Shown in pieces: positions 1 through 64,000 of a stretch of DNA of 64,000 bases. A program made the position numbers and the translations under genes. A model generated the notes under the pieces. It saw only the letters and a program-made list of their open reading frames with translations, was not told where the DNA came from and did no database searches. Source of the stretch: Succinispira mobilis DSM 6222. GTDB taxonomy: Bacteria > Bacillota > Negativicutes > Acidaminococcales > Succinispiraceae. The stretch lies in NCBI RefSeq assembly GCF_000384135.1, contig NZ_KB913028.1:616351-680350 (forward strand). The letters run 5' to 3'. Each line of letters opens with the position of its first letter. Position 1 is the first letter of the stretch.

Positions 1-1207
1 GTTAATTCTAGTGGTTGGCGGTTATTAGCGATTTCTCCTAAAAAAGATATTTTGGCGAATGTAAGTGATATTCAGCGCAATACTTTATTGATTTATGTGC
101 TAGCTTTTGTGATCTTATTAGTTGTGATAATTTTCACTATGAAAGTTATGTTAAAACAAATTCCGGATGTATTAACTGGTTTAGATAAAGTTAAAAATGA
201 GGACTTTATTGCCCAATTAGCCGTTAAGTCTAGTGATGAAATTGGTCAAATTGCTGAAGCCTTTAATTCAATGGTTACTAATATCAAAGCTTTATTGCTA
301 AGTGCTAAGGATGTAAATAGTCAAGTTAATGTTTCGGCTACCGAGCTTACTAATATTGCGGAAACAGCCAACGAAATGTCACAAGAAATAAGTAAAGCTA
401 TTGAACAAACTGCTATTGCAACTGGCGAACAAGCTAAAAATCTAGAAGTAGCTTCGATGCATGTTTTTGAGCTTGATAAAAAATTTGAACAAATTTTAGA
501 TAATAGTAGCAAATTAAATGGTGCGGTAAAAGAAGCTGAGGCAAGCAATCGTAATGGTATGGGTGCCGTTGAAGATCTGAAAAACGCAATGATTTGACTA
601 ATCAAGCGTCAAGAGCAATTGAGCAAACTGTAAGACAGCTTTCTGATAAATCAGAGGCAATAAATAGTATTTTAAATACAATTACTTCGATTTCTGGACA
701 AACTAATCTATTGGCGTTAAATGCTAGTATTGAGGCAGCAAGAGCGGAAGAGGGTTTGCGGTTGTTGCCAACGAAATTCGCACCTTGGCAGAGGCTTCGG
801 CGAGTTCCACAAATGATATTAAAAATATCATTGCTTCCATTCAAGAAGAAGTTTCTATTTCAGTAAACAAGGCAGTAGAAACTTGCGAGATTATTGAAGC
901 TCAAAATAAAAGTGTGGAAGATGTTAATATTGTTTTTAGTACAATTTATGAAAAGATTAATAGCATGGATGAACAAATTGAAGCGACTACGCAGCTAATA
1001 AATGAGCTTAGTAACTCTAAAGATGTGATTGTGGATAATATTACCAATGTATCTGCAGTGGCTGAAGAAAATGCAGCTTCAGCGGAAGAAGTTACGGCGA
1101 CTTTAAATGAGCAAGCCAATACTTTTAATAAAGTGTATGAACGTGTTGTGGAGTTAGAAAAATTGGCAAAAGATTTGGATCAAGATATTAATAAGTTTAG
1201 ATTTTAA
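1..1207 (+). pseudogene. methyl-accepting chemotaxis protein, 5'-truncated by window and frameshifted
   Basis: Transmembrane chemoreceptor that would signal to CheA/CheW. Frame 1 is open from base 1 to a stop at 595-597 and encodes the end of a periplasmic sensor domain, a membrane segment (about bases 85-145), HAMP and the start of the signalling coiled coil. The coil continues in frame 3 (about 594-740, with the [15 protein letters not shown] hairpin tip) and then in frame 2 (about 745-1207, from [16 protein letters not shown]). A few bases are missing near 590 and the usual GE(A/Q) codons of the tip are deleted near 748. Two indels make a functional product unlikely. Sequencing error is possible, but other receptors in the window are broken in the same way. 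Confidence 0.85.
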
Positions 1208-1222
1208 TTAATACTTAAAGTT

Positions 1223-1300
1223 AAACAGCAACTAAGCGTGGTAAGAAAATCTAGTAAAAATTAACTAGAAAATAAACCAGTTTAGTTGCTGTTTTTGTGT
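1223..1300 (+). terminator. intrinsic terminator after chemoreceptor remnant
   Basis: Thirteen-base arms (aaacagcaactaa at 1223-1235 and its complement at 1282-1294) flank a long loop, and T-rich sequence follows. The 46-base loop is unusually long. Confidence 0.6.
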
Positions 1301-1346
1301 ATTTTCTACTAGTGAATAAATAATAGCTAGTCCTAGTAGATTAAAT

Positions 1347-1685
1347 TTATTTACTTTCCTTTTGAGAATAGATTTTTGCCCATTCGCACATTGAATTAAT
1401 AATCGGCAGTAGCGTTTGACCTTTTTCGGTTAAAGAATATTCTACTTTTGGAGGGATTTGTTGATATTCTTTGCGGTTAAGTAATTTTTCTGCTTCTAGT
1501 TCTTTTAACTGTTGACTTAGCATTTTATGGGTTATGCCAACTAGTTTACGTTTTAGTTCGCCATAACGTAGGAGTTGGTGTTCAAACAACATGTAAATTA
1601 TTAACCATTTCCATTTGCCGCCCAAAATAGAGAGGGTATAGACAACTGGGCAATTGAGATTTAATTCTTTTTTTTCTTTGCTCAT
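1347..1685 (-). CDS. HxlR-family winged-helix transcriptional regulator
   Basis: DNA-binding regulator of 112 aa, a normal HxlR length. The N-terminus has the CPVVYTLSILGGKWKW pattern with the family cysteine near residue 12. The recognition region (ITHKMLSQQLKELEAEKLL) and the wing (PPKVEYSLTEKG) follow. HxlR proteins often sense redox or electrophile stress and control an adjacent oxidoreductase. It is divergent from the flavodoxin-like reductase at 1813, with about 127 bases between them, so autoregulation and control of that gene is the natural inference. The Shine-Dalgarno is TAGGAGA just upstream of the ATG on the minus strand. Confidence 0.9.
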   Translation of the reverse strand: MSKEKKELNLNCPVVYTLSILGGKWKWLIIYMLFEHQLLRYGELKRKLVGITHKMLSQQLKELEAEKLLNRKEYQQIPPKVEYSLTEKGQTLLPIINSMCEWAKIYSQKESK

Positions 1686-1699
1686 AGACTCTCCTAAAA

Positions 1700-1731
1700 G
1701 TTAGTATGCTATATAAAAGATAGTATCTAAC
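1700..1731. promoter_or_regulatory. imperfect inverted repeat, candidate HxlR operator
   Basis: Arms beginning gttag and ending ctaac, with inner TA.CTAT similarity, span 1700-1731 in the divergent HxlR/flavodoxin intergenic region, right beside the regulator's start. Position and symmetry suggest an operator; binding is inferred. Confidence 0.4.
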
Positions 1732-1812
1732 GAAAAAGTGCATACTTTAATATTTAGAGAATAACACATATAATGAAAAAATACAAACATTAAAATTTGA
1801 GGAGGGCAAATA

Positions 1813-2439
1813 ATGAAAGTAGTAGCATTTAATGGTAGTCCGCGCAAAGAAGGGAATACTTATCAAGCAATTAAGCTGGTGGCAACAGAGTTAAATGCAG
1901 CAGGAATTGAAGTAGAAATTATCCAAGTAGGAAATAAAGTTATTCGGGGTTGTTTAGCTTGCGGAGCTTGTTCGCGCAATAAAGATGAAAAATGTGTAAT
2001 TGCTAATGATGAGGTTAATGAGTGGATTCAAAAAATCAAACAGGCAGACGGCATAATTTTAGGTTCACCCGTACATTATGCAGCGATAGCGGGGACGATG
2101 AAGTGCTTTTTAGATCGGGCTTTTTATGTAGGGGCTAATATTTTTAAACGCAAAGTTGGGGCAAGCGTAGTAGCCGTGCGCCGTTCTGGAGGCGTAAATG
2201 CTTTTAATCAACTAAATAATTATCTTAATTATGCGGAGATGTTAATGCCGAGTAGCAATTATTGGAATGTTATTCATGGTACAAAACCTGGCGATGCAGG
2301 GCAAGACGAAGAAGGTAAGCAGATTATGCGAGTGTTAGGGAAAAATATGGCTTGGCTACTTAAGATGGCGGAGCAAAGTAAAACACAAGTTTTAGAGCCT
2401 GAGCAGGAAAATAAAATTTATACAAACTTTATTAGGTAA
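1813..2439 (+). CDS. flavodoxin-fold NAD(P)H-dependent FMN reductase / iron-sulfur flavoprotein-like
   Basis: Cytoplasmic FMN oxidoreductase of 208 aa. The phosphate-binding loop FNGSPRKEGNTYQA lies at residues 5-18 and GCLACGACSRNKDEKC near residues 47-62 is the cysteine cluster seen in the iron-sulfur flavoprotein/NADPH-dependent FMN reductase group. GSPVHYAAIAGTMKCFLDR near residues 77-95 is the second flavin contact. A strong Shine-Dalgarno (gaggaggg) precedes the ATG. It is divergent from the HxlR regulator, so it is probably induced by whatever that regulator senses. The substrate cannot be told from sequence. Confidence 0.88.
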   Translation: MKVVAFNGSPRKEGNTYQAIKLVATELNAAGIEVEIIQVGNKVIRGCLACGACSRNKDEKCVIANDEVNEWIQKIKQADGIILGSPVHYAAIAGTMKCFLDRAFYVGANIFKRKVGASVVAVRRSGGVNAFNQLNNYLNYAEMLMPSSNYWNVIHGTKPGDAGQDEEGKQIMRVLGKNMAWLLKMAEQSKTQVLEPEQENKIYTNFIR

Positions 2440-2469
2440 ATAAGACAAATAGAATTTATTAGTAAAAAT

Positions 2470-2500
2470 AAAAAGCTAGGTTAAGAAACCTAGCTTTTTT
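2470..2500 (+). terminator. intrinsic terminator
   Basis: A perfect hairpin (aaaagctaggtt, loop aaga, aacctagctttt) is followed by T residues, just after the flavodoxin-like gene. Confidence 0.9.
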
Positions 2501-2543
2501 ACGATAAACATAGTATAAATAAATTTACTGTGGGGTGATTAGG

Positions 2544-3011
2544 TTGATTCAAAATGTAAATAGTAGCGTTAATACTGTGTTTTCAGGAACTGCAAATAAA
2601 CAGAAAACAGTTCCGGTGCAGGCAACTAACTTTGGTAGCTATTTGAAGACGGAAGAAAAAGCAAGTGAGCCAGCTGTATATAAATTTCCTGAAGAAAATT
2701 CTGGAGAAACAGCAGGGAAAAAGGCCGAAGAAAAAAGTAAAAAAACAATTTGGTCACAGGTTGAGGGCAATTATTATTGCACCTATATGATAGATGCCAA
2801 GGGTAATAAAATTTTACTAAGCCAGGTGCCAGTAGATGTAGCACAGCTTAACAAGACAGACAATATGGCAACTTTGGCAAGCGGTATTACGGCAAATCAA
2901 GCTAACGAACAAAATGGTGTAAATAGTGAGAACACCAAAAACACTTTAGAGTTAATTAAGTCCGTAGTGGGAATTCCAAATGAAATTGACACTAAAAAAG
3001 AACTGAAATAA
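2544..3011 (+). CDS. hypothetical protein
   Basis: Unrecognised, about 155 aa, hydrophilic and rich in Lys, Glu, Asn and Gln, with no signal peptide or membrane segment. The longest frame opens at a GTG at 2535, but ggggtg at 2532-2537 is well spaced for a TTG at 2544, so I chose the TTG. The middle holds a charged Lys/Glu stretch and then a more structured segment (IWSQVEGNYYCTYMIDAKGNKILLSQVP). It is flanked by terminators on both sides and so is monocistronic. No function assigned. Confidence 0.6.
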   Translation: MIQNVNSSVNTVFSGTANKQKTVPVQATNFGSYLKTEEKASEPAVYKFPEENSGETAGKKAEEKSKKTIWSQVEGNYYCTYMIDAKGNKILLSQVPVDVAQLNKTDNMATLASGITANQANEQNGVNSENTKNTLELIKSVVGIPNEIDTKKELK

Positions 3012-3015
3012 AACT

Positions 3016-3050
3016 AAAACCGACTATAATGAAAAAATATAGTCGGTTTT
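3016..3050 (+). terminator. intrinsic terminator
   Basis: Thirteen-base arms (aaaaccgactata and its complement) around a short A-rich loop, ending in TTTT, directly after the hypothetical gene. Confidence 0.88.
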
Positions 3051-3151
3051 GTGCTATAATATAGCTAATTTTACAATTTTATCAGAGCGTAAAGCACAAA
3101 GGGCGAGTAATGAAAAAGTTCAAAGTGCAGAATTTAGAGGGGGAACGATTT

Positions 3152-4279
3152 ATGACATTTAACTTAGATACCTATTTGCAAGAACTAGAAAAACTGGTAA
3201 ACATTGATAGTGGATCAAAATGTCTAGCTGGAGTTGAAAGAGTTGGCGAATATTTTGCAGATAAATTTAAAACTTTAGGCTGGAAAATAACTAGACATAA
3301 TTTTGATCAAACTATTGCGCCTTGTTTTGAAATAAGCAATACTGATAAAGAAGCATATGATGTGTTACTTTTAGGTCATATTGATACTGTTTTTCCAGCG
3401 GGGACTGTGCAAGAACGACCTTTTATAATTAAAGATAAGCGTGCATATGGTCCAGGGGTTATTGATATGAAGTCTTGTATACTCTCAACTTATTACGCGC
3501 TGGAACAATTGCAGGCAGAGGGGAAGCTGCAAGACAAAGCAATATGCTTGATTTTAAATAGTGAAGAAGAGGTAGGTTCTAATTTTACCCAGACTTGGAT
3601 TGAAACTTTAGCAGCAAAAAGTCGTTATGTATTGGTAATTGAATCAGCACGTGTAAATGGGGATTTGGTTTTAAGCCGTAAGGGTTTAGGCAGATATGAT
3701 CTAGAGTTTAAAGGAGTGTCTGCACACGCAGGTGTTGCACCAGAAAATGGAATTAGTGCTATTGGTGAATTAGCCTATTGGATTACGCAACTACATAGTT
3801 TAACAGATATTGCGGCAGGGCTCACGGTAAATGTAGGTGTTGTTTCTGGTGGAACAGCTGCTAATGTTATTGCTGAACAAGCTAAAGCAGAAGTTGATTT
3901 TCGCTATGTAAATCCTCAACAAATAGAGCAAATAGAAAGAAAGCTTAAAGAGTTGATTGCCCACTCACAACAAACAGGGGTGAAAGTAATTATCCAAGGA
4001 GGAGCTAATCGTCCGCCGATGATACCGAACGAGAAAACTAAAGTTTTATGTGCTTTGACGGAAAAAATTGGTCAAGAGGTAGGAGTTGAAGTAAATTGGG
4101 CAGCTACTGGTGGTGGCTCAGATGGCAATTTTACTGCGGCAATTGGTATTCCTACTATTGATGGATTAGGACCAGTTGGTGGTGGTGCACATAGTGCGAC
4201 AGAGTATTTGGAAATTGAATCTATTGAAAAGCGCCTACTGTTATTAAAAAAACTTATAGAAAGAGCACCGCAATTATAG
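3152..4279 (+). CDS. M20-family zinc metallopeptidase, glutamate carboxypeptidase-like
   Basis: Predicted cytoplasmic two-zinc carboxypeptidase of the CPG2/ArgE/DapE superfamily, about 375 aa. Visible M20 marks are LLLGHIDTVFP (zinc His and catalytic Asp), YGPGVIDMKS (bridging Asp), NSEEEVGS (catalytic Glu plus zinc Glu), the VIESAR zinc-ligand region, the dimerisation lid (SAHAGVAPENG) and the C-terminal zinc His in GGGAHSATEY. The frame opens at 3110, but the ATG at 3152 has agaggggga about 8 bases upstream and its product starts like typical family members. It may trim C-terminal glutamate or other residues from peptides or folates; the exact substrate is unknown. A TATAAT-like box lies near 3055. 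Confidence 0.85.
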   Translation: MTFNLDTYLQELEKLVNIDSGSKCLAGVERVGEYFADKFKTLGWKITRHNFDQTIAPCFEISNTDKEAYDVLLLGHIDTVFPAGTVQERPFIIKDKRAYGPGVIDMKSCILSTYYALEQLQAEGKLQDKAICLILNSEEEVGSNFTQTWIETLAAKSRYVLVIESARVNGDLVLSRKGLGRYDLEFKGVSAHAGVAPENGISAIGELAYWITQLHSLTDIAAGLTVNVGVVSGGTAANVIAEQAKAEVDFRYVNPQQIEQIERKLKELIAHSQQTGVKVIIQGGANRPPMIPNEKTKVLCALTEKIGQEVGVEVNWAATGGGSDGNFTAAIGIPTIDGLGPVGGGAHSATEYLEIESIEKRLLLLKKLIERAPQL

Positions 4280-4388
4280 AGTTTAGTAATAAAAGTAGTA
4301 AATAAATTAAGTTAAATTAGAAATTAACTATATATTTTCGACTAAATTCCTGCTAAAATTATAGTATAACAAGTAAGGGGGAAACAAA

Positions 4389-4778
4389 GTGCGTTATCAG
4401 TATAAACAAATGCAACAACAACAAATGCAAGCTAATTCTAGAGCATTAATTAAAGCAGACAATAAATTATTTAGAGTGCAAAATCCTATTCGCAATGAAT
4501 TAACAACTGCTATTTTATTTTTATTTAAATTTCATTTAAAAAATAGCATAAAGAAAACGATGGCAAAACATCCACAAGCGAATATAATTTTTGATAGAGT
4601 AGGTGGCTCTTGGTGGAAACCAGAATTTCACATTGTGGTAGGTGGTAAGACGAAAAAAATTGTTGATGCGGCAACAGAAACTTTGCAGTTTAATTTGAAC
4701 CGTGGTAAGAAGAAAGATGAAAAAGACAATAGCAAAACTGCCAAAGATGAAAAAAAACCAGCTAACAATAAAAAATAA
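4389..4778 (+). CDS. hypothetical lysine-rich protein
   Basis: Unrecognised, 129 aa. It begins at a GTG with taaggggg upstream. The first 20 residues are Gln/Met rich. A central part (FDRVGGSWWKPEFHIVVGGKTKKIVDAATETLQF) looks folded. The tail from about residue 105 is almost entirely Lys, Asp, Glu and Asn and is probably disordered. There is no signal peptide. The basic tail could bind nucleic acid, which is only a guess. Confidence 0.6.
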   Translation: MRYQYKQMQQQQMQANSRALIKADNKLFRVQNPIRNELTTAILFLFKFHLKNSIKKTMAKHPQANIIFDRVGGSWWKPEFHIVVGGKTKKIVDAATETLQFNLNRGKKKDEKDNSKTAKDEKKPANNKK

Positions 4779-5144
4779 CTTCAGTTTTAAAAGTGTGCGC
4801 AAATTGAACTGCTTTCTATAAGTTAGAACCAAATCTAACTTGTAGAGGGCAGCACAAATAAAAAAGCGACGCTTTTTTTTATTTTGTATTTAGATTATTT
4901 AAGAAATAGGAAAAAAGTACGATAGAATAGTTAAATTAGCCGATTAAGTCCTTAAAGGGAATATATGTGCAACAGTAGGTTAATCATATGAATAAAAGGG
5001 GTTGCTCCGACTTTAGGCTGAAGTTTGGATTGTTTATAAAAATTTGGATGTGTGAAAAATTTTTTACAAAATTTTTATATATGGTCCTATATTTTTCAAA
5101 AAGTGGTATAATAGTACTAAAAAAAGAGGAAGGAAGTTTTGAAG
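4779..5144 (+). other. intergenic region, 366 bases
   Basis: No gene seen. It has an inverted repeat ataagttaga/tctaacttgt at about 4818-4843 and a small GC hairpin with a T-run at 4862-4876, which together probably terminate the upstream gene. A perfect TATAAT at 5107-5112 likely serves the next gene, but I see no good -35 box at the usual distance, so an activator or another sigma factor may be involved. Confidence 0.5.
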
Positions 5145-5831
5145 ATGGCACAAATTAATGATGTTTTATCAAGTAGCACCATGTCCTCAATGTATACTTC
5201 TGCACTTCAAAGTGCAAAGGCTAAAAAAGAAGAAGAGTTAAAGGCACAGCAAGAAAATCCAGCAGCTAATGCCGTAAATATAGTTTCCACAGCTAATGTC
5301 GAGGCTGATAAAGAAGTAGCTGAAGCTGAAAAAAAAGATGCTGTAGGGCCAGCTTATTCAGTAGAACTTAGTAAGGCGGGAATTCTTTTAAGTGAAGCGA
5401 GTGCGGCAACTGCAGCTCAAGCTACAACTGTAGTTACAGATGTTAAAGAAACAGCAACTGATGTTGAAGTTAAAGCAGCTGTAAACAAAATAGCGGGAGC
5501 TGTTTCTGGCGAAAAATCAGTAGGAGCAGCACCAACTGGAGCGCCGCCAGCAGGAGCGCCTCCAGCAGGTAAACCGCCAACAACTAGTAGTACTGAAGAA
5601 GATGAAAGTTCAGAATCCAGCTCTAGTTTAGCACAATATACGGAGGCACAGTTGCAAGAGATGCTTAGCAATGGTGAGATTAGTCAAGCAGCGTATGTTG
5701 CAGAAATTGCCCAACGCAAAGCTAGTGATGAGAAGGTTGTTCTAGACCTTCAAAAACAAGAAGTAGAAGAACCCAAAGAAGCTGCAAACAGCGATGATAT
5801 TGTAAATAAAAAACAAGAAGCACAACTTTAA
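5145..5831 (+). CDS. hypothetical Ala/Glu-rich protein with Pro-Gly repeat
   Basis: Unrecognised, 228 aa. The frame opens at a TTG at 5139, but ggaag at 5132-5136 fits the ATG at 5145 (MAQINDVLSSS) better. The composition is Ala, Glu, Lys, Val and Ser. Around residues 126-142 there is a short GAPPAGAPPAGKPP-type repeat followed by a Ser/Glu stretch. A C-terminal segment (YTEAQLQEMLSNGEISQAAYVAEIAQRK) resembles a SHOCT-like helical pair. There is no signal peptide, so a cytoplasmic, largely disordered protein is likely. Function unknown. Confidence 0.6.
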   Translation: MAQINDVLSSSTMSSMYTSALQSAKAKKEEELKAQQENPAANAVNIVSTANVEADKEVAEAEKKDAVGPAYSVELSKAGILLSEASAATAAQATTVVTDVKETATDVEVKAAVNKIAGAVSGEKSVGAAPTGAPPAGAPPAGKPPTTSSTEEDESSESSSSLAQYTEAQLQEMLSNGEISQAAYVAEIAQRKASDEKVVLDLQKQEVEEPKEAANSDDIVNKKQEAQL

Positions 5832-5873
5832 TTTAGCTTTAGGGCTTTAAGGGAAAAAATCGATTAAATAGGC

Positions 5874-5902
5874 TTGACTATATAAAGTAGTTTAGTTATA
5901 AT
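5874..5902 (+). promoter_or_regulatory. sigma-A type promoter of the malY-like leader
   Basis: TTGACT at 5874-5879, a 17-base spacer, and TATAAT at 5897-5902. This near-consensus promoter puts the transcription start near 5909, about 110 bases before the start codon at 6020. Confidence 0.85.
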
Positions 5903-5907
5903 ATATG

Positions 5908-5992
5908 AAATATCAATTAGAATTGAAAAACAGATAATTGCCGATCAGAAATCTGAAGGCCTAGTTTCTAAGTAGAAACTAGGCCTTTTTTT
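5908..5992 (+). ncRNA. structured leader RNA ending in an intrinsic terminator, upstream of malY-like gene
   Basis: The predicted transcript holds a small hairpin (caat/attg near 5914-5925), a second pairing cagat/atctg (about 5931-5955) and a perfect 14-base terminator stem with T7 at 5956-5992. The terminator lies after the promoter and before the gene, so the leader is either a cis-acting attenuator or a short separate RNA. It matches no riboswitch class I recognise. Confidence 0.55.
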
Positions 5993-6019
5993 ATAAAAAT
6001 TTAAAAAGGTGGAAATAAC

Positions 6020-7207
6020 ATGGATAATAATGCAGATAATTTTGAAGTGGTTATCAATAGGCGAGGAACTGGTAGTAGAAAATGGGATGATGTTGCTGCA
6101 GTATTTGGTAATGATAAAGTGTTACCACTTTGGATTGCAGATATGGATTTTGCTGCACCTAGCAATGCAGTAGAGAAAATCATAGAGCGAGCAAAGCATC
6201 CGATATATGCCTATAATAATAATGATTTGGAATTTGTAGAAGCAATTGTAAATTGGACAAAAAACAGGCATAATTGGGATATTAAAAATGAATGGATTGT
6301 CCAAACTCCAGGAGTGGTACCCGCAATAGTTATGTCAATTTTGGCATTGTCTAAGGAAAATGAAGGTGTTATTATTCAGACACCAGTATATCCACCGTTT
6401 TTTGCGGCTATCGAAGATAATAAACGGGTAGTGGTTAAAAATGAACTTGTTTTTAATAAGGGGCGTTATGAAATTAACTTTGTGGATTTAGAAGAAAAGT
6501 TTGCAGATAAAAACAACAGAATATTTTTATTGTGCAGTCCACATAATCCAGTTGGACGAGTATGGACAAAAAGTGAACTAGAAAAAATAAATAAATTGGC
6601 AATAAAATATAACATTCAAGTACTATCTGATGAAATCCATAGTGATATTGTATATGAAGGGCACAAACACACAGTTTTTGCATCTTTAGCTAAAGCTGAG
6701 AACAGTGAAGTTGTTACTTTTATGGCTGCAAGCAAAACCTTTAATATTGCCGGGTTGAATACATCGTATGTTATTATCCCTTGTGGATATAAGCGGGAAC
6801 TTATTAGAGGGCAGATTAATCGTTTGCATATAAACAGGAATAATATTTTTGGTGTACTAGCCACAAAAGAAGTCTATAAGTCAGGAGAAGAATGGCTGAA
6901 AAATTTATTATTGTATTTAGAAAAAAATGCCGATACACTAGTGGAATTTATAGAGACACGTTTACCGAAAATAAAAGTTGTAAAGCCCGAAGGGACTTTT
7001 TTAGCGTGGTTAGATTTCAGTGCATATTTTGATAGAAGTGATGAACTAAATAAATTTCTAATAGAAAAAGCAAACCTGGGACTAAATTCAGGCATATCTT
7101 TTGGTGAACAGGGGGAGTGTTTTGCAAGGCTTAATTTTGCGACTTCGAGAAATATTTTATTAGAAGCGTTACTTCAGTTAGAAGAGGCACTCAAAATAAT
7201 TGATTAA
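6020..7207 (+). CDS. MalY/PatB-family PLP enzyme (cystathionine beta-lyase / C-S lyase)
   Basis: Fold-type I PLP enzyme of 395 aa, the normal length. MalY/PatB proteins cleave C-S bonds of cystathionine or cysteine conjugates, giving homocysteine or thiols, pyruvate and ammonia. Visible marks are WIADMDFAAP near residues 39-48, typical of this subfamily, LLCSPHNPVGRVW near 170-182, LSDEIHSDIVYEGH near 202-215 with the PLP-contacting Asp, and AASKTFNIAGLN near 237-248 with the Schiff-base lysine. The Shine-Dalgarno aaggtgg precedes the ATG. A promoter and attenuator-like leader precede the gene. It starts a sulfur-rich stretch, which supports a role in methionine or cysteine metabolism. Confidence 0.88.
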   Translation: MDNNADNFEVVINRRGTGSRKWDDVAAVFGNDKVLPLWIADMDFAAPSNAVEKIIERAKHPIYAYNNNDLEFVEAIVNWTKNRHNWDIKNEWIVQTPGVVPAIVMSILALSKENEGVIIQTPVYPPFFAAIEDNKRVVVKNELVFNKGRYEINFVDLEEKFADKNNRIFLLCSPHNPVGRVWTKSELEKINKLAIKYNIQVLSDEIHSDIVYEGHKHTVFASLAKAENSEVVTFMAASKTFNIAGLNTSYVIIPCGYKRELIRGQINRLHINRNNIFGVLATKEVYKSGEEWLKNLLLYLEKNADTLVEFIETRLPKIKVVKPEGTFLAWLDFSAYFDRSDELNKFLIEKANLGLNSGISFGEQGECFARLNFATSRNILLEALLQLEEALKIID

Positions 7208-7331
7208 AAATACAAAAAAAATGGGGGGATTTGAACGAAAATGCACTATAATAATTAATTTCAAGTTAAACTATTGCATAACAACCTACTATCTAGTATG
7301 ATATCTTTAATAAACTGGAAGAGGTGAGCGT

Positions 7332-7784
7332 ATGATTTATCGGAAACCGACATTTAAAGATGTAGAAGCAATGTTTGAACTTGTTAATAATTATGCAGAA
7401 CAAGGGTTAATGTTAGGGCGCTCGCGAAATGTATTATATGAATCTTTGCGTGATTTTATTGTCGCGGAAGAAAATGGTGAAATTGTCGGTATGGGCGCGC
7501 TATATTTGATGTGGAATGAATTAGCCGAAATTCGTGCTATGGCGATTGCTCCACAAGTCACTAAATCAGGAATTGGTAGAAATATTGTTCAGGCTTTGAT
7601 TGAAGAAGCTAAAAATTTAGGTGTAACTACAGTATTTGCGTTAACTTATCAACCAGATTTTTTTAAAAAACAAGGGTTTACGGAATTACCTAAGGAAGAA
7701 TTGCCCCATAAGGTTTGGAAAGAATGTATCAATTGCACCAAATTTCCTAATTGTGACGAAATAGCCTTAAGTATAAAAATCTAA
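7332..7784 (+). CDS. GNAT acetyltransferase, short ArgA-like N-acetylglutamate synthase
   Basis: GNAT protein of 150 aa. A GNAT core is visible: FIVAEENGEIVGMGALYL (strands 2-3), IRAMAIAPQVTKSGIGRNIVQALI (acetyl-CoA loop, Q/RxxGxG/A type) and VFALTYQPDFFKKQGF. The tail KVWKECINCTKFPNCDEIAL, with three cysteines, is the pattern I associate with stand-alone short ArgA enzymes that acetylate glutamate or glutamine for arginine synthesis, and the length fits. No arginine genes are adjacent, so the assignment rests on the protein alone. The Shine-Dalgarno gaggtgag precedes the ATG. Confidence 0.72.
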   Translation: MIYRKPTFKDVEAMFELVNNYAEQGLMLGRSRNVLYESLRDFIVAEENGEIVGMGALYLMWNELAEIRAMAIAPQVTKSGIGRNIVQALIEEAKNLGVTTVFALTYQPDFFKKQGFTELPKEELPHKVWKECINCTKFPNCDEIALSIKI

Positions 7785-7850
7785 GATTGTTTTTAGTTAG
7801 CTGGGAAGAGGATTGAAAAAGTTAATAGCTATTTTATAAAAGCTGATTGG

Positions 7851-7907
7851 AAGACCAAAGGCATTTTAATTTTCAAGGGGAAATTATTTGCTGTTGGTCT
7901 TTTTTTG
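7851..7907 (+). terminator. intrinsic terminator
   Basis: aagaccaa at 7851-7858 pairs with ttggtctt at 7894-7901, followed by a T-run. The loop of about 35 bases is long. Confidence 0.65.
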
Positions 7908-7983
7908 TTTAATTGCATAAGCTAAAGATCACAGTTGATGTGTTTACTGCAAATTTAAAGAAATAATAAGAGGAGATAATTAT

Positions 7984-9324
7984 ATGCAAAAAGAGGGTAA
8001 TTATTTGGATAATTGGTATAAAAAAGAAGATTATTGGGCTATTATTATAGCAATGGGAATAATATTAGTGGCAACTGTCGGGTTTTTTGCAGGTTATCAT
8101 AAGCTACTAAACATTCTTACAGTGAATATTCCTACATGGAGTACTAGCTTTGAGAAGCTAGGTTTTTATTTTGCAGAACACGGTTTAAACGTTGGAGCTT
8201 TATTTATCTTTTTTGCCTTAGCTTTCACGGGCGCAGGTAGATTTTTAGGACATTACTCGAAAAATTATTTGGCAAGTTTTTCGACGCTGTTTATTTTATC
8301 AATTGTTGTGAGTATTTTGGGTTCAAATAAAATTTTGAAAAACTGGCAATTAGAAACTCCATTGTTAGCATTAATTATAGGCATGCTCCTCAGCAACACT
8401 TTTAAGTTGCCGCAGTGGTTTTATACTGGAATACGTACGGAGTTTTATGTTAAGACAGGAATTGTTTTAATGGGAGCTACATTGCCATTTACCGTAATTA
8501 TGCAAGCAGGACCAATGGCAATTTTACAAGCTAGCATTGTAGCAATTACAACTTTTATCACTATATATCTTGCAGCCACACGATTGTTTAATTTAGATAA
8601 GCGTTTTGGAGCGACCTTAGCTGCTGGTGGTTCAATCTGTGGGGTTTCAGCTGCTATTGCAATTGGCGGAGCATGTCAAGCTAAAAAAGAACATGTATCG
8701 GTGTCAATATCTATGGTAATTGTTTGGGCAATTGCTATGATTTTTGCCTTACCCTTGTTGGCTAAATTATTTGGCTTAGAAGCTGGCCCAGCTGGGGCGT
8801 GGATTGGAACTTCGGAATTTGCTGATGCGGCTGGATTCGCTGCTGCAGAGGCAATAGGTGATGAAAGAGCAGTTAAAACTTTTACTTTAATGAAAGTAGT
8901 TGGACGAGATATGTTTGTAGGCGTTTGGGCATTGCTGGTAGCTTTTCTTTCAGTGACACGTTGGGAAAACAAGAGCATTAGGGAGTCTAGTAAAATTAAT
9001 TTTAAAGAAATTTGGCAAAGATTTCCTAAATTTATTATTGGATTTTTAGTAGCATCTTTATTTGTGACGATAATTTTATCTTTTACTGAAGTTAGTTTAG
9101 TAAAAAGTTTCAACAAAGATGTTTTAGGGCCGATAAAAGGGTTGCGAGCTTGGACATTTACATGGACTTTTTTATGTATAGGGCTTACTACTCGCTTTAA
9201 GGAACTAACTTCTTTTGGCTGGAAGCCATTAGCTGCTTTTACTATTGGGGTGGCTATTAATGTACCATTAGGCTATATTTTATCGAATATAGTTTTTGTC
9301 AATTACTGGTTGGGGATTAAATAA
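7984..9324 (+). CDS. YeiH-family (UPF0324) membrane protein, putative sulfate exporter
   Basis: Polytopic inner-membrane protein of 446 aa with about ten hydrophobic segments. The signature GGSICGVSAAIAIGGA near residues 215-230 and the following transmembrane pairs place it in the YeiH/UPF0324 family, which databases call putative sulfate exporters; direct proof of substrate is weak. It is longer than the E. coli protein because of an extra N-terminal region with two membrane segments. Its stop codon overlaps the next gene's start (TAATG). It lies just upstream of the sulfite reductase and cysteine/methionine genes, which supports a sulfur-anion role. Confidence 0.85.
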   Translation: MQKEGNYLDNWYKKEDYWAIIIAMGIILVATVGFFAGYHKLLNILTVNIPTWSTSFEKLGFYFAEHGLNVGALFIFFALAFTGAGRFLGHYSKNYLASFSTLFILSIVVSILGSNKILKNWQLETPLLALIIGMLLSNTFKLPQWFYTGIRTEFYVKTGIVLMGATLPFTVIMQAGPMAILQASIVAITTFITIYLAATRLFNLDKRFGATLAAGGSICGVSAAIAIGGACQAKKEHVSVSISMVIVWAIAMIFALPLLAKLFGLEAGPAGAWIGTSEFADAAGFAAAEAIGDERAVKTFTLMKVVGRDMFVGVWALLVAFLSVTRWENKSIRESSKINFKEIWQRFPKFIIGFLVASLFVTIILSFTEVSLVKSFNKDVLGPIKGLRAWTFTWTFLCIGLTTRFKELTSFGWKPLAAFTIGVAINVPLGYILSNIVFVNYWLGIK

Positions 9325-9644
9325 TGGTAGAGTACATAACTAGAGTAATTATTAACCTAAAAGAATTAGAAAAGGTGCATTTAGTTCTAAGTTCGCCAAG
9401 TAAAATGGCTGCTGAAATCAATGATTATGCTAAGCGAGTTGCCAATAAGGCTACACAAATTGCCAAGCTGATAGAAGTGCTAGGGGAATTAGGCTTTATC
9501 CTTAAAAATACAGGTAGCTATATCTACGCTGATTCAGAAACCATAGAAGCTCAGGTTATTAAAAACTTATTGAAGGAGCGCGGGTTTGAAAGTAGCGAGT
9601 ATCAGCTATATGTAGAATATCGCCGATTAAAAGGAATAATGTAA
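9324..9644 (+). CDS. hypothetical protein translationally coupled to YeiH
   Basis: Unrecognised, 106 aa. Its ATG shares one base with the YeiH stop codon, so the two are almost certainly co-translated. It is soluble, with an amphipathic helical middle (INDYAKRVANKATQIAKLIEVLGELG) and short beta-like ends (YITRVIINLKEL and YQLYVEYRRLKG). The layout is ACT- or ferredoxin-fold-like, which is weak evidence. The coupling suggests an accessory or regulatory partner of the exporter. Confidence 0.72.
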   Translation: MVEYITRVIINLKELEKVHLVLSSPSKMAAEINDYAKRVANKATQIAKLIEVLGELGFILKNTGSYIYADSETIEAQVIKNLLKERGFESSEYQLYVEYRRLKGIM

Positions 9645-9675
9645 ATAGGTGGGCAGTTGATGCCCACCTATTTAC
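9641..9675. terminator. bidirectional terminator
   Basis: A perfect 15-base stem (gtaaataggtgggca, loop gttga, then its complement) lies between convergent genes. It overlaps the last codons of the upstream gene. Confidence 0.9.
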
Positions 9676-9687
9676 ATTATATTTAGG

Positions 9688-11250
9688 TTAGAGAAGGTAT
9701 GCTTTAGTTAAGTTTAAAATTTGTAAATGTTGCTGTTCGAGAAATTCAGAGAAACTAATAGAAGGATATTGAGCTTTTAAAATAGCTAATTCTAAAAGAA
9801 AAGCTGGGATTCTTGTGGCTAGAATTTCACCAATGTTTTCCCCAAATTTAGCTTGATAACCAACTCTACCCCCTAAAGATAAAAGGTAAGTATCTACGAT
9901 TTTTCCATCAAGACGTTTTTTTCGGCCAGTAAAACCAATTAGTCCTTTTTGATGTTGAGCACAAGAATTTGGACAACCAGAAATAAGTGGCGTTGGTAAG
10001 GCGCTTTTAATTGCTAGAGGCTGGTTTTTAAAAAACTCTAGAATACTAGTTAGTAAACTTTGAGAGTCATTTATACCAAAATTACAAAATTGCGGTCCTG
10101 CACAGCTAACGGTATTGTCTATCGAAAAAGGTGATATTAATGAATCTGTTAATAGCAATAGCTGATCTACTGCCTTAACACTCAAGTTGCGTACGAAAAA
10201 ACCTTGACTTGATGTAAGGCGAAGCTCAACTTTGGGGGTAACAGCTTTGAGAAATTCGGTGAGCGTTAGTATTTGAGTGGGAAGTATTTCGCCTTTAGAG
10301 GGGTGGATATATATAGCATAAAGCCCAGATTGCTTTTGAGGAAAAATTATATTTTGATATTCTTTGTCCCAAGGGAAAAATGAATTATCCTCAGTAGCTA
10401 CAGTTGTTGGATTAAGTGTAAGTTTTAATTCAGGATTAGTTAGTTTAAGTTGGTGTAATTCTTGCTGGAAATATGTTAAGAAAACTTCATCGCCTAGGCG
10501 TTGGCGAACAAATCTTAAACGGGCTTTGTTACGGTTTGTGCGATCCCCTTCGCGGGCAAAAATGTTTTTCATAGCTTCAACGTAAAAAAGTGCGTCTTCA
10601 GCTAAAATAAAATCGCTTAATTTTATTGCCAGTTGTGAATTAGAGCCAAGGCCACCAGCAGCATATACGCAAAAACCCAATTTATTATTTTCTTTTTTGG
10701 CAATAAAACCTAAATCGCTAATACTAGCATTAGCAGTATCATCAGCAGTGTTGGAAAAAGAAACTTTATATTTACGCGGTAATTGCAAATTTTCAGTTGT
10801 TCTTAACATGAAATTCGTAATAGCAATCATATAAGGCGTAACATCAAAGATTTCATCGCGGGCTATGCCGGATAAGGGTGAACAGGTAATATTTCTAATT
10901 CCATCGCCGCCAGCACCAGTTGTAATTAAACCAACTTGCAATAAATTATCTAAAATTATATTTACTTTTTCCAAGGGTACGGCATGTAATTGCAAATCTT
11001 GGCGTGTGGTGAAACGTAGGCGCAGGGAATATTTATTAGCTATATTTGCAATTGCTTGTAGCTGTTCAAGCGTAGCAATTCCGCCAGGAAAACGCGGTCT
11101 TATCATATAAGAGTTTTTAGAACCTTCTTTATAGATTCCCATAATTGAACTGTATGGTTTTAAATTCTCGAGAGTCCCGCTTAAATATTCGCTTACTTTA
11201 GTTTGAAAGTGCTTAACTTTAGTTATAATTTCTGGGGTATTAGTGATCAT
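9688..11250 (-). CDS. nitrite/sulfite reductase hemoprotein (siroheme, 4Fe-4S)
   Basis: Predicted assimilatory reductase of sulfite to sulfide (or nitrite to ammonia), about 520 aa, with the two-repeat NirA/CysI architecture. Visible marks are the first ferrodoxin-like half with LRFTTRQDLQLHAVP and NITCSPLSG, and the C-terminal cluster cysteines in SCAGPQFCNFG and GCPNSCAQHQ (CX5C-n-CX3C), which bind the siroheme-coupled 4Fe-4S centre. The frame opens at 11343, but the ATG at 11248-11250 has AAGGAG nine bases upstream and begins a normal N-terminus. Sulfur genes on both sides favour sulfite. A terminator-like hairpin lies in its 5' leader. Confidence 0.87.
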   Translation of the reverse strand: MITNTPEIITKVKHFQTKVSEYLSGTLENLKPYSSIMGIYKEGSKNSYMIRPRFPGGIATLEQLQAIANIANKYSLRLRFTTRQDLQLHAVPLEKVNIILDNLLQVGLITTGAGGDGIRNITCSPLSGIARDEIFDVTPYMIAITNFMLRTTENLQLPRKYKVSFSNTADDTANASISDLGFIAKKENNKLGFCVYAAGGLGSNSQLAIKLSDFILAEDALFYVEAMKNIFAREGDRTNRNKARLRFVRQRLGDEVFLTYFQQELHQLKLTNPELKLTLNPTTVATEDNSFFPWDKEYQNIIFPQKQSGLYAIYIHPSKGEILPTQILTLTEFLKAVTPKVELRLTSSQGFFVRNLSVKAVDQLLLLTDSLISPFSIDNTVSCAGPQFCNFGINDSQSLLTSILEFFKNQPLAIKSALPTPLISGCPNSCAQHQKGLIGFTGRKKRLDGKIVDTYLLSLGGRVGYQAKFGENIGEILATRIPAFLLELAILKAQYPSISFSEFLEQQHLQILNLTKAYLL

Positions 11251-11296
11251 GTCTGTAAATCTCCTTTGTAGTTTAATAGTGAAATGAGGTAAAATT

Positions 11297-11352
11297 TTAT
11301 AAAAAAAGACCAGAATATTCTTTTGAAATTTAAAAAGAATCATTCTAGTCTT
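11297..11352 (-). promoter_or_regulatory. attenuator-like hairpin in the sulfite reductase leader
   Basis: On the minus strand, an imperfect stem of about 17 bases (AGACTAGAATGATTCTTTT paired to AAAAGAATATTCTGGTCT) is followed at once by seven T. It lies between the promoter at 11388-11417 and the start codon at 11250, so it can stop transcription before the gene. Upstream leader bases contain short repeats (CAGT..ACTG) that could form an alternative pairing. No known riboswitch class recognised. Confidence 0.6.
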
Positions 11353-11387
11353 CAGTTATCTGATCGACTGTCTATTAAATTATTGTA

Positions 11388-11417
11388 ATAATAGCATAGT
11401 TTTTTGTAGGAAGTCAA
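11388..11417 (-). promoter_or_regulatory. sigma-A type promoter for sulfite reductase
   Basis: On the minus strand TTGACT (11417-11412), an 18-base spacer, and TATTAT (11393-11388). Confidence 0.75.
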
Positions 11418-11437
11418 CTGAAAAATCAGAGTTGCTA

Positions 11438-11466
11438 TTGACAAATAAAAATTATTATGGCAAAAT
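11438..11466 (+). promoter_or_regulatory. promoter for the SAM riboswitch transcript
   Basis: TTGACA at 11438-11443, a 17-base spacer, then CAAAAT at 11461-11466, with the riboswitch beginning about 50 bases later. The -10 box is weak. Confidence 0.55.
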
Positions 11467-11515
11467 AGCATTCAATGATAATGCTTTAGAAATTTAGCTA
11501 TAAAAATAAATATGG

Positions 11516-11658
11516 TTCTTATCAAGAGTGGTGGAGGGACTGGCCCGATGATACCCAGCAACCAGCTTTTAAAGCAAGGTGCTAATTCCAGCGGATAAAT
11601 CCGGAAGATAAGATTAATTGTTTTAATGACGGTTCTTCTTCGGGAAGAATCGTTTTTT
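11516..11658 (+). promoter_or_regulatory. SAM-I (S-box) riboswitch with terminator platform
   Basis: The aptamer core is clear: cttatcaagagtggtggagg at the 5' side, then actggcccgatgatacccag, caacc, aaggtgctaattcc and the closing gataag. A terminator hairpin (acggttcttctt/aagaatcgt, then T6) lies at about 11629-11658. SAM binding is expected to favour the terminator and shut off the downstream cystathionine gamma-synthase-like gene when methionine/SAM is plentiful. Confidence 0.96.
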
Positions 11659-11689
11659 ATTTATTACAAAGATAAAGCGAGGGAAATTT

Positions 11690-12835
11690 ATGCAAATAAC
11701 AACCAAGATTGTTCAAGCTGGGCTAGTAACTGATAAAACTACTGGAGCAATTAGCACTCCTATTTATCAAACAGCTACTTTTCGACATCCTGCATTAGGG
11801 GAGAGTACGGGATATGATTATTCGCGGACTAAAAATCCTACTCGACAGGCAGTTGAGATAGCAATAGCAACATTAGAAGAAGGAGATGCTGGCTATGCAT
11901 TTGCTTCGGGAATGGCGGCAATAACAGCTATAGCGATGTTATACGGAAGTGGAGCACATTTAATAATAACGGAAGATTGTTATGGCGGGACATATCGCGT
12001 TTTTGAGAAAATATTTAAGCAGTTTGGACTACAAGTTAGCTATGTAAATACTGCCGATGTTCAAGCGGTACGTTCTGCGATTACAGGCGATACAAGAGCA
12101 ATATTCCTAGAAACTCCAACCAACCCGTTAATGAAAATAGCAGATATTCAAGCCTTGGTAGCTTTAGCCAAGGAACATCAGCTACAGACTATTGTTGATA
12201 ATACATTTTTGACACCATATTTACAAAAACCCCTGTCTTTGGGTGCAGATATAGTTATACATAGTGGTTCTAAATATTTAGCAGGCCATAATGATGTTAT
12301 TTGTGGACTAATTGTGGCAAAAGGAGCGGAACTATGTTCTAAATTAGCATTTATTCAAAATTCAACTGGAATGATTCTTGGGCCGCAAGATTCCTGGCTA
12401 TTATTAAGGGGAATAAAAACATTAGCAGTGCGCTTAGATAGGCAGCAGGAAAATACTTTAATTATTGCCCAGTGGTTAGAAAAGCAAAAATGGGTAAATA
12501 AAGTATATTATCCTGGTTTAGAAAGTAGCCCACAAAAAGAACTTCAAAATCGTCAGGCGAGTGGTTATGGAGCGATGTTATCTTTTGAGGTTTGTGATGC
12601 GAAACTAGTGCCGCAAATATTACAGAGGCTGAAGCTAATTCAATTTGCAGAGAGTTTAGGTGGAGTAGAATCGCTAATTACTTTTCCCTTTGTGCAGACA
12701 CATGCGGATATTCCCCTAGAAATTAGATTGAAATTAGGTGTAAATGAACAATTATTACGGTTTTCGGTAGGAATAGAATCTGTGACAGATCTTATTGAGG
12801 ATTTACAGCAGGCTGTTGTTCACGAAATAAGTTGA
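11690..12835 (+). CDS. metB: trans-sulfuration PLP enzyme, cystathionine gamma-synthase / O-acetylhomoserine-type
   Basis: Cys/Met-metabolism PLP enzyme of 381 aa. It would join cysteine to an activated homoserine to make cystathionine (gamma-synthase), though gamma-lyases look very similar. Visible marks are YDYSRTKNPTRQAVE near residues 43-57, FASGMAAITA near 71-80, LIITEDCYGGTYRVFEKI, FLETPTNPLMKIADI and the Schiff-base lysine in IHSGSKYLAGHND near residues 190-202. SAM riboswitch control points to methionine synthesis, which favours synthase over lyase. YezD-like genes and cysK follow on the same strand. Confidence 0.87.
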   Translation: MQITTKIVQAGLVTDKTTGAISTPIYQTATFRHPALGESTGYDYSRTKNPTRQAVEIAIATLEEGDAGYAFASGMAAITAIAMLYGSGAHLIITEDCYGGTYRVFEKIFKQFGLQVSYVNTADVQAVRSAITGDTRAIFLETPTNPLMKIADIQALVALAKEHQLQTIVDNTFLTPYLQKPLSLGADIVIHSGSKYLAGHNDVICGLIVAKGAELCSKLAFIQNSTGMILGPQDSWLLLRGIKTLAVRLDRQQENTLIIAQWLEKQKWVNKVYYPGLESSPQKELQNRQASGYGAMLSFEVCDAKLVPQILQRLKLIQFAESLGGVESLITFPFVQTHADIPLEIRLKLGVNEQLLRFSVGIESVTDLIEDLQQAVVHEIS

Positions 12836-12908
12836 AATTGTAAATTAAATTTGACGAGAAATTAGTTTCATGATACCATTAGATGAATTTGCTGACTAGA
12901 TAGCTAGA

Positions 12909-12945
12909 GGCGTAAAAGATTCTAAGGATCTTTTACGCCCTTTTG
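12909..12945 (+). terminator. intrinsic terminator
   Basis: The hairpin ggcgtaaaagat/atcttttacgcc with a short loop is followed by CTTTTG, after the cystathionine synthase-like gene. Confidence 0.85.
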
Positions 12946-13011
12946 TAATTTTGGGCTAAAATATAGTAGCCATATATGAATAAATATTTCTGTAAATGGG
13001 GGGAGTTTAAA

Positions 13012-13185
13012 GTGGGGAATTTTAATAAAAATAACACAAATGTACAAGAATTAGAATTGGATTCAGAGCTAATGGCCTTTATTGAGTTGTCTATCCGAGA
13101 AATTGCCCACGGATCGATAACTTTAATAGTTCAAGATTCACATTTAGTACAAATTGAAAAAAATGAAAAAATAAAATTATGCTAA
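13012..13185 (+). CDS. YezD-like small protein (DUF2292)
   Basis: About 57 aa. The frame opens at an ATG at 12976, but a very strong Shine-Dalgarno (tggggggag at 12997-13005) sits 6-7 bases before the GTG at 13012, giving a product that fits YezD size. The C-terminal half (FIELSIREIAHGSITLIVQDSHLVQIEKNEKI) matches the YezD/DUF2292 pattern of a helix followed by G(T/S)(V/I)T(I/L)(V/I)VQD..(V/L)VQIE..EKI. The family's function is unknown, but it often sits among sulfur-assimilation genes, as here. Confidence 0.75.
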   Translation: MGNFNKNNTNVQELELDSELMAFIELSIREIAHGSITLIVQDSHLVQIEKNEKIKLC

Positions 13186-13247
13186 CTTATACTGAAATTA
13201 GTGGTGCTATTTAATTAGAATATTAAAAAGACCGAAGGGTGAGGGCA

Positions 13248-13436
13248 ATGAAAGAAAAGCAAACAGAAAAGTTGAGCAAAGAAAATATTAAACTGAGAAC
13301 CCACATTTTAGAATTATTGCGCACTTTGAAGTTTGGGCAGGTTGCCATTATTATTAAAAATGGTAAAATTGCTCAAATTGAAAAAACAGAAAAACAAAGA
13401 ACGACACTAAAAGGCCTATATGGAGAAGGTATTTAG
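13248..13436 (+). CDS. second YezD-like small protein (DUF2292)
   Basis: 62 aa from the ATG at 13248, preceded by gggtgagg. The core ILELLRTLKFGQVAIIIKNGKIAQIEKTEK is a clear YezD-type helix plus beta hairpin, closer to the family pattern than its upstream neighbour. The N-terminus is a short charged helix (KEKQTEKLSKENIKLRTH). Two divergent copies in tandem, just before cysK, suggest duplication and a shared sulfur-related role that the sequence does not reveal. Confidence 0.78.
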   Translation: MKEKQTEKLSKENIKLRTHILELLRTLKFGQVAIIIKNGKIAQIEKTEKQRTTLKGLYGEGI

Positions 13437-13499
13437 TTTAATAATTTCAAATAAAAGTTTTCAAGTAAATAAGTAAAAGAAATTAAGAGGTGTTGAAAT

Positions 13500-14432
13500 A
13501 TGGCAAAAATTGCTAAAAATTTAACAGAATTAATTGGGAATACGCCGTTATTAGAATTAGCTAATTTTAACAGAGAAAAGGACTTGCAGGCCAAAATTAT
13601 TGCTAAATTGGAACAATTTAATCCGCTAAGCAGTGTAAAAGATAGAGTGGGTTATGCGATGTTAAAAATAGCAGAAGAACAGGGACTAATTAATAATAAA
13701 AGTATTATAATTGAACCAACAAGTGGCAATACAGGAATAGGTTTGGCTTTTGCAGCAGCGGCGAAGGGATATAGCTTAATTATTACTATGCCTGAAAATT
13801 TTAGTATGGAGCGGCGCAATTTATTAAGAGCTTTAGGGGCTGAGTTGATTTTAACTCCTGAAGCAGAAGGTATGAAAGGAGCTATTGCGAAAGCAGAGGC
13901 ACTAGCTAAAGAAATACCCAATTCTTATATGCCACAACAGTTTAAAAATCCTGCAAACCCAGAAATTCATCGTAAAACTACAGCAGAAGAAATTTGGCAA
14001 GATACGGACGGACTAGTTGATATTTTTGTCTGCGGAGTTGGTACGGGGGGAACTTTAACAGGTGTGGGCGAAGTTTTAAAACAACGCAATCCTAATTTGC
14101 AAATAGTAGCGGTTGAACCCTGGGATTCTCAAGTATTATCAGGCGGAGATGCAGGTGCCCATTGTTTACAAGGCATTGGCGCTGGATTTATTCCTGAGAT
14201 TTTAAATACAAAGATAATAGATCAGGTAATAGCAGTAAAGGAATACCAAGCGGAGACCACAATGCGTGCAGTGGCTAAAGCAGAAGGTTTATTATTAGGA
14301 ATTTCAGGTGGCGCAGCTGTATTTGCAGCTGCAAAATTGGCTCAAAAGCTAGAAAATAGAGGTAAAAATATTATTGTTTTAGTGCCAGATACGGGAGAAC
14401 GTTATTTATCAACAGAAATATTTAGTAAATAA
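13500..14432 (+). CDS. cysK: cysteine synthase (O-acetylserine sulfhydrylase)
   Basis: Fold-type II PLP enzyme of 310 aa that replaces the acetyl group of O-acetylserine with sulfide to make cysteine. Visible marks are ELIGNTPLLELANF at the N-terminus, the Schiff-base lysine in NPLSSVKDRVGY near residue 44, the substrate loop EPTSGNTGIGLAFAAAAKGY near 71-90, the PLP phosphate loop VGTGGTLTGVGE near 180-191 and GISGGAAVFAA near 264. It would use sulfide from the upstream sulfite reductase. Some relatives act as cystathionine beta-synthases, which I cannot exclude. The Shine-Dalgarno is aagaggtg. Confidence 0.92.
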   Translation: MAKIAKNLTELIGNTPLLELANFNREKDLQAKIIAKLEQFNPLSSVKDRVGYAMLKIAEEQGLINNKSIIIEPTSGNTGIGLAFAAAAKGYSLIITMPENFSMERRNLLRALGAELILTPEAEGMKGAIAKAEALAKEIPNSYMPQQFKNPANPEIHRKTTAEEIWQDTDGLVDIFVCGVGTGGTLTGVGEVLKQRNPNLQIVAVEPWDSQVLSGGDAGAHCLQGIGAGFIPEILNTKIIDQVIAVKEYQAETTMRAVAKAEGLLLGISGGAAVFAAAKLAQKLENRGKNIIVLVPDTGERYLSTEIFSK

Positions 14433-14463
14433 GATTTAAAGCAGTCGACAAAAAGTTGTTACG

Positions 14464-14519
14464 GCTAAAGTTAAGTTTTACATTAACTTTAGTCGCTGAT
14501 TAATTGGCGACTGTTTTTT
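14464..14519 (+). terminator. double-hairpin terminator after cysK
   Basis: A first stem (ctaaagttaa/ttaactttag) and a second (agtcgc/gcgact) end in TGTTTTTT. Confidence 0.8.
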
Positions 14520-14571
14520 CTTTAACCTGAAAAGCATAGAAGATAACAGTTTTAACTAGCTTGAGGCGGTG

Positions 14572-14890
14572 TTACTGTTTAGCCTTATACCAGCTAGCAT
14601 ATAGAACTGGCAGTACAATTAAAGTTAAAATAGTGGCAATAAAAAGTCCCCCGCGATAGCAATAGCCATAGGACCCCAGAACGTACTACTAGCTAAAGGT
14701 AGCATCCCTAAAATTGCCGCAGCCGCAGTAAGCATAATTGGGCGGAAACGGCTGAGCGTTGCGTTGATAATAGCATCACATAGTGGTTCTTGAGCTTGTA
14801 GATGTTGTTCAAATTGAATTAGGGTAGTAGCAACACCGATTAAGCCCAGCGTAGCTGTTAATAAGGTAATTATCATCTTACCGCTTGGAC
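14572..14890 (-). pseudogene. C-terminal remnant of an RND efflux pump inner-membrane protein
   Basis: Minus-strand text encodes the end of an AcrB/CusA-type transporter: GKMIITLLTATLGLIGVATTLIQFEQH, then RPIMLTAAAAILGMLPLA and GPMAIAIAGG. One base is missing in the G-run near 14648; after the shift the usual ending (LFIATILTLIVLPVLYASWY) continues to a stop at 14572-14574. More than 900 expected upstream residues are absent, so this is a decayed fragment and not a gene. Confidence 0.85.
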
Positions 14891-14922
14891 GCGTTGTTCT
14901 TCCAAGGTGAAATCTGTTCTAG

Positions 14923-15455
14923 TTAAAGTGTAAATACAGCCAAAAACATCATCTTTATGGTGAAAATTCTGCCTAGACTCAATAAACCGTGCCGAATGCC
15001 TTCGGGACAAAAAAAGTTACAAAAGGGACGCTCGAAAAACATTCCAATAAACAGAAAACTACCCATAACAGTTAAGGCCAGAGCAGTAATATTTTTACCA
15101 GCAGCAGAGTGCATAAAAGCTTTATAGCTATTAAAAAAACCTAAATCTAAAATTGTTTGACTAGCTAAAAATAAGGTTAAAACAGCTAAGAGATAGCGTG
15201 AGTATTGAAGATATTTTTGTAAAAATGGAGGAGTTTTAAATTTCTTTTTTAAAACAAGAGAACCTAGTTTGCCGACAAACTCTTGGGCGCTACCAAATGG
15301 GCAAATCCAGCCACAAAAAAAATTACCAGCTACAAAAGCTAAAGGCAGTAAGAAAATAAACCCTGGCCGGATTTTGCTATAGAAGCCAGCAATTAATAAA
15401 AGAAAAATACTAAGTTGAATACTTAGAAATAGTGTAGTAATTGATTATTTTTCAT
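14923..15455 (-). pseudogene. NapH/NosR-like polyferredoxin membrane protein remnant
   Basis: From an ATG at 15455 a frameshift near 15440 leads into a long frame with membrane helices and the cysteine motifs FFCGWICPFGSAQEF and FERPFCNFFCPEGIRHG, which are typical of the NapH/CcoG/RnfB-like 4Fe-4S membrane family. The frame ends abruptly at 14923 before the expected ferredoxin-type CX2CX2CX3C motifs, next to the RND remnant. It is broken at both ends and would have passed electrons across the membrane. Confidence 0.78.
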
Positions 15456-15552
15456 GATGATTTAAATGTAATTTATATAAAAATATTTAGTATATAGTAG
15501 CAATAAGTGCTATAATTAGCTTTACTAAATTAGTTGAACAAAGGGGAAACAA

Positions 15553-16140
15553 ATGCATCCGATCTTGAAAAAAAATCAATATTTCATTAAAGAACATTTA
15601 GGAATTTTAAAAGCTGCCAATAATTATGATATTTATGATGTAGACACCGAAGAAAAGATTTTAGAGTGCCGCGAACCGAATCTTGGATTTTTCACTAAAT
15701 TACTGCGGTTTTCCGATTATAAGCGAATGACGCCATTTGAAGTAGAAATTCGTACTTCGACGGGTGAATTGGTATGTACTGTAAAACGCGGAATTTCTAT
15801 TTTCTTATCTAAAGTAGAGGTTTTTGACGAAAAAGGAATTTTAGTAGGGATTTTTAAACAAAAGTTTTTCACTATTGGTGGCAAGTTTGATGTGTTAAAT
15901 ACGGCGGAAGAAAGTCTTTGTACTTTGCAAGGAAAATGGACGAGTTGGGACTTTAAGTTTGTAAAAGAAGGACATGAATTTGCCCATGTTTCCAAAAAGT
16001 GGGCAGGTATTGGCAAAGAATTATTTACATCAGCAGATAACTATATCCTGACAATTAAAGAAACTGTTCCAGCAGAAAGTGATTTAAGGACTTTAATAAT
16101 TGCTGCAGTTATGTGCATCGATATGGTCTTGAAAGAATAA
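15553..16140 (+). CDS. LURP-one-related / scramblase-like beta-barrel protein
   Basis: 195 aa. The pattern of alternating strands (YFIKEHLGILKAANNYDIYD, then ILECREP, then VCTVKRGISIFLSKVEVFDEKGILVG and FDVLNTAEESLCTLQGKW) matches the Tubby-like LURP-one/phospholipid-scramblase-related fold, and the length fits. Such bacterial proteins are cytoplasmic and of unknown function. A strong aaagggga site precedes the ATG. It is monocistronic and followed by a strong terminator. Confidence 0.7.
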   Translation: MHPILKKNQYFIKEHLGILKAANNYDIYDVDTEEKILECREPNLGFFTKLLRFSDYKRMTPFEVEIRTSTGELVCTVKRGISIFLSKVEVFDEKGILVGIFKQKFFTIGGKFDVLNTAEESLCTLQGKWTSWDFKFVKEGHEFAHVSKKWAGIGKELFTSADNYILTIKETVPAESDLRTLIIAAVMCIDMVLKE

Positions 16141-16243
16141 GAACTTGCTAATATGGTAATAGTTAAGCATAGGGACAATTTGTCGCGAGTGTAGTTAGGG
16201 TCTAAAAATTCAATTGTTTATCGCGGTTAAAAATTATATATTA

Positions 16244-16288
16244 AAAAGGAGTTACTCATCACAGACTATGTGGCGAGTAACTCCTTTT
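16244..16288. terminator. bidirectional terminator
   Basis: Perfect 14-base arms (aaaaggagttactc at 16244-16257 and its complement at 16275-16288) with A and T flanks, between convergent genes. Confidence 0.88.
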
Positions 16289-16307
16289 AAGTACTAAATT
16301 AACAATT

Positions 16308-18293
16308 TTAAATTTTAAAAACGGCGATTGCATTTTGAAGTTCTTGAGCCATTTGAGCCAAGCTTTTGCTGGCAGAAGAAATTTCATCCATCGAAGCTAA
16401 TTGTTCTTCAGCGGCTGCAGAAACCATTTGCGCCTCATCGGTAGAGGCTTGACTTATAGAATCAATAGTTTTTACAGAGGCATCAATACGTTGGCTGCCA
16501 TCAATAATCTTATTAAGTGTCACTCGAACATTTTCCATACCGCTACTGCTATTATGGACAAGTGTTGCAATTGACTTAAGGTTAGTTCCAACCAAGTGAA
16601 CACTATCTACGCCAGCTTTAACCTTAACATTGCCAGTAGCCATGGAAATAACAGCTGCCTCAGTGTCTTTTTGAACCATAGCAATTTCTTCGGAAATTTT
16701 TTGGGCGGCCTTTTGAACTTCTTCAGCCAGTTTACGGACTTCTTCCGCAACTACAGCAAAACCGCGTCCTTGTTCGCCAGCACGAGCTGCTTCAATTGCG
16801 GCGTTAAGGGCTAAAAGATTAGTTTGCGAAGCAATACTAGAGATAGTATCGGTTATCTGGCCAATTCGTTTAGATTGTTCCCCTAGTTTGCTAATTACTT
16901 GCGCCGAAGAAGAAACTGATTCTTCAATTTCGAGCATATTTTTGACCATGATGTCGACGTCGCTAGTGCCTTGATCAGCCTGTTTAGCGGCGAGACGTGC
17001 TCCGTCTACAGCAGTATCACTGTCTTTAGCAATGAGTTTAACGTTGTTACTCATAGTTGTGGCTATTGAAGAGGCTTCTTCTACCGAGATCATTTGCTTA
17101 TGCGCGCCTTCAGCAACATTTGTTATAGAAACAGCAACTTGAGTTGCCGCTTGGGCGGTTTGTTCGGCGCTGGCCGTTAATTCCTCACTAGCGGCTGCCA
17201 TATGTTCGGATTTTTCTTGAACTTTGCGAATTAAGCTACGCAGGGCATCACGCATTTGGTTAAACACATCTGCTAAAGCAGCGATTTCATCTTTGCCTTC
17301 GATATCTACACGTTGTGTAAAGTCGCCTGCCGCAACCTTTTCTGCTTGATGTTTTAATAACTCGAGAGGTTTAGCAATGCGACTAGCGATAAATAAGGTT
17401 GCTGGAATTACAATAAACAAAGCTAAAACTGTACCGATGATGAAGATCCAACGCAACGATTCTAGCGGTGCGTAGATTACAGCAACGGGGATGCTAATAC
17501 CTAGTAACCATTGAGTTGATGGTAATTTTTCAAAAACCATTAAATACTCTTTGCCGTCTATGGTATAGGTAGTTAAGCCTTTGGTTTGCTTTTCAATGCT
17601 TTGAACTGCGGTATATAGAGGTTTTAAAGGAGCTAAGTCTTTGATGTTTTTATTTTGCATATTGGCATCGGGATAAGCCATCACAGTACCAGTTTGATTG
17701 AGTAAGAAAGCAAAGCTGCCTTCAAAAGGACGAATCTTAGCAATGGTTGCAAACATTGTGTCCATAAGCAAATCTTCAGACAGAACCCCAACAGTTTCGC
17801 CGGCAGAGTTTTTAAAAGGTATGGTTACAGATAGAGCCATTTTATTGGTAACACTATCTAAGTAGGGTTCGCCAAAAGTAAGTTTGCCAGAATTGATGGC
17901 ATCTTTATACCACGAGCGAGTACGGGCGTCAAATCCTGCGGGCGGAATCCAACCACTACCATCAATAATTGCTCCATCACTAGCTCGACCAAAATATAAG
18001 TCGCTGATTTCTGGATCAACTTGTTTAAAACCTGTGAGCATTTGCATGGTAATCGGAGTTTTGTCGCCGGCAATTTGCTGTACGGTGGCAGCGGTTGTTT
18101 TTAGAACCATGGCTTTGCTAAGCAACCAACCATCTAGCTCCTTGGAAGAAGCGTTAGTTATAGCTTGAGCACCACTTTCTACAGAAGTCAGGAGCATTTT
18201 TTCTGTGTAGAAATAAGCAGCACAGGAGACAAGTATTAGCAAACTTGCCATTAAAGTAGAAAAGATTATGGTCATTTTCTTTTTTAAATTCAT
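16308..18293 (-). CDS. methyl-accepting chemotaxis protein (dCache sensor)
   Basis: Inner-membrane chemoreceptor of about 661 aa. In order: TM1 near residues 8-28, a periplasmic double-Cache sensor to about 275 ([21 protein letters not shown] is the typical ligand-pocket strand), TM2 about 278-305, HAMP, then the cytoplasmic coiled coil with the invariant tip [36 protein letters not shown]. Two ATG codons compete; GGAGG is only one or two bases from the one at 18299 but well spaced for the ATG at 18293, which I prefer. Cache receptors usually bind small organic molecules. A terminator-like hairpin sits in its leader. Confidence 0.94.
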
Positions 18294-18332
18294 GTTCATT
18301 CCTCCAATTCTAGCACCTGTACTTTGGCAAAA

Positions 18333-18366
18333 AAGACTACGGAAAACTACAAATTCCCGTAGTCTT
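18333..18366 (-). promoter_or_regulatory. terminator-like hairpin in the chemoreceptor leader
   Basis: On the minus strand AAGACTACGG and CCGTAGTCTT form a perfect ten-base stem followed by six T, about 35 bases upstream of the start codon. It may attenuate the chemoreceptor. Nothing convergent ends here, so a plain end-of-gene terminator is unlikely. No cyclic-di-GMP riboswitch consensus was seen. Confidence 0.6.
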
Positions 18367-18572
18367 CATTGACCACCATAGCGCATTAATTTATACTCTA
18401 ATTTTAACACAGTGAAATACAATTGTCCACTAAGGAGCAAGAAAAATAATAAAAAGTTAGTTAATGATAACGAGAATTAAAATAAATGTTAACTTTGAAA
18501 TACAAATAGCGCTATGCCTTATAGATAATTTCAGTAAACTAAATTAACTTATAATAACAGTTAATCTCTAAC

Positions 18573-18601
18573 TTGACCATTAAAGTCTAAATTGGTATAA
18601 T
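18573..18601 (+). promoter_or_regulatory. promoter of the fluoride riboswitch transcript
   Basis: TTGACC at 18573-18578, a 17-base spacer, and TATAAT at 18596-18601. The aptamer starts about 12 bases later. Confidence 0.85.
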
Positions 18602-18610
18602 CAGTACATT

Positions 18611-18705
18611 AATATAGGCGATGGAGTTCGCCATTAAGTCCGTTTTATAGCGGTGATGACTCCTACTAGTATTAAGTATTGTGCTAGTAGGAGTCATTTA
18701 TTATT
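18611..18705 (+). promoter_or_regulatory. fluoride (crcB-motif) riboswitch with terminator
   Basis: The aptamer reads taggcgatggagttcgcc, then a linker, then ccg...cgg and tgatgactcctac, which matches the crcB motif. A terminator stem (gactcctactag/ctagtaggagtc, about 18658-18694) overlaps its 3' side and is followed by T-rich sequence. Fluoride binding is expected to prevent termination and turn on the two downstream genes. Confidence 0.95.
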
Positions 18706-18725
18706 TTATAAGGAGTGGAATAGCT

Positions 18726-19085
18726 ATGCCGAAAATTGCAGTTAAAGCCAAAAGACTAAGTATTTATATTGGGGAGAGTGATAATTATGAACGACAGTCC
18801 CTGTATAAAAGTATTGTTAGTAAAATGAAAGAACTCGATATGGCCGGCGTAACTGTTTTTCGTGGAATAATGGGTTATGGAGAGGATAAGCGCATTCATA
18901 CAGCGAATTTGTTAGATTTGTCGAGCGATCTACCAATTTTAGTAGAAATTATTGATAGTGAAGAGTATATTGCCAAATTATTACCATATCTAGATCAAGT
19001 GCTAGAAAAAGGTTTGGTGACCATTGATGATGTTGAAGTACTTAAGTACGGTAAAGAGGCAATAGTAGCTAAGGGAGTGGAATAA
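18726..19085 (+). CDS. DUF190 family protein, fluoride-associated
   Basis: 119 aa, PII-like alpha/beta fold. The frame opens at 18681 inside the terminator, but the ATG at 18726 has aaggag upstream and starts the normal N-terminus (MPKIAVKAKRLSIYIGESD). DUF190 marks visible are GVTVFRGIMGYGEDKRIH near residues 39-56 and LPILVEIIDSEEYI. The family is commonly found with CrcB under fluoride riboswitches; its biochemical role is not established. The crcB gene follows after six bases. Confidence 0.88.
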   Translation: MPKIAVKAKRLSIYIGESDNYERQSLYKSIVSKMKELDMAGVTVFRGIMGYGEDKRIHTANLLDLSSDLPILVEIIDSEEYIAKLLPYLDQVLEKGLVTIDDVEVLKYGKEAIVAKGVE

Positions 19086-19091
19086 AAAAAG

Positions 19092-19469
19092 ATGGTGGGG
19101 ATATTTTTTATTGCTATTGGTGGAGCAACGGGAGCAGTTTGTAGGTACTTGACGGCTAATTGGATGGCTTCTAAATTTGGCGCGAATTTTCCTTTGGGAA
19201 CTTTAGTAGTAAATATAATTGGCTGTTTTGTAATTGGCCTATTTATGGCAATTACCTTGGGGAAATTAAGTATAAACCCATATTGGCGACTATTTATTGC
19301 GGTAGGTTTTTTGGGCGGTTTGACAACTTTTTCCTCTTTTAGTTATGAAACCTTTATGCTTTTACAGGGAACTGACTTCATGCGCGCTTTTTACAATATT
19401 GCTTTAAATTTATTTGGCGGGTTTGCAGCTACTTGGTTAGGCTTTGCTTTGGCTAGATTCATTGGATAG
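19092..19469 (+). CDS. crcB: fluoride channel CrcB/Fluc
   Basis: Inner-membrane fluoride export channel of 125 aa with four predicted helices. Visible Fluc marks are GGATGAVCRYL at the N-terminus, FPLGTLVVNIIGCFVIGLFM, and GFLGGLTTFSSFSYE, which contains the break in helix 3 and the Phe/Ser residues lining the fluoride path. Only one copy is present, so it would act as a dual-topology homodimer. It lies in a riboswitch-controlled operon with the DUF190 gene. Confidence 0.95.
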   Translation: MVGIFFIAIGGATGAVCRYLTANWMASKFGANFPLGTLVVNIIGCFVIGLFMAITLGKLSINPYWRLFIAVGFLGGLTTFSSFSYETFMLLQGTDFMRAFYNIALNLFGGFAATWLGFALARFIG

Positions 19470-19481
19470 TAAACCCAGATA

Positions 19482-20777
19482 TTATTTAGCCAACTCAATT
19501 TTGTCAATTTGTGTGCCCGAGGGTAAAAAAGCTGTAATAATAAGTTTTTGCTCTTGCCTTTCCAAGGTTAAGTAATTGTTGGTTTCAGGTTGAGGGGCGA
19601 CAAAGGCATCTAGAGGATGTGGTTCCCAAAAATTTTGGTAACGTACATTGCCAGCTACTCCAGTTAAGATATACAGTGAACCAGTTAGATCAGGTTGAAA
19701 ATTTTTTAAAGGCGTCCGACGGCGATATGTATGTAGATGTGCCGATAAAACTAGATCTACAGCAAATTCATCAAAGATAGGCATAAAGATTTTACCGAGC
19801 TCACTAATACCTGCTAAGCGGTTAGGGCGATTTTTAATGGCATATTGCAGCGGATCTTTATGCATTAAAACAACTTTCCATTTTTGTTTGCTGTTAGCCA
19901 AATCGTTTTTGAGCCAAGCCTGCTGTGCAGCTAACATTTCAGGTTGAAATCTATCCATTTCAGTAAGTTGTGTATTTAAAACAACAAAATGCACATCGCC
20001 ATAATCGTAAGAATAATACTGTCCTTGATAAACAGAGCTATTATTAGTAGGCAGTGAAAAAAGTTTTAAATATGCTACTGGCATTCGGATTTGCCAGTTA
20101 AGGTCATAAGTCTCGTGATTGCCCAATACTGGAGCAAAAGGAATTTTATTGATTATACCGTTTACGCCATTGAACCAAGCACGCCATTGGCTATGATCTT
20201 CACCATTATCAACTAAATCGCCCATGTTGATAAAAAAGTCAGCGTTAGGGTTGCTGGCCCAGGCTTCTTGGGCAACATTTTGCCAGATACTATAGTCACT
20301 GGATTGAGAATCCGGGAAAATTATAGCTTTAAAATTACCATTATTTTGAGAAGCAGTATTTAATGGATACCAAGGACTGAGTTTTTTTTGCCAGCCAATA
20401 CGGTATTCATAACTGCTGGCAGGTTGTAATTCGGTTAAAGTGATTTTGTGAAGATAATTAGTTTGTTTATTATCTGTGAACTCTTCATTGCTAACTGATT
20501 TCGTATTGATATTAGTACTGTTTTTTAAACGATATTCAATAAAGGCATCGGGCTGAGATAAGCTTGATTGCCACATTATGGTGCGAGAATTGCTACTGTC
20601 CGCAGTGATAATTTGTCGGAGATAAAAAGCTTCAGAAGAATCTAGAGTAGGTTGTTTAGTAGCGAAAATTGATAGAAAATTTATCTGGGAAGAAATATTT
20701 TTCAACTGTGGAAAAAATATTATAATTAAGCCTAAAAATAAAAACATGAATAAAATAATGGGTGTGTTTTTTTTCAT
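19482..20777 (-). CDS. membrane-anchored metallophosphoesterase, purple acid phosphatase-like
   Basis: 431 aa. An N-terminal hydrophobic segment (residues 6-24) acts as signal anchor and puts the enzyme outside the cytoplasm. A fibronectin-III-like region (about 45-150) precedes the calcineurin-like phosphoesterase domain. Metal-binding motifs are INMGDLVDNGEDH, LGNHETYDL, LMHKDP and VLSAHLHTYRRR, in the usual order. The FnIII plus phosphoesterase layout matches purple acid phosphatase-like proteins. The likely role is release of phosphate from organic phosphates; substrate unknown. The minus-strand Shine-Dalgarno is AGGAGG. Confidence 0.87.
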   Translation of the reverse strand: MKKNTPIILFMFLFLGLIIIFFPQLKNISSQINFLSIFATKQPTLDSSEAFYLRQIITADSSNSRTIMWQSSLSQPDAFIEYRLKNSTNINTKSVSNEEFTDNKQTNYLHKITLTELQPASSYEYRIGWQKKLSPWYPLNTASQNNGNFKAIIFPDSQSSDYSIWQNVAQEAWASNPNADFFINMGDLVDNGEDHSQWRAWFNGVNGIINKIPFAPVLGNHETYDLNWQIRMPVAYLKLFSLPTNNSSVYQGQYYSYDYGDVHFVVLNTQLTEMDRFQPEMLAAQQAWLKNDLANSKQKWKVVLMHKDPLQYAIKNRPNRLAGISELGKIFMPIFDEFAVDLVLSAHLHTYRRRTPLKNFQPDLTGSLYILTGVAGNVRYQNFWEPHPLDAFVAPQPETNNYLTLERQEQKLIITAFLPSGTQIDKIELAK

Positions 20778-21000
20778 AATGTTGCTAACCTCCTGGGTTT
20801 GAATGGTTATTATTAATTCGGTGAATTGGATATAAGAATAACACTTAGAGTTAACTACAGGTCAAGAAGAATTTTATAAAAATTCTTAAATTTATTAGTT
20901 TGTTATTTACGACACTGTAAAGTAGTTGATATAATGTAATAATAGATCTGGTGACGAATAACTCAAGAATAGATTCAATAAAAGTAGTGAGTTAGAAGGA

Positions 21001-22146
21001 GTGATAGTAATCGAGGCCTTGTTAGCAATACAAATAAATATTTTCATGTCGATTTTACTATCTATTGTTACAGCTCACGCCTACTTTAAATTAGATAGAA
21101 AAAATCAGATACATCAACTATTTCTATTTTTGCTGTTCACGACATTATTAGTGCTGCTTTTAGAAATTATTAGCGTGGTATTAAACTCGACAGAATATAA
21201 ACAGTTCATTTTTGGTCATAAATTAGTTGATACAATTGGTTTTATTATAGCACCTTTTGTTAGTGTTTTTTCCATGCTTTATGTTTATAAAGTATTAAAT
21301 AAATATCGACCGATAAATATTTTAAAAAATTGGCGTTGGTCAATACCACTACTGCTTAATACAATAATTGCAATAGGTAGCTATAAATTTGGTTGGATAT
21401 TTAATATAACTCCCGATAATATATATATGCGCGGAAAATTATTTTTTATTTCTCCGACTACAATGTATTTTTATTATTTTATGAATGTCTATTTTTTATT
21501 TAGAGCTCGCAAAAAAATAAGTAGTGAAGCTTTGAGTATTTTAAGTTTGTTGACGATTATTCCTGCTATATTATCAATTTTTCAATTGAAATATTTCGTA
21601 TATCTAACTATCTGGAATAGTGTAGCGATAGCTGTGGTGATAAACTATATTTATCTTATGCATAATCAGACTAAGTGTGATCCGCTTACGGGTTTGGGAA
21701 ACCGCATAGCTTATCAGGAATATTTAGATATTTGGGGTCCGAAAAAAGATAAAATATTAACAGTTTTAAATATTGACTTAGATGACTTTAAAATCATAAA
21801 TGACCGATTTGGCCATCATGAAGGTGATAAAGTACTGAAGTTTTTTGCTAGAAAACTGGAAAGTGTTTTTGCTGGCAAAGGAGTGGCTCTGCGTTTAGGT
21901 GGGGATGAGTTTATGGTTTTAATTAGAGAAGGTAATCGCGAAAAAATATTGCAACGGATGAAAATCTTTCAAGCGCTTATTGATAATTATAATGCGAATA
22001 ATGATTTGTCTTATAGGATAAAATTTAGTTATGGTTTAGCAACATTTGCTAAGCATCATCATAACGTTCAAGAATTAATTTTAGATAGTGATAAAGCCAT
22101 GTACGATGAAAAACGTAAAAGAAAAGAACGGCAAATTAAATTTTGA
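21001..22146 (+). CDS. membrane diguanylate cyclase (7-TM sensor plus GGDEF)
   Basis: 381 aa. The first 220 residues carry about seven hydrophobic segments resembling the 7TM sensor modules of kinases and cyclases. The GGDEF domain runs from DPLTGLGNRIAYQ near residue 227 through VLNIDLDDFKIINDRFGHHEGD to ALRLGGDEFMVL near residue 303, so the active site is intact and cyclic-di-GMP synthesis is predicted. The position five residues before GGDEF lacks an RxxD inhibitory site. The GTG start overlaps its own aaggag motif, so the true start is uncertain. Confidence 0.88.
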   Translation: MIVIEALLAIQINIFMSILLSIVTAHAYFKLDRKNQIHQLFLFLLFTTLLVLLLEIISVVLNSTEYKQFIFGHKLVDTIGFIIAPFVSVFSMLYVYKVLNKYRPINILKNWRWSIPLLLNTIIAIGSYKFGWIFNITPDNIYMRGKLFFISPTTMYFYYFMNVYFLFRARKKISSEALSILSLLTIIPAILSIFQLKYFVYLTIWNSVAIAVVINYIYLMHNQTKCDPLTGLGNRIAYQEYLDIWGPKKDKILTVLNIDLDDFKIINDRFGHHEGDKVLKFFARKLESVFAGKGVALRLGGDEFMVLIREGNREKILQRMKIFQALIDNYNANNDLSYRIKFSYGLATFAKHHHNVQELILDSDKAMYDEKRKRKERQIKF

Positions 22147-22273
22147 TGACATTTAATTATAAAAAAATAAAAAATGCCTTTGTGCTGTAGAAAATATTAA
22201 GGGACATCCTTTGGTTAGTCTAAGAGATAACGTAAGGATGAAGCCTCAAGTATTTATGGTACAAGGGTATTTT

Positions 22274-22762
22274 TTATTTAATATGGGTAAGTTGATTTTG
22301 CCAGTATTTTAAATCTATAGCACTAAGGGGTAGAAGGATTGCTCTATTTTCGTGATAGTTAAAACCGATTTGAACTTTTTTAGCAGTTTTTAAATTTTTT
22401 AAGATCTGTAAAGGGAATTCGGCAAATAAATGATATTCGTTTTTAGCAAAATTTTTGTCCAGTAGTTTTGCTAAAGAATAATCAGAATTGATTTGTTTAA
22501 TTTTTAGATTGCTTATTTGATAAATATTATCATCAACATAGATTGTTAGGGTTGGCTCAAGTGGCTTAGAACTATAACGATAATCGACTAATTCTAAGGT
22601 TGCGCCCAGAGTTTCAGTAGATGGCTTAACACCTTTAAAATCAATATTGCAATAAGCCGAGAGATTATTAGCCGAACGATTATCATAAGCCCAAATATTA
22701 TAGCTTAGATAAATTAATAAACAAAGCGGAATAAATAAGAATTTGATTGAAAGTTTTAACAT
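22274..22762 (-). CDS. hypothetical exported or membrane-anchored protein
   Basis: Unrecognised, 162 aa. Residues 5-25 (IKFLFIPLCLLIYLSYNIWAY) form a signal peptide or anchor without an obvious lipobox. The rest alternates beta-type segments (PTLTIYVDDNIYQISNLKI, then YHLFAEFPLQILKNL and VQIGFNYHENRAILLPL). It is probably located in the cell envelope. The minus-strand Shine-Dalgarno GGAGGCG precedes the ATG. Confidence 0.6.
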   Translation of the reverse strand: MLKLSIKFLFIPLCLLIYLSYNIWAYDNRSANNLSAYCNIDFKGVKPSTETLGATLELVDYRYSSKPLEPTLTIYVDDNIYQISNLKIKQINSDYSLAKLLDKNFAKNEYHLFAEFPLQILKNLKTAKKVQIGFNYHENRAILLPLSAIDLKYWQNQLTHIK

Positions 22763-22820
22763 GGCGCCTCCTTACAAGTTTATTTTAGGAGAGTTAACTT
22801 CGAAAAATATAACTATTTTA

Positions 22821-22833
22821 TGTTACAGTAACA
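22821..22833. promoter_or_regulatory. palindrome tgttacagtaaca, candidate operator
   Basis: A perfect 13-base palindrome with a central base lies in the intergenic region between the exported protein and the ABC exporter genes. It has the look of a regulator binding site; no cognate regulator gene is adjacent. Confidence 0.35.
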
Positions 22834-22991
22834 ATTCAATTTTGTCTAGTCAGTAGAAGAAATTAAGAAATAAAATTAAAAGATATTGAAAATCTTTTGC
22901 AAAATTTTATTTTTGTGCAGGAGTTTCCGCTTGCGGCATTGAATAGAACTAAATGGATAAAATTAAACATCTGAAGATACGAGGTCTAGAA

Positions 22992-24710
22992 ATGCAAGTA
23001 TATGGAAAATATATAAAAAAATATAGAGTACCAGCTTTTGGGGCAATGTTGTGTGTTACTTTAGAAGCAGGCTGTGATTTGTTAGGGCCAACACTTATGG
23101 CTAAGATTATCAATGAAGGTATTATTGCCCATTCTATGGCAGAAGTTACTAAATGGGGTGGCATGATGTTGCTAATAACTATCTGCGGGGCATTTTTTGC
23201 AATAACTCGCAGTATTTTAGCTAGCACAGTTTCGCAGCGTATTGGTGCTGATTTGCGTTACGAGGTATTTAAAAAAATATTGAATTTTTCCGAAGCTAGT
23301 GCAGATAAAATTGCGACTGGTTCTTTAATTACGCGTATGACTAATGATATTAATCAACTTACACAATTTATTAATGGAATGATGCGAATATTTATAAAAG
23401 CACCATTGGTTTGTTTAGGCAGTATTATTTTGGCAACTTTGCTTAATCCGCAGTTGAGTATTATCATTTATGGTTTTGTGGCATTGGTTGCTACCGTTAT
23501 TGCTATAAGTTTAAAGTTAAGTTATCCGCTATACGCTAAGGTTCAACAGGCCATAGACAGAGTTAATTCTGTTGTGCAGGAATATTTGTTGGGAATTCGT
23601 TTGGTAAAAGCTTTGGGTACTTATAATGAAGAAACGGAACGATTTGAACAAGCCAATAAAAATTTGGAACAAAGGTCGCTTGCTTCACAGATGATATTTA
23701 TGGTTTCTGGACCGCTTATTATGTTGTTATTTGGAACGGCGACCACAGGGGTATTATATTGGGGGAGTTCTTTGTTCGCTAAAAATTTAGCTAACCCAGG
23801 AGAAATTTCCGCTTTTATTATTTATATGACACAAATGTTAATTGCAATTATGATGATTACTAGTATTTTTAATGTTTTTGTACGTACTAAAACTTCTTCG
23901 GAACGAATTTTAGAGGTGTTAAATAGTGAAGAAGACTTTAGTAACAGTGGTATTGAACAAAAATTACAAGGTTCAATTGAATTTTCAAGAGTTAGCTTTG
24001 CCTACCCGAACGGTAGTGGGTTGTTGGCACTTAGGGATGTATCTTTTAAAATAAATGCTGGTGAAAATTTGGCAATTATAGGCCCTACAGGTAGTGGTAA
24101 ATCAACTTTAGCTTGGTTGTTATTGAGATTTTATCAAGCAAATCAGGGGAAGATATTACTCGATGGGGTAGAACTTAATTCGTTAGCAGTACATAATTTG
24201 CGTTCGCAAATAGCGATTGTGCCACAAAAATCTTTATTGTTTTCTGGCACAATCGAGGAAAATTTATTATGGGGTAATATGCAGGCGGATAAAATACAAA
24301 GGCAACGAGCCTTAGAGCTTGCTCGGGCGGATTTTGTCCAAGAATTTCCCGCGGCAGAACAGACAGTATTAGGCAGTAGAGGCGTTAATTTGTCAGGGGG
24401 ACAAAGACAACGACTTTCATTGGCGCGTGCCCTTCTAAAGCAAGCAAAAATTTTGATTTTAGACGATGCTACTAGTGCTTTAGATGGAGTTACGGAAGCT
24501 AAAGTATTAAAAAACTTACAAACAGTTGCTAGTAATCATACTGTAATTATTATTACACAACGCTGTAGTACAGCAATGGCTGCGGGGAGAATTTTGGTGC
24601 TGGATGAAGGTGAAAAAGTTGGTTTTGGTACGCATTCAGAATTGATGCAACAATGCCCTACTTATCAGGAAATTTATAAAACACAGATAGAAAGCAACAA
24701 GGTGAGTTAG
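22992..24710 (+). CDS. ABC exporter half-transporter, degenerate-site subunit
   Basis: About 572 aa. Six transmembrane helices in the first 310 residues are followed by one nucleotide-binding domain with Walker A GPTGSGKST, signature LSGGQ and Walker B LILDDATSALD. The catalytic Glu after Walker B is Asp, and the switch His is Gln (IITQRCST), so its own ATP site is catalytically weak, as in TM287- or LmrC-type subunits. The frame opens at 22953, but the ATG at 22992 has a gaggt site. It is followed at once by its partner gene (TAG then ATG). Typical cargoes are drugs or lipids; the actual one is unknown. Confidence 0.9.
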   Translation: MQVYGKYIKKYRVPAFGAMLCVTLEAGCDLLGPTLMAKIINEGIIAHSMAEVTKWGGMMLLITICGAFFAITRSILASTVSQRIGADLRYEVFKKILNFSEASADKIATGSLITRMTNDINQLTQFINGMMRIFIKAPLVCLGSIILATLLNPQLSIIIYGFVALVATVIAISLKLSYPLYAKVQQAIDRVNSVVQEYLLGIRLVKALGTYNEETERFEQANKNLEQRSLASQMIFMVSGPLIMLLFGTATTGVLYWGSSLFAKNLANPGEISAFIIYMTQMLIAIMMITSIFNVFVRTKTSSERILEVLNSEEDFSNSGIEQKLQGSIEFSRVSFAYPNGSGLLALRDVSFKINAGENLAIIGPTGSGKSTLAWLLLRFYQANQGKILLDGVELNSLAVHNLRSQIAIVPQKSLLFSGTIEENLLWGNMQADKIQRQRALELARADFVQEFPAAEQTVLGSRGVNLSGGQRQRLSLARALLKQAKILILDDATSALDGVTEAKVLKNLQTVASNHTVIIITQRCSTAMAAGRILVLDEGEKVGFGTHSELMQQCPTYQEIYKTQIESNKVS

Positions 24711-26552
24711 ATGGCAGAAAATAAAGAAAAAATAGCTAAAAAACAAGTTGGGTTTGGGGGGAGAAGACGAACGGGGATAAATCGTTTTGCCCCTACGGCA
24801 AAACCCAAAAATTTTCAAGGAACATTTTTGCGCATCTTACAACTATATTCTCGTTGGCGGAGCAAGATGGTGCTGACCATAACATTAGTGACTATGTCCA
24901 CGGCCGTTTCAATTAGTGTTCCTTATTACATTGGCAAAAGTTTTGATGCTTTTGATTTGCAAACTCATAATCTTAATACGCAGTTGCTACTCAACTATTT
25001 AGTGATTTTACTTAGCTTATATTTTTGTAATTGGCTATTAATGACTAGTAATGGAATATTGATGGCCAAAATATCACAAAACTTAGTGTATGTATTAAGA
25101 CAAGAGTTTTTTGAAAAAATGCAGAAATTACCCTTGCTGTTTTTTGATACCCATTCTCAAGGCGATACTATGAGTCGCATTACTAATGATATTGATAATA
25201 TTAGTACTAATATTTCTCAAACAATCGCCGAATTTCTTTCCAGTGTGCTAAGTATTTTAGGAGCAGTGGCGATTATGTATAGTTTGAGCAAAGAACTTAC
25301 TTTGATCGTATTGCTTGCAGTTCCCTTAGTTACGGGCTTAACTAAGTTGCTGGCTAGTAAAAGCCGCATTCACTTTGGACAACAACAAAAGAATCTAGGA
25401 ATTTTAAATGGAATAATCGAAGAAAATATTACAGGTTTAAAGTTAGTTAAAGCTTTTAATCGTCAAGATGAGATACTTAAACAGTTTAATATTTATAATG
25501 AACAATTATATAATAGCAGCCGCTTAGCTCAAATTTGGTCTGGGTACATGATGCCCTTAATGAATGTTATTAATAATTTAATTTTTGCTTTATTAGCTCT
25601 AGTAGGAGCAGTCTTAGCCTTGAATTATGCCCTTAGCATAGGTACGATTGTAAGTTTTGTAAATTATGCTAAACGATTTTCAATGCCTCTTAGCAATTTA
25701 GCAGGAATGTTCAATACGATACAGTCTTCTTTAGCGAGTGCCGAAAGAATTTTTGAAATTTTAGATGAAATTGAGGAGACACCAGATAAAATAAATGCAG
25801 TAGAATTGAAACAACCCAAGGGCGAAGTAGTTTTTGAAAATGTATTTTTTGCTTATGACTCCGAACAGCCTGTCCTTAAAGATATTAGCTTTAGTGTTCA
25901 AGCTGGTCAAACTATTGCTTTAGTTGGGGAAACAGGCTCTGGTAAAACTACTATTGTAAATTTGTTAACACGATTTTATGATGTGGCTCAAGGCAGAATT
26001 TTGCTGGACGGAACTGATATTAGAAATCTTAAACGTTCTAGTTTGCGAGATTGCTTTGCGGTAGTATTACAAGATACTGCTCTGTTTACAGGGTCGATTA
26101 TGGATAATATTCGTTATGCACGTTGTACGGCTACTGATGAGGAAGTAATCGCCGCGGCTAAGTTAGCTAGAGCACATAATTTTATTGAGAACCTCCCTCA
26201 AGGTTATTGTACGCAGATACATGGAAATATTGACAATTTAAGTCAAGGCCAAAAACAACTTTTATCTATTGCTCGGGCAGTATTAAGTGATAGTCCGATT
26301 TTAATTCTGGATGAGGCGACTAGCAGTGTAGACACCAAAACCGAAAAAGATATTCAGTATGCGCTATTACATTTAATGAAGAAACGCACTAGTTTTTTAA
26401 TTGCCCATCGCTTATCAACTATCCGTGATGCCGATAAGATTATGGTTTTAAATCAAGGTCAAATTATAGAGGCAGGTAATCATGAACAGTTGATGGCCAG
26501 AAAAGATAAATATTATGAAATGGTATGTAGTCAAATGGGAGTTAATGCATAA
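24711..26552 (+). CDS. ABC exporter half-transporter, catalytic subunit
   Basis: 613 aa. It has a basic N-terminal extension of about 45 residues, six transmembrane helices, then a nucleotide-binding domain with Walker A GETGSGKTT, Walker B LILDEATSSVD (catalytic Glu present) and switch LIAHRLST. The signature is LSQGQ and not LSGGQ, which would complete the degenerate site formed with the partner's Walker motifs. The pair thus fits a heterodimeric exporter with one consensus and one degenerate site. The ATG directly follows the partner's stop. Confidence 0.92.
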   Translation: MAENKEKIAKKQVGFGGRRRTGINRFAPTAKPKNFQGTFLRILQLYSRWRSKMVLTITLVTMSTAVSISVPYYIGKSFDAFDLQTHNLNTQLLLNYLVILLSLYFCNWLLMTSNGILMAKISQNLVYVLRQEFFEKMQKLPLLFFDTHSQGDTMSRITNDIDNISTNISQTIAEFLSSVLSILGAVAIMYSLSKELTLIVLLAVPLVTGLTKLLASKSRIHFGQQQKNLGILNGIIEENITGLKLVKAFNRQDEILKQFNIYNEQLYNSSRLAQIWSGYMMPLMNVINNLIFALLALVGAVLALNYALSIGTIVSFVNYAKRFSMPLSNLAGMFNTIQSSLASAERIFEILDEIEETPDKINAVELKQPKGEVVFENVFFAYDSEQPVLKDISFSVQAGQTIALVGETGSGKTTIVNLLTRFYDVAQGRILLDGTDIRNLKRSSLRDCFAVVLQDTALFTGSIMDNIRYARCTATDEEVIAAAKLARAHNFIENLPQGYCTQIHGNIDNLSQGQKQLLSIARAVLSDSPILILDEATSSVDTKTEKDIQYALLHLMKKRTSFLIAHRLSTIRDADKIMVLNQGQIIEAGNHEQLMARKDKYYEMVCSQMGVNA

Positions 26553-26561
26553 TAAGTACCT

Positions 26562-26600
26562 GGACAGGGACATTGCAATAGTAATGGTCCTGTCTTTTTT
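26562..26600 (+). terminator. intrinsic terminator after ABC exporter operon
   Basis: ggacaggga and its near-complement tcctgtc flank a 17-base loop, then T6. Confidence 0.8.
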
Positions 26601-26734
26601 ATTATATCTTGAAATATTATTAAATAATGATATTATTATTATTAATTAGAATAGTTTGAACGAAAAAAACAATAATGGTAACGATATTGGGTTTTAGGAG
26701 AAACTTAAAACTAAATTGTATACAAAACAACTTG

Positions 26735-26762
26735 AAAAGGAGGTTAGATTCCAATGTTTTAG
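26735..26762 (+). other. strong ribosome-binding site before a two-codon frame, in a 250-base leader
   Basis: aaaaggagg is followed at ten bases by ATG TTT TAG. No longer frame uses this site. It lies about 90 bases upstream of the chemoreceptor start. It may be a minimal upstream frame, a ribosome standby site or chance. The rest of 26601-26851 shows no gene. Confidence 0.3.
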
Positions 26763-26851
26763 AAATATGTTGGTGGAAATTAGTTGCTTAAAGGTTGTGG
26801 TTATGGCCCACGGTAGGTATTTAAATTGCGTACTATAAAGGGGTGGTAAAA

Positions 26852-28573
26852 GTGAACTGGTTAAACAACTTAAAGGTTTCCCAAAAATTAATCTTTTTAA
26901 TAACAATTTTATTAGCAGCTTTAATTGGTGTTGGAGCTACGGGGTATTATTTCTTGAATCAGACTAATGAAGCACTAAGCAAAATGTATAATGAAAAGTT
27001 GATGGCGGTTGAATGGTTGAATGAGAATAGAATTCATGCGCGGAAAATAGAAGCGGATACTTTTGCGCTGATGTTGACTACAAATGAGAAGGAAAATCAA
27101 AATTTGTTGGCGGAAATAAATAATCGAAGCAAATTGTTTGATGAGAACTTGCTCAAATATGAAAAACTACCTTTAACGGATAAGGATCGCGATGGTTTAA
27201 AAACAGTAAGAGCAGATCTGTTAAAATATCGTGAAGTGCGCCGTAGAGTAATTGAATTAGCGTTGCAAAACAAAAACGCAGAAGCATATAATATTTATGC
27301 ACAGCAAGGAGCAGGAATATCTTTGGCGTTTGCTAAAGAATTAAGATTATTAGCTGAGGAAGCTCAAAAAGCCGCGGCTAAAATGAATGAAGATAATAAA
27401 AAACAATCGGAATTTGTGCGTAATTTGTTTATTGGTGTGATAACTTTTATGGTTGTTTTAGGGCTGATATTAGGATTGTTAATTATAAAAAGAGTTACCA
27501 AAAGACTTAATGATGTGGTGTTATTTATTAATATTTTGGCTGACGGTAATTTCTCGCAAAAAGTTGCGGCGGAAAATATGGCCGATTTGAGTGAGTTTGG
27601 GGAAGTATCCCGAGCAATTAACACTATGAATAACAACATTGGCAGCTTAATTAAGCAATTAGCTAGTACTTCAGAGCAGATGGCTGCCGCTTCAGAAGAG
27701 CTTAACGCCAGTGCTGAACAATCTGCGCAGGCTTCTAATCAGATTGCTGTTTCGGTTACAGAGGTTGCTCAAGGTACAGATAAACAATTAAACTTGGTAG
27801 GGGAAACTAATACCTTGGTACATAAAATTACTAATGCCATCGAACAGGTGGCTGGAAATACGGAAGTTGTAGCGGCTTCAGCAGAGAAAACTGCGGATAC
27901 AGCTAATAATGGTGAAGTGGCGATTAAAAAAGCTGTAAGCCAAATGCAAACTATTGAAGACAAAACCAATGCTACGGCTAGCGTCATTGGCGAATTAGAA
28001 GGACGATCTAAACAAATTGGGCAGATTGTAGAAGTTATCTCGAATATTGCGGCGCAAACGAACTTACTAGCTTTAAATGCGGCAATTGAAGCGGCTAGAG
28101 CTGGAGAAGCGGGACGGGGGTTTGCTGTAGTAGCTGAAGAAGTTCGTAAATTAGCAGAACAGTCTCAAGAGGCTGCTAAACAGATAACCGAGTTGATAAA
28201 TGATGTTCAAACGCATACTAATAGTGCAGTTACTTTTATGAATGACAGTAAAAAAGAAGTTGAAAGTGGAACTCAAGTAGTTGCGATTGCAGGGCAAAAC
28301 TTTGAAACTATTTTAGCTATGGTGCGAGATATGACGAATCAAATTAATGAAATTTCTGCGGCTGTGCAAGAAGTAACCAGTGGAGCACAAAATGTAGCTA
28401 CGGCAGTGGAAGAAATTGATGAAGAGAGCAAAAAGTCCTCGGAGCAAACCCAAACAATTTCAGCAGCTACCGAAGAACAAGCAGCTTCTGTGGAAGAGAT
28501 TGCCTCGGCCAGTCAACATTTAGCCAAAATGGCCGAAAGCTTACAAGTTGCAATCAGTAAATTTAAGGTTTAA
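26852..28573 (+). CDS. methyl-accepting chemotaxis protein (four-helix-bundle sensor)
   Basis: 573 aa chemoreceptor. TM1 is at about residues 10-30, then an all-helical ligand domain of about 160 residues (4HB_MCP type, without Cache strands), TM2 ([24 protein letters not shown]), HAMP and the signalling coil with tip [36 protein letters not shown]. Two in-frame GTG codons exist; ggggtgg is well placed for the one at 26852 ([13 protein letters not shown]). The C-terminus ([27 protein letters not shown]) is nearly identical to the fragment at 34299-34460. Ligand unknown. Confidence 0.93.
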
Positions 28574-28580
28574 GCTATTA

Positions 28581-28607
28581 GCGCACTCTTTGGATAAAGG
28601 AGTGCGC
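28581..28607 (+). terminator. intrinsic terminator
   Basis: gcgcactctttg and its complement at 28596-28607 with a tight loop, followed by an A/T-rich tail. Confidence 0.7.
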
Positions 28608-28716
28608 AGTAATTTTAATATTTATGTGAAAATGAGGCGGAAAATATAAAAACAACTGCGGATTACCAAAAAAAGGCAGGCAGATGTTTATAAAATAATA
28701 TAATTTAGGAGTTAAG

Positions 28717-29106
28717 ATGATAAAAAATAAAAAATTAGTTTTTACAGTTTTGGCGAGCAGTTTTGCTGTATGTAAATTGCGCCCCGAAGCTTCAATACCA
28801 AAATGGGCATATCAAGGTAGGTTTATTAGTATTACTAAAACGGAAGAAGAGGTTTCGATAGTTTGCCAGACGGATAATATCCCTGAAGATGTAGTTTGTG
28901 CTAAAAATTGGCGGGCTTTGAAAATTGTAGCCGAACTTGATTTTAGCTTAGTAGGTATATTGGCAAAAATAAGTACTGTTTTAGCGAACGCAGGTATAAG
29001 TATTTTTGCAATCTCTACCTATAACACGGATTATATTTTGGTCAAACAAGAACAATTAGACAAAACATTGCAAACCTTGTTGGATGCAGGTTATGAATTT
29101 ATCTAA
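28717..29106 (+). CDS. ACT-domain (CASTOR-like) protein
   Basis: 129 aa with two ACT-like halves. The C-terminal half (LKIVAELDFSLVGILAKISTVLANAGISIFAISTYNTDYILVKQE) is a clear ACT fold, with the turn LVGILAKISTVLANAGISI that binds amino acids in related proteins. Proteins of this type are small stand-alone amino-acid sensors. It stands alone, behind taggag. Target and ligand unknown. Confidence 0.82.
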   Translation: MIKNKKLVFTVLASSFAVCKLRPEASIPKWAYQGRFISITKTEEEVSIVCQTDNIPEDVVCAKNWRALKIVAELDFSLVGILAKISTVLANAGISIFAISTYNTDYILVKQEQLDKTLQTLLDAGYEFI

Positions 29107-29154
29107 TTGCAAAAGATTACGATTGTTTAACTTATTATACGAGGAGTGCTGCGA

Positions 29155-29904
29155 ATGTTGAAGAAAACTTTGTTTATTTTATTTTGCCTAAATATCCTAG
29201 TTAATGTTGTTAGTGCCAAAGAATTGCGCCAAGTAGCAGAAGCTCCCGTGGGGAAATATTTTTATGTCAATAGCTATGAAAGTGAAAATAACATAAATCA
29301 GCTAGAGGTAGATATTTTATTTATTCCGAATAAAAAAGAAATAGGAAGTCCAGACCACACAATTTTTAAGTATGTTATTAATTTAACAGAAGGAACTAGT
29401 GTTTGCACTACCAGGCAAGACTATAATGAAAAAAAACAACTTTATCAAGAACATTATTACGGCAAATTAATAGTTGTGCCTGTAAAAGATGTAGATTGTT
29501 TAGTTAATTCTTTAAAGATAATTGCCCAACAACCCTTGCAAACAGAAGAGCGATTTAGGATTAGTGAAGCAACAGAAGGCTTGGAATATGTTACGGAGTG
29601 GTTAAAGAGTTTTCGAGCCTTAACAATAACTACTGAAAATAGTTTAGCAAAAAGTGAAAAAGAAAAAATTGGTAATTTGGGTGCGGATGTCCAAACTTTG
29701 GGATTTTACAATTGGCCTAAAACAATAGAAGGGACTTTGTTGAAACAAGAATACGAGATTAGTTATCTAGAATATCAATTAGCCTTAGAACGTAAAGCAA
29801 ATGGCAAAACTAATTTGGCTGATGTGCAAGAAAAAGAAGAAAAGTATCTGTTGCTGAAAATAAAAATGTTAAATTTTTTGCGCAAATTTCATATTGCTGA
29901 TTAG
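29155..29904 (+). CDS. hypothetical exported protein
   Basis: 249 aa from the ATG at 29155 with gaggag eight bases upstream (the longer frame from 29146 starts inside that site). Residues 1-20 (MLKKTLFILFCLNILVNVVSA) are a signal peptide ending in SA-K. The mature part is mixed alpha/beta with a C-terminal helical section. I do not recognise a family. Probably periplasmic. Confidence 0.65.
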   Translation: MLKKTLFILFCLNILVNVVSAKELRQVAEAPVGKYFYVNSYESENNINQLEVDILFIPNKKEIGSPDHTIFKYVINLTEGTSVCTTRQDYNEKKQLYQEHYYGKLIVVPVKDVDCLVNSLKIIAQQPLQTEERFRISEATEGLEYVTEWLKSFRALTITTENSLAKSEKEKIGNLGADVQTLGFYNWPKTIEGTLLKQEYEISYLEYQLALERKANGKTNLADVQEKEEKYLLLKIKMLNFLRKFHIAD

Positions 29905-30213
29905 TAAAAATTTTGCTAAAAATATGGCAATTTATTTAATATATTTTGAAGAAAATGTATTAAATAGCTTTGCTTTGGGTGGTTACTATCCCAGATAATA
30001 TTACTAAAATAAGTAATAACATTACGTATACTGCAAAAAAATATTTATACGTATTTTAAAATTAGCGAAGTAACTTTCTTTGCTAATGGAATCACTAGTT
30101 TTATATTCAGAATTGTATTTTTAAATATTAGGATGGACAAACAACAAATCGGAAGTTTTTCTAATATAAACTAGTAGATGCTTCTATGCACTGATAAGCA
30201 AAATAATAAAAAA

Positions 30214-30303
30214 GAACTATACTAAAATGAACCACCGCAAAAAAGTTAGGCTTAAAATCTAACTATTAAAGAGGTTGGTTTAAAACAAGTATAGTTTTTT
30301 TTA
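30214..30303 (+). terminator. extended three-tier terminator hairpin
   Basis: The outer stem aactatact/agtatagtt, a middle stem aaccacc/ggttggtt (one bulge) and an inner stem agttag/ctaact nest in one 90-base structure ending in T8. This is much larger than the simple terminators nearby and could be the 3' end of a small RNA. Confidence 0.55.
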
Positions 30304-30368
30304 TAAATGAAACATTGTGGTAGCAATAAATATGGGAGAAACTAATAGGAAAATAAATAAAAAACAGC

Positions 30369-30408
30369 TTGACAAAGCAACAACTTCGAATATAAAATGA
30401 AGTTGTTG
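30369..30408 (+). promoter_or_regulatory. ablAB promoter with operator-like inverted repeat over the -10 box
   Basis: TTGACA at 30369-30374, a 16-base spacer, and TATAAA at 30391-30396. Perfect ten-base arms caacaacttc (30378-30387) and gaagttgttg (30399-30408) flank the -10 box, so a dimeric repressor bound here would block transcription. Osmotic control of this operon is known in other organisms; the regulator here is unknown. Confidence 0.75.
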
Positions 30409-30438
30409 GAAATGCGATAATAACTAGGGGGGAGAATT

Positions 30439-31734
30439 ATGATTAGAGATTATCGGAAAATTAATTTGTGGAAAGGCGTAACTCCACAGCAATGGCAAGA
30501 TTGGAAGTGGCAACTGCGAAATCGCATTACAAGCATAGAGCAGTTAGAACAGATAATATATATAAAACCACATGAACGCGAAGGTATACAGAATTGTTTG
30601 AAAAAATTAAGAATGGCTATTACTCCTTATTATGCGATGCTAATGAATAAAGAAGATCAAGAATGTCCAATCAGGATGCAAGCAGTACCGACGATAAAAG
30701 AAATGATAAATGACGTGGCTGATATTTTTGATCCGTTACATGAACACGAAGATTCACCAGTTCCTGGGTTAACACATCGATATCCAGATAGAGTATTACT
30801 ATTAGTTACAGATCAATGTTCCATGTATTGTCGTCATTGCACAAGGAGACGTTTTGCAGGAAAGCAAGATAAAGCTTTGGCAATCGAGAATATAGATAAA
30901 GCAATAGTTTATATAGAAAAACATTCAGAAGTTAGAGATGTATTGTTATCTGGCGGAGATGCTTTATGTATTTCCGACGAAAAACTTGAATATATTTTAA
31001 AAAAAATACGCCAGATAAGGCATGTTGAAATTATTAGAATTGGGACAAGGACACCAGTAGTTATGCCTCAAAGAATAACAACAGAATTATGTTCAATATT
31101 AAAAAAATATCAACCAATTTGGCTAAATACGCATTTTAATCATCCAAAAGAATTGACAGTGGAAGCTAAATGCGCATTGAATATGTTAGCTGATGCAGGT
31201 GTTCCTTTAGGTAACCAATCAGTGTTACTGAAAAATCTTAATGATTGTGCATACGTAATGAAATCATTAGTGCAAGAATTGGTTAGAGCTAGAGTTAGAC
31301 CTTACTATTTATATCAATGTGATTTGTCAGAAGGTATTGGGCATTTTAGAACGCCGGTATCTAGGGGTATAGAAATTATAGAAATGCTTAGAGGACATAC
31401 TTCTGGCTATGCTGTACCAACATTTGTAGTAGACGCACCTGGGGGTGGTGGAAAAATTCCCGTTGCTCCGCAATATTTAATTAGTCAATCACCAGAAAAA
31501 GTGATCTTAAGAAATTTCGAAGGCGTAATTTGCACATATGAAGAAACAAAAGATAGTAAGAAATATTGTAAGCAATGTGGACTATGTGGTAAATATAAAA
31601 GACAAGATTATCGCGGTATAGAAAAATTATATAGAGGAGAGCGGTTGTGTTTAGTTCCTAGAAGTAATATTAGAGTAAATAAACGCAAAGATAGAGGGGG
31701 CTTTAAATTTGCCGAATATGATACAGCAAAGTAA
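30439..31734 (+). CDS. ablA: lysine 2,3-aminomutase (KamA/AblA)
   Basis: Radical SAM and PLP enzyme of 431 aa that converts L-lysine to L-beta-lysine. Visible marks are the radical SAM cluster CSMYCRHCTRR (CX3CX2C) near residues 132-142, the SAM-contact SGGDAL near 176, the PLP lysine in DAPGGGGKIPVAP near residues 333-345 and a C-terminal cysteine set (YCKQCGLCGKY) probably for zinc. It is paired with the beta-lysine acetyltransferase by a 26-base overlap, which separates it from lysine-fermentation versions. The product operon makes the osmolyte N-epsilon-acetyl-beta-lysine. The Shine-Dalgarno is gggggga. Confidence 0.93.
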   Translation: MIRDYRKINLWKGVTPQQWQDWKWQLRNRITSIEQLEQIIYIKPHEREGIQNCLKKLRMAITPYYAMLMNKEDQECPIRMQAVPTIKEMINDVADIFDPLHEHEDSPVPGLTHRYPDRVLLLVTDQCSMYCRHCTRRRFAGKQDKALAIENIDKAIVYIEKHSEVRDVLLSGGDALCISDEKLEYILKKIRQIRHVEIIRIGTRTPVVMPQRITTELCSILKKYQPIWLNTHFNHPKELTVEAKCALNMLADAGVPLGNQSVLLKNLNDCAYVMKSLVQELVRARVRPYYLYQCDLSEGIGHFRTPVSRGIEIIEMLRGHTSGYAVPTFVVDAPGGGGKIPVAPQYLISQSPEKVILRNFEGVICTYEETKDSKKYCKQCGLCGKYKRQDYRGIEKLYRGERLCLVPRSNIRVNKRKDRGGFKFAEYDTAK

Positions 31735-32572
31735 CAAAAAAATAGAATTTTTAGGTGTAGGCTTATATTTAGATTATACTAATTCTAGGCTTAAGGTAGT
31801 TGACTATAAGCAAATATCAAGAAACATAATTGATAAAATATGTTTTTTGGCAAAAAGCGAGGGTTTAGAAAAAATTATAGTTGTTTGTAGAAAAAAAGCT
31901 GTAAAAATTTTTCAAGAAAGCAAATTTGAAGTTGAGAGTACTATTGCAGGTTTTTTTGCAGGTCAAGATGGATATTTTTTAACATATTATGCTGAGCCAA
32001 AAAGAAAGCAAAGAAAAAATGCAGTCATGTGTGAAAAAGTTTTGGGCATAGTTAAAACTGCAAATAGCATAAGTAAAAATATAAAAAAAGCCAGCTTTAA
32101 CTATAGCATTAGGGATGCTGAACTTGGAGATATTCCACAATTACAGGAATTATATAGTAGTATTTTCAAGAGTTATCCAACAGCGATTTTTAAAAGAGAA
32201 TATTTAGAAATGCTAATAAATGGTAACGATATCGTTAAAGTTGCAATTGTTGAAAATAAAATTGTTAGTGTAGCATCGGCGGAAATTAATGAGAGATATT
32301 TGAACGCAGAGGTGACAGATTGTGCAACTAAACCGAATTATTCTGGGAATGGGTTGTTGTCGGAAATAATAAAAGAATTAGAGAAAGAGTTAATACAGAG
32401 AAATATAAAGACTGTATATAGCCTTTGTAGAGCTACAGAGGTAGGAATAAATAAATCTTTGAGAAACTTAAATTACACATATCAAGGGTGTTTGATAAAT
32501 AATTGTGATATTGCAGGTGATTTAGAAGATATGAATGTATGGACTAAACAGAAGATAAATATTCATACTTAA
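31709..32572 (+). CDS. ablB: putative beta-lysine N-acetyltransferase (AblB/YodP)
   Basis: GNAT enzyme of 287 aa that would acetylate beta-lysine to N-epsilon-acetyl-beta-lysine, a compatible solute. The N-terminal half is the AblB-specific domain (GLEKIIVVCRKKAVKIFQES, then GFFAGQDGYFLTYY). The C-terminal GNAT half begins at YSIRDAELGDIPQLQELYSSIF and includes VTDCATKPNYSGNGLLSEII (acetyl-CoA loop). The TTG at 31709, eight bases after agaggggg, is the likely start, inside the end of ablA; the ATG at 31718 is the alternative. Confidence 0.88.
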   Translation: MPNMIQQSNKKIEFLGVGLYLDYTNSRLKVVDYKQISRNIIDKICFLAKSEGLEKIIVVCRKKAVKIFQESKFEVESTIAGFFAGQDGYFLTYYAEPKRKQRKNAVMCEKVLGIVKTANSISKNIKKASFNYSIRDAELGDIPQLQELYSSIFKSYPTAIFKREYLEMLINGNDIVKVAIVENKIVSVASAEINERYLNAEVTDCATKPNYSGNGLLSEIIKELEKELIQRNIKTVYSLCRATEVGINKSLRNLNYTYQGCLINNCDIAGDLEDMNVWTKQKINIHT

Positions 32573-32768
32573 GAAGTTAAATAAAATATACCGAAAATTT
32601 AATTAAAAATAATTTTGCTTTAAAAATAAAAGAAGCTAATAAATTCCGTGATTAAAAAATAATGTATACAAAAAGCACAAGTGTGTAAAATCGAATCGGA
32701 GACAAAGAATTATATGGTGGAAAAGCGGCTGTTGAAATAGATAAGTGTAACATTTTAACTATTTTCAG

Positions 32769-32797
32769 TAGACAAAAAAACAATCATGTGCTATAAT
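32769..32797 (+). promoter_or_regulatory. promoter upstream of the DcuC-like gene
   Basis: TAGACA at 32769-32774, a 17-base spacer, TATAAT at 32792-32797. Confidence 0.75.
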
Positions 32798-32803
32798 ATT
32801 AAA

Positions 32804-32850
32804 TGTGGCAAAGGCGCCTTCTGAAAAAAGAAAGCGACCTTTGTTTTTTT
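32804..32850 (+). ncRNA. short leader RNA made of one terminator hairpin
   Basis: Starting at about the predicted first base, ggcaaaggcgc pairs with gcgacctttg around an A-rich loop, and T7 follows. The predicted transcript would end after some 45 bases unless read-through occurs. This is an attenuator or a tiny RNA. No class recognised. Confidence 0.5.
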
Positions 32851-32945
32851 GTATGAATATATATACTTTGATAAGGCGGTTATTATTTATGACTGTTATT
32901 TATATTCAACAAAATACAAATAATTAAAAGAGGAGATGTTGGCTG

Positions 32946-34199
32946 ATGATGATTTATTTGGGTATTGTATTAGTTATAGCGACAATTTATTTTTTAGTAA
33001 AACGCTATGATGCGCGGTTAGTTTTATTAGCTTCTGGTATTATTATGGCATGTGTAGCTGGGACGCCAATGGCTTCTCTGAGTGCTTTTGCCAAAAACAT
33101 GACTAACGGTGGATTGATTCAAGCTGTTTGTTCAGTTATGGGTTTTGCCATGGTTATGAAGTATACGGAATGTGACAAACATTTGATTAATTTTATGGCT
33201 TCCGGTTTGTCAAAGTTTAGATTATTTTTAATTCCGGGAGTTGTTTTTGCTACTTACGCTGTTAATATCGCTTTGCCTAGTGCAGCAGGCACAGCCGCAG
33301 CAGCAGGAGCTATTTTTGTGCCACTAATGATGTCGGCAGGAGTACACCCAGCAATGGCAGGTGCAGCTGTGAAGTGTGGTACTTACGGCAGTATGCTTAA
33401 TCCAGGGTTAGCACACAATCCTTTTGTTGCAAAGATTGCAGGGATTAGCGTAATGGAAGTTATAGGCTTTCATTATAAAGCGAATATTGCTTCATTGGTT
33501 ATGGCAGCAATTTTAATTACAGTTATTGCTTATTATAAAAAAGAGCACCAAGGTTATAAGGCTACTGATTATGAGACTGATGAATCCTTTAAGGTTAATT
33601 TTCTTTATGCATTAATGCCAATTCTACCAATTATTGTTTTAATTCTTGGTTCAACTAAAGTAGTGCCAGCTTTGAAAATGGGTGTGCCAGAGGCAATGAT
33701 TTTAGGTTCTATTGCAGCACTAGCAGCTACGAGGAAAAATCCAGTTAAACTTACAAATGCATTTTTTGATGGCATGGGCAAAGCATATACGGATATTTTA
33801 GGTATAATTATTGCAGCAGGAGTATTTGTTTCAGGAATGACAGCTATGGGTCTAGTTAAAGCTTTTACTACAGCCATGTTAAACAATCCTGCAATAGTAA
33901 AAGTTTGTGCTGCTATTGGTCCATTTATTTTAGGGGTAGTTACTGGCTCGGGAGACGCAGCAACCTTTGCTTTTAATGAAGCAGTTACACCTCATGCTAA
34001 AGATTTTGGAATGTCAGCGGTGCAAATGGGAAGCATGGCAACTTTAGGGGGAACTTTAGGCAGAACAATGTCCCCAATTGCTGGTGCAACTATCATAATT
34101 GCTGGTATTGCGGGAGTAAATCCAATGGAAATTGCTAAACGTAATTATTTGCCAATGATTGGGGCTATGATTGCAGGAATGATTTTCTTATTGATGTAA
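32946..34199 (+). CDS. DcuC-family C4-dicarboxylate transporter
   Basis: Polytopic carrier of 417 aa with about twelve hydrophobic segments. Marks of the DcuC/GntP-like superfamily are SLSAFAKNMTNGGLIQAVCSVMGFAMVMKYT, ALPSAAGTAAAAGAIFVPLM, AVKCGTYGSMLNPGLAHNPFVA and VVTGSGDAATFAFNEAV. DcuC proteins move succinate, fumarate or related acids, usually as exporters or antiporters in anaerobes. This would fit succinate metabolism next to methylmalonyl-CoA mutase. The Shine-Dalgarno gaggag precedes an ATGATG start. Confidence 0.83.
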   Translation: MMIYLGIVLVIATIYFLVKRYDARLVLLASGIIMACVAGTPMASLSAFAKNMTNGGLIQAVCSVMGFAMVMKYTECDKHLINFMASGLSKFRLFLIPGVVFATYAVNIALPSAAGTAAAAGAIFVPLMMSAGVHPAMAGAAVKCGTYGSMLNPGLAHNPFVAKIAGISVMEVIGFHYKANIASLVMAAILITVIAYYKKEHQGYKATDYETDESFKVNFLYALMPILPIIVLILGSTKVVPALKMGVPEAMILGSIAALAATRKNPVKLTNAFFDGMGKAYTDILGIIIAAGVFVSGMTAMGLVKAFTTAMLNNPAIVKVCAAIGPFILGVVTGSGDAATFAFNEAVTPHAKDFGMSAVQMGSMATLGGTLGRTMSPIAGATIIIAGIAGVNPMEIAKRNYLPMIGAMIAGMIFLLM

Positions 34200-34229
34200 A
34201 TATGAATAACCTAGATTAGAAAAAAACTA

Positions 34230-34270
34230 CAGCAGTAAGTTACCAAACTTAGTTTGATAACTTACTGCTG
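34230..34270 (+). terminator. intrinsic terminator
   Basis: cagcagtaagtta at about 34230-34242 pairs with taacttactgctg; a T-rich tail follows, after dcuC. Confidence 0.85.
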
Positions 34271-34298
34271 TTTATTTTAGAGAATATAAAAAATAAAT

Positions 34299-34460
34299 TT
34301 AAACTTTAAATTTGCCGATTGCTACTTGTAAGTCTTCGGCCATTTTTGCTAAATGTTGACTGGCCGAGGCTATTTCTTCAACTGAGGCGGATTGTTCTTC
34401 GGTAGCCGCTGAAATAGTCTGGGTTTGTTCAGAAGCTTTTTGACTTTCGGCGTCAATATT
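34299..34460 (-). pseudogene. C-terminal fragment of a methyl-accepting chemotaxis protein
   Basis: About 53 codons on the minus strand (from [22 protein letters not shown] to LQVAIGKFKV, stop at 34299-34301) match the last part of the receptor at 26852-28573 almost residue for residue. All upstream receptor sequence is missing and is replaced at 34461 by an unrelated gene fragment on the other strand. Confidence 0.9.
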
Positions 34461-34461
34461 A

Positions 34462-34662
34462 AGCTATACTGAAGCGGGATATCGTCAACCCACTTTTGAC
34501 GTTTTAGAGCGGATTATAATAGCATTAGGTTTTTCCCTGTCAGACTTTTTTGCTTGTGAACAGAATGTTATTGATCCAGAACTTACTAAACTTTTGCAAG
34601 CAACAAAAAAATTGAATTCAGAGCAACGTAGATTACTGCGTAAATTTGTAAATAGTTTGTAA
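34462..34662 (+). pseudogene. C-terminal fragment of an XRE-family repressor
   Basis: The frame SYTEAGYRQPTFDVLERI, then IALGFSLSDFFACEQ and a helical tail ending in LLRKFVNSL, is the second half of a Cro/C1-type helix-turn-helix protein (the final helices after the recognition helix). The first helices and start codon are absent. It abuts the chemoreceptor fragment back to back. Confidence 0.82.
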
Positions 34663-34772
34663 TGTATACTTCATAATAATAAATTGTTTGTTATTTTAAT
34701 AGTATTTAGATTTTGAGAACAGACTGGCAAATGTTAGTCTGTTCTTTTGATTTGGGAAAATATGATTAACTC

Positions 34773-34811
34773 AAAATACATATTGACAAACTTAAATATG
34801 TATTTTAGAAT
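34773..34811 (+). promoter_or_regulatory. ars promoter and ArsR operator
   Basis: TTGACA at 34783-34788, a 17-base spacer, TAGAAT at 34806-34811. Perfect ten-base arms aaaatacata (34773-34782) and tatgtatttt (34797-34806) enclose the -35 box, a typical ArsR operator position. Confidence 0.85.
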
Positions 34812-34843
34812 AACACATAGATAATCATCAATATGAGGTGTGT

Positions 34844-35191
34844 ATGGAAAATAATTATCAAGAACAAGAACTATTATTTAAAGCATTTTGCGATATTAAT
34901 CGCCTAAAAATAATAAGTTATTTACAAACAGGCGAAAAATGTGCTTGTGTATTATTAGCTAAATTACAGGTTACTCAACCTACTTTGTCGCATCATATGA
35001 AAATTTTAGAAAAAAGCGGAGTTATTAAGGTGCGTAAAGAAGGAAAGTGGCGGTACTATTCTTTAGAAATACAACAAATAGTAAAAGCTCAAAAATATTT
35101 GCAAAAATTGCAGACAGTTGAAGAAATTGAAATAAATGTCAACAATAGCTGTTTGGCAAAAAAAATAGGCGGTGAAAAAGTTGGCAAATGA
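34844..35191 (+). CDS. arsR: ArsR-family arsenic-responsive repressor
   Basis: 115 aa winged-helix repressor. The start is the ATG at 34844 with gaggtg upstream (the longer frame from 34838 begins within that site). GEKCACVLLAKLQVTQPTLSHHMKILEKSGVI near residues 27-58 combines the metalloid-binding cysteine pair (CAC, in place of the common CVC) with the recognition helix. KEGKWRYYSL is the wing. It should repress its own operon and release on arsenite. Its end overlaps the transporter gene by 20 bases. Confidence 0.93.
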   Translation: MENNYQEQELLFKAFCDINRLKIISYLQTGEKCACVLLAKLQVTQPTLSHHMKILEKSGVIKVRKEGKWRYYSLEIQQIVKAQKYLQKLQTVEEIEINVNNSCLAKKIGGEKVGK

Positions 35192-36239
35192 TAACTTAAG
35201 GAGAATTGGATTTTTTGAGAAATATTTAAGTATATGGGTAGTGGGTTGTATGATTGCTGGAATTGTAATTGGGGAATTTTTTCCCGCATTTCCTAAATTT
35301 TTAGCAAAATTTGAATATGCTCAAGTTTCTATCCCTATTGCAATTTTGATTTGGTTAATGATTTATCCGATGATGTTAAAAGTAGATTTTCAAAGCATTC
35401 GTGATGTCGGTAAAAATCCTAAAGGCTTGTTTATAACTTGGGTTATTAATTGGTTAGTAAAACCTTTTACTATGTTTGCGATTGCTTATTTGTTTTTCTA
35501 CGGCGTTTTTGAGTCACAGATATCAACTGATTTGGCTAAAGATTATTTAGCGGGGGCAGTTTTGCTAGGGGCCGCTCCTTGTACAGCAATGGTATTTGTC
35601 TGGTCACATTTAACAAAAGGCAATCCGGCCTATACAGTAGTTCAAGTAGCCACAAATGATTTATTAATATTAGTAGCCTTTACACCAATAGTAGCTTTTT
35701 TATTAGGACTAGGAGGAGTTACTATTCCTTGGGATACATTGTTGTTATCAGTAATATTATTTGTAGTAATACCTTTGCTGTTGGGTATTATCACTAGGCA
35801 ATATGTTGTTAAGCATAAAGGTTTGCAGTATTTTGAAGAACAATTTTTAGGTAAATTTTCTAATGTAACGATTGTAGGTCTATTATTAACTTTGATAATA
35901 ATTTTTTCTTTTCAAGGTAATGTAATTTTAAAAAATCCCTGGCATATTCTATATATTGCAATTCCTTTAACAATTCAAACTGTGGTTATTTTTTTCTTAG
36001 CTTATATATTAAGTTTAGCTTGGAAGCTACCACATGATATAGCAGCTCCCGCAGGAATGATTGGGGCTTCGAATTTTTTTGAATTGGCAGTAGCTGTAGC
36101 GATTTCTTTGTTTGGTGCAACTAGTCCTGTTGCTTTAGCTACAATAGTAGGTGTTTTGGTAGAAGTGCCGATAATGCTCGTATTAGTTTTCATAGCAAAT
36201 AATACAAAAGGATGGTTTAAAAATAATGGAAAAAATTAA
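35172..36239 (+). CDS. acr3: Acr3-type arsenite efflux permease
   Basis: Inner-membrane arsenite exporter of 355 aa with about ten helices, the normal Acr3 length. Visible marks are the N-terminal FEKYLSIWVVGCMIAGIVIG, LIWLMIYPMMLKVDF, LLGAAPCTAMVFVWSHLTKGNPAYTVVQVATNDLL with the essential cysteine, and APAGMIGASNFFELAVAVAISLFG. The GTG at 35172 lies inside the end of arsR; a TTG at 35181 is better spaced from aggcggtg and is a possible start. Translational coupling with arsR is likely. Confidence 0.95.
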   Translation: MKKLANDNLRRIGFFEKYLSIWVVGCMIAGIVIGEFFPAFPKFLAKFEYAQVSIPIAILIWLMIYPMMLKVDFQSIRDVGKNPKGLFITWVINWLVKPFTMFAIAYLFFYGVFESQISTDLAKDYLAGAVLLGAAPCTAMVFVWSHLTKGNPAYTVVQVATNDLLILVAFTPIVAFLLGLGGVTIPWDTLLLSVILFVVIPLLLGIITRQYVVKHKGLQYFEEQFLGKFSNVTIVGLLLTLIIIFSFQGNVILKNPWHILYIAIPLTIQTVVIFFLAYILSLAWKLPHDIAAPAGMIGASNFFELAVAVAISLFGATSPVALATIVGVLVEVPIMLVLVFIANNTKGWFKNNGKN

Positions 36240-36636
36240 AATTGCTTTTATTTGTGTTCATAACTCCTGTAGAAGTCAAATTGCCGAAGCTTTAGCTAAA
36301 GAGTTTGCGGCAGACATTTTTGAGAGTTATTCAGCTGGAACAGAACTAGTTGCACAATTAAATCAAGATGCAGTGCGACTAGTAAAACAGCTTTATGGAG
36401 TAGATATGGAAAAAACACAAAAATCCAAGTTGCTTCAAGATATCCCCTACAAAGTAGATATTCTTGTAACTATGGGTTGTAATGTTGCTTGTCCGGTAGT
36501 ATTTGCTAAAGAAAAATATGATTGGGGTTTAGAAGATCCAACAGGCAAAACAGATGAAGAATTTCTTAAAGTGATAAACACCATTGAGGCTAATATTAAA
36601 AAATTAGCCAAGGAATGTCGGCAACGTAATAAGTAA
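36226..36636 (+). CDS. arsC: arsenate reductase, thioredoxin-coupled ArsC
   Basis: Low-molecular-weight phosphatase-fold reductase of 136 aa that reduces arsenate to arsenite for Acr3. The P-loop FICVHNSCRSQIAEALAK carries the nucleophilic Cys near residue 10 and the redox pair is in VTMGCNVACPVVFA near residues 83-90, which marks the thioredoxin-linked class. DWGLEDPTGKTDEEF is the conserved Asp-Pro loop. It overlaps acr3 by 14 bases, completing the arsR-acr3-arsC operon. Confidence 0.95.
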   Translation: MEKIKIAFICVHNSCRSQIAEALAKEFAADIFESYSAGTELVAQLNQDAVRLVKQLYGVDMEKTQKSKLLQDIPYKVDILVTMGCNVACPVVFAKEKYDWGLEDPTGKTDEEFLKVINTIEANIKKLAKECRQRNK

Positions 36637-36740
36637 ATTGACTTAAAAACACAACAATTAAAGATAAATTAAGGGTAATTTTAGTAAGAAAATTAGCTCG
36701 CAGAACAATAAATTCAACGAACTAATGATAAAAAACATGA

Positions 36741-36784
36741 TATAATCAAAGAAAAACATTGTTAAAGTCTAACAATGTTTTTCT
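36741..36784 (+). promoter_or_regulatory. -10 box with immediate terminator-like hairpin, leader of cca
   Basis: TATAAT at 36741-36746 (no clear -35) is followed within a few bases by aaaaacattgtta, a five-base loop and its perfect complement with T5 (36752-36782). The hairpin precedes the cca start by 30 bases. Either it terminates upstream transcription or it attenuates cca. Confidence 0.5.
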
Positions 36785-36812
36785 TAATAATAGGGAAAAT
36801 ATAGGTGGTTAA

Positions 36813-37937
36813 ATGTTAGAACGAGAGCTAGCTAAAATAATAATGGCAGAAAAGGGGAAGTTATATCGAGTTGGTGGTTGTGTTCGAGATGAACTTATGG
36901 GCAATGAACCACAAGACATTGACTATTGTATTGTCGGGATGGTAAAGAAAAATTTTAAAACCTTGTTTCCCGCAGCAATCGAGGTAGGCAAAAGTTTTCC
37001 GGTATTTAGAATTAACATAGACGGTAAGAGCTGTGAAATTGCTTTTGCGCGCACAGAAAGAAAAGTAGGTAGTGGTTATCGGGGCTTTAAGGTAGCTTCA
37101 AATCCTAAAATTACGATCGAAGAAGATTTAAAACGGCGGGATACAACCATTAACTCCATGGCGAAGGATTGCCTAACAGGTGAAATATTAGATCCCTATC
37201 AAGGGCAAGCGGATTTGGCTAAAAAAGTTTTGCGGGCGACCAGTACACATTTTGTCGAAGATCCAGTGCGAGCTTTACGGTTGGCTAGTCAAGCCGCAAG
37301 ATTTGGTTTTAGCATCGACCCAGATACTTTTGCTTTAGCTAAAACGATGGGCGTAGAATTAGCCTTAGAACCAGTGGAAAGATTTTTGACAGAATTAACT
37401 AAAGTACTGACACAAGCAGCCCAACCAGCAGAGTTTTTACGTGTTTTAGCTGATTTAGAGTTGTTAGCAATAACTTTTCCAGTTTTAGCTAGTTTAGATA
37501 AAGTTGGATTTACTAAATTACTTGGGCAGTTAGATAAAGTAGCAATGATAGCTGGACAAGCCAAAATTCGTTTTGCGACTTTAGGGCTGAGTTTGTCGAA
37601 AGAACAATTGGCAAGTTGGAATCAGCAAATGACTTTACCGAGTGACTGGCTAAATGCGGCGAATAGTGTAAGGCAAGTAGCCTTACTATTACAACAAACA
37701 AGTGCTGAAAATTATTGGCAAGTACTAAATTCTCTAAGACGGGGGAGTTTAAATATAGCGGAATTTATGTTAATAAACCAGGGTTTGGGCTTAAGTAAGC
37801 TAGATTTTGGGTTGTTTCAAGCAACTTTAATGAATACAACAGTTCCTATTCCGCAAGAATTAGTTGGCAAAGAAATTCAAGCATATATAAAAAAAATTCA
37901 GATACAAACACTCGAAACATTAATTAAAAAAACATAG
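36813..37937 (+). CDS. cca: CCA tRNA nucleotidyltransferase-type enzyme
   Basis: 374 aa class II nucleotidyltransferase that adds or repairs the 3' CCA of tRNA. The head domain has RVGGCVRDELMGNEPQDIDYCIVG near residues 14-37 with the GG motif and the metal-binding DxD (DID), followed by EIAFARTERK and the RRDTTINSMAKD motif near residues 110-121. VEDPVRALRLASQAARFGFSID is the neck. No HD phosphohydrolase motif is seen. A close relative, poly(A) polymerase, cannot be fully excluded. A ggtgg site precedes the ATG. Confidence 0.85.
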   Translation: MLERELAKIIMAEKGKLYRVGGCVRDELMGNEPQDIDYCIVGMVKKNFKTLFPAAIEVGKSFPVFRINIDGKSCEIAFARTERKVGSGYRGFKVASNPKITIEEDLKRRDTTINSMAKDCLTGEILDPYQGQADLAKKVLRATSTHFVEDPVRALRLASQAARFGFSIDPDTFALAKTMGVELALEPVERFLTELTKVLTQAAQPAEFLRVLADLELLAITFPVLASLDKVGFTKLLGQLDKVAMIAGQAKIRFATLGLSLSKEQLASWNQQMTLPSDWLNAANSVRQVALLLQQTSAENYWQVLNSLRRGSLNIAEFMLINQGLGLSKLDFGLFQATLMNTTVPIPQELVGKEIQAYIKKIQIQTLETLIKKT

Positions 37938-37955
37938 CTCAAAGGGGAATGGTAT

Positions 37956-38588
37956 ATGCAATTGTTATTTAAAATAACCGCAGCTAATTTTCAAAATATA
38001 GTTCGCTATCCACATATCGAAATTAAAGCAGAAACAATGACTTTTCTGTCGGGGGAAAGTGGAAGTGGTAAGAGTACTTTGCTAAAACTTTTAAATGGGG
38101 TATATTCGCTGACACGAGGTAAAATATTTTACAACGGGCTAGAACTAGAAGAATATGAGCCAATAGCCTTGCGACAACAAGTAATGTTGGTAGCTCAAAC
38201 GGTATACCTGTTCGATACGAGTATATATGAAAATTTTTGTAGCTATTATGAATATCGCCAACTAGCGGTGCCAACGAAAGAAGATATAAAAGATTATTTG
38301 CAGTTATGTCAATTAAACTTTCCATTAGAAACTAATTGCCAAACTTTATCTGGTGGCGAGCGACAACGGGTTTATTTAGCGATATTTTTGTCATTTAAAC
38401 CAGCAGTATTATTGTTAGATGAACCAACTAGTGCGCTAGATGATTTTACTGCGCAAGAATTATTAGGCAATATTAAAAAGTATGCGAAAAATAATAAAAT
38501 AAATGTAATAGTTATTTCTCATAATAAAAAATTGATAGATTTGTTTGCTGATGATACGATTTATCTAAGTGGAAAGGAAAAACTATGA
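37956..38588 (+). CDS. ABC transporter ATPase, FetA/YbbL-like
   Basis: 210 aa ATPase with Walker A LSGESGSGKSTLLK near residues 32-45, signature LSGGERQRVYLA near 132-143, Walker B AVLLLDEPTSALDD near 152-165 and switch VIVISHNKK. It overlaps the permease gene as ATGA, giving the two-gene layout of FetAB (YbbL-YbbM) systems, reported to export iron in E. coli. The short ATPase and absence of a binding protein agree with export. Confidence 0.83.
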   Translation: MQLLFKITAANFQNIVRYPHIEIKAETMTFLSGESGSGKSTLLKLLNGVYSLTRGKIFYNGLELEEYEPIALRQQVMLVAQTVYLFDTSIYENFCSYYEYRQLAVPTKEDIKDYLQLCQLNFPLETNCQTLSGGERQRVYLAIFLSFKPAVLLLDEPTSALDDFTAQELLGNIKKYAKNNKINVIVISHNKKLIDLFADDTIYLSGKEKL

Positions 38589-39358
38589 AAGAAGTAATAG
38601 TATTAAATATCGGACAATTTTCTTTGGTATACTTGTTATTACTAGTAGTATTGGCAATTATGAAAAAATGTCGCGTAGCACAGACTAAATTATTGATTGT
38701 AGCAAGTTTAAGAATGACTCTACAATTAGTTTTGGCAGGCTATATTTTAACTTATGTTTTTCAAGAACCTAAACCTATTTTTACAATATTATATCTAGTA
38801 GCTATGACATGTTTTGCTATATATATGGTTTTAAATAAAAATGCTGACTTAAATAGAAATTTTAAAATAATTGTGGCAACATCTTTGGGAAGCACCGGCT
38901 TAATTATTGTAATATTTTTTATAACTGTAATTGTTGGCGTGGATATTTTTAATCCGCAGTACACTATCCCGATAAGTGGGATGATTATGGGTAATGCTTT
39001 GACAGGTGTGGCCTTAGGACTTAAAACTTTTCGCGAGAGCCTAAGTGCGCAAAAAAATCGAATTGATACTTTGATTAACTTAGGAGTGCAACCTGAGCGA
39101 ATTTTACAGCCATTTGCTAATCAAGCGTTTGAAACAGCATTATTGCCAACCTTAAACTCTATGCTAGGGATGGGCATAATTTCTTTGCCAGGGATGATGA
39201 CTGGGCAAATACTTTCGGGAACATTGCCAAGTACGGCAATTTTATATCAAATAGCAATAATTATTGCTATTTGCACAGTAACTTGCTTAGCCGTATTTTG
39301 TTCCTTGTATTTTGGTTATCGCACCTTATATAATGAGCGTAAACAAATGCTTTTTTAA
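38585..39358 (+). CDS. ABC transporter permease, FetB/YbbM-like (UPF0014)
   Basis: 257 aa membrane protein with about seven helices. UPF0014 marks are SLRMTLQLVLAGYILTYVF, ISGMIMGNALTGVALGLKTF and LGMGIISLPGMMTGQILSGT. It is translationally coupled to the ATPase by a four-base ATGA overlap. The pair probably exports iron or another metal during stress, by homology to FetAB. Confidence 0.85.
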   Translation: MKEVIVLNIGQFSLVYLLLLVVLAIMKKCRVAQTKLLIVASLRMTLQLVLAGYILTYVFQEPKPIFTILYLVAMTCFAIYMVLNKNADLNRNFKIIVATSLGSTGLIIVIFFITVIVGVDIFNPQYTIPISGMIMGNALTGVALGLKTFRESLSAQKNRIDTLINLGVQPERILQPFANQAFETALLPTLNSMLGMGIISLPGMMTGQILSGTLPSTAILYQIAIIIAICTVTCLAVFCSLYFGYRTLYNERKQMLF

Positions 39359-39408
39359 AAAATTAAAAATTACCTACCATTATATATAACTAAATACAGA
39401 TAAAACGC

Positions 39409-39448
39409 CACTAAAAATAGCCTGCTAATTAGCAGGCTATTTTTAGTG
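39409..39448. terminator. bidirectional terminator
   Basis: A perfect 18-base stem (cactaaaaatagcctgct/agcaggctatttttagtg) with loop aatt lies between convergent genes. Confidence 0.95.
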
Positions 39449-39462
39449 AGAAAGTATAGGGG

Positions 39463-39747
39463 TTAGGAATATAGTAAACTATCTAAGATAAGGAGAATGT
39501 TATTACCAACTTCAGCATTAAATTGTACTGTGTCTTTATATACACTCCAAGCAACATGATTAAAGCTAGTTTTACCAGCATAAATCTCTAAAAACTTTTG
39601 GTACATATCAGCTTTAAAACGAATTTCGAGCATAATATTATAGCGATCAAATTTATCGTCAACTAGGATGTAGTGTGAATTTACAACTTCTAGACAATAG
39701 CGTTTTTCAATTAGGCTAATTAGCCCTTGGAGTGGATTTGTTTGCAT
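39463..39747 (-). CDS. hypothetical protein
   Basis: Unrecognised, 94 aa. The frame opens at 39795 inside a hairpin, but the ATG at 39747 follows AAGGAGC at a normal distance. The sequence is soluble alpha/beta (LQGLISLIEKRYCLEVVNSHYILVDD, then NIMLEIRFKADMYQKFLEIY). It lies downstream of meaB on the same strand and beyond a hairpin, so it could be a weak last member of the mutase operon. Confidence 0.65.
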   Translation of the reverse strand: MQTNPLQGLISLIEKRYCLEVVNSHYILVDDKFDRYNIMLEIRFKADMYQKFLEIYAGKTSFNHVAWSVYKDTVQFNAEVGNNILLILDSLLYS

Positions 39748-39767
39748 AATGTGCTCCTTATAAAGTA

Positions 39768-39801
39768 GAGGGGTGCTTCTTATAGAAGAAAGCAACCCCT
39801 C
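39768..39801 (-). terminator. hairpin after meaB
   Basis: gaggggtgcttct and a near-complement gaagaaagcaacccctc form a strong stem. The T-run on the minus strand is poor, so termination may be partial. Confidence 0.6.
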
Positions 39802-39815
39802 GGGAGTAGTTATTT

Positions 39816-40994
39816 TTAGAGGGTAAAAGGTGAAGTAGAGGTGGATGCTTTGCTAGCCAAATTTGCTTCAGCAAAGCGATTGATTAATTTTTGGACTGCA
39901 ATTGTCGCCGAAAGTTGGCCGCTAATTACTTCATTTTCAATATTTTTTTTAATAGCAACTATTTCCGGTGAACGATAAAATAAATTGTGGAGATGCTCTT
40001 CGACCATAGTATAAACCCAAGATAGAGTTTGTTGTTTACGTCTTTCAGCAATAACTCCATTTTCACGGCCTTGTTGCATGAACTTGCCAATTACTTCTTG
40101 CCAAAGTTCAAAAATTCCCGCGCCAGTATAGGCCGAACAAGTATAAGCTTTAGTAACCCAATTTTCCGTAGCTGGACGAAGAAAATGCAAGATGCGCTCA
40201 TATTCCGTTCTTGTTACTTGTGCACGTTGCTTATTATCACCATCAGCCTTGTTAACAACAATCGCATCAGCCAATTCCATGACGCCTTTTTTCATGCCTT
40301 GGAGTTCATCGCCAGCACCAGTTAAGACAACCAAGAGAAAGAAATCTACCATTGAGCGGACAGTAGTTTCACTTTGACCAACGCCGACTGTTTCTACGAG
40401 AATAGTGTCATAACCAGCGGCTTCACATAAAAGCAAAGTTTCTCTGCTTTTACGCGTCAACCCACCTAAAGTACCACCAGAAGGAGAGGGACGAATAAAA
40501 GCGTTTTTTTCGCGCGTAAGCTGTTCCATGCGAGTTTTATCCCCGAGAATACTACCCTTGGTGACAGTACTAGAAGGATCGACAGCAAGTACCGCTACCC
40601 GATGTCCTTCATTGCAAAGCTTAGTTCCCAGGGCTTCGATAAATGTACTTTTACCAGCGCCAGGAACTCCAGTAATACCAATGCGCGTAGATTTGCCAGT
40701 ATAAGGCAAAAGTTTTTTTATTACCTGTTGAGCCATTTCAAAATGGGACGCAGCATTGCTTTCCACTAGCGTAATAGCTCGCGATAAAATCATACGATCG
40801 CCTTCTAAGACTCCTTCTACATAATCATCAACCTCTAGTTTACGGCGCTTGATAACAGGCGCGGTTTTTCTTAAGGGATCAATATCAATATTAGGCATTC
40901 CTTCATGGCCACCTTTGACGCCGTACATTACCCGGCACGCAAATTTGTCGTCGTCCTTCTCAGGTACCCAGTCGGGTTTATAAGTATCTGCCAT
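39816..40994 (-). CDS. meaB: MeaB, methylmalonyl-CoA mutase-associated G-protein chaperone
   Basis: GTPase of 392 aa that loads and protects adenosylcobalamin on the mutase. Visible marks are P-loop GITGVPGAGKSTFIEALG near residues 99-116, LAVDPSSTVTKGSILGDKTRM, the switch region RPSPSGGTLGGLTRKSRETLLLCEAAGYD, VETVGVGQSE and NKADGDN for base recognition. An extra N-terminal stretch of about 55 residues, charged and with one cysteine, precedes the usual start of the family domain. It is three bases downstream of mutB in the same operon. Confidence 0.94.
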   Translation of the reverse strand: MADTYKPDWVPEKDDDKFACRVMYGVKGGHEGMPNIDIDPLRKTAPVIKRRKLEVDDYVEGVLEGDRMILSRAITLVESNAASHFEMAQQVIKKLLPYTGKSTRIGITGVPGAGKSTFIEALGTKLCNEGHRVAVLAVDPSSTVTKGSILGDKTRMEQLTREKNAFIRPSPSGGTLGGLTRKSRETLLLCEAAGYDTILVETVGVGQSETTVRSMVDFFLLVVLTGAGDELQGMKKGVMELADAIVVNKADGDNKQRAQVTRTEYERILHFLRPATENWVTKAYTCSAYTGAGIFELWQEVIGKFMQQGRENGVIAERRKQQTLSWVYTMVEEHLHNLFYRSPEIVAIKKNIENEVISGQLSATIAVQKLINRFAEANLASKASTSTSPFTL

Positions 40995-40996
40995 AG

Positions 40997-43183
40997 CTAA
41001 TCAGCCAAACGTTTATTTAATTCATTGAGAACTTTTTTAGCACATACCGGGATGATTGTGCCAGGGCCAAATACGGCGGCAGCGCCATGTTGATAGAGAT
41101 AATCATAATCTTGAGCAGGAATTACGCCCCCGATTACAACCATAATATCTTCACGACCACGTTTTTTAAGTTCTTCAACTAATTGTGGCATCAAGGTTTT
41201 ATGACCAGCAGCAAGTGAGCTCATGCCCACGATGTGCACGTCATTATCTACTGCATCTTGAGCAGCTTCGTCTGGAGTTTGGAAAAGTGGACCGATATCA
41301 ACATCATAGCCCATGTCGGCAAAGGCTGTAGCAATTACTTTAGCGCCGCGGTCATGACCATCTTGTCCCATTTTAGCAATCATAATCCGTGGACGGCGGC
41401 CTTCGCGTTTTTCAAAATCATCAGTCATAGCCCGTACTTCTTTGATAACATCTTCATCGGCGAATTCGCTGCTATATACACCAGATATAGAACGAATAAT
41501 TGCTTTGTGACGACCACAAACTTTTTCGACCGCGTCAGAAATTTCACCTTTAGAGGCCCGAGCTCGAGCAGCTTCTACCGCCAAAGCTAATAAGTTGCCT
41601 TCGCCAGTTTCCATAGAATGAGTAATGGCATCTAAGCAATGACGAACTTTATCGTTATCACGATTAGCCCGTAATTTATTTAAACGTTCAATTTGGGCTA
41701 AACGTACCGCAGTATTATCAACTTCAAGAATATCTAGAGGATCTTCTTTTTCTAAGCGATAGTCATTTACGCCGACAATTTTCTCGCGTCCCGAATCGAT
41801 ATGTGCTTGACGACGTGCGGCAGCTTCTTCAATCCGCATTTTAGGGAGGCCAGTGTCGATAGCTTTAGACATCCCGCCCAATGCTTCAACCTCTTGAATA
41901 TGTGACCAAGCTTTGCGAATTAAAGAATTAGTTAGAGCTTCTACATAGTAAGAACCGCCCCAAGGATCGATAACTTTGCAAACTTTAGTCTCATCTTGAA
42001 TATACAATTGAGTATTACGCGCAATCCGTGCCGAAAAGTCAGTTGGCAAAGCAATTGCTTCATCTAGGGCATTAGTATGTAGAGATTGCGTATGACCTAA
42101 AGCTGCAGCCATAGCTTCAATACAAGTACGCGTAATGTTATTAAATGGATCTTGCTCAGTCAAACTCCAACCAGAGGTTTGTGAATGTGTCCGCAAGGCC
42201 ATAGATTTAGTGTTTTTAGGACCAAACGAGTTAACAATTTTAGCCCAAAGCATCCGTCCAGCTCGCATTTTAGCAATTTCCATAAAGTAGTTTTTACCCA
42301 TGGCCCAGAAAAATGATAGACGTGGTGCAAATTGGTCAATATTTAAGCCGTGATGAGTACCCGTGCGTAAATATTCTAGACCATCAGCCAAAGTATAACC
42401 AAGTTCGATATCCGCAGTAGCTCCAGCTTCTTGCATATGATAGCCTGAGATAGAAATACTGTTGAATTTAGGCATATAATTAGAGGTATAAGAGAAAATA
42501 TCACCGATAATACGCATGGAAGCAGAAGGTGGATAAATGTACGTATTCCGCACCATAAATTCTTTCAAAATATCATTTTGAATAGTACCAGCCATAACTT
42601 TTTTATCAACGCCTTGTTCTTCACCAGCTAAAATATAAAAAGCCATTACCGGTAAAACGGCACCATTCATGGTCATAGATACTGACATTTGATCCAAAGG
42701 AATCCCAGAAAAGAGAATTTCCATATCTAAAATGGAGTCAACCGCAACGCCAGCTTTACCAACATCGCCGACTACCCGGGGATGATCAGAGTCATAGCCA
42801 CGATGTGTAGCTAAGTCAAAGGCAATAGAAAGCCCTTTTTGACCAGCAGCAAGATTACGACGATAGAAAGCATTACTTTCTTCGGCAGTGGAAAACCCTG
42901 CGTATTGTCTTACTGTCCAAGGCCGAGTAACATACATAGTTGGGTAAGGGCCACGTAAAAATGGCGGTACCCCAGCCATATACATTAGATGTTTGCAGTC
43001 ATTGTAGGCACTTTGGTCATAAAGTGGTGCTACGTCGATTTGTTCCATAGTACGATAGAAGTTTTCGTCAAAAGATTTACCAGTTTCAGCTTTTAGTTGT
43101 TCCTTCCAAGCTTCTAAGTTCTGAGCAGTGCAGTCAGGCGCTTGTTTAAAGGGAATTTTACTAAAATCAGGAAATTGAGCCAT
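40997..43183 (-). CDS. mutB: methylmalonyl-CoA mutase large (catalytic) subunit
   Basis: 728 aa, B12-dependent interconversion of succinyl-CoA and methylmalonyl-CoA, the key step of succinate-propionate fermentation. The N-terminal TIM barrel includes [30 protein letters not shown] near residues 80-109 with the catalytic Tyr, and [20 protein letters not shown]. The C-terminal cobalamin-binding domain has [11 protein letters not shown] near residues 600-611 (DxHxxG with the cobalt-ligand His) and GMSSLAAGH. It starts one codon space after mutA. Confidence 0.96.
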
Positions 43184-45349
43184 TTAGAACATCCCCCTTT
43201 CTTTTTGCATTCTGACTAAGGTTTCATAGCAATTAGATCTAACACTAATATAATCATCCATGCCCGCAGCATCGCACAATTCTTTTAGTTCTTTGCTTGG
43301 TGCTCCAGCTAAAAATACTTTGATTTTAGAATTCGCAGCTTTTAATTTGCGAGTAAGTTCAGGTGCTAAATCTGGATAAGTAGCATCAGTAGAACAAATA
43401 ATTGTGGCATCAGCTTTAGAAGCTAAAACCGCTTGCACAGCTTCATCAACTGTTGGGAAGCCGTCATTGCCAATTACATCAAAAGCGGCAACTTGCATGA
43501 AAGAAGTTACAAATTCAGCCCGGGCTTTATGCTGCGGAATTGGACCCATGTTCGATAAGAAAATGGTGTAATTTTCCCCTGTTGTGGCTTTAAAAGTTTC
43601 AGTGCGTTTTCGCATTTCTTCGTAATTTTCCGTCCAACGATGTGCGGCAATTGCCTCAACCGTAGGTTGTTTATGATTAGAGCCAGTTAGCGCTTGGTTT
43701 AGTTCGCCCGCAGTTGCGCCAACGAGCATGGCTTTAATCGCTAAAGTAACTAAAGTACCTACTTCGCTAGCATCACAATCACTGATTTCTTTTAACAGGG
43801 CTTGGGCCATAGCATTATCACGATTTTTAGCATTAACTTCTAGACTAGTAATGCGTTGCGCTTTAAGTTCAGGATAATTAACTGGTTCGACAGTTAAAGG
43901 AACTTCGGTCATGTTAGGATACATGTTATTGCCAACCGCACGGTCACTACGCATTGCTAACTTTTTAAATCTATCAGCTAAAATACTAGTTAAATCTGAG
44001 TGAATTTTACTAGTTTGTAAAGCTTCTAAAATACCACCTTGAGCTTCCAGTTCTTGGAATTTAGCCCAAGCTTTTTCGGTTAATTGGTTAGTAAGTGGCT
44101 CTAAATACCAAGAACCGCCCGCAGGATCAATTGGTTGAATTAAATTGAACTCATGTTGCAACATTATTTGCACATTACGCGCAATACGACGCGAAAACTC
44201 ATCGCTAGGACGAATTACATGGTCAAAAGGTTTGATAAACATGCCATCTATGCCACCAATAACGGCAGAAAAAGATTGTGTTGCGGCACGTAACACATTT
44301 ACATAAGGATCATAGGCTGTTTGGCAGAAAGTCGAGGTGCTAACAAATAAGTCGATTTTCTCAGCCGCTTTGCTACCAGCAAAACTTTGTACGATTTGGC
44401 TCCAAATCATTTTTACGCTACGCAATTTAGCGATTTCCATAAAAAAGTTAGCGCCAATACTAAAGTGAAAACGTACATGTTTGCAAAATGCTTCAATGCT
44501 AATCCCGCGCAGTAGCATGGCTTTAATATAAGTTACCGCAGTGCTCATGGCATAACCAATTTCTTGCACGTCATTGCCACCCGCATTATGATAAACATCT
44601 GTATCAATAATTACAGTTTTTAAATTAGGGGCATGTTCTTCAGCCCAAGCAATGCTATGAGCCATTTCGTCATAGTATTCATCTAAAGAGCGCGCCAAAG
44701 TACCAGAACTAGCTAGTTCACCGATCGGATCGGCTGCTACAGCTCCAGTTAATTTATGTGTATCAAAACCTTGTTTTTCAGCAAAAGCAGCAATAGCTGC
44801 TAGCAAGGCAATATTCGAAGCCCCTGCATAAAGTGCTAAATCTTGTTGAACAAGGTTAATATCTTTTAAGATAACTTCTAAATCAGCTAAAGTAGAAACT
44901 GAAACTCCTTTATCGGCAAATTCAACATCTAAAGCCTCAGGAGCATCGATACCTTTGCGGCTAGCAGTATCTAGGACAAAACTAACAGCAGTAGTTCCTT
45001 TTAATAGCTCGCGTTTTAAAACAGCGTTTGCTTCTGCTAAACTTTTAGCATCACATTGTTGAGCAATGATCCAAGGTTTGCTAATATAGCCACTGGCATG
45101 CGCCCCACGAAGATTGCTAGCTTGTGCTGGATAAGTTTGCGGATGCGTGAGTTTTTCTAAATCTTCTGGGAGGTAAATTGGATTTAAAGTAATTCCCTCG
45201 TATGTTTTAGTAAACATACTTTTATCAAAATCAGCACCTTTGAGGGCAATAATTGCTTGCTCTTTCCATTGGTCATAGCAAGTAGCCTCAAATTCGTCAA
45301 AGTTGATTTCAGGAATTTCCGTGTTCTCAAGGTCTTTTACTTGTTCCAT
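43184..45349 (-). CDS. mutA: methylmalonyl-CoA mutase small subunit
   Basis: 721 aa non-catalytic partner of MutB. It retains the barrel (RGAHASGYISKPWIIAQQCDAKS, then VSTSTFCQTAYDPYVNVLRAATQ and DPAGGSWYLEPLTNQL) and a B12-domain fold, but the DxHxxG cobalt-binding motif is replaced (LSNMGPIPQHKARAEF), as expected for the small subunit. AAAGGAAGG precedes the ATG. It is the first gene of mutA-mutB-meaB; a cobalamin riboswitch lies about 400 bases upstream on the same strand. Confidence 0.96.
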   Translation of the reverse strand: MEQVKDLENTEIPEINFDEFEATCYDQWKEQAIIALKGADFDKSMFTKTYEGITLNPIYLPEDLEKLTHPQTYPAQASNLRGAHASGYISKPWIIAQQCDAKSLAEANAVLKRELLKGTTAVSFVLDTASRKGIDAPEALDVEFADKGVSVSTLADLEVILKDINLVQQDLALYAGASNIALLAAIAAFAEKQGFDTHKLTGAVAADPIGELASSGTLARSLDEYYDEMAHSIAWAEEHAPNLKTVIIDTDVYHNAGGNDVQEIGYAMSTAVTYIKAMLLRGISIEAFCKHVRFHFSIGANFFMEIAKLRSVKMIWSQIVQSFAGSKAAEKIDLFVSTSTFCQTAYDPYVNVLRAATQSFSAVIGGIDGMFIKPFDHVIRPSDEFSRRIARNVQIMLQHEFNLIQPIDPAGGSWYLEPLTNQLTEKAWAKFQELEAQGGILEALQTSKIHSDLTSILADRFKKLAMRSDRAVGNNMYPNMTEVPLTVEPVNYPELKAQRITSLEVNAKNRDNAMAQALLKEISDCDASEVGTLVTLAIKAMLVGATAGELNQALTGSNHKQPTVEAIAAHRWTENYEEMRKRTETFKATTGENYTIFLSNMGPIPQHKARAEFVTSFMQVAAFDVIGNDGFPTVDEAVQAVLASKADATIICSTDATYPDLAPELTRKLKAANSKIKVFLAGAPSKELKELCDAAGMDDYISVRSNCYETLVRMQKERGMF

Positions 45350-45600
45350 ATACGGTATCCTTCCTTTTAGTTATATATTTGCGGGGGAACGAATACTATT
45401 TTCTTGGTTTATTTAGCAGAGTGGTTCGAGTACCTCCTACCTAAACTGCCAATAAACGTCTCAAAGTATTAGACACGTTTTAAACGTGCTGTAATATTGC
45501 TTGGCGCACCCTTGCGCCAAATTCAAGGAGAAAGAAAATAATAAAGATGGTGTTAAGGTAAAAGAATGGTGTATGCTGGAGCTAAGTTAAAATACCCTGT
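45350..45600 (-). promoter_or_regulatory. long mutA leader with two hairpins
   Basis: Between the riboswitch terminator and the mutA start are about 270 bases without a gene. On the minus strand a strong stem TTGGCGCAAGGGTGCGCCAA (about 45502-45525) and GCACGTTTAAAACGTGT (about 45471-45490) are visible, then TAGGTAGGAGGTACTCG. The function is unknown; it may be mRNA-stability elements or a second regulatory RNA. Confidence 0.45.
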
Positions 45601-45623
45601 GGCCCTAACTTAAAAAACGCAGA

Positions 45624-45652
45624 AAACCGCCTTTCTTAAAGAAAGACGGTTT
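45624..45652 (-). terminator. terminator of the cobalamin riboswitch transcript
   Basis: AAACCGTCTTTCTT and a near-complement (GAAAGGCGGTTT) form a stem followed on the minus strand by TTTTCTGCGTTTTTT. It sits between aptamer and mutA and so looks like the expression platform. Confidence 0.75.
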
Positions 45653-45744
45653 AAAATGTCAGTAAAAGATTCGCAATAAATATCCAAGCTGAAAAGAACA
45701 TTATGGAATAAATTCTCGCGACATCTCCTCCCCGTCTCTCGCAG

Positions 45745-45916
45745 GTCAAACAGTGATGCTAGATACAGGCAGTTCTTCTGACTTAGATTCATAGCTTGTT
45801 TCGCCTTCCCAGTAAAAACCAGTGGCAATGTGAAACGCGCTCCTCATTACAGCGGCGGGACCGTGTTGGAATTACACCAACTTCCCTATTAAGCTCCGTT
45901 AGGAGCACCTGTACAA
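45745..45916 (-). promoter_or_regulatory. cobalamin (B12) riboswitch
   Basis: Read on the minus strand: AGGTGCTCC...GGAGCTTAATAGGGAAG, TTGGTGTAATTCCAACACGG, TCCCGCCGCTGTAA, the variable arm, GCCACTGG...ACTGGGAAGGCG, and the B12 box AGTCAGAAGAACTGCCTG. All core segments are in order. It faces mutA and is followed by a terminator, so mutAB-meaB is the only gene set it could control directly. Confidence 0.95.
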
Positions 45917-46171
45917 CAATATATTAACTTATGGTTCTTAATTCTAAATCTTCTTTTTGTGATTGTCAAGCAGAAAAAACAAAAAATAATAAAAAAAATA
46001 TTGACTCTACCATAAGTATATCCTTTAAGCTTTAGCAAAGTTAGGAGCTTAGAAATTTGTAATAATAGAAAAAATATGTATAAAATAAACTTAAAAAGAA
46101 TAAAAAAACAAACGACAAGGAATACAAATACAATATTCAATGATAAAAAACACCTGAAAGGAGGATATTTA

Positions 46172-46960
46172 ATGAAAATAGCCTTGTTACATTTTTCCTT
46201 GGTAGCAGGACCATTAGAGAAAAATTTGCAAAAACTGTGTTGGGGGATAGAAACTGCAGCTGAAAATGGCGCTAAATGGATAATAACTCCAGAAATGGCT
46301 CTACAAGGATATTATATGAATTGTATCGCGGGCAATTATCAACCAGTAAGCGAAAATTCCTCAGAATTAGAACCGTTAAAGGCGCTGGCCAAAAAATATC
46401 AATTGACTATTTTTCTTGGTTGTGCAGAATTAACAGCTAAACAGGCCTATAATGCCTGTTTAGTGATAGATGCTAGCGGAGAAATAGTAGCTCGACATTA
46501 TAAAATTCGTACTTTAAATTGGATAACTGAAGCCTGGTCGACTCCTGGCGATAGCTTAGAAGTAGTAGAAATAGCGGGAGTTCGTGTAGGCTTATTAGTT
46601 TGTGCTGATGCTTGGTTTGCTGAAAATGCAGCGGTATTAACGCAAAAAGCGGCGCAACTGATAGTCGTTGTGGCCGCGTGGCCACCAGGGTGTGGCGGCC
46701 CACCAGAGGCAGCTTGGAAAAGATGCTCACAAGCTGCCTCTAATATTCCCGTTATAGTGTGTAATCAAACAGGCAGAACAGAAAAATTAGATTTGACAAT
46801 TGCACAAAGTGCAGTTGTAGTGGCTGATAAAATTATAACGGCTTATCAAGGTGTAGCAGAAAAAATTTTATACGCGCAGTTACCAGCTGATCTGACTGAT
46901 CCTAGTAAGTGGCAGACAGTAAATTTTGAATTAGCTCCAGGTAATTGTAACTTGCTTTAA
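46172..46960 (+). CDS. nitrilase-superfamily carbon-nitrogen hydrolase
   Basis: 262 aa cytoplasmic amidase or nitrilase. The frame opens at 46076, but the ATG at 46172 has aaaggagg at ideal spacing and starts the usual MKIALLHFSLV strand. The catalytic triad is visible: Glu in WIITPEMALQGYY, Lys in HYKIRTLNW and Cys in VGLLVCADAWF. The substrate is unknown. It is upstream of the cobN-like gene on the same strand with a 140-base gap, which hints at but does not prove a cobamide-related amide hydrolysis. Confidence 0.87.
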   Translation: MKIALLHFSLVAGPLEKNLQKLCWGIETAAENGAKWIITPEMALQGYYMNCIAGNYQPVSENSSELEPLKALAKKYQLTIFLGCAELTAKQAYNACLVIDASGEIVARHYKIRTLNWITEAWSTPGDSLEVVEIAGVRVGLLVCADAWFAENAAVLTQKAAQLIVVVAAWPPGCGGPPEAAWKRCSQAASNIPVIVCNQTGRTEKLDLTIAQSAVVVADKIITAYQGVAEKILYAQLPADLTDPSKWQTVNFELAPGNCNLL

Positions 46961-47100
46961 ACAGCTTTAGGAGTAGTAAATAGCAAAACTAACTACTTAG
47001 GTAAAGGATAATTAAACACTTAGTTTGGTAGTTTAGCTGATAAAGCTAGACAAGGGTTTAGCGTTCTAAGAATTAGTAAATGTTTAAGGAGCATAACATA

Positions 47101-50100
47101 ATGGCAAAAATTATAGTAATAACAAATATGGAAAATCATTTTACAGGCTTACAGCGGGCATCTCAGAGAATTTTAGCAACTGAGCAGTTACTAGATAAAA
47201 TGGAAATAATTCAAGTTAATGACCAAGAAATCTGGAATAAAAACTGGGAAAATAAAATTAAACAAAGTGCTTTTGTTTTAACGACTTGGATGGGGACGGG
47301 TTTATGTTGTGATTTTTTGAAAAAAGCTTCAACTTTTATGCAAAATAATCAAAAAAAGCATTTGTTTGCAATTATTGATCCTGGCGATGATGCTTTAAGT
47401 TTTGGCATTACAAGCCAAGAAATTGAACGCATTGGCAAATATTTGTCTTATGGTGGTTTAGACAATTATATTAATTTATGTGCATATTTAATGAATTATT
47501 ATTTGCCTGAAAAGGTTAGTTATCTGGAACCGCAGCAGTTACCTTGGTGCGGTATATACCATCCTAAATTTTCTGGTCAAGCTTTAACTACAGAGGAATT
47601 TTTTGAAAAAATATACCAAAAAGATAAACCTGTTGTCGGGTTAGTGTTTGCGCGAGAAGATTGGCTTTGGGATAATATTGATTATCAAAATAGTATTATT
47701 ACGGCCTTAGAGCAAGAGGGATGCAATGTTTTAGCGTTGTTTAGTAGTAATTTGGCTAACTCTGAAACTGGAGCTCCGGCCTTAGGGGAAAGTATTCAAA
47801 AAATGTTTTATTACCAGGGGCAGGTGGCGATAGATGTTTTAATAAATCCGTTTGTTTTCTCGCTTACTGTCACGGGCTTTGCAAGTCTTAAAAATTTACA
47901 AGAGCTAGGTGTGCCAATATTACAAGTGCATAATATGTATATGGATTACAAATGGTGGGAAGCAAGTTATGTCGGTTTAACGGCCAATGAAGTTGCTTAT
48001 GCGGTAGCAATGCCAGAGTTTGATGGGGTAATCCATGCGGTGCCGACAAGTACCAGAGAACAAGCAGCTGACGGAACGCATTATCGCTATGTTCTGGAAG
48101 AGCGAATTAAGATGCTAGCTAGAAAAACTCGTAAATGGGCAATGTTAGCCAAAAAACCTAATTCTGAGAAAAAAGTAGCGATTGTATTTCATAATTATCC
48201 ACCGACAAATTCTAATATTGGTAGTGCCGCTTGTATCGACTCCATTGAAAGTGTGCGTGTTTTATTAGGAAAATTGGCGGATAAAGGTTATAAAGTCGGC
48301 GAGATTCCGGCTTCGAGCCAAGAATTTATTGAAGAAATTACCGCACATGCGACCAATGATCGTAGATTTATTTCCGAAAAACTTTTGGATAATGCCGATG
48401 CAACTTTAAGCGCGGCGGAGTATCAAAAATTTTATAACAGCTTACCAGAAAAAGTCCAACAGCAATTACAAAGCGATTGGGGCGATGCGCCTGGGGAAGT
48501 GTTTAATCATAAGCAAAAGTTGATAGTGCCTGGAGTTATTAGAGATAATGTTTTTATTACCGTACAACCACCACGGGGTTTTGGGGATGATCCAGGTAAA
48601 ATATATCATTCGCCAGATTGTGCCCCGACACATCATTATTTAGGCTTTTATTATTGGCTAAGAGATGTTTGGCAAGCTGATGCAATGATTCATGTAGGTA
48701 CACATGGTAATTTGGAATGGTTACCAGGTAAAGGCAATGCAATGTCCGCGGCCTGCTATTCGGATATAGCTACAGGTGATATGCCCAATATTTATCCCTA
48801 TTGGATAACTTGTGTAGGCGAAGGTATTCAAGCTAAACGGCGAAGTGCTGCTTGCTTAATAAGTTATTTATCGGCACCGATGAGTACGGCAGGGACCTAT
48901 GAAGAACTAGCTGAGTTAGAACAATTATTGGAAGAATACTGCCATTTTGCTAATGATGAAAGTGCAGTCGCAGCTCTACCGGCAATAGAAGAGTTAACAC
49001 ATACTAAAGTGCAGGAATGTAACTTACAAGAAGATGTGCCAACTATAGCAGGTGAAACCTTTTTAGCTTATGTAGGTCGGTTGCATGTATATATGACTGA
49101 TATTAAAAATATGCAAATAAGTACAGGGTTACATATTTTAGGTGAACCGCCAGTTGATCAAGAACTAATTGAATATTTATTAGCTTTAACAAAATTAGAA
49201 AATGGGGAAAAACCTTCTCTATTAAAATCGCTAGCACAATTTTATGGATATGAATATTACCAATTGTTAGAAGCTAGTAGCCAAATGTTGCCTAGTGGGA
49301 AACAAACTTATGGACAATTTTTAGATGAGCTTCAAGCTAAAGCGCGGGAGCTATTAGTATTTTTACAAATTAATAATTTTGAGCCTGCGGTAGTTGAACA
49401 ATTGCCAAAGCTTGACTGGATAAAAGCTTTAAGCCGAGAAAATCTAACAATTTTACAAACAATTAGTAGCTATATTTGCACACATATTGCGCCTAGCTTG
49501 TTATTGACAACACAAGAGCAAGATAACATTATGGCGGCCTTAAACGGCGAGTATATTGAACCGAGTGCATCGGGAGCACCTACGAGTGGTGGTGCAGATT
49601 TATTGCCTACGGGTAGAAATTTTTATAGCATTGATCCGCGAGCCTTACCAACGAAAGTTGCTTGGGAAATTGGCAAGAAAATGGCCGATGATGTTATCGA
49701 CAGATTTATTCAAGAGGAAGGGCACTATCCAGAAAGTGTGGGCATAATTTTATGGGCGACTAGCAATTTGCGGAATCACGGTCAATGTATTGCTGAATTT
49801 TTGTATTTGATGGGCTTAAGACCAGTATGGCAAGCTGGTAGCGGTCGTGTGGTTGGCTTAGAAGTTATGTCCTTAGCTGAATTGCAAAGACCGCGCATTG
49901 ATGTTACGGGTCGAATTAGTGGTTTGTTCCGCGATAGTTTGCCTGCTTCAGTTACTTGGCTAGATACAGCGGTAGATTTAGTAGCAAAGCTAGAGGAAGA
50001 TTTAGAATTGAATTTTGTGCGGAAACATGTTTTGCAAGAAAGTGGTGAGTTGATAGAAGCTGGGCTGACTGAAGAAGAGGCTTGGCGTGAAGCCTCATAT

Positions 50101-50823
50101 CGAATTTTTGGTGATCCACCAGGGGCACATGGGGCTGGAATTGGGGCAGTGTTAGAAGCGAAAAATTGGGAAAATGTAGATGATTTGGCGGCGGTTTATA
50201 CGAGATGGGGCGGACATGTATATGGTAAAGGTGCAGCGGGGGAATATTCGCCAGAACGCTTTAAAAGACGAATGTCACAGCTAGAAATAACTTTACAAAA
50301 CGTGGATCACCGCGAATCATCAATGTTAAGTGGCGATGATTATAATAATTATCGTGGCGGGATGGTAGCGGCAGTACGTAGCTACCGTGGTGAAATGCCT
50401 AAGAATTATGTAAGTGATAGTTCGGATCGTAAACAAATTCAAGTACGAAGTTTAAATGAAGAACTCAAACGTTGGTTTCGTGGTGAAGCAATTAATCCTA
50501 AGTATGTTGAAGGTATGAAAAAGCATGGCTATAAAGGTGCAGGTGATTTGGCAACCTATGTAGCTGTAAGTTATCAGTGGGATGCAACTAGTGAAGTTAT
50601 GGAAGACTGGATGTATGAAAAATATGTAGAAAAATATGCCTTAGACCCTAAAATGCAAGAGTGGATGAAAGAAGTTAATCCTTGGGCCCTGCATCGTATA
50701 GCCGAAGTATTGCTAGAAGCGGAACAACGCGGACTGTGGAATGCTAAAGCAGAGAGCAAAGCAGAATTGCAAAAACTATTTTTAAGTTTAGAAGGAGAAC
50801 TAGAAGAAAAACAAGATAATTAA
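47101..50823 (+). CDS. cobN: CobN-type cobaltochelatase / magnesium chelatase H-like subunit
   Basis: 1240 aa. The ATG at 47101 follows aaggagc; the longer frame from 47080 only adds residues overlapping that site. CobN/BchH marks include VPILQVHNMYMDYKWWEAS, VAIVFHNYPPTNSNIGSAACID, FITVQPPRGFGDDPGKIYHS, AMIHVGTHGNLEWLPGK near residues 528-544 and RVVGLEVMSLAELQRPRIDVT. The enzyme inserts cobalt into a corrinoid ring in the aerobic pathway with CobS/CobT or ChlD/ChlI ATPases, none of which is in this window. Anaerobes normally use CbiK or CbiX instead, so its partner and substrate are open. Confidence 0.88.
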   Translation: MAKIIVITNMENHFTGLQRASQRILATEQLLDKMEIIQVNDQEIWNKNWENKIKQSAFVLTTWMGTGLCCDFLKKASTFMQNNQKKHLFAIIDPGDDALSFGITSQEIERIGKYLSYGGLDNYINLCAYLMNYYLPEKVSYLEPQQLPWCGIYHPKFSGQALTTEEFFEKIYQKDKPVVGLVFAREDWLWDNIDYQNSIITALEQEGCNVLALFSSNLANSETGAPALGESIQKMFYYQGQVAIDVLINPFVFSLTVTGFASLKNLQELGVPILQVHNMYMDYKWWEASYVGLTANEVAYAVAMPEFDGVIHAVPTSTREQAADGTHYRYVLEERIKMLARKTRKWAMLAKKPNSEKKVAIVFHNYPPTNSNIGSAACIDSIESVRVLLGKLADKGYKVGEIPASSQEFIEEITAHATNDRRFISEKLLDNADATLSAAEYQKFYNSLPEKVQQQLQSDWGDAPGEVFNHKQKLIVPGVIRDNVFITVQPPRGFGDDPGKIYHSPDCAPTHHYLGFYYWLRDVWQADAMIHVGTHGNLEWLPGKGNAMSAACYSDIATGDMPNIYPYWITCVGEGIQAKRRSAACLISYLSAPMSTAGTYEELAELEQLLEEYCHFANDESAVAALPAIEELTHTKVQECNLQEDVPTIAGETFLAYVGRLHVYMTDIKNMQISTGLHILGEPPVDQELIEYLLALTKLENGEKPSLLKSLAQFYGYEYYQLLEASSQMLPSGKQTYGQFLDELQAKARELLVFLQINNFEPAVVEQLPKLDWIKALSRENLTILQTISSYICTHIAPSLLLTTQEQDNIMAALNGEYIEPSASGAPTSGGADLLPTGRNFYSIDPRALPTKVAWEIGKKMADDVIDRFIQEEGHYPESVGIILWATSNLRNHGQCIAEFLYLMGLRPVWQAGSGRVVGLEVMSLAELQRPRIDVTGRISGLFRDSLPASVTWLDTAVDLVAKLEEDLELNFVRKHVLQESGELIEAGLTEEEAWREASYRIFGDPPGAHGAGIGAVLEAKNWENVDDLAAVYTRWGGHVYGKGAAGEYSPERFKRRMSQLEITLQNVDHRESSMLSGDDYNNYRGGMVAAVRSYRGEMPKNYVSDSSDRKQIQVRSLNEELKRWFRGEAINPKYVEGMKKHGYKGAGDLATYVAVSYQWDATSEVMEDWMYEKYVEKYALDPKMQEWMKEVNPWALHRIAEVLLEAEQRGLWNAKAESKAELQKLFLSLEGELEEKQDN

Positions 50824-50840
50824 AAATTAAGGTAAAAAAG

Positions 50841-50884
50841 GTGCTGTCTTTAAATAGGTTTATGAACCTGTTTTAGGCAGCATC
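50841..50884 (+). terminator. terminator stem after cobN, missing its T-run
   Basis: gtgctgtctttaaataggtt pairs with aacctgttttaggcagcat around a 4-base loop. The expected T-run is absent; instead hemagglutinin coding sequence begins at once, which suggests a rearrangement breakpoint here. Confidence 0.55.
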
Positions 50885-53120
50885 GTTAAATGGCTTTTTA
50901 GAAGTAGCAGGTCAGCGAGCAAGTGTAGTAATTGCCAACCCTAATGGAATAAAAATAAATGGCTTTGGCTATATTAATACTAGCCAAGCAACCATTTCTA
51001 CTGGCTTAATTGACGACTGGCAACAAGGACGAGTAGCGTTTAAACCCCTCGCTCCAGCCAATATCCTAGTGCAAGGTGAAGGACTAAACGCTGAGCAAAC
51101 GGATAAGTTAGAGCTATTTAGCTTAGAGTTTAACAATTCTGCTTCAGAACTATGGGCTAAGCAGTTAGATATAACGGCCAATACTGAGCTAAATAATACA
51201 GGTAAAATAGTTGCGACTGGCAAAACCAAATTACATAGCCAAAACTTTAAAAACACAGAAAATGCCCTGCTAAGTAGTGGTGCTGACTTAGAAATAACAG
51301 CAACTGAGCAAGTATTAAATCAAGCAGCGACAATTACCGCTTTAGGTCAAGGTAAAATAGCAGGCAAAAACTTTTTAAACAAAGATAAGGCCCTAGTTAA
51401 AACCCAAGATGCTTTGGCAATAACTACCCAAGAAAATATTAAAAATCAAACAGCAAGTATTTTCGCTACAGGAAAACTGGAGCTTACAGGTAACTCCTTA
51501 GAAAATACAGGCAATGCCCTGCTGTATACAGGCTCGGAACTCACGGCCGACTTGAAAAATGATTTAAAAAATCAAGAAGCCACAATGCAAGCTACTGCTA
51601 AAACAAGTTTAAGTAGTAAAAACTTCTCAAATCGAGATAGTGCACAGCTTGTAAGTGGTGGCGCCTTGACAATAACAGCTAGCGATAGCTTGCTAAATCA
51701 AGAGTCAAGCTTAAAAAGTAAAACCAATTTGCAATTACAAACAGGCAAATTACTAAATCGTGCAGGTGGCGTGCTATTAAGTGAACTTGATACGACCCTC
51801 CAGACCGATAGCCTAACAAACAATAATTCAGTAATTGCAGTAAATGGCAAAATGCAGATTTTAGCAAACGAAATCAACAATCAAGACAATGCCTTGCTGT
51901 ACAGTAAAAATGATTTAGAGTTAAAAGCGAAAAATAAAATTTTAAATCAGTCTTCGACCATAGAAAGTCAAGGCAATATTACAATTAATACAGCAGAGCT
52001 AAGTAACGAAAAAAGTATTTTTGAAACTGATTGGGCGATAAGTAATCAATATATAGCCTACGGTATTAGTCCCATGTCGGGCTGCTATAGCGCAACACGG
52101 AACTTTAACCGCAATATAATGACCGGCAAAATTGATAATGAAACAGCGGCAGGCCAAATTTTGGCAGAAAAAGATATCGCAATTCAAGCTAATGTCAGCA
52201 ATCATTACAGCAAAATAGTAGCTGGCAATGACTTAAATATTCAAGGCGACCGTGTAGAAAACCTTGGTTATCAAGGCACAATAATAACTACAGATGTCGG
52301 CGCAGATAATCATAGCTGGAAATATAAAAAGAAACACAAATTACGCCGCTCAACTTGGGTATATGGTAATACCGCAATTCCCTACTATAAACAAGTAATC
52401 GTAGATGATAATATTGCACGTCTAGGGATATTAAGTGGGGTAAATACGGTAACTATTACCGCAGATAACGTTGAAAATAAAACTTTAGATGCAGGCAAAG
52501 CTGTTATAGAAAACAAAACCCCGGCTGCCAAACAACCACAAGTACAAAACTTAAAATGGCAAGAAAATAAACTAGATAAAAAAAGCACTTTAGCGAGCTT
52601 GGTTCGCAATGAACATCTCTTTAGTGTAAATAGCAATCCAAGTGCTAAATACCTCATAGAGACAAAAGCAGAATTCGCTAATTATAATAATTTTATCTCT
52701 AGCGACTATTTACTAGAGCGAGTAAAAACAAGTCCAGAGAAAGTAATAAAGCGTCTAGGTGATGGATATTACGAACAAAAACGAATTAGTGAACAAATAA
52801 CTGAATTAACCGGAAAAAAATATCTGCATAACTACAGCTCAGAAATAGAACAATATAAAAGCCTTCTAGAAAATGGCGCAACCTATGCCAACCAATATAA
52901 CCTTAATATCGGTATAGCTTTAACTAAAGAGCAAATGGCAGCGCTAACTAGTGATATAGTTTGGCTAGTAGAAAAAGAAATAGAGGGCGAAAAAGTCTTA
53001 GTGCCAGAAATTTACCTAGCAAATCTAAAAGCAGGAGATTTAACAAGTGGCGGCGCGATCATTACTGGAACTGATATCCAATTAATTGCCCAAGAAGACT
53101 TAAAAAATATCGGTATGAGA
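50875..53120 (+). pseudogene. filamentous hemagglutinin / TpsA exoprotein fragment
   Basis: An open frame from 50875 encodes part of a two-partner-secretion adhesin. It starts inside the TPS domain, whose signature VVIANPNGIKINGFGYINTS is complete (about 50925-50985). It continues through many degenerate 20-30 residue beta-helix repeats (patterns such as LNNTGKIVATGKT, LLSSGADLEITA, LLNQESSLKSKTNLQL), then less repetitive sequence. The signal peptide, first TPS strands and everything after 53120 are missing; the 3' side is cut by the IS3-family element. No TpsB transporter gene is present. It would have been secreted across the outer membrane as an adhesin. Confidence 0.87.
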
Positions 53121-53193
53121 TGGTATAGTAAAATTGTAACAGCAACGCTGATATTTATGATAAAATAATTCATAAGAAAGTGAGGCTATTACA

Positions 53194-53487
53194 ATGGCAG
53201 GAATAAAAAAAACTTACACACCAGAATTCAAGAAAAAAATGGTGAAATTAGTCCTTGAAGAAGGACGTCAAATGAAAAGTGTAAATCAAGAATACAATCT
53301 AGGTGAAGGTAGTTTGCGTAAATGGATTCGTGACTACAGTGAAGAATGCGAAACAAATCCAGAATTAAATAATGAAAAAGACCAAATGGCGGAAATCTTA
53401 AAGTTACGTAAGGAATTAGCTGAAGCCAAAAAGGAAAATGACTTCTTAAAAAAAGCCGCCGCATTCTTCGCAAAGGAACTAGATTAG
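53194..53487 (+). CDS. IS3-family transposase OrfA
   Basis: 97 aa helix-turn-helix and leucine-zipper protein. KKTYTPEFKKKMVKLVLEEG and NLGEGSLRKWIRDY form the DNA-binding part, and ILKLRKELAEAKKENDFLKKAAAFFA the zipper. It ends at 53487 after the A7 at 53448-53454, where ribosomes would slip by -1 to make the OrfAB transposase. The Shine-Dalgarno is gtgagg. Confidence 0.93.
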   Translation: MAGIKKTYTPEFKKKMVKLVLEEGRQMKSVNQEYNLGEGSLRKWIRDYSEECETNPELNNEKDQMAEILKLRKELAEAKKENDFLKKAAAFFAKELD

Positions 53488-54338
53488 AAAAATACAAATT
53501 CATTGATATTTATAATGATAAGTTTGGTGTACGATGGTTATTATCAAAGTTCAAAATAAAACCTAATGCTTATTATAATTATAAAAAGAATAGAAAAGCT
53601 GATTATTATGCCAACAAGTCCAGTATTCAATCTACCATAGAAGATATCTATCACGAGTATGCAGGTAGACCTGGTTATCGAATGATGAGGATTTTTCTCA
53701 ATAGAAAAAATATTAATATTAGTAATCTAACCGTTCATAAATACATGAAGGAACTAAGCCTTCATTCTATTGTTATACGCAAAAAACCAAAATATAAAAA
53801 AGGTGATTGTTATAAAAAATTTGACAATCTAGTGAAACAAAATTTTACAGTGGATGTCCCTAATAAAGTGTGGTGTACTGATTTTACCTACATGTGGCTT
53901 GAAGATGGAGCAAAACGTTATAATTGTACTATCATTGATTTATTCGATCGTTCTCCTGTTGCTACGCTAAATAGTAATCGTATTAATGCTGAATTGGCAA
54001 TTGAAACTCTTAAAATAGCATTAAACCATAATAAAATAAAAGACGGATTTATTCTGCATTCAGACCAAGGTACCCAGTTTACTTCTAGAGATTTTACTGA
54101 GTTTTGCTCTTTACAAAATATCACACAAAGTATGAGTAAAGCAGGGTGTCCTTATGATAATGCACCAATGGAAAGTTTTTATGGAACGTTCAAAGCAGAC
54201 TTCATAAATCATCATAGTTTTGAGAGTGATGAGGCTTTAAATGAGGCAACTTACAATTATATTTGGGTGTATTATAATCATGTTAGATCGCATTCATCAA
54301 ATGGATACTTGACACCGTTTGAAAAAAGATTTAGTTAA
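53454..54338 (+). CDS. IS3-family transposase OrfB (DDE integrase), made by -1 frameshift
   Basis: Catalytic part of the transposase, about 294 codons in the -1 frame, open from the slippery site to 54338; internal ATG codons appear only at 53682. The frame begins RRILRKGTRLEKYKFIDIYN and then has the HTH_21 region (YAGRPGYRMMRIFLNRK). DDE residues are Asp in VWCTDFTYMWLED, Asp in FILHSDQGTQFTS and Glu in NAPMESFYGTFKADF. YNHVRSHSSNGYLTP is the typical C-terminal motif. All catalytic residues are present, so the element may be active. Confidence 0.92.
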   Translation, partial: SRRILRKGTRLEKYKFIDIYNDKFGVRWLLSKFKIKPNAYYNYKKNRKADYYANKSSIQSTIEDIYHEYAGRPGYRMMRIFLNRKNINISNLTVHKYMKELSLHSIVIRKKPKYKKGDCYKKFDNLVKQNFTVDVPNKVWCTDFTYMWLEDGAKRYNCTIIDLFDRSPVATLNSNRINAELAIETLKIALNHNKIKDGFILHSDQGTQFTSRDFTEFCSLQNITQSMSKAGCPYDNAPMESFYGTFKADFINHHSFESDEALNEATYNYIWVYYNHVRSHSSNGYLTPFEKRFS

Positions 54339-54576
54339 AGTTGAAAATATCAGTGTTTGCGTTACAATTTAGCTTGACCATCTCAGTGGGAAATATTAGA
54401 GTGAGAAAGTTTAGCAGAGCTACAGTGGAAATGTGAAAAATCCCTAATTTTAAGAATTTTTAAATATGCTAGTTGACAGAAAAACTAATAATTAGTATTA
54501 TTAGGTAGAAAGTAAATTCGGAAAATTGTAAATATTAGAACTATAGTCCTAGGTTTGAAGTTTGGGAGGTGAAATA

Positions 54577-54837
54577 ATGTTTGCAGGTATAAACAACTCA
54601 ATTTGGCCACAGATTTTTGGAATAGTAATAGTTTTGTGGATTGGTTATGTTGTTGTTTATCGTCATATTTGTCGGGAATGTTGTACGGCTGAGGATTTAG
54701 AAGCGGAGCGAGCAGAAGCACAACTTGAGATTCTGCGAAACAAGTGTTTGCAAGGTGAGATTACTAAAGAAAAATATGAAGAATTAAAACGGGCCTTGGT
54801 TACAGGTGAGGTGCCAAGGGATAAATTTAAAGCTTGA
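54577..54837 (+). CDS. small membrane protein with SHOCT domain
   Basis: 86 aa from the ATG at 54577, with gggaggtg upstream. One transmembrane helix (residues 8-27, WPQIFGIVIVLWIGYVVVYR) is followed by a cysteine cluster (HICRECC) and a SHOCT-type C-terminus (LRNKCLQGEITKEKYEELKRAL). SHOCT domains are short oligomerisation modules at protein ends. Function unknown. Confidence 0.75.
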   Translation: MFAGINNSIWPQIFGIVIVLWIGYVVVYRHICRECCTAEDLEAERAEAQLEILRNKCLQGEITKEKYEELKRALVTGEVPRDKFKA

Positions 54838-54892
54838 GTCTGAGGAACTTTATTGTTCGAGGCTTGAGCTTTAGTGTTTTGCGTAAATTTTT

Positions 54893-54921
54893 TTGACAAA
54901 AAAACATATATGTGGTATCAT
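54893..54921 (+). promoter_or_regulatory. sigma-A type promoter for UPF0316 leader
   Basis: TTGACA at 54893-54898, a 17-base spacer, TATCAT at 54916-54921. Confidence 0.8.
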
Positions 54922-54927
54922 CATTAA

Positions 54928-55010
54928 GTAAGCCTTTTTGTAGATACTATAGATGCTATTTAGACGAGGTCATTCGCTTATTGGAAAGAGCGAATAGGGT
55001 TCGTTTTTTT
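54928..55010 (+). ncRNA. leader RNA with terminator upstream of UPF0316 gene
   Basis: About 80 bases from the predicted start to a long stem (acga.g.cattcgc paired with gcgaatag..tcgt) and T7 at about 54963-55010. The first 35 bases contain paired candidates (tagatactat/atagatgcta). The gene starts about 50 bases later. No class recognised; candidate attenuator or riboswitch. Confidence 0.5.
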
Positions 55011-55065
55011 GTGTGCAAAAAGCTAAAATTTGATTAAGGAAGTAGGTGATTAAATAATTACGATA

Positions 55066-55533
55066 TTGATTCCAGTAGTGATTTTATTTATGGTTAAATT
55101 GTTTGACTGTGCTTTTGGCGTGTTAAAGACGATGTTTATTGTTAAAGATAAATATTTTTTGGCGGCTGTTTGTGCGTCTTTAAGTGTAGTATTCTTTGTT
55201 TATTCGGCGCAACAAAGCGGCGAATATGTTTATATAACAATATTTTTGGCGACTTTTCTAGGGAACTATCTTCCGCCTAAGGTTTTGAATTATCTAAGAA
55301 AAGATAAGCTGTTTATATATGAAGTAATGTCAAATGATTTATCAAATGGGAAAGAATTTGCAGATAAATTAAGAACATATAATTTGCAACTTAGTACTAA
55401 TGTTTGTCTTAACAATGAGTTAAAAAAGGTAGTTTCTTGTAGAATTTATAGTAAAAACAAAGAAACTAGTCGCTTGATTGAAGAAAGTATTCCGAAAACC
55501 TTCAATTATAATGTTATTACGGCTACTGCCTAG
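55066..55533 (+). CDS. UPF0316 (DUF5698/DUF2179) membrane protein
   Basis: 155 aa. Three membrane helices (IPVVILFMVKLFDCAFGVLKTMFIV, FLAAVCASLSVVFFVYSA, VYITIFLATFLGNYLPPKV) are followed by a small cytoplasmic DUF2179-like domain (IYEVMSNDLSNGKEFADKLR). The family's function is not known. The TTG at 55066 is about 17 bases from the Shine-Dalgarno (aggtga at 55043-55048), which is too far; an in-frame ATT at 55057 is well spaced and may be the true, unusual start. Confidence 0.78.
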   Translation: MIPVVILFMVKLFDCAFGVLKTMFIVKDKYFLAAVCASLSVVFFVYSAQQSGEYVYITIFLATFLGNYLPPKVLNYLRKDKLFIYEVMSNDLSNGKEFADKLRTYNLQLSTNVCLNNELKKVVSCRIYSKNKETSRLIEESIPKTFNYNVITATA

Positions 55534-55559
55534 TACACAAAACTCAAGACAAAAGCTAT

Positions 55560-55605
55560 AACTGTTTCAAAGTGGGCTGATGGCCTGTTTTGGAACAGTT
55601 TTTTC
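55560..55605 (+). terminator. intrinsic terminator
   Basis: aactgtttcaaa pairs with tttggaacagtt, followed by TTTTTC, after the UPF0316 gene. Confidence 0.85.
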
Positions 55606-55725
55606 TATTTTCTAGTCTAGTTTAAGAAAAATCTTCTCAAGCAGATAATTATTGATATAATAGATGTTAAGACAGGTTGCGGATTTAAAATGCAAAAATA
55701 CAAATAGAAAAGCAGGGATAATTAT

Positions 55726-56880
55726 ATGAAATTTATGCATATATCGGATTTACATATTGGGAAAAGAGTCAATGAGTTTTCTTTGGTAGAAGAGCAAAAA
55801 CATATTTTAGGGGAAATACTTGAACTGCTTAAAAAAGAGGCTGTTCAAGGACTTTTAGTTGCCGGGGATATATATGATAAGGTAATTCCATCGGCAGAAG
55901 CTGTAGATATTTTTGATGAGTTCCTTACGCAAGTAGCTCAAATTAATATTCCGATTTTTATTATTAGTGGCAATCATGATTCACCAGAACGTTTAGAATT
56001 TGGTAGTAGAATTATGCATAATAATAATATATATATATATGGTGAATATGATGCTAAAGTGCAAAAGATAGTTTTAAATGACGAATATGGGCCCGTTAAT
56101 GTGTTTTTATTACCGTATATAAAGCCCGTGATAGTTAATAAAAAGCTATCGAGTCAAACAGAAAGTTATCAAGAATGTGTACAACTAGCTTTACAAGATT
56201 TAAAGCTTGATACTTCGCAGCGAAATATTTTAGTTGCCCATCAATTTGTCACAGCTGCTGGGGTGAGCCCAGAAAGGTCGGAATCAGAAAGCATTTCTTT
56301 AGGCGGAGTGGACAATGTTGATTTCGGTGTTTTTGCTGATTTTGACTATGTGGCTTTGGGGCATATTCATCGTGCGCAAAAAATAGGTCGCGATACTGTA
56401 CGTTATAGTGGTTCGCCATTGAAATATTCTTTTTCTGAATGTAATCACAATAAATCAGTGACATTGGTAGAGATTAAGCAAAAAGGTGAAATTTTTATAA
56501 ATTTAATTAGCTTGAATCCGTTAAGAGATTTACAAGAATTAAAGACTACTCTAGCGGAACTACAAAGTGGCAGTACTTTGGAAAAAGTTTCGCAGAATAA
56601 TTATGTGCATATAACGCTAACTGATGAACAAGAAATTTTAGATGCGATTGGCAAAGTTAGAGAAATTTATCCAAATGTAATGCTCCTTGACTTCGAGAAC
56701 AAGCGTAGCCAAAATGACTTAGAATTGGAATTGTTAACTAATAAAGATCTGCAAGAGAAAACACCAGAACAATTATTTGCCGATTTTTACTTAAAACAAA
56801 ATAATCAAGAATTAACAAATCAGCAACAGAAAATATTACAACAGGTTTTGGCAGAGGCCTTACAAGAGACTGAAAGGTGA
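55726..56880 (+). CDS. sbcD: nuclease SbcCD subunit D
   Basis: Mn-dependent nuclease subunit of 384 aa, homologous to Mre11, that trims hairpins and protein-blocked DNA ends with SbcC. Phosphoesterase motifs appear in order: HISDLHIGKR near residue 4, VAGDIYDKVIPSAEAVDIFDEF near 44, ISGNHDSPERLEFG near 84, VAHQFV near 170 and ALGHIHRAQ near 207. The C-terminal capping domain follows. Four bases separate it from sbcC, so the two are co-expressed. Confidence 0.96.
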   Translation: MKFMHISDLHIGKRVNEFSLVEEQKHILGEILELLKKEAVQGLLVAGDIYDKVIPSAEAVDIFDEFLTQVAQINIPIFIISGNHDSPERLEFGSRIMHNNNIYIYGEYDAKVQKIVLNDEYGPVNVFLLPYIKPVIVNKKLSSQTESYQECVQLALQDLKLDTSQRNILVAHQFVTAAGVSPERSESESISLGGVDNVDFGVFADFDYVALGHIHRAQKIGRDTVRYSGSPLKYSFSECNHNKSVTLVEIKQKGEIFINLISLNPLRDLQELKTTLAELQSGSTLEKVSQNNYVHITLTDEQEILDAIGKVREIYPNVMLLDFENKRSQNDLELELLTNKDLQEKTPEQLFADFYLKQNNQELTNQQQKILQQVLAEALQETER

Positions 56881-56884
56881 GAAT

Positions 56885-59800
56885 ATGAAACCAATAAAAT
56901 TAGTGATGAGCGCATTTTGTCCTTATCCAGAAGAAGTGGTAATAGATTTTACTAAATTTAAAAATCAAGGCTTATTTTTGATTACAGGGGATACTGGTTC
57001 AGGGAAAACTACAATTTTTGATGCGATTTCTTTTGCTTTATATGGTGAAGTTAGTGGGGAAAATCGCGGCGTTGATATGTTGCGAAGTGATTTTGCTCAA
57101 ACTGAGATAGAAACTTTCGTACAATTTAGCTTTGAACATAAAGGGAAAGTTTATGAGATTAAACGTAGCCCACAATATTTGCGACCCGCAAAGCGCGGTA
57201 ATAAAGAAAAATTGGTTAAAAGTGAAGCTAGCGTAGAATTGCATTTAGCAATAGACAAAGTTATTACGGGTAAAGAACTTGTGAATAGTGCGATTATAGA
57301 ATTGTTAGGCGTAGATCACAAACAATTTAAGCAGATTGCGATGATTGCACAAGGGGAATTTTTGAAATTGTTATTAGCGGAAAGCAAAACTCGAGAGGAA
57401 ATATTTCGGAAGATTTTTGATACCCATATGTATGAAAAATTACAACAAAACTTAAAAAATAAAAGTTTAAAATTAAAAGGAGAACTTGCAAATTTAGAGT
57501 TGGCGATTGAGCAGTACAAAAAAGATATAGTTTGTGATACGACAAATTCGTTGTATCCAAACTTACAAATAGCTTTGCAAAAAAAAAGCACATTAGCTGA
57601 AGTTTTTACTTGTTTAACTGAGCTTATCGATGCAGATGCTGAACTTAGTAATAATTATAGATTGCAGCAAGAAACTTTATCGAGGTTGTGGGATGCGAAT
57701 CGCCAAGCATACAATGAGGGTTTGACTATTAATTTACAGCTTGAAAATTTAGAAAAGTTAAATACAACTTTAATAGCTTTAAAAAAACAAGAAGCGGAGC
57801 ATAATTTATTAGAAGATCAGTTAGAGAAACGTAAAAAAGCTGTATATATTGTCCGACCGGTTCAACAAAAATTACAAGAGTCACTAAAGCGCGGGGAAAG
57901 CTTAAGAAAAGATCTAGATAAAAATCTGCAGGTTGTGGCTATTAATGAGCCAATATTGAAAGCTAAACAACAAGAATTACAACAGCTACAATCCCAAGAA
58001 GAGTTAAGAGAAAAATTGGCAATTGAGATTAAATTATTAAAAGACAGTTTTCCTAAATATCAAGATTTAGAACAAGCGGAGCGTGAATGCAAAGTAAAAA
58101 ATGCTCAGTTAGAAAAAACTATGGGATCCTTGCTGCAGGCCAACAATGTTCAACTATTACTAAGCAAAGAAAAGGAACAGTTAGAACAGTCCCTGTCAGC
58201 ATTAGTAGATAGTGACTTAATATTACTTACAGAAAAAAACCGTGCGCAACAATTAGCGGGGCGTTTAGAAGAAATTAGAAGTATTGGTCTGGAAATAGAA
58301 AAACAAAAAGTACTAAGCGAAGATTTAAGCTGTCAGCAAGATGTTTTTAAGAAAAATTGGCAACTTTATCAAGAACAGAATGAAAAATATTTGCAGTTGG
58401 AAAAATTTTTTTATGCTGAGCAGGCAGGAATTTTGGCGGCTAGTATTCAAGCTAATGAGCCATGTCCAGTTTGTGGTTCGCTATTGCATCCGCGCTTGGC
58501 GAGTAAAACTGAACAGGCACCTACACAGAAGCAATTAGAACAGGAAAAAACAAAACAAGAAGCGCAACGCAAAAATTGCGACGAACAAAAAGCGATTTGT
58601 GTGCAATTAGCGACAACAATACAACAAAAAAAAGACCTGATTTCTGAAAAACTTACAAAACAGCAAATTACTTTAGTTGAGGGAGATATTGGAATACAGC
58701 TAAATTCGTTGCTGAAAAAAATATTAGAAGAGCAACAAGAACTAGCACAGCAAATTAAAGTTTTGGAACAGGAAAGCCAAAGGAAACAAGAGTTACAAGA
58801 ACGAGCCGGTAAATTGGTGCTTGAGATGCAGACAAATGATGAACAAATAAAAAGCTATCAACAGCAGGAGCAAGGTTTGAAGCTGGAGTTAAGAACACTT
58901 GCTGTTAATATTGAGGAACTAAAACGACAATTGCCGTATGCTGATCTGAAAACGGCACAACTAAGCCTAGTAAGCAAAGAACAAGAACTATTTAAGTTAA
59001 AAACAATTTTAAGCGAAGTACAAAAAGCCTATGAAATTCTAATGAAGACTGTAGAGCAAGCTCAAACATTGGTTGCACAAAATGAAAAACTCTTGGAAAA
59101 TGTACGGAAAGAATATCAAGAAATTAAAGGGGAATTTAGTAATCTATTATTACAGACAAATTTTGCAGATTGCTCAAATTATGAAAGTTATCTTTGTTCG
59201 CTAGAGGAGTTGGAAAAGCAAGAAAGACAATTAAATGATTATAGGTTGCAGGTTAATAAAATTTTGGGACAAATTGAAGAAGTCAAAAAAATTACTTTGG
59301 GAAAAGAACGGGTTGATGTGGAAACTTTACAGGTGCAGGCTCAGAAATTGGAACAAGAACGAAGTATTCTACAAGAAAATTTAATGAAAGTAGAAAATGG
59401 CTTGCTAAATAATCAAAGGGTTTTAAGTAATTTGCAGCATAAGCAAGCAGAATATCTAGAGATTGAAAAGAAATATTTAGATTATAAGATACTATCAGAT
59501 ACTGCCAATGGAGAATTAACCGGTCGCTCTAAAATAGCGTTTGAAAGATATGTTCAAGGGGTTTATTTTGATTTAGTTTTATTGGAGGCTAATAAGCGTT
59601 TTGTTAAAATGACAAATAAACGTTATAGCTTAGTTAGGCGGTATGAAGCAGGAAATTTACGGGAACGGGCTGGTTTAGATATCGATGTTCTTGATACAAA
59701 CACCGGAAAGATAAGAGGAGTGAAAAGTTTGTCGGGGGGAGAGTCTTTTCAGGCCTCATTAGCTTTAGCGCTAGGTTTGGCGGATGTTGTTCAACAGTTT

Positions 59801-60019
59801 TCAGGTGGGGTAAAGTTAGAAACAATGTTCATTGATGAGGGTTTTGGCTCATTAGATGCAGAGGCGTTGGATAAAGCTTTGCAAACATTGGGGAATTTGA
59901 CTACGGGAAATAGATTGGTGGGAATTATTTCCCATGTAGAAGAGTTGAAAAACAAAATTGATAAAAAGATTGTAATCAAACGCGAAGCAGGTGTTAGTAG
60001 AATTATCTTAGAATTTTAA
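56885..60019 (+). CDS. sbcC: nuclease SbcCD subunit C
   Basis: SMC-like ATPase of 1044 aa that works with SbcD. Walker A is in LFLITGDTGSGKTTIFDAISFALYGE near residues 28-53. Two long coiled coils flank the zinc hook CPVCG near residues 527-531, and the C-terminal half has signature LSGGESFQASLALALG and Walker B MFIDEGFGSLD. The order and length are normal for SbcC. The Shine-Dalgarno aaggtga lies in the end of sbcD. Confidence 0.97.
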   Translation: MKPIKLVMSAFCPYPEEVVIDFTKFKNQGLFLITGDTGSGKTTIFDAISFALYGEVSGENRGVDMLRSDFAQTEIETFVQFSFEHKGKVYEIKRSPQYLRPAKRGNKEKLVKSEASVELHLAIDKVITGKELVNSAIIELLGVDHKQFKQIAMIAQGEFLKLLLAESKTREEIFRKIFDTHMYEKLQQNLKNKSLKLKGELANLELAIEQYKKDIVCDTTNSLYPNLQIALQKKSTLAEVFTCLTELIDADAELSNNYRLQQETLSRLWDANRQAYNEGLTINLQLENLEKLNTTLIALKKQEAEHNLLEDQLEKRKKAVYIVRPVQQKLQESLKRGESLRKDLDKNLQVVAINEPILKAKQQELQQLQSQEELREKLAIEIKLLKDSFPKYQDLEQAERECKVKNAQLEKTMGSLLQANNVQLLLSKEKEQLEQSLSALVDSDLILLTEKNRAQQLAGRLEEIRSIGLEIEKQKVLSEDLSCQQDVFKKNWQLYQEQNEKYLQLEKFFYAEQAGILAASIQANEPCPVCGSLLHPRLASKTEQAPTQKQLEQEKTKQEAQRKNCDEQKAICVQLATTIQQKKDLISEKLTKQQITLVEGDIGIQLNSLLKKILEEQQELAQQIKVLEQESQRKQELQERAGKLVLEMQTNDEQIKSYQQQEQGLKLELRTLAVNIEELKRQLPYADLKTAQLSLVSKEQELFKLKTILSEVQKAYEILMKTVEQAQTLVAQNEKLLENVRKEYQEIKGEFSNLLLQTNFADCSNYESYLCSLEELEKQERQLNDYRLQVNKILGQIEEVKKITLGKERVDVETLQVQAQKLEQERSILQENLMKVENGLLNNQRVLSNLQHKQAEYLEIEKKYLDYKILSDTANGELTGRSKIAFERYVQGVYFDLVLLEANKRFVKMTNKRYSLVRRYEAGNLRERAGLDIDVLDTNTGKIRGVKSLSGGESFQASLALALGLADVVQQFSGGVKLETMFIDEGFGSLDAEALDKALQTLGNLTTGNRLVGIISHVEELKNKIDKKIVIKREAGVSRIILEF

Positions 60020-60036
60020 AATTATAATAAAAAAAA

Positions 60037-60082
60037 ACAGGAACTATTTTTAAGGTTACACCTTAAAAGTAGTTCCTGTAAG
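60037..60082. terminator. bidirectional terminator
   Basis: acaggaactatttttaaggt and a near-complement on the other side of a 3-base loop, between convergent genes. Confidence 0.9.
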
Positions 60083-60102
60083 CTTTTGGGATTATATTAG
60101 TT

Positions 60103-60642
60103 TTACAATTTGAAGGTGGCGCCGACAGATATACCTTCTGAGCGAGGACTAGAACCACCAATGTGGTCAGTTTTAGTATTATAGTAGCCTAGATTAAGTT
60201 CCAAATTGCTAGTTAGTTCATAAGCTAAACCTAAATCTTGGTCAAGAAAGTCTTTACTCCAAAAAACATTGGTATAGGCAGAGGTTTTGTCGGTTAACTT
60301 AAATCTTTTTTGCACCCCGATTTGGGTTTTCCAAGTACTATCATTATTATATTCTAATCTTCTAGTACCTAAACTAACACTTAGATCATCGATAAGTGGT
60401 AGAGCTTGATAGTAATTAAATTCCAGAGATTTAAAGTTGGCATGATTTATTTTGTCAGAACCATATTTAGCCTGAAGCGTCCCCCCAGGTAAACCACCGA
60501 TAGAAATGCTATAATCTGGATCGGCATTACTCTTTTCAGAAACATGTACAGAAAATCCCTCAGGTGCAGGTGCAGCCGAAGCTGTAGTCAACAAGCCAAG
60601 TGATAAAGAAATTAAAAGAGAGGTAACAAATAATTTTTTCAA
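60103..60642 (-). CDS. small outer-membrane beta-barrel protein (YfaZ-like)
   Basis: 179 aa. A signal peptide (residues 1-23, with AXA cleavage at ASAAP) precedes about eight alternating amphipathic strands such as YSISIGGLPGGTLQAKYG, SLEFNYYQALPLIDDLSVSLGTRRLEY and NLELNLGYYNTKTDHIGG. It ends VGATFKL, with an aromatic three residues from the end but a terminal Leu. The layout suggests an eight-stranded outer-membrane barrel; no enzyme motif seen. The start is a TTG behind AAAGGAA. This is one of the best signs that the host is diderm. Confidence 0.78.
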   Translation of the reverse strand: MKKLFVTSLLISLSLGLLTTASAAPAPEGFSVHVSEKSNADPDYSISIGGLPGGTLQAKYGSDKINHANFKSLEFNYYQALPLIDDLSVSLGTRRLEYNNDSTWKTQIGVQKRFKLTDKTSAYTNVFWSKDFLDQDLGLAYELTSNLELNLGYYNTKTDHIGGSSPRSEGISVGATFKL

Positions 60643-60968
60643 TGTTTTAAATTCCTTTCAATAAATATATTTGACCATTATATAGCCAAATATATTATAT
60701 AATAAATGCTTTAAGAAGTAAATGGACCGGCGGTCATAATAAAATTTTCCAAGAAAGGATTGTGTTTTTAGAAAAAAACAGATAAAATTATATAAAAAGA
60801 AAAAACAGAAAATAGAGAAAAATTCAACAAAAGAAATTGGTAAATTTGCAACAAAAAACAATTTAAAAATACGAAAATCACAATTTTTATTTTACCCAAA
60901 TTTAGCAAATAATCGCTTATCTATTAACATATAGTTATAAAGATTAAAAGAAATGGGGGGGGAATATA
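60643..60968. promoter_or_regulatory. intergenic region with operator-like repeat
   Basis: No gene seen in these 326 bases. At 60664-60696, ten-base arms aatatatttg and caaatatatt flank a minus-strand TATAAT (60682-60677), so a dimeric regulator could control the barrel protein gene. A G-rich ribosome site for the broken chemoreceptor lies near 60955-60962. Confidence 0.45.
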
Positions 60969-62934
60969 GTGAGGAGTATTAAGGTTAAGTTGCTGGTAAT
61001 TATATCTTTAATTATGTTGGTTTCGGTAACGAGTTTAGCCAGTGTGAGCTATTGAAAATCAAGTGCTTTATTAGTTCGGCAAGTGGAAGAAACGCTAAAA
61101 CTACAAATCAGAGCTTTGGGAACGGAAGTATCGCTATGGTTGGCAGATAGTAAAAGTGATATCGAATTATGGGCAAATACTGCAGAGTTAAACTCCGATA
61201 ACCCCGCAGTTATTTTACAGTATTTGACGAGGGAAGATAAGCGTGTTGGTGTTTATGACGGCTTGTTTTATGCAAATGCGGCAGGGGATGGATTTTCAAC
61301 GCGTGGTTGGCAAGGATCAGTAAAGGAACGGGGTTACTATCAAGATGTTTAAAAAAAGGGACTACGGTTATTTCTGAAGTTTTGCAAAACAAGTCTACAG
61401 GCAAATTAACCGTAATAATTGCAACACCGATTAAGAAAAATGGTCAAATTGTTGGTTTGGTTGGTGGCAATGTACCAATGGATAAAATTCAAGTGTTAGT
61501 CGTTGGAACTAAAGTTGGGGATACCGGTAGAAATAGCATAATTGATGGCAAGGGCTTGGTTATTGCCCATCCCAATAAGGATTTAATTATGCAATTTAAT
61601 ATTGCAACTGATAAAGATGCCAGTGAAAGTTTAAAACAGTTAGCAAATAAGATGATCAAAAAAGAAAGCGGGATTGGTGGTTACAATTTTAAAGGCATGG
61701 ATTTAATCGGCGCTTATGTGCCAATAGCAGGTACAGAGTGGTCTATTATAGCTAATATTACTAAAGGTGAACTTTCTGGACGGGTAAATGAGTTAATTGT
61801 TTTATATGCGGTTTTGACTATTTTAATTTTGAGTATTAGTTTAACTGTTGTATATTTATTTACAAAACGGGTTATAAGACCTATTGATGTTTTGAAGGAT
61901 ATATCCGATAAAATGTGTGCAGGTAATCTTCGAACTACGAAAGTAGATGTAAATTCTAATGATGAATTTGGACAGTTGGCACATTGTTTTGAACAAATGA
62001 TTGGTAATACAGCTAATTTATTGCGGGGGATTCAAAAAAGTTCGGAACATTTAGCCTCCGCCTCGGAAGAGTTAACGGCTAGTGCAACACAATCGTCTGA
62101 AGCCTCGTCAGTAGTTGCAAAATCTATTCTGACGGAGCTAACGAACAAATGGTTATGGCAAAAGAAACTGGTGGCGTAATTGGCAATATGGCCGAGAACA
62201 TTGATCGGTTAGCCCATAATACTAAGCAGGTTGCGTTAAACTCTAATACTGCGGCAGATAAAGCGCGTTTTGGAGGCGATTCTGTGTCCAAGGCCGTAAC
62301 TCAGATGGCGCAGATTGAAAATACAGTCAACAGTTCAGCAAAAGTTGTAAGTAAGCTAGGCGAGCAGTCTAAAGAAATAGGTGAAATTGTTGGTACTATT
62401 TCGGGAATTGCCAGTCAAACTAATTTATTAGCTTTAAATGCGGCAATAGAAGCAGCTAGAGCCGGGGAACAGGGGCGTGGCTTTGCCGTTGTTGCGGATG
62501 AAGTTCGGAAACTAGCAGAACAATCACAAGAGGCTGCCAAAAAAATTGCCCAATTAATTGGTGAAATTCAAATAGATACAGATAAGGCTGTGGAAGCAAT
62601 GAACTTAGGGACACAGGAGGTGAAAACAGGAGCAGAGGTCGTAAGTGTTGCGGTAAGTACTTTTGGAGAAATAGCTAATCTGGTGTTTGAAGTAGCCAGT
62701 CAAGTAGAAGATACATCTGTAGCTATGGAAAAAATGGTGGAAGAAAGTAGAAATATAGTTCAAGCTTCGGAAAAAATCAACAAGATTAGTGATAAAACTT
62801 CTGCCGAAGCCGAAAATGTTTCGGCTGCCACGGAGGAGCAATTAGCTTCGATGGAGGAAATTGCTGGTGCTAGTAAGTCTTTAGCGCAACTTGCCCAAGA
62901 GCTACAACAAGAGGTCGGGCGGTTTAAATTATAG
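60969..62934 (+). pseudogene. methyl-accepting chemotaxis protein, three lesions
   Basis: A full-length Cache-type chemoreceptor can be traced from a GTG at 60969 to 62934. A TGA at 61053-61055 replaces the Trp of the conserved SYWK motif seen in the downstream paralogue. One T is missing near 61350 (frame stops, then resumes as KKGTTVISEVLQNKSTG). A deletion near 62125 loses a few codons before [14 protein letters not shown]. The signalling tip [24 protein letters not shown] is intact in the last frame. A single functional product is not possible. Confidence 0.9.
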
Positions 62935-63012
62935 ATAAGTTGCTAAAAAACAATATGGCTAGTAATAAGGTACGCGCATTGCAAAACAACAAAATAACTG
63001 GAGATGAAGAAT

Positions 63013-64000
63013 ATGATGCAGAGTATTAAAACTAAACTAATGTTAGCAATTGCAATTATAATGGTGACATCTATTGTGATTGTGGCGGGCTTTAGTTATT
63101 GGAAAGCCAGTGATTTACTTGTAAATCAAGTAGAAGACACGTTGAAAATCCAGGCACGTTCACTGGCAACAGATGGTGCTTCTTGGATTGATCAACACAA
63201 AATGTACGTAGAAACCTTAGCTAATACTAATGAATTAAAGTCTGGAAATGAGGCGCTCATTTTTGATTATATTGCGCGTGAAGATAAAAGACTAGGAATT
63301 TATGGCGTAGTTTCTACTGCAAATCTTAATGGGGATTTTCATTCGTCTAAAGGAGCGCGGGGTTCGATTAAGGACCGCCCATATTTCCAAGAAGCACTAA
63401 AAGGGCAAACAGCAATCTCTGATGTAGTGGTAAGTCGCTCAGATGGTCAGATGATTGTAGCAATTGCTAGCCCAATTAAAAAAGATAATAAAGTTATCGG
63501 TGTCGCTTACGTGACAATACCTATAACGAAGTTGCAAGAATTAGTAACGGCAACAAAAGTAGGTGAAACAGGACGCAACTATATTATTGACAAAAGTGGG
63601 ATTATTATTGCTCACCCTGATAAACAATTAGTTATGAAATTAAATCTGCTAACTGGTGCTGAGGTAGAGGCCAATCTTAAAAATATGGCAGCGAAAATGG
63701 TAAAAGGAGAAAAGGGTTTAGGTTTATATAATTTCGCTGGTAAGGGCTTAATTGGTTCCTATACTCCAGTAGAAGGAACAAACTGGACAATTGTAGCAAA
63801 TATTGAAAAACAAGAATTAGATGGGAGACTTAATTCTTTAATTGTGATGTTTACCTTGATTACTATTGGAATTTTAATTGTTAGCTTAGGCATCGTATAT
63901 GTGTTTACTGCTAAAATTATTAAACCAATAGGTTTGTTAAAAGCAGTTTCTGAACAAATTGCAGCTGGTGATTTACGGGTTAATAATTTGGAAATTGAAT
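63013..64000 (+). CDS. methyl-accepting chemotaxis protein, Cache sensor, 3' end outside window
   Basis: Open to the window edge (329 codons). TM1 covers residues 7-27 (SIKTKLMLAIAIIMVTSIVIVAGFSYWK begins at about residue 3). The Cache sensor includes RPYFQEALKGQTAISDVVVSRSDGQ and GETGRNYIIDKSGIIIAHPDK, and a second membrane helix is near 277-300, followed by the start of HAMP (KIIKPIGLLKAVSEQIAAGDLR). It is a tandem paralogue of the broken gene just upstream. The start is the ATG at 63013 or the next codon. Confidence 0.92.
   Translation, partial: MMQSIKTKLMLAIAIIMVTSIVIVAGFSYWKASDLLVNQVEDTLKIQARSLATDGASWIDQHKMYVETLANTNELKSGNEALIFDYIAREDKRLGIYGVVSTANLNGDFHSSKGARGSIKDRPYFQEALKGQTAISDVVVSRSDGQMIVAIASPIKKDNKVIGVAYVTIPITKLQELVTATKVGETGRNYIIDKSGIIIAHPDKQLVMKLNLLTGAEVEANLKNMAAKMVKGEKGLGLYNFAGKGLIGSYTPVEGTNWTIVANIEKQELDGRLNSLIVMFTLITIGILIVSLGIVYVFTAKIIKPIGLLKAVSEQIAAGDLRVNNLEIE

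Follow-up and report, generated by a model that had tools for sequence, protein, structure and literature searches.

We asked why a cobalamin riboswitch should stand before an operon whose enzyme itself uses B12, an arrangement found in the window, which is the whole stretch of 64,000 nucleotides of Succinispira mobilis DSM 6222 analysed here. The operon lies on the minus strand and consists of mutA (methylmalonyl-CoA mutase (MCM) small subunit, 721 aa; 43184..45349), mutB (large B12-binding subunit, 728 aa; 40997..43183), and meaB (MCM-associated GTPase, 392 aa; 39816..40994). These identities come from NCBIfam profiles and bear out the B12-using mutase operon named in a preliminary description of the locus; the best match of MutA (TIGR00642, E 1.3e-115) is below the curated cut-off, and those of MutB (NF006944, E 0) and MeaB (NF006958) are above it. 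Overall, our data suggest, with a probability of roughly 0.7, that this riboswitch is a cobalamin OFF switch acting by transcription termination on an auxiliary MCM and that MutAB is probably the isozyme for scarce B12.

The aptamer (45751..45927, minus strand) is a full-length match to the Rfam model RF00174, with 109.5 bits against a gathering score of 31.5 (E 1.6e-26 for the window). The preliminary description had recognised this riboswitch correctly and set the limit of its feature at 45916, which trims about 11 nt from the aptamer. A sigma-70-like promoter, TTGACA-17-TAGAAT (45941..45969, minus strand; 11 of 12 consensus positions), ends 13 nt 5' of the aptamer, and comparable promoters are found 5' of the aptamer in several relatives. 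Downstream of the aptamer, an intrinsic terminator, AAACCGTCTTTCTT-TAAGAAAGGCGGTTT (45624..45652, minus strand), has 13 pairs and then a T-rich tail, and it is the only terminator found in 45300-46250. A separate mutA promoter between 45600 and 45350 had been named as the observation that would speak against control by the riboswitch; we found no promoter-like site on the minus strand of that interval. From the known fold of cobalamin riboswitches, loops L5 and L13 are expected to engage in a kissing pairing. By its position in the sequence, UCCCG (45856..45860, minus strand) is L5, the predicted kissing partner of L13, and the L13 region is GAGAGACGGGG (45730..45740, minus strand); UCCCG and the CGGGG of L13 are complementary with one wobble, which makes the kissing loop possible. 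The first nine bases of the L13 region may instead act as the 5' arm of an antiterminator, the 3' arm of which, CCGUCUUUC (45641..45649, minus strand), lies within the 5' arm of the terminator.

Folded by default, a nascent transcript reaching as far as the 3' arm of the terminator is predicted to adopt the antiterminator, in which GAGAGACGG is paired with CCGUCUUUC (-32.5 kcal/mol); with L13 excluded from base pairing, the predicted structure is the terminator. At full length the two structures differ little in energy, at -41.1 kcal/mol with the antiterminator versus -43.0 kcal/mol with the terminator, a gap of only 1.9 kcal/mol. The switch in the window has an intrinsic terminator and an antiterminator that excludes the ligand-bound fold, and by these predictions its layout is the usual one for a transcriptional OFF switch. 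Among relatives, GAGAGACGG or an AGACGG arm is complementary to the terminator in L094-L098, and the best terminator complement begins just after L13 in the leaders of genus g12. We propose that when adenosylcobalamin is scarce the L13 sequence would pair with the 5' arm of the terminator, the antiterminator would form, and mutA-mutB-meaB would be transcribed. When adenosylcobalamin is plentiful, the bound aptamer would hold L13 in its kissing interaction with L5, the terminator would form, and the operon would be off. The cell would then depend on a second, riboswitch-free MCM set in its succinate-to-propionate operon.

The preliminary description had also offered the opposite direction, an ON switch in which B12 binding would promote read-through and so restrict the enzyme to conditions in which its cofactor is available. 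Such a switch appeals to metabolic intuition only, apart from a modest rise of mutAB with B12 in Xylanibacter, where no riboswitch lies nearby (PMC11575231). The fold competition yields OFF, however, and the V. parvula mutA riboswitch represses GFP with several corrinoids in B. subtilis (PMC9600662). Furthermore, the expression platform in the window is like those before the uptake and synthesis genes of this genome. The genome (2.09 Mb, one contig) has 12 cobalamin riboswitch matches, 11 of them above the Rfam cut-off; a hairpin and T-run follow most of the others, and several precede uptake or synthesis genes (cbiK, cobT, and a BtuB-like receptor). We consider the ON direction very improbable and rejected it on the fold competition and the Veillonella reporter. 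For the platform, where the preliminary description had named both termination and read-through, the predicted outcome with B12 is termination. In this organism, plentiful B12 most likely turns the genes off.

Other riboswitches were seen in the same genome. The window holds a SAM riboswitch (11516-11614) and a fluoride riboswitch (18608-18672), both on the plus strand and above the Rfam cut-off. At about 316.9 kb (L004, G000:C1), a cobalamin riboswitch lies 319 nt upstream of a gene that encodes a GTPase-like motif, an unusual target; the first 130 residues of this gene gave no NCBIfam match.

The placement of a cobalamin riboswitch before mutA is common in Negativicutes and is real and ordinary in kind. 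The preliminary description had pointed to a like placement before mutA in propionibacteria; the precedent that we found is in Veillonella. We found a cobalamin riboswitch 5' of mutA in 46 of the 60 mutA loci scanned, one of which has two in tandem. Loci without a riboswitch are partly cut by contig ends and partly belong to distant groups such as Bacillaceae and Chloroflexota. The tandem riboswitches (L079) lie at 1376-1550 and 2032-2202, about 480 nt apart.

We found the second MCM set of this genome, which is complete, near 1.89 Mb in a propionate operon comprising succinate CoA-transferase, MCM alpha (555 aa), a B12 subunit (129 aa), MeaB, epimerase, and mmdA (decarboxylase). No Rfam family, riboswitches included, was found at this operon or at 19 other core-MCM loci. 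Full-length core MCM, 76-85% identical to that of this genome, is also present in 15 of 17 genomes with a riboswitch before mutA, which were reached via named loci (Veillonella, Selenomonas, Dialister, Pelosinus, Phascolarctobacterium, and others); of the remaining two, one has core MCM in two pieces and the other, a MAG assembly, has none. An OFF switch on a B12-using enzyme need not be a paradox, since the switched operon is the second of two isozymes, and the presence of the unswitched set suggests that MutAB is probably the low-B12 isozyme. The paradox that the preliminary description saw in repressing B12-dependent genes is thus weakened. The same OFF direction would be expected from homeostatic compensation, whereby scarce B12 calls for more apo-mutase to give enough holoenzyme and plentiful B12 calls for less, limiting the drain on B12, with no need for a division between isozymes. 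Co-regulation of MeaB, whose family serves in cofactor loading and protection, also fits such compensation. However, the riboswitch-free second MCM is nearly always present, and in relatives the read-through leader bears a putative antisense to it, described below, which points to isozyme switching. We regard homeostatic compensation as rather unlikely compared with a low-B12 isozyme.

A stretch of 275 nt separates the terminator from the mutA start (45349), in agreement with the long extra leader of some 270 bases noted earlier. This post-terminator leader (45350..45623, minus strand) folds more stably than shuffles (z = -2.0), and a search for a second Rfam family in it gave chance-level matches only. 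A conserved hairpin, GGCAG..GGUAGGAGGUACUCGAACC..CUGC (45416..45450, minus strand), occurs once per genome in 5 genomes and always within the mutA leader; its stem is invariant and so allows no covariation test. The further hairpins mentioned in the preliminary description are partly conserved, and a probable antisense role of this part of the leader in relatives was unsuspected there.

In relatives in the order, an element sits at the same place as the post-terminator leader, a hairpin with the loop CUGGACA followed by a stretch like GCCAUUCUCAAAUUUUCCUU. The stem of this hairpin covaries, with 90% of cells paired versus 57% when shuffled and five of six pairs changing on both sides. R1, a model of the element, matched 5' of mutA and on the mutA strand in 23 of the 25 mutA-bearing genomes sampled from the order, and nowhere else in the sample at E < 1e-4. 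By sequence the element can pair with the core MCM start, AAGGAGGAUUUGAGAAUGGC, and with a GUCCA hairpin loop in the core MCM leader, which explains why many weaker R1 matches fall on the opposite strand immediately upstream of core MCM. The complementarity extends for about 20-30 nt over the second mutase's ribosome-binding site and start codon. Predicted within-genome duplexes have energies of -33 to -48 kcal/mol, with z scores of -2.7 to -8.1 versus shuffled leaders, from a program that disregards structure inside each RNA; widening the target region made such a test too noisy to be informative. Leader and target also covary, such that UUUCAGAAUGG goes with AUUCUGAAA and UUUUAGAAUGG with UUCUAAAG, the codon change GCAUUU/GCAAAU in core MCM is tracked by the leader, and five columns change on both sides. 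When leaders were swapped among eight representative genomes, 12 of 40,320 reassignments paired equally well, a fraction that is not a strict probability as the genomes are related. In several of these leaders the element is followed by a second terminator. The complementarity to the core MCM start is thus significant and covarying in relatives in the order, and is most simply read as a probable antisense RNA that the riboswitch controls and that targets the competing isozyme.

We lean towards a model for Acidaminococcales in which low B12 would lead to MutAB being made while the same transcript, as a trans antisense, blocks translation of core MCM, and high B12 would reverse both; the genome of the window would keep the switch without the antisense. 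The block of core MCM would proceed via kissing of the CUGGACA and GUCCA hairpin loops and via a duplex of 20-30 nt over the ribosome-binding site and start codon. Selenomonas-type leaders (L024, L030, and L062) share AAACAUUGCUCAU, which could pair with AUGAGCAAUG at the start of core MCM, with duplex z of -2.4 and -2.8 in two genomes; this is no more than suggestive of an independent antisense. The Veillonella leaders tested gave no significant antisense.

Several variations on these leaders were seen. In one genus (L103, L110, L111, L112, L113, and L115), the cobalamin riboswitch and mutA are separated by a small gene that was called MsrA-like by eye. The CUGGACA motif occurs again between the MsrA-like gene and mutA in L103, and R1 has second copies in three more genomes. 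The core MCM leaders of L146, L147, L149, L150, and L180 keep the hairpin with the GUCC(A/G) loop in genomes that gave no mutA match; another partner may exist for them.

We also considered whether the leader in the window targets the core MCM mRNA in trans via a diverged antisense. A possible 8-nt vestige, CCAUUCUU (45562..45569, minus strand), lies at the aligned place and matches AAGAAUGG by complementarity at the start of core MCM in the same genome, which is not significant alone, and the predicted duplex has weak collinear blocks. The energy of this duplex, however, is no different from that of shuffled leaders (-26.0 versus -22.0, p = 0.11), 10 of 19 positions pair, and the pairing is not specific to its own target in the cross-genome table. 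Moreover, the leader lacks the CUGGACA hairpin and a second terminator, and the core MCM leader of this genome lacks the GUCCA loop. R1 gave no significant match on the leader, and BLAST of the leader against its own genome returned short matches only, with no convincing gene-start target among those examined. We rejected the antisense element in this leader on the R1 result and the duplex p value, and we find it improbable that the leader acts in trans. As judged from sequence comparison, the antisense element in the genome of the window is absent or worn down, and only the plain OFF switch is supported; genome G046 is likewise without the element.

Two points go beyond the known kind of system: the explanation by isozymes and, in relatives, the probable antisense. 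The first accounts, in a way that can be tested, for a B12 OFF switch on a B12-dependent enzyme, in that two isozymes exist and the switch controls one of them. The second would be new as far as the searched literature shows, with most subscription journals outside that search. If the antisense is real, one metabolite switch would control an operon in cis and the mRNA of a competing isozyme through the same transcript, and a single riboswitch would toggle two B12-dependent isozymes in relatives. Many of these bacteria convert succinate to propionate in the gut and rumen, where B12 supply would decide the working mutase.

The antisense RNA of Listeria monocytogenes is cis-encoded against pocR. 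Similar to our proposal for the relatives, a B12 riboswitch controls this antisense RNA (cited in PMC11575231). The Listeria antisense acts on propanediol genes, whereas that of the relatives would be a leader acting in trans on the mRNA of a paralogous enzyme, a role unsupported in the genome of the window. Also close to the switch in the window is the V. parvula mutA switch, likewise a cobalamin riboswitch before mutA in a Negativicute; a cobalamin riboswitch before an MCM gene has been described in Veillonella (PMC7160235), and the V. parvula switch is in use as a model promiscuous switch (PMC9600662). Two MCM types, a heterotetramer and a heterodimer, occur in V. parvula, with activity reported for the heterodimer (PMC6759758). 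V. parvula belongs to a different order, and its switch was shown by reporter to repress, whereas that of the window is predicted to do so from sequence and folding. Cobalamin OFF switches on metE or other B12-independent isozymes, such as Priestia megaterium metE (PMC9600662), resemble the window in that a B12 OFF switch acts on one of two alternative enzymes of a single reaction. In metE-type systems, however, the repressed isozyme is B12-independent, while in the window's genome both isozymes need B12.
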